Source of the DNA: a virus
Virus record (IMG/VR): IMGVR_UViG_3300042904_000688
Coordinates: 1 to 24,205 of that record
Direction: 5' to 3' (one strand)
Length of the DNA stretch: 24,205 bases
Numbering within the stretch: the first letter of the stretch is position 1; each line of letters opens with the position of its first letter. The position numbers and the translations under genes are program-made. Shown here piece after piece: positions 1 to 24,205 of the stretch. Under the pieces are notes generated by a model, which worked only from the letters and a program-made list of their open reading frames with translations, was not told the origin of the DNA and did not search any database.

Positions 1-1128
1 ATGCGCCCTGTATTATGGGCAAAGGATGCGGATAAAGACGGGAATTGTCCCGTGGCTATATCTATAGCCGGGGGCGGTAAGCAAACATATTTCAACACTA
101 AAATAAAATGCCCTGCTGATCTATGGGATAAAGCAGAGCGGAAAATAAAAAAAGGTGTCGCGAACTATGATATTAAAAATAGCAGGGTAGCAACCCTCAT
201 AAAAGATACCGAGCGCGAATTACTTATCCGGCAATCACAGGGCGAAGTTATTACGCTTGAATTGGCAAAGTACTTAATGAACCCGGACAGGGAGGTAAAA
301 GGCGGCTTATTCCTCCCCTTCGCCAAAGAGCTAATGAAGGGCAAAAATGCATCTACACAGCGCAGGTACAATGTGGAGCTATCCAAGATAGAGAAATATA
401 AGGGTAGCGGGCTTAAATTCGGGCAAATTACACCGGACTGGCTATCAGCCTACTACAAGTATCTGCTGAAAGAGAACAGCCATAATACGGCTATAAATGC
501 GTTTAAAGTGATACGCCATGTTTTTAATATTGCAAGGAAAGAAAAGTTAACAACCCTGTACCCGTTCAATGAATGGGAGTACCCGCAATATAAACAGCCC
601 AAGCGCGATTACCTGACAATGGAAGAATGTGATAGGATATACGAAATACTGAATAAGGATTATGGGCAGGAGGTGAAATTGGTAGCGGCTTTCTTTCTGT
701 TGGAGGCATTCTGCGGCCTGCGTGTTTCTGACTGGCATAAGTTCAATGTAGAGACTATGGTAGGTAAAAAAGAGATAGTATTCACCACCAAGAAAACAGA
801 TACCCCGATAAGAATACCGTTTGAAAAAATGCCGTCTTTAAAAAAGGTGGTTGAGTATATCCGGGACAATAACCTGCACTACCCATATAAGACCGATAAA
901 GAGGCAAACGACATGCTTCGGAATGTAATTGCCGGTGCTGCGAAAATAGGGCGTAAAATAACCACGCACACGGCTAGGCATACATGCGCTTCTATGGCTC
1001 TTAATAAGGGAATGAGCAAGACAGCAATAGCCAAGATGCTAGGAATAACGGAAAGGCAGGTTGATACTTATGCGCACGCCAGTAGTTCTATAATAGAAAA
1101 TGAAATTGACAGGATAGGCGGCTTTTAA
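1..1128 (+). CDS. int: Tyrosine recombinase / phage integrase, Bacteroidota type
   Basis: Site-specific recombinase that would join the phage attachment site to the host chromosome and, with helper proteins, reverse the reaction. The 375 residues show the usual three parts: an N-terminal arm-type DNA-binding region (about 1-90), a SAM-like core-binding domain (about 100-200) and a C-terminal catalytic domain. Visible catalytic residues are Arg241 (CGLR), a Lys-rich hairpin around 264, His323-x-x-Arg326 (HTARH) and the nucleophile Tyr357 (DTYAH). The fifth conserved position, normally His or Trp in an LGH motif, is Ile349 (LGI). The ATG is the first base of the window, so an upstream start cannot be excluded, though the length is normal for the family. 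It converges on the next gene with only 7 bp between stops. Family assignment is confident; whether the LGI change affects activity is unknown. Confidence 0.93.
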   Translation: MRPVLWAKDADKDGNCPVAISIAGGGKQTYFNTKIKCPADLWDKAERKIKKGVANYDIKNSRVATLIKDTERELLIRQSQGEVITLELAKYLMNPDREVKGGLFLPFAKELMKGKNASTQRRYNVELSKIEKYKGSGLKFGQITPDWLSAYYKYLLKENSHNTAINAFKVIRHVFNIARKEKLTTLYPFNEWEYPQYKQPKRDYLTMEECDRIYEILNKDYGQEVKLVAAFFLLEAFCGLRVSDWHKFNVETMVGKKEIVFTTKKTDTPIRIPFEKMPSLKKVVEYIRDNNLHYPYKTDKEANDMLRNVIAGAAKIGRKITTHTARHTCASMALNKGMSKTAIAKMLGITERQVDTYAHASSSIIENEIDRIGGF

Positions 1129-1135
1129 CCACCTT

Positions 1136-1498
1136 CTAACGCCGGGAATGAAAAAGCCCTGTTATTTTTCTATAAACTTCATTTCCCTTTTCGGAAAGTT
1201 TTATTTCATAGCCTTGCAGACGTAGATAATCCGCTATCTCTATTAACTCAACCCCGCTAATCGGATTTGTAGATTGCCCGCTAATTTCCCATACATTGAA
1301 TTTATTGAAAAACACATCAATGCCTGTCCTGTCAATGTTTTTTGACATTAAGCGGATTGCATTTTTATCAATGCTCAAACTCACGTCGCCTAAATCCATA
1401 TTCCACGGCTTCATTCTTTCTCTGAATACAACATGCGTTATGTAATTAGCATCTTCTTGGGTAATTTCTTGAAGTGGCTTTAATTTACGTCCCATCAT
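1136..1498 (-). CDS. Unknown small protein, last gene of minus-strand cluster
   Basis: A 120-residue protein that I do not recognise. It is soluble, mixed charge, without signal peptide or membrane segment, and ends in a basic stretch (FHSRR). Two adjacent ATG codons (1498 and 1495) could both serve as start; neither has a Shine-Dalgarno sequence, as expected in Bacteroidota. It sits 7 bp after the preceding minus-strand gene, which supports co-transcription, and runs tail-to-tail against the integrase. Position next to the integrase, on the opposite strand from the virion genes, suggests an early or lysogeny-expressed accessory role, but that is inference only. Confidence 0.65.
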   Translation of the reverse strand: MMGRKLKPLQEITQEDANYITHVVFRERMKPWNMDLGDVSLSIDKNAIRLMSKNIDRTGIDVFFNKFNVWEISGQSTNPISGVELIEIADYLRLQGYEIKLSEKGNEVYRKITGLFHSRR

Positions 1499-1505
1499 CG
1501 TGCGT

Positions 1506-1790
1506 TTAAGAGTTCAATAGTTTGTATTTGTTCAGAATATCTAATACTGCTTCCGATGGTACACTTTCGTACCCTTCCCACTCCGCACAGGCTTTCACTA
1601 TCTCCTCAATAGCCATCATCTTTTCGGGAGTGATGGGGGTAGGGGAAATGTAGGTAAAATCTGCATCTTCATATGTTGAAACCAATCCGTGTATCTCGAA
1701 ATGATTGTCCTCAAAATAGGAGATATATTCTTTCTCGTGTAGTCTTACAAAATAATATCCTGCTGGTCGCATAGTTTCTCCGTTTTTCAT
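1506..1790 (-). CDS. Unknown small protein
   Basis: A 94-residue protein without recognisable family. It is acidic, rich in Tyr and Glu, with an aromatic N-terminal half and a probable helical C-terminal half (residues about 53-94). Two starts are possible: the ATG at 1790, or the in-frame ATG six codons further in (1772), after which the sequence MRPAGYYFVRL looks like a natural beginning. No signal peptide or membrane helix. It lies between two other small minus-strand genes with short spacers (7 and 16 bp), consistent with one operon. Function unknown. Confidence 0.6.
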   Translation of the reverse strand: MKNGETMRPAGYYFVRLHEKEYISYFEDNHFEIHGLVSTYEDADFTYISPTPITPEKMMAIEEIVKACAEWEGYESVPSEAVLDILNKYKLLNS

Positions 1791-1806
1791 CGCTATGGGT
1801 TGGGGG

Positions 1807-2007
1807 TTAAAAAATTAGCACTTCAACAAATGAGGGGCAACAATAGGCTATTTCTGAAACTTCGCAATCCATTTTTGGTTTCATTTCTTTGGCGAACTTT
1901 TCGGCATCCTCTTTAGTTTCACGCTTCACGAACATTTGCCCACGGTAGTTTTTAAAGTTTGTACGGTTGCTGTTACGCATGAACCATTTTACATTCCAGT
2001 ATTTCAT
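1807..2007 (-). CDS. Unknown very small protein
   Basis: A 66-residue protein, not recognised. The N-terminal half is basic and aromatic (MKYWNVKWFMR, then an NRTNFKNYRG stretch), followed by a Lys/Glu-rich helix-like segment (about 30-46) and a C-terminal part with two adjacent cysteines (YCC). The pattern of a short beta-rich start followed by one helix fits a small compact domain. It is spaced 16 bp from the next minus-strand gene and 19 bp from the previous one, so it reads as part of the same operon. No function is proposed. Confidence 0.55.
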   Translation of the reverse strand: MKYWNVKWFMRNSNRTNFKNYRGQMFVKRETKEDAEKFAKEMKPKMDCEVSEIAYCCPSFVEVLIF

Positions 2008-2026
2008 ATCTCGTTTTTAGGGGGTG

Positions 2027-2257
2027 TTAAAGTGATGTGATTAAGCCTAATTCCTCAAGTTCACCAATTGTTATAAGCCTGTTTTCAAGCCTGTTGCAGA
2101 ACTGCATGAACCTTGCGCCAAGATTAAAAGCATCTTCATTGCTTGTTATGGGCACTGATAAAGCCCATCCGTCTTGCACTACTTCGCTATTGCGGTTTTC
2201 TTCTGCTAAGAACTTTTTAAGTAGTGGAGTGTTTTTTATTATTACTGTGTTTTTCAT
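2027..2257 (-). CDS. Unknown very small protein
   Basis: A 76-residue protein if started at the ATG at 2257 (MKNTVIIKN). The open frame extends upstream to an ATG at 2320, but that longer form would overlap the preceding gene by 41 bp, whereas the 2257 start leaves a normal 22-bp spacer; I therefore choose the shorter form. It is soluble, with no cysteine motif or membrane segment beyond a single Cys near residue 52, and ends in a leucine-rich helix (GELEELGLITSL). Not recognised; part of the minus-strand small-gene operon. Confidence 0.55.
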   Translation of the reverse strand: MKNTVIIKNTPLLKKFLAEENRNSEVVQDGWALSVPITSNEDAFNLGARFMQFCNRLENRLITIGELEELGLITSL

Positions 2258-2279
2258 CTTTTCAATTTTGAGGTGAGTG

Positions 2280-2708
2280 TTATGCAATTTCTGTTTCGAG
2301 CGGTATTTGTGAGCCAACATCCTCCAAAAATTCTTTCATGTTTCCCCTCACGCGACTGTTGTAATCGTATCGGCTACCCATAAATTCCTTTAGTGAAATT
2401 TCAGGCAGGCTGATTGCTTGTAAAGCCTCAAGAGAAATAGGGAAATAGAAAGACGGAGCTAGGCTCATTGAATTGTCTTTCCGCTCACATACTCCAAACT
2501 GTGTGGCGTATTGAACTTTGCCGTCAATAAATACCTTGCTCATTATGCCGTAACAACATTCGCTGTCAACTATGACGTTAGCGACTAAACCGTCAGCACT
2601 TGTGCGGTATGTAACACCTTCTTTGGGTGGTACTGCTTCTGTGATTAAAGCAATTAATTTTTCTTCGCTGATTGGTGCGACCATTAATGTGTTTTCGTTT
2701 TGTTTCAT
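2280..2708 (-). CDS. Unknown protein, first gene of minus-strand cluster
   Basis: A 142-residue protein, not recognised. The sequence looks like an alpha/beta domain with a central beta-rich part (about 30-75: Val/Ile-rich strands with a Cys-Cys pair) and a C-terminal helix-containing part (about 90-142). It is mildly acidic, with no signal peptide or membrane helix. It is the promoter-proximal gene of the minus-strand group 1136-2708 and diverges from the plus-strand genes starting at 2869; the 160-bp gap between them holds candidate promoters for both directions. Early accessory or host-takeover function is possible but not shown. Confidence 0.62.
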   Translation of the reverse strand: MKQNENTLMVAPISEEKLIALITEAVPPKEGVTYRTSADGLVANVIVDSECCYGIMSKVFIDGKVQYATQFGVCERKDNSMSLAPSFYFPISLEALQAISLPEISLKEFMGSRYDYNSRVRGNMKEFLEDVGSQIPLETEIA

Positions 2709-2737
2709 CTCTTATCGTTTGTGTCAGCGGGAGTGCT

Positions 2738-2775
2738 AACGGTGTAAAGGTAATGGTTTATTTTGTATTTCCAAC
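2738..2775 (-). promoter_or_regulatory. Candidate weak promoter for the minus-strand small-gene operon
   Basis: Read on the minus strand, TACCTTTA (2752-2745) matches the Bacteroidota -7 box TAnnTTTG at all but the last base, and GTTG (2775-2772) lies 19 nt upstream where TTTG is expected. Transcription would start near 2738, about 30 nt before the ATG at 2708. The match is imperfect in both boxes, so this is a candidate only. Confidence 0.3.
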
Positions 2776-2818
2776 TATTTTATCAAATTATTTTAAGAAA
2801 ATCTTTTTACTCATTTTA

Positions 2819-2850
2819 TTTGGTGGTTTGGATTATGTTGTTTATCTTTG
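2819..2850 (+). promoter_or_regulatory. Bacteroidota-type promoter for the 2869-4057 genes
   Basis: TTTG at 2819-2822, a 20-nt spacer, and TATCTTTG at 2843-2850 match the Bacteroidota consensus TTTG-N(19-21)-TAnnTTTG exactly. Transcription would start near 2857, only about 12 nt before the ATG at 2869. This rules out an upstream TTG at 2848 as translation start, because that codon lies inside the -7 box. Confidence 0.75.
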
Positions 2851-2868
2851 TGGGACAAAAGCAAAGAT

Positions 2869-3387
2869 ATGAATGCGACAATAGATTTTTCAGAAGTATT
2901 AAGCCTAAAGAGCCTGAAAGTCTTAGGGTATACTACAGACTTTAACCAGTGTGATTGTTGCGGCAGAGAAAGCTTAAAGGGCACAGTATCGATATTAGAT
3001 ACGCGCTATGATGTTGTTTTACATTACGGAACCGGGTGCGCTGCTGCTGCAAATAAATACGATACTCTTGATACCCTTAATGAGGTGAAAAAGATGATTA
3101 AGGAAGAAATGAAAAAGTATAATACCGCTGAAAAGTTGGCTGCAAAAATGACCCTTGATTGCAACATTCAGAAAGCAAAAAATGAATTTAAAGCTGCGCC
3201 CGAAAAAATAGCATACGATAAACACATGATAGACCGAGAACCATTACTAGAGGCGGCATACAATGATTATGCAGAGCATTCTAAAATAGTTGAAGAAACC
3301 TTTAGGCTTGGCAGGATTTGCGACCTTGTTAAAAAGGGAATAATGGTTAAATATTCTATCCCATTTGAAAATTCATATAAGATATGA
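2869..3387 (+). CDS. Small zinc-ribbon-like protein, function unknown
   Basis: A 172-residue protein. An N-terminal module (about 20-60) carries Cys28-x-x-Cys31-Gly (also Cys30) followed by a short beta region and a HYGTGC motif with Cys57. The layout C-x-x-C-G, then a strand pair, then (H/Y)-G-x-x-C-A, is a recurring metal-binding pattern in small phage and plasmid proteins. The rest (about 65-172) is charged and helical, probably coiled. I set the start at ATG 2869 because the longer open frame begins inside the promoter. It is the first gene of a plus-strand group and overlaps the next gene by 4 bp (ATGA), implying translational coupling. The biochemical role is unknown; DNA or RNA binding is a reasonable guess from the zinc-ribbon pattern. 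Confidence 0.72.
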   Translation: MNATIDFSEVLSLKSLKVLGYTTDFNQCDCCGRESLKGTVSILDTRYDVVLHYGTGCAAAANKYDTLDTLNEVKKMIKEEMKKYNTAEKLAAKMTLDCNIQKAKNEFKAAPEKIAYDKHMIDREPLLEAAYNDYAEHSKIVEETFRLGRICDLVKKGIMVKYSIPFENSYKI

Positions 3388-3599
3388 TAGATAATAGCAT
3401 AACCCGGCAGTGCTTTATTGATGGCAAGGTAAAGAAGTGCAATGTATTAATTGGCGTAGTTGCCGGGACTATGCATTTTATGACGTGCAGGGTTGTTAAA
3501 TACAGAATAGTTGATAACGATTTTCTCGTAAAGCTAAAAACTCCAAAAGAATACCCGCTCGGGCATAAATATCTTTGGCGGAATATAGATGAATTATAA
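3384..3599 (+). CDS. Unknown small protein, translationally coupled
   Basis: A 71-residue protein whose ATG overlaps the stop of the previous gene in ATGA, so it is probably translated by coupled re-initiation. It is basic and beta-rich (repeated strand-like stretches around 18-50), with Cys residues at 10, 19 and 35 that do not form an obvious metal site. No signal peptide or transmembrane segment. Not recognised. It lies within the four-gene plus-strand cluster ahead of the packaging genes. Confidence 0.6.
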   Translation: MIDNSITRQCFIDGKVKKCNVLIGVVAGTMHFMTCRVVKYRIVDNDFLVKLKTPKEYPLGHKYLWRNIDEL

Positions 3600-3608
3600 A
3601 ATTACAGT

Positions 3609-3809
3609 ATGACAGACAGAAACAAACGCACCGACATTTACAACTTGAAGATATTAGCTGAAAAGGTAGGAACGCCAAACGCCTACCAGAAACTGAATTT
3701 GCTATTTAAGGGCTACTCTGACTTAGTAGATGGGGCTACCATAAAAAAGACTATTGAGGTCTTGGAAAAGGAACATAAAGCCACGATTAAACAATTGAAA
3801 GGTAAATAA
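3609..3809 (+). CDS. Unknown small basic helical protein
   Basis: A 66-residue, Lys-rich, cysteine-free protein starting 9 bp after the previous stop. It appears entirely helical, with a C-terminal amphipathic segment (about 45-66: KKTIEVLEKEHKATIKQLKGK) that could be a short coiled coil. No family recognised. Size, charge and placement would fit a small nucleic-acid-associated or regulatory phage protein, but nothing in the sequence proves this. Confidence 0.55.
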   Translation: MTDRNKRTDIYNLKILAEKVGTPNAYQKLNLLFKGYSDLVDGATIKKTIEVLEKEHKATIKQLKGK

Positions 3810-3853
3810 TCACTAACAGCCTATTCCCAACGGAATGGGGTAAATTGCAGGGT

Positions 3854-4057
3854 ATGGAAAGTAAAATTGTAGACATTGCTGAAATGCTTATTGATAGGTT
3901 TAATCAATCTGGCAATAGTAGGCTTGATTTTGTTACCTCTTATATTCTGCCGCCTGAGGAAATTGATTTTATTGAAAGTTTTGGTTTTAAAGTGTGTGGC
4001 GGTCACACAACAGAGGCGGTGAGCTACGATTATAGCCTTACGCGGGCAGATCGCTAA
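3854..4057 (+). CDS. Unknown small acidic protein
   Basis: A 67-residue protein, taking the ATG at 3854 rather than an in-frame TTG three codons upstream. It is acidic with a helical N-terminal half (residues about 1-22) and a C-terminal part containing a KVCGGHTTEAVSYDYSL stretch. No membrane segment or signal peptide. Not recognised. It is the last gene of the plus-strand small-gene group; its stop codon is followed after 3 bp by the sigma-54-type promoter element. Confidence 0.5.
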   Translation: MESKIVDIAEMLIDRFNQSGNSRLDFVTSYILPPEEIDFIESFGFKVCGGHTTEAVSYDYSLTRADR

Positions 4058-4060
4058 CCT

Positions 4061-4078
4061 TTGGCACGGGAGTTGCTT
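4061..4078 (+). promoter_or_regulatory. Sigma-54-type (-24/-12) promoter element
   Basis: TTGGCACG, four bases, then TTGCTT: the GG (4063-4064) and GC (4075-4076) are exactly 12 bp apart, as required for RpoN. It matches the consensus YTGGCACG-N4-TTGCW at every defined position. Predicted start is near 4088, on the plus strand toward the terminase genes. Sigma-54 promoters need an AAA+ enhancer-binding activator, which would have to come from the host or from outside this window. No activator site was recognised upstream, where the sequence is coding. Confidence 0.6.
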
Positions 4079-4095
4079 GTATAATTGTCCTATGT

Positions 4096-4128
4096 TTTGG
4101 AAATGTGAAACAGATGCACGTAACTTTG
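4096..4128 (+). promoter_or_regulatory. Bacteroidota-type promoter, probable late/packaging promoter
   Basis: TTTG at 4096-4099, a 21-nt spacer and TAACTTTG at 4121-4128 match the Bacteroidota consensus exactly. Predicted transcription start is near 4135, giving a long structured leader before the small terminase gene at 4416. It lies about 8 bp downstream of the predicted start of the sigma-54-type promoter, so the two would form a tandem pair. Confidence 0.65.
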
Positions 4129-4180
4129 TGTTCCTATACTCCCTATCCAAACCAGAACGCCAAGTAGATAGTCAGGCATA

Positions 4181-4212
4181 CGCGGTCGCACCGCAATGCG
4201 CTTCGCGGTTGC
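4181..4212 (+). promoter_or_regulatory. Alternative hairpins in the terminase leader
   Basis: GCGGT (4182-4186) can pair with ACCGC (4190-4194) around a 3-nt loop. The same ACCGC can instead pair with a second GCGGT (4205-4209). A third option is an 8-bp stem from 4193-4200 and 4204-4212 with one bulged G and a CTT loop. Because they share bases these cannot all form together. There is no U-tract, so it is not a simple terminator. Confidence 0.45.
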
Positions 4213-4304
4213 CAAAATAACTAATTCTAAAACTCTGATTTGCCCCGTATTCTTACGGATTGCATGAAAGGTCTTACCATACCAAAATGGGTTCAGTTTG
4301 TTAA

Positions 4305-4329
4305 GGGGTCTGGGGATAGTCTGGGGTGG
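4305..4329 (+). repeat. G-rich direct repeat (GTCTGGGG x2) before terminase
   Basis: GTCTGGGG occurs at 4308-4315 and 4319-4326, an 11-bp period, one helical turn. Together with GGGG at 4305-4308 and a trailing GG the block has three G4 tracts plus a fourth GG, unusual in this AT-leaning sequence. Possible roles are a protein-binding site, for instance for the small terminase, or a quadruplex-prone leader segment; neither is proven. Confidence 0.5.
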
Positions 4330-4415
4330 AGAAAAATAAATTTTGCCACGTCCCGCATTCTATTTACCTTTGATTATTATAAACCTTAATATAAACCTAT
4401 CAATTCCTTTCTACA

Positions 4416-4859
4416 ATGCCCAAGCCATTCGAGGTTGGTAATCAATTTTGGAAATTACGCACTAAACACGGGGTAGATAAACTATTCAAAGACCCGCAGT
4501 TACTTTGGGAGCAAGCATGCGAGTATTTCGAGGCTACAGATAGCAGAAAATGGGTTAAAGACGATTGGGTCGGCAAAGATGCTATAAAGGTGGAAAGAAA
4601 GAACGAAACACCTTATACCAAAAGTGGGCTAGCTCTGTATCTTGATTGTGATTGGAGAACAATTGAAGCGTTGAAAGAAGATACCAATAAGGATTTCCTG
4701 CATATCATCACGCGCATAGAGCAAATAATCTACACTCAAAAGATAGAAGGGGCAAGCGTTGGGGCGTTCAACCCAAGCATCGTAGCCCGCGAGTTGGGGT
4801 TAGCTGAGAAGCAAGAAATAGATGCCAATGTAAGGGCTAAAAACGTCTCTTTTGAATAG
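4416..4859 (+). CDS. terS: Terminase small subunit, gp3 DNA-packaging family
   Basis: Recognises phage DNA and loads the large terminase for packaging. The 147 residues resemble the gp3-type DNA-packaging proteins found in many Bacteroidota phages: an N-terminal GNQFWKLRTKHG segment (about 8-19), a helix with LWEQACEYFEATD (about 29-41), a PYTKSGLALYL helix (about 66-76), and the closing pattern IYTQKIEGASVGAFNPSIVARELGL (about 105-130). The start ATG follows a TAAACCTATCAA leader motif by 12 nt and has no Shine-Dalgarno sequence. Its stop TAG shares one base with the GTG start of the large terminase (TAGTG), so the two are coupled. Placement directly before the large subunit supports the call. 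Confidence 0.85.
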   Translation: MPKPFEVGNQFWKLRTKHGVDKLFKDPQLLWEQACEYFEATDSRKWVKDDWVGKDAIKVERKNETPYTKSGLALYLDCDWRTIEALKEDTNKDFLHIITRIEQIIYTQKIEGASVGAFNPSIVARELGLAEKQEIDANVRAKNVSFE

Positions 4860-6334
4860 TGGCGAATTACACACCTCAATATAACTTTTCAAAGCGCGGC
4901 TTTAACCCTTTATTCTGGCATATTCTGCCACTACTGCGCGACCCCAAGATAAGATACATCAAAGTTGAGGGCGGCAGTTCGGCAGCTAAGACATACACCA
5001 TATGCCAGGCGTTGTTAATTGACGGTTTCCAGAATGAATATAGCTCAATGGTATTCAGGCGGCAATTAGTGGACGTTGTGGATAGTATATACGCCTCATT
5101 CAAAATGGCAATGTCCGGGCTGCAACTGGATTATTATGAACAGCAGCAGCACTTATTCAAAGGCAAGGACGGCAAATCAGATGTGCGCTTTCGCGGTCTG
5201 GAAGATGAGGAAAACATTAAGGGTATTGAGAAATTTAATGTTGTATACTTTAATGAGTTCAACCAATTCGAGGAACATCTATTCGACCAAGCCAAATTAA
5301 GGTTACGCGGCAGGCCAAATCAGAAGTTTATCTGCGACTGGAACCCGGTAAGCTCCGAACTATGGCAGTATAAGAACGATATAGACCTACAGGAATGGGA
5401 CGAATTGCCACTATTCATTGAAGGGAATGAGTATAGCCAGTTAAACCCGGAATACTCATTTAAACGCATCAATAAAGCCGGGGATACTGTTTGGATAAAA
5501 GTTACTTACCGGGATAACTATTGGGTTGTAGGCAGACCCAATGGCGGCGGCTTCATAGATCAGCAGACGTTAGATAATTTCGAGAAATTACGGACACAAA
5601 AACCGCACCTATACCGCATCTATGCCAATGGCGAAAGGGGTATTATGCGTACCGGGGCTGAGTTCTGGAAACAGTTTAACGAGGATAAGCATGTTAAGCC
5701 GTTGAAGTATGATAATGAAACAACCATACACATCTCGCTAGATGAGAACGTGAACCCATACGTTACTATATCTGCGTGGCAAATCATTGAAAAGGAGATA
5801 AGGCAGGTGTATGAAATTCCATGCAAAAACCCTGATAACAACGCGCCCAAAGCCGCGCAAAAACTGATTAAATGGCTTAACCAGATAGCGTATAAAGACG
5901 TTGTTTATATCTATGGCGACCCATCGGCAGATAAGCGCAGTACGGTAGACGAAAACAGTCGCTCTTTTTATGATAAGTTTATTGAAGGGTTGAAAACAGC
6001 AGGTTTTAGAATAGTAAACAGGGTTGAAAAGTCAGCCCCGGAAGTGGCATTGTCTGCGGCATTCATCAATGACATTTACGAGTACGAACATGCCGGGTAT
6101 AGCATCACAATAGGCGATAATTGCACCACAAGCATTTACGACTATATCAGCGCGAAAGAAGATAAAGACGGCAAAATGCTCAAAGAAAAGGTGAAAGATA
6201 AGGTTACAGGCGTTACATATGAACCTGTTGGGCATTTCTCGGATGCAAAGCGCTACTTCATATGTTCCCTGCTCAAATCAGAGTTCAATAAGTACAAATC
6301 GAGGGGCAAGCCCGTTTGGGGCATCAACGCATAA
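4859..6334 (+). CDS. terL: Terminase large subunit (ATPase and nuclease)
   Basis: Motor that pumps DNA into the prohead and cuts concatemers. The 491 residues contain an N-terminal ATPase with a deviant Walker A, GGSSAAKT (38-45, Ala43 where the classic loop has Gly), a Walker B-like VVYFNEF (128-134, catalytic Glu133) and a CDWNPVS coupling motif (about 159-165). The C-terminal RNase H-like nuclease shows acidic residues Asp295 (ISLDENVNP), Asp354 (YGDPSADKRS) and Asp462 (GHFSDAKRY). The start is GTG at 4859, overlapping the small-subunit stop. Length is in the usual range and both domains appear intact. After it comes a 185-bp gap with a structured terminator-like element before the portal gene. 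Confidence 0.95.
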   Translation: MANYTPQYNFSKRGFNPLFWHILPLLRDPKIRYIKVEGGSSAAKTYTICQALLIDGFQNEYSSMVFRRQLVDVVDSIYASFKMAMSGLQLDYYEQQQHLFKGKDGKSDVRFRGLEDEENIKGIEKFNVVYFNEFNQFEEHLFDQAKLRLRGRPNQKFICDWNPVSSELWQYKNDIDLQEWDELPLFIEGNEYSQLNPEYSFKRINKAGDTVWIKVTYRDNYWVVGRPNGGGFIDQQTLDNFEKLRTQKPHLYRIYANGERGIMRTGAEFWKQFNEDKHVKPLKYDNETTIHISLDENVNPYVTISAWQIIEKEIRQVYEIPCKNPDNNAPKAAQKLIKWLNQIAYKDVVYIYGDPSADKRSTVDENSRSFYDKFIEGLKTAGFRIVNRVEKSAPEVALSAAFINDIYEYEHAGYSITIGDNCTTSIYDYISAKEDKDGKMLKEKVKDKVTGVTYEPVGHFSDAKRYFICSLLKSEFNKYKSRGKPVWGINA

Positions 6335-6409
6335 ATTAGCCTATCCTAAAAAAATAAATTAGGTAAATCAAATTTAGTTATTTAATATTGCATACAAACG
6401 CACACAATG

Positions 6410-6497
6410 AGGGGCTACCCACGTGCCAATAAAAGCATTACAAAGCCTGCTATGTCGAAAGATGTAGTGGGCTTTATTTCGTTTGTTGCCAGCCCCT
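6410..6497 (+). terminator. Structured terminator-like element between terL and portal
   Basis: An 11-bp stem (6442-6452 with 6465-6475, including two G-U pairs, 12-nt loop) is followed by TTTATTTC, a moderate U-tract. It is enclosed by a perfect 7-bp long-range pairing, AGGGGCT (6410-6416) with AGCCCCT (6491-6497). It could be a partial terminator/attenuator or a small structured RNA. A 43-codon open frame (6407-6538) spans it but looks accidental. Confidence 0.55.
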
Positions 6498-6519
6498 ATA
6501 AACCTTATCACTCTATCAC

Positions 6520-8409
6520 ATGGGAACGTACTCATTAGCGCAGATAAGTAACATTATCACGAAGCGACCCAACAAAAAGCGGGTGCAGTTTGGGCAAAAG
6601 CTCAACAAAAAGCTCATGCTGCACCTGCATGGGGTTGGTATGAAGCAAGCCCTTAAGCGCCTGCCGTACTTCGAGAATGAGCAGGTTTATTCAGCCCGGA
6701 TAGATTATGCGCTGAGTAATATTGACCTTTTCGAGCGGTTACTCAAAGAAGAAGAACAAGTATTCACCACCCGGGGTGGCAGTTCCTACTTTAACTTGCC
6801 GGAAGGCGAAGAAAAGCAGATGCACGAATTGCTATCTGATGTGGTTTTTGGGCAATCGCTACGCCAATGGGTGCGCAATTTCGGGTTAAATGCATACCGG
6901 GCAGACCCGATGGGGGTTATCTTCATGGAGGTTGAGAAAGTTACAGCTATTGAAGGTAAGGACAATAAAGAGGCGGGAAAGCCTTTAGAGTACGATATTG
7001 AAACGCCTAAATGCTATCCTACTTACAAATGTTCTCAGGACGTTTGGGAATACCAATGCAACGGGCGAAGGTTGGATTATATCTGCTTTGCGCTGACAAA
7101 TGACGAACTGATAATGTACGGTATTACGGAGCAATCTACAACCGTATATCCAAATCCTAGTGATGCAAAGCCCCCGGTAAATAAACAGTATTTCCGTTGG
7201 GTGGATGATAGTCAGGATGTGATATTGAAATTGGAGGTTTCGGCAACTATAAGCTCTGACGGCAGCACACCACAGGTTACAGTATTGAAACTGGATGGTG
7301 TAGATAACCCGATCAAAGGACTTTGGAATAAAGTACCTGCTTTTATTGTTTCTGACCTTATACGTTTTACCGACCCGGCCACATTCGACACACCTTTAAG
7401 GAGCGTTATTGAGCTTGCAGACGCATTTTTATATGACCGAAGTATAAACCTGCTTACTAAAAAGTATCACGGGTTCCCGAAAGCTGTAGAGCCGCTATTG
7501 CAATGTACTATGTGTGGCGGTGAAGGATATAAAGATGGACATGCATGTAATAACTGCACGATACCGGGACATGATAAAGGCACAGGCTACCAGCTTCAAA
7601 CAAAAGTATCTGACGTAGCTAAATTCCCGATTGAGATACTAAACAAGGATGCCGCGCCGAACTTCAACTATAAGAACATCTTTGGCTATGTAACCCCTGA
7701 TATTGAGGGTATAAACATGCAAATTGACGGGCTGCGTAGCCTGGAAGAATTAATGTTTATCACTTACTGGACAAAGAACAATAACCAGATACAAGGCTTT
7801 AATGGCAAGCAGGATACTAAAGAAACGGCTACACAGGTATTGACCGATTTGCAGGGCAAGTACGCCCGGTTGAACACTACAGCGGATTGGGCAGAGCAGA
7901 CCGAAAGAATGATTGCGAACCTTATCGGTGAGTTCTGGTTCAATGAGAATTATAAAGGCGCGAACATCTCTTACGGGCGCAACTACATACTCGAAACGCC
8001 CGATACCGTACTGGACACCTATTACAACATGAAAGCCAACGGTGTGCCTGATAGTATGCTGGATAATCAGTACGAGAAGTATATTAACTGCCTGTGGCAA
8101 TCAAACCCGATACAAGCCAATATTTACCGTAAGAAATTCGATACCGAACCATTCCCGCACTTATCGGCAGAGGAAGTAGAGAAAAGCGAGTTTGTGCTTG
8201 AAGAAGATAAATTGTGCAAACGGTACTTCGGTGAGTGGGACGACAGTATTACAGATGCGGAATGGACGTTCAAAGATGTAAAGATATTGAAGCAGTCTTT
8301 AAAAAACTTTGCTAAAGAGAAGCAGACCGCTTTAGATGCAGATGTAGCGAAGGACACAGAACGGCAGGCGGCATTAACAGCAGCAACTACCAAACCAATT
8401 GCGGCATAA
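6520..8409 (+). CDS. Portal protein with inserted zinc-binding motif
   Basis: The portal forms the ring at the capsid vertex through which DNA enters and to which the tail attaches. The 629-residue length, its place after the large terminase, and the long central helical region with the ETATQVLTDLQGKYARLN segment (about residue 427-442, typical of the portal clip/stem) support this call. Unusually, residues 329-356 hold Cys329-x-x-Cys332-GGEG and Cys343-x-x-Cys346, followed by GHDKGTG. This is a DnaJ-like CxxCxGxG zinc-ribbon pattern inserted in the middle of the protein. The C-terminal 60 residues are Lys/Ala-rich and helical. The ATG follows a TAAACCTTATCA leader motif. It is the first gene after the structured element at 6410-6497. 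Confidence 0.8.
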   Translation: MGTYSLAQISNIITKRPNKKRVQFGQKLNKKLMLHLHGVGMKQALKRLPYFENEQVYSARIDYALSNIDLFERLLKEEEQVFTTRGGSSYFNLPEGEEKQMHELLSDVVFGQSLRQWVRNFGLNAYRADPMGVIFMEVEKVTAIEGKDNKEAGKPLEYDIETPKCYPTYKCSQDVWEYQCNGRRLDYICFALTNDELIMYGITEQSTTVYPNPSDAKPPVNKQYFRWVDDSQDVILKLEVSATISSDGSTPQVTVLKLDGVDNPIKGLWNKVPAFIVSDLIRFTDPATFDTPLRSVIELADAFLYDRSINLLTKKYHGFPKAVEPLLQCTMCGGEGYKDGHACNNCTIPGHDKGTGYQLQTKVSDVAKFPIEILNKDAAPNFNYKNIFGYVTPDIEGINMQIDGLRSLEELMFITYWTKNNNQIQGFNGKQDTKETATQVLTDLQGKYARLNTTADWAEQTERMIANLIGEFWFNENYKGANISYGRNYILETPDTVLDTYYNMKANGVPDSMLDNQYEKYINCLWQSNPIQANIYRKKFDTEPFPHLSAEEVEKSEFVLEEDKLCKRYFGEWDDSITDAEWTFKDVKILKQSLKNFAKEKQTALDADVAKDTERQAALTAATTKPIAA

Positions 8410-8412
8410 CTT

Positions 8413-8895
8413 ATGAACCCATACGATATAATTTACAATGAAAAGCTAGGGGAGTTGTTGAAGGATGTGCAGTTTATTTTTGACACAGAGCGGCACAAAA
8501 TACACGTCCCAACATTCAACACCTTCGTTGTTAACGCCCTAAAATACCATACCGAAACTACGCTCGATTGTTCCCTTTCGGAGTATAAGCAGGTGTATAG
8601 AAATGCATCATTAGAGCGTAAATGGTTTATGCCGGAAATGTTTGTAGCGTTACAGGCGGTTAAGTCATTGCCTCCAAAAGATAGTTTGTTAGGGACAGGT
8701 GAATGTCTTGATATTGAGATGTATATTGAAAGAAGGGAGGATTGGGATTACCTTTTAAATCAATGGAACACCATCGCAGCCCCCTACATGGCAGAAGCCC
8801 GCAAATTCGCTGAGGACAAAGCCAAAAGAGACCAGCGGGAACTACAGACAAAAAGCAAACTTGTACAACTAAACGGGCAGCGCCTTGGCAAGTAA
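8413..8895 (+). CDS. Unknown head-region protein
   Basis: A 160-residue protein starting 3 bp after the portal stop, so almost certainly co-expressed with it. No family recognised. It has a mixed alpha/beta N-terminal part with several aromatic residues and a strongly helical, charged C-terminus (about 125-160: EARKFAEDKAKRDQRELQTKSK). No signal peptide or membrane helix. Being between portal and scaffold genes it is probably a head-assembly or connector component, but this is position-based inference. Its 3' end overlaps the next small gene by 11 bp. Confidence 0.7.
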   Translation: MNPYDIIYNEKLGELLKDVQFIFDTERHKIHVPTFNTFVVNALKYHTETTLDCSLSEYKQVYRNASLERKWFMPEMFVALQAVKSLPPKDSLLGTGECLDIEMYIERREDWDYLLNQWNTIAAPYMAEARKFAEDKAKRDQRELQTKSKLVQLNGQRLGK

Positions 8896-9037
8896 GATAA
8901 TCATATCTAAAGAACTCACGGATAAATGGGTAGCTGAGTATAACAAGACCTTTGCAAAGTGGTGTAAGGCGAAAGGTGCAAAGAAAGAGGCTTTGGGGAT
9001 GGAGCTTGAAAGGTTGAATGAAAAAATAAACCAATAA
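8885..9037 (+). CDS. Tiny basic protein with TTG start, overlapping
   Basis: A 50-residue open frame beginning at a TTG that lies inside the end of the previous gene (11-bp overlap) and ending 9 bp before the next ATG, so it fills the gap exactly. The product (LASKIIISKELTDKWVAEYN..., written here from the TTG codon) is Lys-rich and helical, with a convincing amino-acid composition and an amphipathic C-terminal helix. No ATG is available except one near the end (codon 39). Not recognised. Supported by context and composition only; the non-ATG start is the weak point. Confidence 0.5.
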   Translation: MASKIIISKELTDKWVAEYNKTFAKWCKAKGAKKEALGMELERLNEKINQ

Positions 9038-9046
9038 TTATAAAAA

Positions 9047-9487
9047 ATGGCAAACCAAAACCAACGCAATAGCGGGGCTGTTGCAGACAAAAAGCATCTA
9101 AACGAGGGTCTCGGGTTAGAGCAGTTTAATTATGCCGAAATGAAAGGCGAAATGTACAATAAGTATCTTGACCTTGTAGAAGGCAAGGTGATTGACCCTG
9201 ACGACCCACACCAGCGAAGGGCGGGCGGGCTTAATGCGAATAAGCAGTACGTTTTTGAGATGTGGAACGTAAAGCCAATTGAGAAAAGGCTATTCCCTAA
9301 ATCACGGGTAGATAATACAATGGTTCCAAACGGCTTTGAACTACGCGAAAACAAGCCGCGGACGGTAACAACAACCTACCTCAAAGACGTTCTATTGCTC
9401 AACCGGGCTCTTTATGCGAAGATTGCAGGCGACAACAACAATCCTATATTCTACTACGTCCTGCAAATTCCCAAGAGCGAAAAATAA
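9047..9487 (+). CDS. Unknown head-region protein
   Basis: A 146-residue protein, not recognised. The N-terminal 50 residues are Asn/Gln- and charge-rich; the middle contains a DPDDPHQRRAGGLNANKQY stretch (about 50-68) and the C-terminal half is beta-rich (about 95-146) with KPRTVTTTYLKDVLLLNRALY. No cysteine, signal peptide or membrane helix. It sits 40 bp before the scaffold gene in the prohead module, so a minor structural or assembly role is likely; nothing more specific can be said. Confidence 0.65.
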   Translation: MANQNQRNSGAVADKKHLNEGLGLEQFNYAEMKGEMYNKYLDLVEGKVIDPDDPHQRRAGGLNANKQYVFEMWNVKPIEKRLFPKSRVDNTMVPNGFELRENKPRTVTTTYLKDVLLLNRALYAKIAGDNNNPIFYYVLQIPKSEK

Positions 9488-9527
9488 CTGCTAACCCATT
9501 AATTCCAACACAACTTAAAACTATTTT

Positions 9528-10355
9528 ATGATAAAAGCTGAACATAAAGAGAAACTAAAGAAGCTCGGGATAGATGTGGATGCAATTATAGCAGCACACA
9601 ATGACACAGCCGAGAAAGACATAACCGTTCCAGACGGTACAATACTGACCGATGAGCAACTTACCGCCCGTGATGATGTAAAAGTAAAAGAAGGAGAGAA
9701 GGCGGGCGAAAAGAAAGCTATTGAGATAGCAAAAACAGAACTGAAAAAACATGCAGGGCTTGATATTTCCGCAGACCGTTGGGGCGATGTAGGCAAGGAA
9801 ATAAAAGCGGCTATCAACGCTACCGGGGACACTAAATTAACAGCATTGCAGGAACAGAACGCCGCATTGCTTGCAGATAAAACAGCCTTGGAAACCGCGA
9901 AGGCGCAGGCGGAAACAGCCCTGAAACAAGGCATGTTTGAAGTGAATATCCTTGGCAAACTGCCCGCTAACTCCCTTGGCTTATCCCCTAAAGAAACGTT
10001 TGAGCTTGCCAAAATTCGCGGCTATCAGGCGGAGCAAACAGAAACAGGGGTGGTATGGAAAAAGAACGGTGAGGTGATGAAAGACCCGACTACACATGCC
10101 CCATTGACCGAAGATAAAGCGATAGCGGCTATATGGACGGCAGAGAAATGGACACCAACGGTAACGCCACCATCAGGCGGCAGGGGTGGAGCGCAAAAGC
10201 CATCTGGCGGTAACTCCGCAGCAGGCTTAATGAGCAAATCGGCGGTTGAGGCTGAATGGGAGGCGAATAACCCCGGCAAAGGAATTGCAACCCCTGAGGG
10301 TATGTCGTTCTATGCTGAGTATGCGAAACAGCCGGGTTTTGATATGTTTAACTAA
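9528..10355 (+). CDS. Probable capsid scaffolding protein
   Basis: Scaffold proteins guide capsid-protein assembly and then leave the prohead. The 275 residues show the expected features: highly charged, Ala/Lys/Glu-rich, no cysteine, and a clear coiled-coil segment (about 101-135, TALQEQNAALLADKTALETAKAQAETAL). A Gly/Ser/Pro linker (about 214-233) leads to a compact aromatic C-terminal segment (about 238-275) that could be the capsid-binding end. It is the last large gene before the capsid protein gene, the usual place for a scaffold. No protease motif is visible. The assignment rests on composition and position rather than a signature motif. Confidence 0.65.
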   Translation: MIKAEHKEKLKKLGIDVDAIIAAHNDTAEKDITVPDGTILTDEQLTARDDVKVKEGEKAGEKKAIEIAKTELKKHAGLDISADRWGDVGKEIKAAINATGDTKLTALQEQNAALLADKTALETAKAQAETALKQGMFEVNILGKLPANSLGLSPKETFELAKIRGYQAEQTETGVVWKKNGEVMKDPTTHAPLTEDKAIAAIWTAEKWTPTVTPPSGGRGGAQKPSGGNSAAGLMSKSAVEAEWEANNPGKGIATPEGMSFYAEYAKQPGFDMFN

Positions 10356-10377
10356 GTATGCAGGGTACATTTTCATA

Positions 10378-10401
10378 AGGGCTGGTTCTTTCTAGGGCTG
10401 G
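10378..10401 (+). repeat. 8-bp direct repeat AGGGCTGG
   Basis: AGGGCTGG occurs at 10378-10385 and again at 10394-10401, a 16-bp period, in the 65-bp gap between the scaffold gene and the next small gene. It cannot fold into a hairpin. It may be a protein-binding site or a chance duplication. Confidence 0.35.
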
Positions 10402-10420
10402 CTATTTTAAAAGATACACA

Positions 10421-10618
10421 ATGGACGGATATTTGCAATTAAAACAGGAATACAGGTATTTATTAGATAGAATTGAGTATACTAAAGACGTTGACGAATT
10501 TATGTTTTTATCAAAGCAAATGCATGCTATTCGCTTGGAGTTATTGACTATAGAAAGCGCATTGCCTCATTCAACTAAGGGCGGCGGGAACTATGACGAA
10601 ATACACGTAATGGATTAA
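10421..10618 (+). CDS. Unknown small helical protein
   Basis: A 65-residue acidic protein, mainly one long helix with heptad-like hydrophobic spacing (about 4-50: YLQLKQEYRYLLDRIEY, then MFLSKQMHAIRLELLTIESAL) and a flexible acidic tail. No family recognised. It follows the scaffold gene after 65 bp and is the last gene before the strong terminator at 10643-10671. Coiled-coil character and position would fit an accessory assembly factor, but that is inference. Confidence 0.55.
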   Translation: MDGYLQLKQEYRYLLDRIEYTKDVDEFMFLSKQMHAIRLELLTIESALPHSTKGGGNYDEIHVMD

Positions 10619-10642
10619 TTTTTTCTTCTTTAACACTTGTCG

Positions 10643-10671
10643 GCTTGCCTGTTCTCAGGTGAGCTTTTTTT
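10643..10671 (+). terminator. Strong rho-independent terminator after the prohead module
   Basis: GCTTGCCTG (10643-10651) pairs with CAGGTGAGC (10656-10664) to give a 9-bp stem with two G-U pairs and a TTCT loop, directly followed by seven T (10665-10671). It would end the packaging/prohead transcript 25 bp after the stop of the 10421-10618 gene. Confidence 0.8.
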
Positions 10672-10686
10672 CAGTAACTTGCAGGT

Positions 10687-10833
10687 ATGAGTATCGTAGA
10701 GTACAATCTAAAGTTAATGTTTGAAGCGCACTGTCGTAGATATGGCGCAACCATTGATAATGTAATAATTGCGCTTCATTATTTTTCTTTAGACCGCCAC
10801 CCCGTAACCTTAGAACGTTTGGACGATGAATGA
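10687..10833 (+). CDS. Micro-gene 1 of an overlapping trio, unknown
   Basis: A 48-residue protein (begins MSIVEYNLKLMFEAHC, ends VTLERLDDE). It starts 15 bp after the terminator tail and its end overlaps the next start by 8 bp. The product is mostly helical, mixed charge, with one Cys. Not recognised. Support is the unbroken frame, natural composition, and the nested stop/start overlaps through all three members of the trio. Confidence 0.5.
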   Translation: MSIVEYNLKLMFEAHCRRYGATIDNVIIALHYFSLDRHPVTLERLDDE

Positions 10834-10981
10834 GATACACTACCAATATGACGCTGGAATTAATTTACGGGATGTCATTTTAACGGTAAAACCCGCAGAG
10901 TACTATGCCCAATTAAAGCACCCGAAAGAATGCTATCTTCAATGTATTTCTCCCCAAATTTTGGAACTTATTGATTTATGA
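10826..10981 (+). CDS. Micro-gene 2 of an overlapping trio, unknown
   Basis: A 51-residue protein (begins MNEIHYQYDAGINLRDVIL, ends PQILELIDL) with two Cys in a KECYLQC stretch (36-40). It overlaps micro-gene 1 by 8 bp and micro-gene 3 by 4 bp (ATGA). The composition looks like a small folded domain: a beta-rich beginning followed by a helix. Not recognised. Confidence 0.52.
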   Translation: MNEIHYQYDAGINLRDVILTVKPAEYYAQLKHPKECYLQCISPQILELIDL

Positions 10982-11103
10982 CCACACGCAGCAGAAGGTA
11001 TTTTAGGAGGAATAAATACAGCTATTCTCAAATAACAACCATTGATGTGTTTGCTGGTCTTAGCAAAAAGAAGAAAAAGTATTTATCCAAACAATTGGCA
11101 TAA
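10978..11103 (+). CDS. Micro-gene 3 of an overlapping trio, very basic
   Basis: A 41-residue protein (begins MTTRSRRYFRRNKYSYSQ, ends KKKKKYLSKQLA) that is strongly basic at both ends, suggesting nucleic-acid or membrane-surface binding. It starts in an ATGA overlap with micro-gene 2 and stops 18 bp before the stem of the next terminator. Not recognised. The gene is short, so confidence depends mainly on the overlap pattern. Confidence 0.48.
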   Translation: MTTRSRRYFRRNKYSYSQITTIDVFAGLSKKKKKYLSKQLA

Positions 11104-11121
11104 AGAAAGCGGCTCCTGTTA

Positions 11122-11153
11122 AAAAGCTCAACATGGCGGGGCTGGGCTTTTTT
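11122..11153 (+). terminator. Rho-independent terminator after the micro-gene trio
   Basis: AAAAGCTCA (11122-11130) pairs with TGGGCTTTT (11143-11151; one G-U pair) around a 12-nt loop, and the T run continues to 11153. It isolates the micro-genes from the capsid transcription unit. Confidence 0.68.
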
Positions 11154-11195
11154 CTCGTTTAATTAGCCTCCCCTCCAAACATTTCTTAGGCAATC

Positions 11196-11238
11196 CCAAA
11201 AATATTTTTGGTGGAATGAATATTTATATTCAATTTTG
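11196..11238 (+). promoter_or_regulatory. Capsid promoter overlapped by two perfect palindromes
   Basis: TTTG (11207-11210), a 20-nt spacer and CAATTTTG (11231-11238, one mismatch to TAnnTTTG) form a Bacteroidota-type promoter with a start near 11245. Two perfect palindromes cover it: CCAAAAATATTTTTGG (11196-11211), whose right half is the -33 box, and TGAATAT-TT-ATATTCA (11217-11232), which reaches into the -7 box. Their centres are 21 bp apart, two helical turns, the geometry of paired operators for a dimeric regulator. Confidence 0.6.
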
Positions 11239-11251
11239 TATCTGTAAGAAA

Positions 11252-11316
11252 TAAACGGCGTTTACAACTTACACCTTTCTTCCGGTGCGGCGCACCAAAA
11301 TACTACGGCGTAGTAT
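11252..11316 (+). promoter_or_regulatory. Three GGC-loop hairpins in the capsid mRNA leader
   Basis: Three perfect short hairpins lie in a row: TAAAC-GGC-GTTTA (11252-11264), GGTGC-GGC-GCACC (11284-11296) and ATACTAC-GGC-GTAGTAT (11300-11316). The stems differ completely in sequence, but all have a 3-nt GGC loop closed by C-G. They would lie in the 5' untranslated leader of the capsid mRNA, 44 nt or more before the ATG. Possible roles are mRNA stabilisation or binding of a loop-specific protein. Confidence 0.7.
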
Positions 11317-11360
11317 AGTTTACCAAAACAATTTTCTATAACCTTTTAATCCTATCAACA

Positions 11361-12431
11361 ATGGCAAACTACGCCTTAGGTGCGCTCGTTAATGGGCAAA
11401 CCATAGTCACCAAAAAGTATAACGCCCCGGAGCAACGCAGGCAGATGCCTACCGTAATGGATTTGGCGTTGAAGAACCAAACAATCTCTATTCCTGACGC
11501 ACAGGCTCTAAGGGTTTCCCCCTTGCGCACCGTAGATGTTATCTATAACAAGAACATCGCAGCAGGAAGCGCAACAGCCAAAGCATACAACCACACAGGA
11601 ACCATCGGGGATAGCGGCAAAATAAACGTTACCTACCAACAGACTGTAGAAACGTTCAGCCTGCCCCGCAAAATCGCATACAACAACATTGAGAAATATA
11701 CTCAGATGTTCGCCAACCAATACGAAATGGCTTGGAAGAACCTGAAAACAAGGCAGGATGTTCTGGCGCTTGCTTACCTGTACGCAAACCGCGTGCAGCT
11801 TTCGCAGGCTACAATGGCGGCACGACTTGCATCTGCTTTTGGCGCAGGCGCAACAAATTGGAATGATACAAACTACGCCCTTGAGCTTTCGAGCGGCGAC
11901 CAATCTCTGTTCATTGCCAATGTAAAGGCGGCTTTGTACGCTTCTTACTACAATACTGAATACGACATTATCGCGGACGTTCAAAAGTCGCTGCAAATTG
12001 AGAACTACATGAACCAAGGAACAGGCAACTATTCCAATACTTCATGGCAGTTTGCGGGCTGCAATTTCGCACGCACGCAGATGAATATTGACAGCAACTA
12101 CACAGCAGGTACGGTTCTAGCAATGCCAGCCGGTGCTTTCGCGGGTCTGTGCTGGAATGAGGGGCTTAACGTAAAAGGCGACTTCGGCGACGAGGGCGGC
12201 TCAATCGGTATCCTGACAACTGCCAACGATCCGTTTGGCGGGCAGGCTATAGCGGACATTTCCATGTACTCACAAAGGGCAGACACCAGCGCCGACACAA
12301 CAGGCGGCTCACCCGAGGACATTGTTGACCAATGGGAGCTTACCCTCACAATGGGCTATGTAATACCCCCATTGTCCACCGCAGGCGATAGCACCGTAAT
12401 GGAAATATCACAGATAGCAGGCGTATCATAG
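11361..12431 (+). CDS. Probable major capsid protein
   Basis: Probable main shell protein of the head. The 356 residues have a typical size, no signal peptide, and the mix of helix (about 115-160, MAWKNLKTRQDVLALAYLYANR) and beta-rich C-terminal part (about 240-356) expected of an HK97-type fold, though no diagnostic motif can be read by eye. Position supports it: after scaffold, with its own promoter, an elaborate leader and an upstream terminator, consistent with very high expression. The leader ends in CCTATCAACA directly before the ATG, similar to the other module-start genes. The alternative is another abundant structural protein; the 13019-14200 protein is the next candidate. Confidence 0.7.
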   Translation: MANYALGALVNGQTIVTKKYNAPEQRRQMPTVMDLALKNQTISIPDAQALRVSPLRTVDVIYNKNIAAGSATAKAYNHTGTIGDSGKINVTYQQTVETFSLPRKIAYNNIEKYTQMFANQYEMAWKNLKTRQDVLALAYLYANRVQLSQATMAARLASAFGAGATNWNDTNYALELSSGDQSLFIANVKAALYASYYNTEYDIIADVQKSLQIENYMNQGTGNYSNTSWQFAGCNFARTQMNIDSNYTAGTVLAMPAGAFAGLCWNEGLNVKGDFGDEGGSIGILTTANDPFGGQAIADISMYSQRADTSADTTGGSPEDIVDQWELTLTMGYVIPPLSTAGDSTVMEISQIAGVS

Positions 12432-12474
12432 TAGCTGCAAACCCTAATTATTAAAACTATTAAACCAAAATAAA

Positions 12475-13008
12475 ATGAAAAATCTGATAGTTCTCTTTTT
12501 AATATCCCTTTGCTCTGTATTCGCTTACGGGCAAAGCGGGCAGCCTACGGTGCAGGGTAACGGGGCAAGCCCGTACTTTACTACTGCGATGCATATTGTA
12601 ACGCCACAGGGCACAGCAAAAGCCATCGATACACTCTCTAACGCTGACACGGGCAGGGATTACATTTGGGTGGGTGAGGGATTTGATATGTCCTTTGAGC
12701 TTACGCGCCGGGTAATATCAGGCACGGTAGCGACAGAAAGCCAAAAATTGTACGGCTACAACAACGGCGGGCGCAAACTTACAGCAGCACAGGCGGCAAC
12801 CGTTACAGGCACAGCTATTACGGGTAATACCACTTATTGTGCCGGGTGCGTAGCAACTACTTATACAGTTGTGCCGACAGGGACAGTAAAAACCAAATGG
12901 CAGATACCGCGTAGTTCGGGTTGTTTGTTTGATAATTACTATCTCGAAACAATACAGACCGGAACAGTAACCGCAACTCACTCAGCAACAGTAAGCACAC
13001 AACGATAA
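12475..13008 (+). CDS. Exported protein with Sec signal peptide inside capsid operon
   Basis: A 177-residue protein whose first 20 residues (MKNLIVLFLISLCSVFAYGQ) form a textbook Sec signal peptide: two-residue basic start, hydrophobic core, and a cleavage region of the kind common in Bacteroidota (cut probably before Gln20). The mature part is Thr/Gly/Ala-rich, beta-like, with Cys122-AG-Cys125 and a further Cys near 158, suggesting disulfides formed in the periplasm. It lies 43 bp after the capsid gene and 10 bp before the next virion gene on the same strand, so it is co-expressed with structural genes. Function unknown: a superinfection-exclusion or envelope-modifying protein is possible; alternatively the segment is retained and it is a structural protein. 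Confidence 0.7.
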   Translation: MKNLIVLFLISLCSVFAYGQSGQPTVQGNGASPYFTTAMHIVTPQGTAKAIDTLSNADTGRDYIWVGEGFDMSFELTRRVISGTVATESQKLYGYNNGGRKLTAAQAATVTGTAITGNTTYCAGCVATTYTVVPTGTVKTKWQIPRSSGCLFDNYYLETIQTGTVTATHSATVSTQR

Positions 13009-13018
13009 TACTACTACT

Positions 13019-14200
13019 ATGGCAGCAACCATCTCAAACGGCTTTGACCTTGCACGGATATTCCCCGTGTTTCAGGGTCGTTTGGGGTGGCATCAGCCTA
13101 CCATAACGGGTATGCCTGTGCTATCAGCGGCAAATCTATCTGCAACCTGCGGGCGGTACTATGACAGGGGTTTTCATAAGGCGGTAACGGTACAAAACTA
13201 CTATGAAACGCAGGAAAACCCTGAGATAACTGATAATCAGTTCAACCAGCTTTTGCAGGATGAAGACCAAGCGGTTATTACGAGGTTGATTAATGCCGTG
13301 CTGAATAAGCCACAGTTAATAGAGCATAAAACATGCTATACACGGTTGGCATACAGGCAAAGCATAATCATACCTAATGATAATTTGGCGGTTGGGTATC
13401 GTATTAATATCGCACCCGGGGATTTCGCCGTGAATATAGATAGCATAGGGCTACTTTTCGATGGGGCAGTAACGTTCAATATGTACCTGTTCAATGACCT
13501 GATACTAGCGCCCGTTCAAAGCAAATCAGTAACAACGGTAGCCAATACGCAGGTACGCGTATCGCTTGATTGGGTGATGAACTACATTAATAGCGCCACG
13601 GCTGACGGTAATATAGGCGGCATATGGTACTTAATGTATTTTCAGTCTGATTTGGGCAGCGTTCACGCCATAGATGAGCAGTTGAATATGTGGAGTAACA
13701 CAGATATGCTTGGGGCTATCCCTTTTCAATCTGCAAAAGTTGGTTCACTTGACTTCAACAGGACTAACGTATCGGCTAACTTCAGAACGTACGGGTTCAA
13801 TTTCGAGGTAAGCACATACAGGGACTATACCCAAACCATTATTCAGAATGCGAGCCTGTTTGATGAAGCTAGGGGGCTTACAATGGCTATCAATGTGCTT
13901 GAGCAGATATTATTCACCAGCAGGGCAAACGGCAACCAAAGAGTGATGCAGGATATAGCCAACAGGTTAAGCCCATCACTTGATATGCAGAGCGGTGAGT
14001 TTAACAGCAACCCGTATATATCAGGTTTAAAGCAGCAGTTAGCACGTGAATTGAAGCGTATAAATGCAGTTTTCAGCCCTAAGCCCGTGCCTATGAGTGT
14101 TCCTGTAGGTGCAAGCCGTGGAGATATTAACTGGCAGTACGAAGGATTTGATATAAGGGATATGCCGAGCCGACAGGAAGCATACGGCAGATACCCATAG
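13019..14200 (+). CDS. Unknown virion protein, head/neck region
   Basis: A 393-residue protein, not recognised, with no signal peptide or membrane helix. It is beta-rich in its first 200 residues (for example YRQSIIIPNDNLAVGYRINIAPGDF, about 118-142), with aromatic-rich loops, and has a helical segment about 285-345 (DEARGLTMAINVLEQILFTSRANGNQRVMQDIANRL). Length and composition suit a structural component such as a second capsid-like, decoration or neck protein. It begins 10 bp after the exported-protein gene. Placed between capsid and tail genes, so most likely a virion protein; the specific role is open. Confidence 0.65.
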   Translation: MAATISNGFDLARIFPVFQGRLGWHQPTITGMPVLSAANLSATCGRYYDRGFHKAVTVQNYYETQENPEITDNQFNQLLQDEDQAVITRLINAVLNKPQLIEHKTCYTRLAYRQSIIIPNDNLAVGYRINIAPGDFAVNIDSIGLLFDGAVTFNMYLFNDLILAPVQSKSVTTVANTQVRVSLDWVMNYINSATADGNIGGIWYLMYFQSDLGSVHAIDEQLNMWSNTDMLGAIPFQSAKVGSLDFNRTNVSANFRTYGFNFEVSTYRDYTQTIIQNASLFDEARGLTMAINVLEQILFTSRANGNQRVMQDIANRLSPSLDMQSGEFNSNPYISGLKQQLARELKRINAVFSPKPVPMSVPVGASRGDINWQYEGFDIRDMPSRQEAYGRYP

Positions 14201-14211
14201 TAATAAATGAA

Positions 14212-15147
14212 ATGAACTATCTATTAGATTACCCTTATGGAGCAGATAAATATATACAGGATGCGCAAACAAGACTGTATGATTACCTGCTTAACAGGTG
14301 GGGTCTAAGTTTAACCCCCTCGCTTTATCGGAGTTTTGGTAGAGTTTACAGGGTGCATACAGAGGATGGCTATATCCCTCAAGCGTTTAACGACAGTAGC
14401 AGGGATTACATTTCGAGCAGCAGCAGGGGTAGTAATGGCGGATTGTTCTTTGAGGATAAATTGGCGGTTCTATCATACGTTTATCAAGTTGACCCGATAC
14501 GCAAAAATGATGTAAGGGACGATGTGCTGAAAGTAGAATGGATGTTTTTCATCGACTTGTCAAAGATTACACCGGGCGGCATAAGCGACCAAGCGGGGTT
14601 CAGGTTAGATGAGATAGCCATAAACGATGTAAAGAACTTTTTGCAGAATAACGGGTGTGGCTTTACGGTGCATGAAACGGTAAGGGAGGTTGATAAAGTG
14701 CTGGAGCGGTTTAGCGGCGCAATGAAGAAAAACGCTTTACACGAGAACATGCAGCCAAAGATGTGTTTTAAGATTTGCGCTGAATTGAGATACAACCCGC
14801 AGATATTTACCACGCAGCAGCAAAAACAGTTACAACCAATGCAAAAGAGTGTTGTTCTTTATATAAAAACAAGCCCCGATACAAGCCTTTTAATACCAGT
14901 AGGGGACGGGCTGTATATGTATCAGGAATACGCAGCAGGTAACACATTAAAGCCGCTTGTTACAACATCCTCAACAGGATATTTGGCAGGCAAGAATATG
15001 GAACTGCCTTTTGTATATAATGAGCAAAATATATCCTTACCTGATTTCAATTTAAGTACAGGCGTTTGGGACAGGACAGGGTTAGGAGTACCAACAGGAT
15101 TTCAGGACGGCGACATAGTAACATTAACATTCACAGACCAAGTATAA
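14212..15147 (+). CDS. Unknown virion protein, neck/connector candidate
   Basis: A 311-residue protein starting 11 bp after the previous stop. Not recognised. The N-terminal third is Tyr/Arg/Ser-rich (about 1-85); the middle contains alpha/beta stretches with a DIAINDVKNFLQNNGCGFTVHETVREVDKVLERFSG-like helical segment (roughly 140-170; quoted only in part by position) and the C-terminal third is beta-rich with DGDIVTLTFTDQ at the end. No signal peptide or membrane helix. Position between head genes and the tail tube gene makes a head-tail connector, stopper or tail-completion protein the likeliest reading, by position only. Confidence 0.6.
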   Translation: MNYLLDYPYGADKYIQDAQTRLYDYLLNRWGLSLTPSLYRSFGRVYRVHTEDGYIPQAFNDSSRDYISSSSRGSNGGLFFEDKLAVLSYVYQVDPIRKNDVRDDVLKVEWMFFIDLSKITPGGISDQAGFRLDEIAINDVKNFLQNNGCGFTVHETVREVDKVLERFSGAMKKNALHENMQPKMCFKICAELRYNPQIFTTQQQKQLQPMQKSVVLYIKTSPDTSLLIPVGDGLYMYQEYAAGNTLKPLVTTSSTGYLAGKNMELPFVYNEQNISLPDFNLSTGVWDRTGLGVPTGFQDGDIVTLTFTDQV

Positions 15148-15180
15148 ACCTTTTTTAATAACAAATAAACCTTCACTATC

Positions 15181-16206
15181 ATGTCAGCACAAAGCAACGT
15201 AAATCTCAACCCCGCTCTTTTTTCGGGCAACTCAGGCATAATCCCGAATTTCCCTGACTTGGGGATATTGAGGGCTATTGTGAAAGTTCCTAAAGGGACG
15301 GTAATACCCGCTACCGCTATGGTTAGCCAATCGGCATTTGCCACGTATGTAAATGCTAAGTTCCTGTTACCAAATACCGACCCGCTAAAGTGGTATTTCT
15401 TTAACCAGCTTGACGGCTTTAAAGAGAATACCGAGAACGCCGCGAAGGAGAAAACAGGGCGGTTGAACCTTTCGGTTTATTCTTTCCCTACCTCATTCGA
15501 GTGCCGCCACATGGTAGGTGCGGGTAACTACATAGAAGATACCAAATTCAACAACTCCCAAGGGCAGTTTGACGATTTCTACATTGATGATTTCGGCAAC
15601 TGGCACGGGACTGTGGATATTACAGGCGGCACATTAGGGCTTGCCTGCTACACCGTGGCTCAATTCTTTGTGCCTAACCGCAGGATGCGCACAACCTCAA
15701 CGGGCAATATGTACATGCTTGAAACGAGCCTCGCGGACACCGTGCAAACCAACGGCAACTTTAAAGTATTCGTAGCAGGCACGCAGCCGGACGCGCTTGT
15801 GGGGTTGCAAAATGCGGTGTTACAGGACATTTCGGATATTATCGCCCCGGCAGCGCCAACAACAACAATAACCTTCACGATCAAAAGCGGCCAGGATAGC
15901 TTCGATGTGGTAAAAGCATATCTCAGCACATTAACGGCAGCTTGCTTTGTGGCTACAAACCTTACGGCGGGCGGTACTGCAATTTCCGCTACCCCTTCGA
16001 GCATCACGACCGGCACAAACGTAGTGAGCGGGCAGACCTACTATTGGGTGAAAGCGGTTCTTTCGGCAGCGCCTACAGCGGGTAATGTTGTAAGGATTGC
16101 CCTTGCTGCCCCATCGGTGGTAAATGCGATAATTCCAAACTTCAACATGGAGAGCATTATCGGCAACAACGTGAACGGCCAAAATTGCTGTATCCATACA
16201 TTCTAA
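15181..16206 (+). CDS. Probable major tail (tube) protein
   Basis: The tail tube protein polymerises into the channel through which DNA leaves the virion. This 341-residue protein has no signal peptide, is rich in Thr/Ala/Asn, and has a beta-sandwich-like central region (about 95-175) followed by a low-complexity Ala/Pro/Thr hinge (about 220-228) and an extra C-terminal beta domain (about 228-325, possibly Ig-like). It is transcribed with its own leader (TAAACCTTCACTATC directly before ATG) and is followed by a perfect terminator, suggesting abundant expression. Order (neck genes, this gene, tail completion, chaperone, tape measure) supports the call; no single motif proves it. Confidence 0.55.
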   Translation: MSAQSNVNLNPALFSGNSGIIPNFPDLGILRAIVKVPKGTVIPATAMVSQSAFATYVNAKFLLPNTDPLKWYFFNQLDGFKENTENAAKEKTGRLNLSVYSFPTSFECRHMVGAGNYIEDTKFNNSQGQFDDFYIDDFGNWHGTVDITGGTLGLACYTVAQFFVPNRRMRTTSTGNMYMLETSLADTVQTNGNFKVFVAGTQPDALVGLQNAVLQDISDIIAPAAPTTTITFTIKSGQDSFDVVKAYLSTLTAACFVATNLTAGGTAISATPSSITTGTNVVSGQTYYWVKAVLSAAPTAGNVVRIALAAPSVVNAIIPNFNMESIIGNNVNGQNCCIHTF

Positions 16207-16212
16207 TAACAC

Positions 16213-16241
16213 GGTAGGGGTGTAAAAGCCCCTACCTTTTT
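16213..16241 (+). terminator. Perfect rho-independent terminator after tail tube gene
   Basis: GGTAGGGG (16213-16220) and CCCCTACC (16229-16236) form a perfect 8-bp GC-rich stem with an 8-nt loop, directly followed by five T (16237-16241). The T run merges into the TAAACCTATCAA leader motif (16241-16252) of the next gene. Confidence 0.88.
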
Positions 16242-16253
16242 AAACCTATCAAG

Positions 16254-16430
16254 ATGCAGAATATTTCATTTGATGATAATTGGGTAAAGTCTGTAAGCAA
16301 AGACGATTTTTTAGCCTACTGCAAAGAGCATGGCTACGATGCCGCTTTAAGCGAAACTGATATTATCGGCTACTGGACACGGTTAAACCCTACGCCGAAA
16401 GCTGAAAAGCCTGTTAAGGTAAAAGAATAA
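16254..16430 (+). CDS. Unknown small acidic tail-module protein
   Basis: A 58-residue protein beginning MQNISFDDNWVKSVSKDDF and ending in a Lys/Pro-rich tail (PKAEKPVKVKE). It is acidic and helical up to about residue 45 (HGYDAALSETDIIGYWTRL), then flexible. Its ATG is directly preceded by TAAACCTATCAA (16241-16252), the same 12-mer found before the small terminase gene, which fixes the start. The next gene begins 3 bp after its stop. Not recognised; the size and context suggest a small tail-assembly component. Confidence 0.7.
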   Translation: MQNISFDDNWVKSVSKDDFLAYCKEHGYDAALSETDIIGYWTRLNPTPKAEKPVKVKE

Positions 16431-16433
16431 TGA

Positions 16434-16895
16434 ATGTCCAATGTAGTGCAAGCCATAGAAGCCGTACAGCGGTTACGCGATAACCTTATACGTATCGCGG
16501 GTGAGGCTATGATGGAGCATAAAGAAGAAATTACGGCACTCCTTACAGACCAGCAGTATGAAGAAGGCGTGGACGGGGACGGCAAACCACTACGTAAATA
16601 CACGCCTGCAACAGTTCTTATAAAGTCAAGTTACGGCACTTACAGGGGATTTACCGACCTGCATAATACGGGCGCATTTCAGTCCACAACCGATTTAAGC
16701 GTAGATGAAGCGGACGGCACATACTCATTCAACAGCCCTGCAAGAACGAACCGGGGCGAATTAAAAAGCCAATGGTTGAACAGGTGGCAAGGAGCAGATG
16801 TAATGAAACTTACCGAAGATAAGAAGCCGTTAGTATGGAAAATTATATTTCCGACTGTGATAGAAAAGGGTAAGGAAGTAATGGCGATACAATAA
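16434..16895 (+). CDS. Probable tail completion / minor tail protein (gp10-like)
   Basis: A 153-residue protein with the pattern seen in virion-morphogenesis/gp10-like tail terminator proteins: an N-terminal helix pair (about 4-40) followed by EGVDGDGKPLRKYTPATVLIKSSYG (about 44-68) and DLHNTGAFQ (about 75-83). In this family a G-x-D-x-x-G-x-P...Y...K...DL-x-x-TG arrangement is usual. Such proteins cap the tail tube at the head side. It follows the small 16254 gene by 3 bp and precedes the tail-assembly gene by 4 bp, in the typical order before the tape measure. Confidence 0.65.
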   Translation: MSNVVQAIEAVQRLRDNLIRIAGEAMMEHKEEITALLTDQQYEEGVDGDGKPLRKYTPATVLIKSSYGTYRGFTDLHNTGAFQSTTDLSVDEADGTYSFNSPARTNRGELKSQWLNRWQGADVMKLTEDKKPLVWKIIFPTVIEKGKEVMAIQ

Positions 16896-16899
16896 TAGA

Positions 16900-17583
16900 A
16901 TGTCCTTTCTTAATAAAATATTCCACCGCAAAAAAGCAGCACAACCCATTCCCGAACCTCCACCCTCAAAGTTAATAGATAAGATTAGCAACTGGATGGT
17001 AAAAGGCATGATAGATTGCTGTTTTTACAACGATTTCAGCAGTATAGGTACAGGTTCGCCAGAAGAAATACAAGCCGCTTTTGGTAACCTGATAAGCCAA
17101 TACCACGATGCATGCAAGAGCGAACACATGAAGCAATATGTACGCTTATCCGCCAGCATCAAGACAATAGAGTTTCAATGGCAGACGGTCAACCTGATTG
17201 CCGAAATACTCAAAGAGCGGTTTTGTGAAAGTGCAGCCAAATACCTGCGTGAATTATACCCGCTTTACCCATTCACCCAAGAAACATTTGAGCATGATTT
17301 GGGCATGGTTGGCAAAGGTGAGATAGCCAACCAGATAAAGTACGAAAGACTTAATACGGAGCTTGAAAAGCTAGAGAAGGGCTTAAAGAAAGATGAACAC
17401 CTGAACACCCAGCAGAAACATGAAAACTTTATCAACAGGTTATTTGAGATAAACAAATATGAGGGTGTGAAGTACGATATAAATACTATGTCCGTGCTTG
17501 AGCTGGCTATAGCCGAAAACAGGTTATCTAAATACATCGAGGACTTGAACGACCAAATTAAAAAGAATGGCAGCGTTAATTAG
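16900..17583 (+). CDS. Probable tail-assembly chaperone
   Basis: A 227-residue protein directly before the tape measure gene, which is where tail-assembly chaperones are found in siphoviruses. The N-terminus (MSFLNKIFHRKKAAQPIPEPPP) is basic and amphipathic with a Pro-rich linker, and the remainder is almost all helical with several Leu/Glu/Lys heptad-like stretches (about 145-175 and 195-220). It overlaps the tape measure start by 17 bp. Many chaperones are made in two forms by a -1 frameshift; I saw no canonical slippery heptamer near the end. Assignment rests on position and helical character. Confidence 0.5.
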   Translation: MSFLNKIFHRKKAAQPIPEPPPSKLIDKISNWMVKGMIDCCFYNDFSSIGTGSPEEIQAAFGNLISQYHDACKSEHMKQYVRLSASIKTIEFQWQTVNLIAEILKERFCESAAKYLRELYPLYPFTQETFEHDLGMVGKGEIANQIKYERLNTELEKLEKGLKKDEHLNTQQKHENFINRLFEINKYEGVKYDINTMSVLELAIAENRLSKYIEDLNDQIKKNGSVN

Positions 17584-20500
17584 CGAGATAGTAGGCAGTA
17601 ATGCAGAAAGTGAGCTAGAAAAACTACTCAAGCAACTTACATCGGTTGAAAAGGAGCTTGATGTAATTAACGGTAAGGCTATTTCATTGAAGATAGATTT
17701 TCAGGGGGTGGGTACGTTGTCGGAGTTGACGGCAATGTACAAGCGTCAGGATGAGGTGTTAGGGTCTTTAAGAACATCGGCAGACGGGTATAAGAGGATA
17801 TTGGGCGAAGCCGCCGAAATGATTAAAAACCACAACGGGCATAGCAAGGAATTTGTACAAGTGTCGCAAGGGGTCGCTAAGACCTTAACCGAAGAAGCTA
17901 GGGCGCGAAAGGAAAACGCCAAGGCTATGCTTGACGAGCAGAAGTATGTAGCGGCACTCAATAAAGAAAAAGAAAATCAGGAAGCTAAAGCCGAAAAAGC
18001 ACGTATAGCGGCGGAGAAAGAAAGTAACGCTTACTTGCAGCTGCGTAAAGCATACAACGAACAATCCACCGCCCTTAAAGGCATGATTGTGCAATATGGG
18101 CTTGCCGATGAAAAAGTAAAGTTGCTAAAAGCCGATACTGATAAGATGTACCAATCTCTTTTAAAAGCAGAGGAAGCGGTTGGGCAGCATCAGCGAAAGG
18201 TTGGGCAGTATCAAAATGCAACAATGGCATTAAGCCAATTGATACGTGAAGCCCCTGCGTTTGCAAATAGTGTAAATACCGGGTTGATGGGTATTTCCAA
18301 TAACATACCTATTCTAATAGACCAATTCAAAATACTTCGGGCAGAGGTTGGCAGCACAGGAAAGGCATTGAAAATAATGGGAGCATCTTTCTTTGGATTT
18401 ACAAACCTTTTATCTATCGGTATGACCGCCTTTATGATGTATTCTATGGGCGTTTTTGACTTCGGACAAAAGGCAGATAAAGCAAGTGAGCAAGGAAAGA
18501 AACTACAATCAACTTTGCAAGGTATAAACGAAGAAGCGAGAAATTCGGCATTGGCAGAAATGGAAAGCACGGATAAACTGTTTTCCACCGCCGAAAATCT
18601 AAATTCCGCCTATGGCGATAGGATAAGCGCAATAGAAAAACTTATTTCCTTGTACCCGGAATTATTAGGGCATATCGAGCGTGAAGCGTTCCTGACCGGG
18701 AATGTTGCGGAAAAGCAAAAGATACAGGAAATTATATCCTACAAGTCGGCTATTGAGGCTCGTAAGAAGGGCATAGAGGAATTTAAGAAGCAGATAACTG
18801 ACCTTAAAACCAACGCAAACCTAGATGAGGATGGGCTTAACGTATTTGGCGAAACATACGACCCAACAGACTATTCAGCAAGCAAATACACAACACAATC
18901 CCCTAAAACACAGAAAGAAATAGATAGGCTAACTTCTTTAATGACGGCGTACACAGTTGCAAAAAACAGTTTTGAGCAATCATTGGCGCAACTAACCAGT
19001 ACAAAGCATGAAGGGCGTATTTATGAAGATATTCAGAACGACATAGAAGAACAAACCCGATTAGTTAAAACTACAGTAGAAGGAACAAAAGCCCACACTC
19101 AGGCACTTGCCGACCTAAAGAAGTTTCAGGAAGAAATGGATAGGTACATGGGGAAAGAGAAGAAAGATAAAAAAGACAAAGGTCTTTCCGAGGCAATAGA
19201 GGACGAAAAAGCACGGCACAAACTGCAATTAGAATTAAATGAACAGGCTTTTTTGAATAGCCGCCAAACCTTCTATGAGCAACAACAACTAAATGAGGGG
19301 AATGCAAATGAAGCCCGTACTCACGCCGAAAATATGACGCTTATAACCACTGACTGGCATAAAAAATCAGGTGAAAGTGAAGAAAAGTATCAGGCTCGGT
19401 TGAAAGAAATAAACGCCGAACTGATTAAGGAACTGAACGAGGCTAAGAAAGCAGGTGACAAAATCCGAGAGGCAATAATTCAAGGACATATTAAAGCTAA
19501 TGAAGAAAGTCAAAAGTATATTGAAAGCCTGCAAAAGCAAAGGGCGGAACTTCAAAAAATCAATGACGAAATAGATGCGTTACAGGCAAAAGCGGCATCA
19601 CGCAAGGAATACGCCGAGAGTATTAACCCACTATTAGAAGGCTTTGGGTTCAATACATCATTTAAACAGGCTGTTAGGCAGAAAAATCTGGATATAGCAG
19701 CGCAGCAGAATAAAGTAAACAAAGCAAATAGTGCAATTGTTAGCCTAAAAGAGTCAGACGACCCAAAGAATTACGGTATAAAACTTGGAGAACTAAAGGT
19801 TAAAGCCGCCAATGAGCAGAAAACCCTTTCGCAGCTAGAATTGGAGCGTGAGGACATGTATAATCAGAAAATTATTGAAGGGAAGAAGAAGTTAGCGCAA
19901 GAGAGTGTAAAAGCGGCAACAGACGCGATAAATGAAATATCTGCAAAGCAAGATGATGAATATAAAAGGCAACTGGCACGAATTGACGAACTGCAAAGGA
20001 AGGCGCTGATTAATTCTCAACTTGAGATAATGGCAATCCAAGGGCGAGCGGGATACCAGATAGAAAAGGAAAATGAGATAGCTAAGGTTACGGCTCAAGC
20101 CAGGTCGCAGGAGGCGGCATTTGAGGCAGAAAGGAGGTCTATAAATATAGCTCAAGCAAAATTTACCAGAGAAAACGCAATCGCTACAGCAATATTAAAC
20201 GGGGCAGTCGGCGTAACTAAGATATGGGCAGAATATGGCGCACAACCACTAATTGCCGCGGCATTAACCGCGCTACAGGCTGGTATTGTAGCATCTCAGA
20301 TTTCCAGAGCGCAGAGCGCACCAGTTCCGCAATACGCAGAAGGGACAGAAGACCATAAGGGGGGATTGGCTATAATAGGTGATGGTGGCGAGCCAGAATA
20401 TGTAAGCACACCTACTGGCGAAGCTTTTTGGAGCAAACCCACTTCAACATTAATAGATCTCCCCAAACACTCTACAGTAACACCTTTAAGTCAAATAGCG

Positions 20501-20707
20501 AAATTTATTCTTACAGGAAATCTATTGCCTACTCCAAATATAGAAGCTCTTAAATCAGCGCAAATAAACCAAACGACTGACCAAAGAATAATAGAAAGAT
20601 TAGATGATATACACGACACATTCATACAGTCGGCAGTCAGGAGCGGCACAAATGTAAATGTGAATATAAAATCAGATACCAATAGGAGGATTTATAATAG
20701 AAGCTAA
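17567..20707 (+). CDS. Tail tape measure protein
   Basis: Runs along the inside of the growing tail, sets its length and is ejected with the DNA. The 1046-residue protein is largely helical with extensive coiled coil (about 1-235 and 480-870). A hydrophobic segment at about 270-294 (MGASFFGFTNLLSIGMTAFMMYSM) and a second at about 873-912 (ILNGAVGVTKIW...LIAAALTALQAGIV) are the membrane-active parts typical of the family. A Lys/Asp linker lies near 530-545. The C-terminus has the characteristic YAEGTEDHKGGLAIIGDGGE motif starting at Tyr923, followed by PTGEAFWSKP and a LIDLPKHSTV stretch. It overlaps both neighbours (17 bp and 1 bp), so translation is coupled. Length would predict a tail well over 100 nm if the usual ratio holds. 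Confidence 0.9.
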   Translation: MAALISEIVGSNAESELEKLLKQLTSVEKELDVINGKAISLKIDFQGVGTLSELTAMYKRQDEVLGSLRTSADGYKRILGEAAEMIKNHNGHSKEFVQVSQGVAKTLTEEARARKENAKAMLDEQKYVAALNKEKENQEAKAEKARIAAEKESNAYLQLRKAYNEQSTALKGMIVQYGLADEKVKLLKADTDKMYQSLLKAEEAVGQHQRKVGQYQNATMALSQLIREAPAFANSVNTGLMGISNNIPILIDQFKILRAEVGSTGKALKIMGASFFGFTNLLSIGMTAFMMYSMGVFDFGQKADKASEQGKKLQSTLQGINEEARNSALAEMESTDKLFSTAENLNSAYGDRISAIEKLISLYPELLGHIEREAFLTGNVAEKQKIQEIISYKSAIEARKKGIEEFKKQITDLKTNANLDEDGLNVFGETYDPTDYSASKYTTQSPKTQKEIDRLTSLMTAYTVAKNSFEQSLAQLTSTKHEGRIYEDIQNDIEEQTRLVKTTVEGTKAHTQALADLKKFQEEMDRYMGKEKKDKKDKGLSEAIEDEKARHKLQLELNEQAFLNSRQTFYEQQQLNEGNANEARTHAENMTLITTDWHKKSGESEEKYQARLKEINAELIKELNEAKKAGDKIREAIIQGHIKANEESQKYIESLQKQRAELQKINDEIDALQAKAASRKEYAESINPLLEGFGFNTSFKQAVRQKNLDIAAQQNKVNKANSAIVSLKESDDPKNYGIKLGELKVKAANEQKTLSQLELEREDMYNQKIIEGKKKLAQESVKAATDAINEISAKQDDEYKRQLARIDELQRKALINSQLEIMAIQGRAGYQIEKENEIAKVTAQARSQEAAFEAERRSINIAQAKFTRENAIATAILNGAVGVTKIWAEYGAQPLIAAALTALQAGIVASQISRAQSAPVPQYAEGTEDHKGGLAIIGDGGEPEYVSTPTGEAFWSKPTSTLIDLPKHSTVTPLSQIAKFILTGNLLPTPNIEALKSAQINQTTDQRIIERLDDIHDTFIQSAVRSGTNVNVNIKSDTNRRIYNRS

Positions 20708-23382
20708 TGGCATACGACCCACTTATACAAATGACATTACAGGACGCATCTGGTTTGTATTATTACGCAGATCAAGCGGATGATAATTCTTGGGTGGTAA
20801 GCGCCCAAGTTGGAAGGATATACTTAAAAAACTTACCGAAAGGGTGGGAGAACATGAAGCTATCTTGGGAAAGGGATGCAAGATACGGCGGTGTTTTTCG
20901 CAGCTTAAGCAGCAGTCTTGAATACTGCAAGGATGGTAGGGCGATACTAAATAAAATAGCAACAGAAAGCACGGTTGAGGCATATGCTAAATTAACAATT
21001 TGGATGTGGCAGCCGGATTTTACATACGCTGAATGGTATAGTTGCCTGATAGACTTTTCTACAATTTCCAGCTTGAGTTATCCGGATAAGCTGCAAACGG
21101 AATATTCAGGAACACTAAAAGCGGGTACGCTTGATGGGGACTTGCACATGCTGTTAGAGACGCGCGGCGGCGTTCAATATAATATGCCCTTTTGGGAGTA
21201 TGATAGCGCAACAAGCTCATTTTCTACTGTCGCTAAATTCTTAGCGCACACTGGCATTAAGTTGCTATATTCATCAAAGTATGAGGGAGCGACCGTAAAC
21301 GGCTCACCTCTTCATTTAGTGGTTAATGGGTTCAATCAGGGAATTATAGGCAGCCAATTGCACACAATCCCCGCTATGACGTTTAGGAGCGAAACGCAGG
21401 CAAATGGAGCAACAACGTTTATAGGAAACCAGATACTTACAAATGATCTAATTACAGGCAATCAGGGGCAGTATAATAACGAGGGGAATTATAAGCTCCC
21501 GGGGCAAAGCCAACCATTTACTCAGCGCAACAACCTTATACATAATAACCTCAAGGTTCCCGTGGAATTGAATTTTAAAATTGAAGTTGCATTTTCCGGA
21601 ACATGGTCGTATAACTATCCATTCTTTTCAGGGTTCAGGCCAAACATACTTTTTGCGCTATTTGAGTGTACGCAAATTGATGGAATAGATGTGATAACAG
21701 AAAGGTCTTTAGCTAGATTAGACCCCATAATATTAGCGCAATGGGAGATAGGCGGGTTTAATTCTTCGGGAAGCGCAACTTACGTCCCGCCAACAAATAC
21801 TTGGACGCTAAGGACGGGGGATGTTCCACATGACGAATTTGTTATGAATGCAAATCCTATTACCTTAAAACCCAACCATAGCTACACCTTTGCATTGTTA
21901 TATGATTTCTCATTCTTGCCTGCATCTGGTGTCCGTGTCATGCCGTCAGGCAACACATTGGATTGCACCTTTAGCAACTTATCTGTAACGCTGTTTAGTG
22001 CCTATAATGGAGGCGCGGCAGCTCCTGTATCTGCCCCGCAAGCCCCACCAAATGCATTCCCTTGCTTTACGCCTGCCCAAGTTTTGGATAAATTGGTTAA
22101 GTCACTAAATTCAGAACGGACGAATAATTTTGGCTTCCCGGTAATACCATCCACAACACCATATGCGGGGGTTAGTGATTATCTGGAAGATACACTCATA
22201 TTGCCGGGGGATAACTACGACAACGTGCCACGGCTTACATTTTTTACAAGCGAAAGTGCATTGCAGAATTTGCCCGGACAGCCGTTTTTGTCTATGTCAA
22301 TAAATGACTTCTTTCAGTCAGCCCTGTCTATGTGGGGTTGTGGCATGGGCATAGAAAATGATGCTACGACAGGCGACCCCACCGTAATAAGGATAGAGCC
22401 AATGGCACATTTTTACGATGCGTCTACTGAAATATTTGACTTGCAAGATAATGTTTCAGCGCCCGTTACAAAAGAATTGGCATTTGATTTGATGTGCAGC
22501 ACAATAGAGGGTGGATATGGTAGTCAGTCATTAAATAATGTCTATGGCGTGGATAGCCCACATGCACCGCAATCATATAATTCACCGCTAAAAAATGCAA
22601 ATAAGAAAGAGAGTTTAGTTAATACGATTATCGCTAACCCATATTATGAAGAAAACAGTAGGCAGCGGCAGGCAACGAGCCCGCTACCCGTAAGCGCCGC
22701 AAATTCAAATGGCGGCACAGGTTCTAGTGGTGGTAACTCTGCAATGGTATTCGAGGTTGGCGTGGCTCCCGCATATGAGCTGCCTGATGTGATTAATGGT
22801 ATTACAGTATCTGTCGCCACGCCAGATAATATAGCATATCCAACAGAGGCGTATGGTTTGCAGCAATACCCCACAGCCCAATGCACAGACCCAACGGCAG
22901 CAAGTGCGCCCTACTTCAAAGGCTATTATTACCCCGATGCTATGATAAATAACGGTATTACTCCACGTCGTAACCTTATGCGAAATGGGGCATGGTTGCA
23001 TGGGTTATTTGATGGGCAGGAAAGTAAGTTTATCTCTTTCGTCAAACAATACCAAATGTTGTTCAACGGAACAGCAGTTGAAAAGCCTAGCATAAGTTCA
23101 AATATAGATAGTGGGTTATTAGATGAGGTGGGGGATATTGCGGTTTCTGATTTAGCTGCAAAACTATTCAGACCGTGGATATTTAATGTAACTACCAAAG
23201 TGCCTATAAATGCATACGCTCTTATAAACAATAACCCAAGAGGGTATATAAAATTTACCTACGGGAGCAGAACCTACAAAGGATTTATTATGTATGTAGA
23301 GCAAAGCGGGATAAACTCACCTGTACAGCTAAAACTATTGGCACACCCCGAAACTACGGATGCTGATTTGAGGGCTATTTAA
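20707..23382 (+). CDS. Large tail-tip / baseplate protein
   Basis: An 891-residue protein coupled to the tape measure by a 1-bp stop/start overlap (TAATG). Proteins here normally form the distal tail or baseplate hub and contact the cell surface. It is beta-rich and Asn/Thr/Ser/aromatic-rich, without signal peptide or membrane helix. The N-terminal 150 residues look like a distal-tail-type domain; a Pro/Ala linker near 437-450 and a Gly/Ser linker near 668-680 (SNGGTGSSGGNS) separate further modules; the C-terminal 60 residues are a compact beta segment ending in SPVQLKLLAHPETT. No lysin or depolymerase motif was recognised. Its stop codon overlaps the stop of the convergent lipoprotein gene. 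Confidence 0.65.
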   Translation: MAYDPLIQMTLQDASGLYYYADQADDNSWVVSAQVGRIYLKNLPKGWENMKLSWERDARYGGVFRSLSSSLEYCKDGRAILNKIATESTVEAYAKLTIWMWQPDFTYAEWYSCLIDFSTISSLSYPDKLQTEYSGTLKAGTLDGDLHMLLETRGGVQYNMPFWEYDSATSSFSTVAKFLAHTGIKLLYSSKYEGATVNGSPLHLVVNGFNQGIIGSQLHTIPAMTFRSETQANGATTFIGNQILTNDLITGNQGQYNNEGNYKLPGQSQPFTQRNNLIHNNLKVPVELNFKIEVAFSGTWSYNYPFFSGFRPNILFALFECTQIDGIDVITERSLARLDPIILAQWEIGGFNSSGSATYVPPTNTWTLRTGDVPHDEFVMNANPITLKPNHSYTFALLYDFSFLPASGVRVMPSGNTLDCTFSNLSVTLFSAYNGGAAAPVSAPQAPPNAFPCFTPAQVLDKLVKSLNSERTNNFGFPVIPSTTPYAGVSDYLEDTLILPGDNYDNVPRLTFFTSESALQNLPGQPFLSMSINDFFQSALSMWGCGMGIENDATTGDPTVIRIEPMAHFYDASTEIFDLQDNVSAPVTKELAFDLMCSTIEGGYGSQSLNNVYGVDSPHAPQSYNSPLKNANKKESLVNTIIANPYYEENSRQRQATSPLPVSAANSNGGTGSSGGNSAMVFEVGVAPAYELPDVINGITVSVATPDNIAYPTEAYGLQQYPTAQCTDPTAASAPYFKGYYYPDAMINNGITPRRNLMRNGAWLHGLFDGQESKFISFVKQYQMLFNGTAVEKPSISSNIDSGLLDEVGDIAVSDLAAKLFRPWIFNVTTKVPINAYALINNNPRGYIKFTYGSRTYKGFIMYVEQSGINSPVQLKLLAHPETTDADLRAI

Positions 23383-23810
23383 GGTTTGATATATATGTTG
23401 CCAAAAAAAACTTTACCTACATCAACACTCATATTTAATCCATACCCTAAGGTATTGCTAAATATAAGTGAATTGTGAATTGTATTCTGTATGGGAGGGC
23501 TTCCTGAGTATTCATGCTTTCCGTTATCTGCAAAAAGTATAACTAAATAAGTTTTCTTATCTGAAGGGTAATAATACCTCACAACATGTGGCTTAAAACT
23601 TGTTGTTACATTTGTTGTTGTGTCTGTTTCGGTTATGCTGTCCGAGGTAAAAATAACTTTAATGCCCGTATTCTCCACATATACCCTATTCCTCACGATG
23701 CCGAAACTATCTAAAACATGAGAAAAACCGCGAGGGTAGCTAGAGTATAAATTTTCTTTTTTCTTGCAGGCGGCAATAGCGATAATGGCAAAAAATAATA
23801 TTTTTTTCAT
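23379..23810 (-). CDS. Predicted lipoprotein, minus strand
   Basis: A 143-residue protein beginning with a lipoprotein signal peptide: MKKILFFAIIAIAAC, with lipobox I-A-A-Cys15, followed by KKKEN. After cleavage Cys15 would be lipidated and the beta-rich remainder would sit at the periplasmic side of a membrane or at the surface. The Lys-rich stretch after Cys lacks the acidic run described for surface export in some Bacteroidota. The gene is antisense to the virion operon and convergent with the tail-tip gene; it is coupled to the upstream gene by ATGA. A phage-encoded exclusion or lysogenic-conversion lipoprotein is plausible; a host gene flanking the prophage or an unrelated cargo gene cannot be excluded. 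Confidence 0.72.
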   Translation of the reverse strand: MKKILFFAIIAIAACKKKENLYSSYPRGFSHVLDSFGIVRNRVYVENTGIKVIFTSDSITETDTTTNVTTSFKPHVVRYYYPSDKKTYLVILFADNGKHEYSGSPPIQNTIHNSLIFSNTLGYGLNMSVDVGKVFFGNIYIKP

Positions 23811-24205
23811 GGTTTAGATGGGTTTGGTATTCCGAGAACAAAACCCTCTGGGTGCAAGGATGGGTCTAGCACCATATGTGGTATTATGGTGAAAGTTTTA
23901 TCTATTTCGTTCGCTTGCCATTTGCAGACGAATAAATCATACACGAAGCAAAGACCGCCATACAAAACGTAAAATCTTGCACCCTTTACTGGTTGTATTT
24001 TAGTACATTCTATAAAGTGTGTCGCTAAATCTGATGTAAAAACATGAGGGAAAATATAATCGCTAGAAACAAATGGCGTTTTTATCTTTATTTGAGGAAA
24101 CCCGGCAATCGGGAATGGCATTATACTAGATGAATGAATATACCCGTCAATTTTCACATAACCAGACCCATTAGGCCAAACAAGGTAAGCTGCATTATCC
24201 CACAT
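23807..24205 (-). CDS. Unknown protein, minus strand, reaches window edge
   Basis: An open frame of 132 residues whose first ATG lies on the last three bases of the window, so the true start may be further upstream outside the window. Aromatic- and Pro-rich, beta-like (for example NAAYLVWPNGSGYVKIDGYIHS at the start and LHPEGFVLGIPNPSKP at the end), with four Cys (about 67, 85, 93 and none in a clear metal motif; counts approximate). No signal peptide or membrane helix in the visible part. It overlaps the lipoprotein start in ATGA and is therefore its probable operon partner. Not recognised. Confidence 0.55.
   Translation of the reverse strand: MWDNAAYLVWPNGSGYVKIDGYIHSSSIMPFPIAGFPQIKIKTPFVSSDYIFPHVFTSDLATHFIECTKIQPVKGARFYVLYGGLCFVYDLFVCKWQANEIDKTFTIIPHMVLDPSLHPEGFVLGIPNPSKP

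Follow-up and report, generated by a model that had tools for sequence, protein, structure and literature searches.

The window, by which we mean the whole 24,205-nucleotide stretch analysed, is a prophage that sits in a contig of a 4.25-Mb genome. Its genes run in the order terminase, portal, scaffold-like gene, capsid gene and tail genes, with a tail operon of more than 10 kb downstream of the capsid gene; the features around the capsid leader are listed in Table 1. The protein encoded from position 11361 is an HK97-fold major capsid protein: it matches PHROG 7231, the profile of its family matches PDB chain 9ww9_F ('Capsid protein', E 8e-20), and the Foldseek matches of its AlphaFold model (pLDDT 81) are HK97-type phage capsids. 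At the position of a cement or decoration protein (12475-13008) the encoded protein starts with a signal-peptide-like stretch, MKNLIVLFLISLCSVFAYGQS, which is odd for a capsid-associated protein.

Table 1. Features of the capsid leader and its surroundings in the window.
Feature	Position	Strand	Basis
Scaffold-like protein with GGRGG motif; as a guess, a candidate binder alongside the capsid protein	9528-10355	+	Conservation, loop tracking, alignment
Intrinsic-terminator-like hairpin and T run, closing the upstream terminase-portal-scaffold unit	11123-11150	+	Relatives versus controls
Predicted Bacteroidota-type promoter, with TATTTTTGG as the -33 region (11203-11211)	11203-11238	+	Sequence
Predicted -7 element CAATTTTG, near TAnnTTTG	11231-11238	+	Sequence; similar elements 5' of many arrays
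Outer stem, 5' arm TGTAAG, at predicted mRNA 5' end	11243-11248	+	Fold
Array hairpin 1, TAAAC-GGC-GTTTA, inside the outer stem	11252-11264	+	Sequence, shuffles, fold
Outer stem, 3' arm CTTACA	11268-11273	+	Fold
Array hairpin 2, GGTGC-GGC-GCACC	11284-11296	+	Sequence, shuffles, fold
Array hairpin 3, ATACTAC-GGC-GTAGTAT, ending 44 nt 5' of the ATG	11300-11316	+	Sequence, shuffles, fold
A/T-rich spacer to the start codon; final 30 nt 77% A+T, little structure	11317-11360	+	Folding, spacing
Major capsid protein, HK97 fold; preceded by the array	11361-12431	+	PHROG, PDB profile, AlphaFold/Foldseek

Three hairpins with a GGC loop had been described at 11252-11316, and we found their sequences and coordinates to be exactly so. 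They are the only perfect GGC triloops with stems of at least 5 bp in the 24-kb window, where dinucleotide shuffles give 0.36 expected; triloops in general are not enriched there (23 found, 26.5 expected). When the 241-nt leader was shuffled 2000 times, none of the shuffles carried three hairpins with the same loop. A chance origin of the array is thus excluded by both shuffles. An outer 6-bp stem, absent from the preliminary description, encloses hairpin 1. RNA folded from 11243 forms this stem and all three hairpins in its minimum-energy structure, whereas folding from 11245, the start that had been assumed, loses the outer stem and hairpin 1. The folding energy of the leader is unremarkable (z -1.3), as is the median across the leaders of relatives (z about -1.45), and folding energy was dropped as proof of structure. 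Such ordinary energies argue against selection of the element for stability itself; what stands out is the recurrence of one loop and, across relatives, the pairing.

We also noted two complementarities between the leader and the start of the gene. The 3' half of hairpin 3 (GGCGTAGT, 11307-11314) is exactly complementary to capsid codons ACTACGCC (11368-11375), and that of hairpin 2 (GCGCACC, 11290-11296) to GGTGCGC at 11379-11385, near the capsid start, which makes an alternative pairing of leader and coding start conceivable.

The array in related phages

Capsid relatives with 25-60% identity were found in nine further genomes when 399 genomes of the same host family were searched, and two scans of IMG/VR added 19 and 17 more. 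Relatives among GenBank phages were Pseudanabaena phage Pan5, Polaribacter phages P12002L/S and a Rhodobacteraceae phage. The outcome depended on the query: the window capsid as a single-protein query returned no relatives from viral and genome contigs, although alignment-based scans did find them. The nine relatives taken together diverged too far for their alignment to serve as a seed, and a scan seeded with the L004/L005 alignment found nothing.

The array is present in about 36 of the 39 non-redundant capsid-family relatives, which come from host-family genomes, IMG/VR contigs and cyanophage Pan5. A typical leader has two to four short hairpins, mostly three, with unlike stems and a single loop type. 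An automatic check recovered one to four hairpins in 34 of 36 leaders, with only one in five of these. Leader L002, for example, has GCAGGT-GGT-ACCTGC, GCAGT-GGT-ACTGC and GGAGT-GGT-ACTCC, while that of Pan5 has GAAAGC-GGT-GCTTTC, GTGGC-GGT-GCCAC, GGGTA-GGT-TACCC and CCGTA-GGT-TACGG. The preliminary description had proposed looking ahead of related capsid genes for covarying stems with GGC loops. Arrays and pairing stems were there in about 36 of 39, but GGC itself proved to be only the window phage's version. The idea that fold and loop are conserved rather than stem sequence holds, as homologous leaders keep their arrays with new stems and a shared loop.

No array was seen in the capsid leaders of the Polaribacter and Rhodobacteraceae phages or of L408, nor, by eye, in that of L591, a distant relative from another family of the class. 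The Polaribacter and Rhodobacteraceae phages have a gap of just 34-50 nt ahead of the capsid gene.

Some features at the 5' end recur in subsets of leaders. The predicted mRNA starts with GTCA in L002, L003, L004, L017, L021, L028, L032 and L033, where outer stems around the first hairpin (GTCAACT/AGTTGAC, GTCATTA/TAATGAC, GTCATT/AATGAC and GTCAAC/GTTGAC) show compensatory changes in the 5'-terminal stem. In L007, L052 and L081 the first hairpin, at the 5' end, has the loop TCCCC, unlike the other hairpins of the array. We considered a conserved CAACA-T-rich spacer motif and rejected it as not general, with only 5 of 36 leaders matching (0.31 expected in shuffles).

Pairing, position and exclusivity

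We analysed pairing in the leaders with GGY loops. Perfect GGY triloops number 35 in 28 non-redundant 200-nt leaders, against 0.16 expected from dinucleotide shuffles (at most 2 in any of 300 sets), an enrichment of about 200-fold; the rest of the same loci, 250 kb, holds 8, which corresponds to 0.18 expected in the leaders. To avoid circularity, GGY sites were then picked by their inner two pairs only and the outer pairs scored. Pairs 3, 4 and 5 are formed in 90, 83 and 78% of leader sites, versus 39-40% across 13 complete or near-complete phage genomes. The 41 five-bp GGY hairpins have 27 different stems. The stems had been said to share only their closing pair, which is true in the window; across the family, however, G-C predominates at pair 2 and purine-pyrimidine at pair 3. 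The leader thus has the covarying RNA structure with conserved unpaired contacts that is expected of an autogenous leader.

The closing pair tells which nucleic acid is used. In sites selected on pairs 2-4 only it is standard in 43 of 43 (TA 24, CG 10, TG 6 and AT 3). Since a U.G pair would be A.C on the other strand, six U.G and no A.C closing pairs place the active element in RNA of the mRNA strand. The hairpins are also perfect inverted repeats in DNA and could in principle be palindromic operators for a DNA-binding protein. We regard this, like chance, as most improbable, given that the stems are unrelated, that U.G but never A.C closes them, and that the loops occur on one strand only.

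The position of the array is as regular as its pairing. Of 39 relatives, 22 have an intrinsic-terminator-like site upstream, compared with 15 of 400 random control segments, and TAnnTTTN-like promoter elements directly precede many arrays. From the end of the last hairpin to the ATG the distance is 41.5 nt in the median and mostly 39-47 nt. An array directly after a promoter and ahead of a tail operon of more than 10 kb could be an antitermination RNA (put-like or nut/boxB-like), whose hairpins modify RNA polymerase for reading the late operon beyond the capsid gene; boxB is itself a small hairpin with a conserved loop. Such a role is improbable, however, because a terminator-like site within 150 nt past the capsid gene occurs in only 2 of 39 relatives, the array does not precede the first late unit, its spacing to the ATG is conserved, and the loops vary widely within one host family despite a conserved RNA polymerase.

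Within the sequences covered here the array is also exclusive to this gene, though others may occur beyond them. Each phage genome searched has one, solely before the capsid gene, and the 13 whole or nearly whole phage records contain no other cluster of NGY triloops with the same loop. No array was found in 417 kb of host genome, and every array of at least three GGY hairpins in 3.34 Mb of mixed loci precedes this capsid gene. A 14-mer hairpin scan that took no account of the capsid led, among the matches listed, to at least two more leaders of the same gene (L052 and L081); otherwise the matches listed from the 14-mer scans were mostly chance ones in GC-rich genomes. In the sequences searched, then, the element is confined to the leader of the gene it would regulate, as an autogenous leader should be.

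A two-site hairpin scan was uninformative, being swamped by coding repeats. In L350, an unrelated phage, two GGT hairpins (GGAGC-GGT-GCTCC and TTGAGC-GGT-GCTCAA; 5140-5175, minus strand) lie 13 nt 5' of a scaffold-like gene that itself precedes a capsid gene, perhaps by coincidence, perhaps as another use of the element.

Loop coherence and candidate readers

The loops across phages are mostly GGT or GGC, but NGT, NGC, GGGA, GGTN tetraloops and AAGRYRCN octaloops also occur. Thus L026 has three GGGAT loops; L398 three octaloops (AAGATATC, AAGACGCA and AAGACGCC); L402 also three octaloops, AAGGTGCT twice and AAGGTACT; and L400 three tetraloops, GGTT or GGTA. The GGC loop had been taken to be conserved: the loop is indeed coherent within each leader, but it varies between phages. 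With loop types assigned by eye from the leaders (as also for the protein comparison below), likeness within a leader is 0.523, against 0.454 when permuted (maximum 0.519), and so exceeds all 2000 permutations. On the capsid tree, at least 11 changes of loop class are needed. In close, well-supported pairs all hairpins have switched, as between the window (GGC) and L029 (GGGA), and between L026 (GGGA) and L016 and L024 (GGY); a less-supported pair sets octaloops in L402 against tetraloops in L405. We know of no cause of such concerted replacement other than a common ligand whose specificity has changed.

The reading we consider plausible, if just short of probable, is that the array is a multi-site RNA operator, read in trans by a protein that the phage itself probably encodes, a head protein being the likeliest, and that tunes translation of the capsid. 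Both protein-binding sites and a stability element had been suggested from the window. Sites for a protein, whose binding we infer, fit better than a plain stability element, in view of the concerted loop switching, the ordinary energies and, in most leaders, the near-constant 39-47 nt to the start codon. A stabiliser of the 5' end, in which outer stem and hairpins would protect the capsid mRNA from decay, whether internal or 5'-end-dependent, and so prolong its life, with loops of little importance or bound by a host factor, is nonetheless suggested by some features. The outer stem starts at the predicted +1 in the window and in L002, L003, L004 and L033, and the capsid protein, needed in large amounts, has a promoter of its own and a terminator upstream. 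It is unlikely, as, besides the energies given above, long octaloops are common, and it leaves the single loop per phage, the concerted switching and the distance of about 41 nt to the ATG unexplained. If a host factor were involved, one loop per host family would be expected, whereas L002, L007, L009, L010 and the window differ.

The same variation bears on a host post-transcriptional regulator as the protein that binds the loops. Both host groups seen, Bacteroidota and cyanobacteria, have single-RRM proteins, as controls of the RRM search showed. CsrA (PF02599), however, was not found in the genome that carries the prophage, where positive controls matched; the 417 kb of host sequence, as noted above, lacks arrays, and phages that share a host family differ in loop type. 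A host reader therefore seems quite unlikely. That loops differ among phages of one host family, yet change together within each phage, makes a phage-encoded binder the most likely.

We searched for a candidate among the phage proteins. RRM (PF00076) was found in 0 of 14 phage records, again with positive controls matching, and Pfam gave no domain in the six proteins around the array. The genes near the array common to nearly all these phages are head genes only; the scaffold-like gene, lying about 1.1 kb 5' of the capsid gene, occurs in 47 of 49 relatives. Loop similarity between phages tracks the similarity of capsid (r 0.59), scaffold (0.59) and portal (0.51), but not that of terminase (-0.06) or of a 393-aa downstream protein (0.10). 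Controlling for capsid similarity leaves the scaffold with a partial correlation of 0.27 (0 of 500 permutations). Capsid and portal similarities are themselves correlated (r 0.92), and as the leader sits within the portal-scaffold-capsid module, linkage alone could yield the tracking, which is compatible with a head protein as the reader. Most members of the scaffold family have a GGRGG(D/N) motif near their C-terminal part in the alignment, degraded in L408, L409, L010 and the Rhodobacteraceae phage. Motif and array do not fully coincide: Polaribacter phages have a GRGG motif in the scaffold without an array, and L409 and L010 an array with a degraded motif. The motif as an RNA binder is therefore a lead only.

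An operator read by a phage protein might work as follows. A strong promoter, insulated from the upstream genes by the terminator, would start the capsid mRNA, whose first ~75 nt would form two to four hairpins, usually three, of which the 5'-most is often enclosed in a 5'-terminal stem. One trans-acting protein would recognise each apical loop (GGC here), and several sites would allow tight, cooperative and dose-sensitive binding ~40 nt 5' of the ribosome loading site, by which capsid synthesis would be tuned. The scaffold or the major capsid protein would be the best candidates, and autogenous feedback would match capsid output to assembly. Binding could repress or activate: with an open start codon region and the last hairpin ~40 nt away, it is not evident that the start codon would simply be occluded, and activation is equally possible. 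The broader proposal, of a widespread and undescribed class of RNA operators in which a head protein reads the loops, protein and loops co-evolve, and an HK97-type capsid is autoregulated in translation, is possible but rather doubtful.

Comparison with known systems

The array is a real, conserved RNA element and apparently an undescribed one. The preliminary description knew of no element of this form, and we came to the same view: Rfam 15 gave no family at the gathering cut-off in the window or ten relatives (the best sub-threshold match had E 1.2 and was on the other strand), and we found no description of such a capsid-leader array in the open-licence literature. It is compact and strongly conserved, and it stands ahead of a single gene, both in Bacteroidota phages and in a cyanophage. 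Little is understood of how tailed phages adjust, after transcription, the proportion of capsid protein to scaffold and portal, and the natural loop variants make protein-RNA specificity directly testable.

Leaders bound by CsrA/RsmA, and the Rsm RNAs, resemble the array in having hairpins, in the leaders at the 5' end, with unrelated stems and a common loop motif. Their loops are GGA, however, whereas those of the array are GGY or others, with GGGA only in the L026 and L029 types; the array also has a single target gene, its loops change between phages, and CsrA is lacking from the host genome as searched. The boxB/nut and put RNAs, too, follow closely on a phage promoter and are small hairpins whose loops are recognised; unlike them, the array keeps a fixed distance to a start codon, serves a single gene and, in all but 2 of 39 relatives, has no terminator-like site to bypass within 150 nt of the capsid gene.

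Two further precedents concern phage head genes. The scaffolding protein of P22 controls its own synthesis, so that a head-assembly protein is tuned post-transcriptionally by a head protein; no such hairpin array is known there, and here the controlled gene would be the capsid gene. The Mu-gpT-DE motif has been reported as a structured RNA in the neighbourhood of a phage major head gene; no Rfam family matched the window or the ten relatives scanned, though Mu-gpT-DE may be outside that Rfam set. The closest analogy in function would be the coat-protein operators of MS2, Qbeta and PP7, in which binding of a shell protein to a small hairpin of defined loop controls translation. The array differs in belonging to a dsDNA tailed phage, in having multiple sites, in preceding the capsid gene itself and in having a candidate binder only. 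If a head protein is the reader, the array would be a dsDNA phage counterpart of the MS2 coat-operator pair, and its variants a new family of orthogonal RNA-protein pairs.
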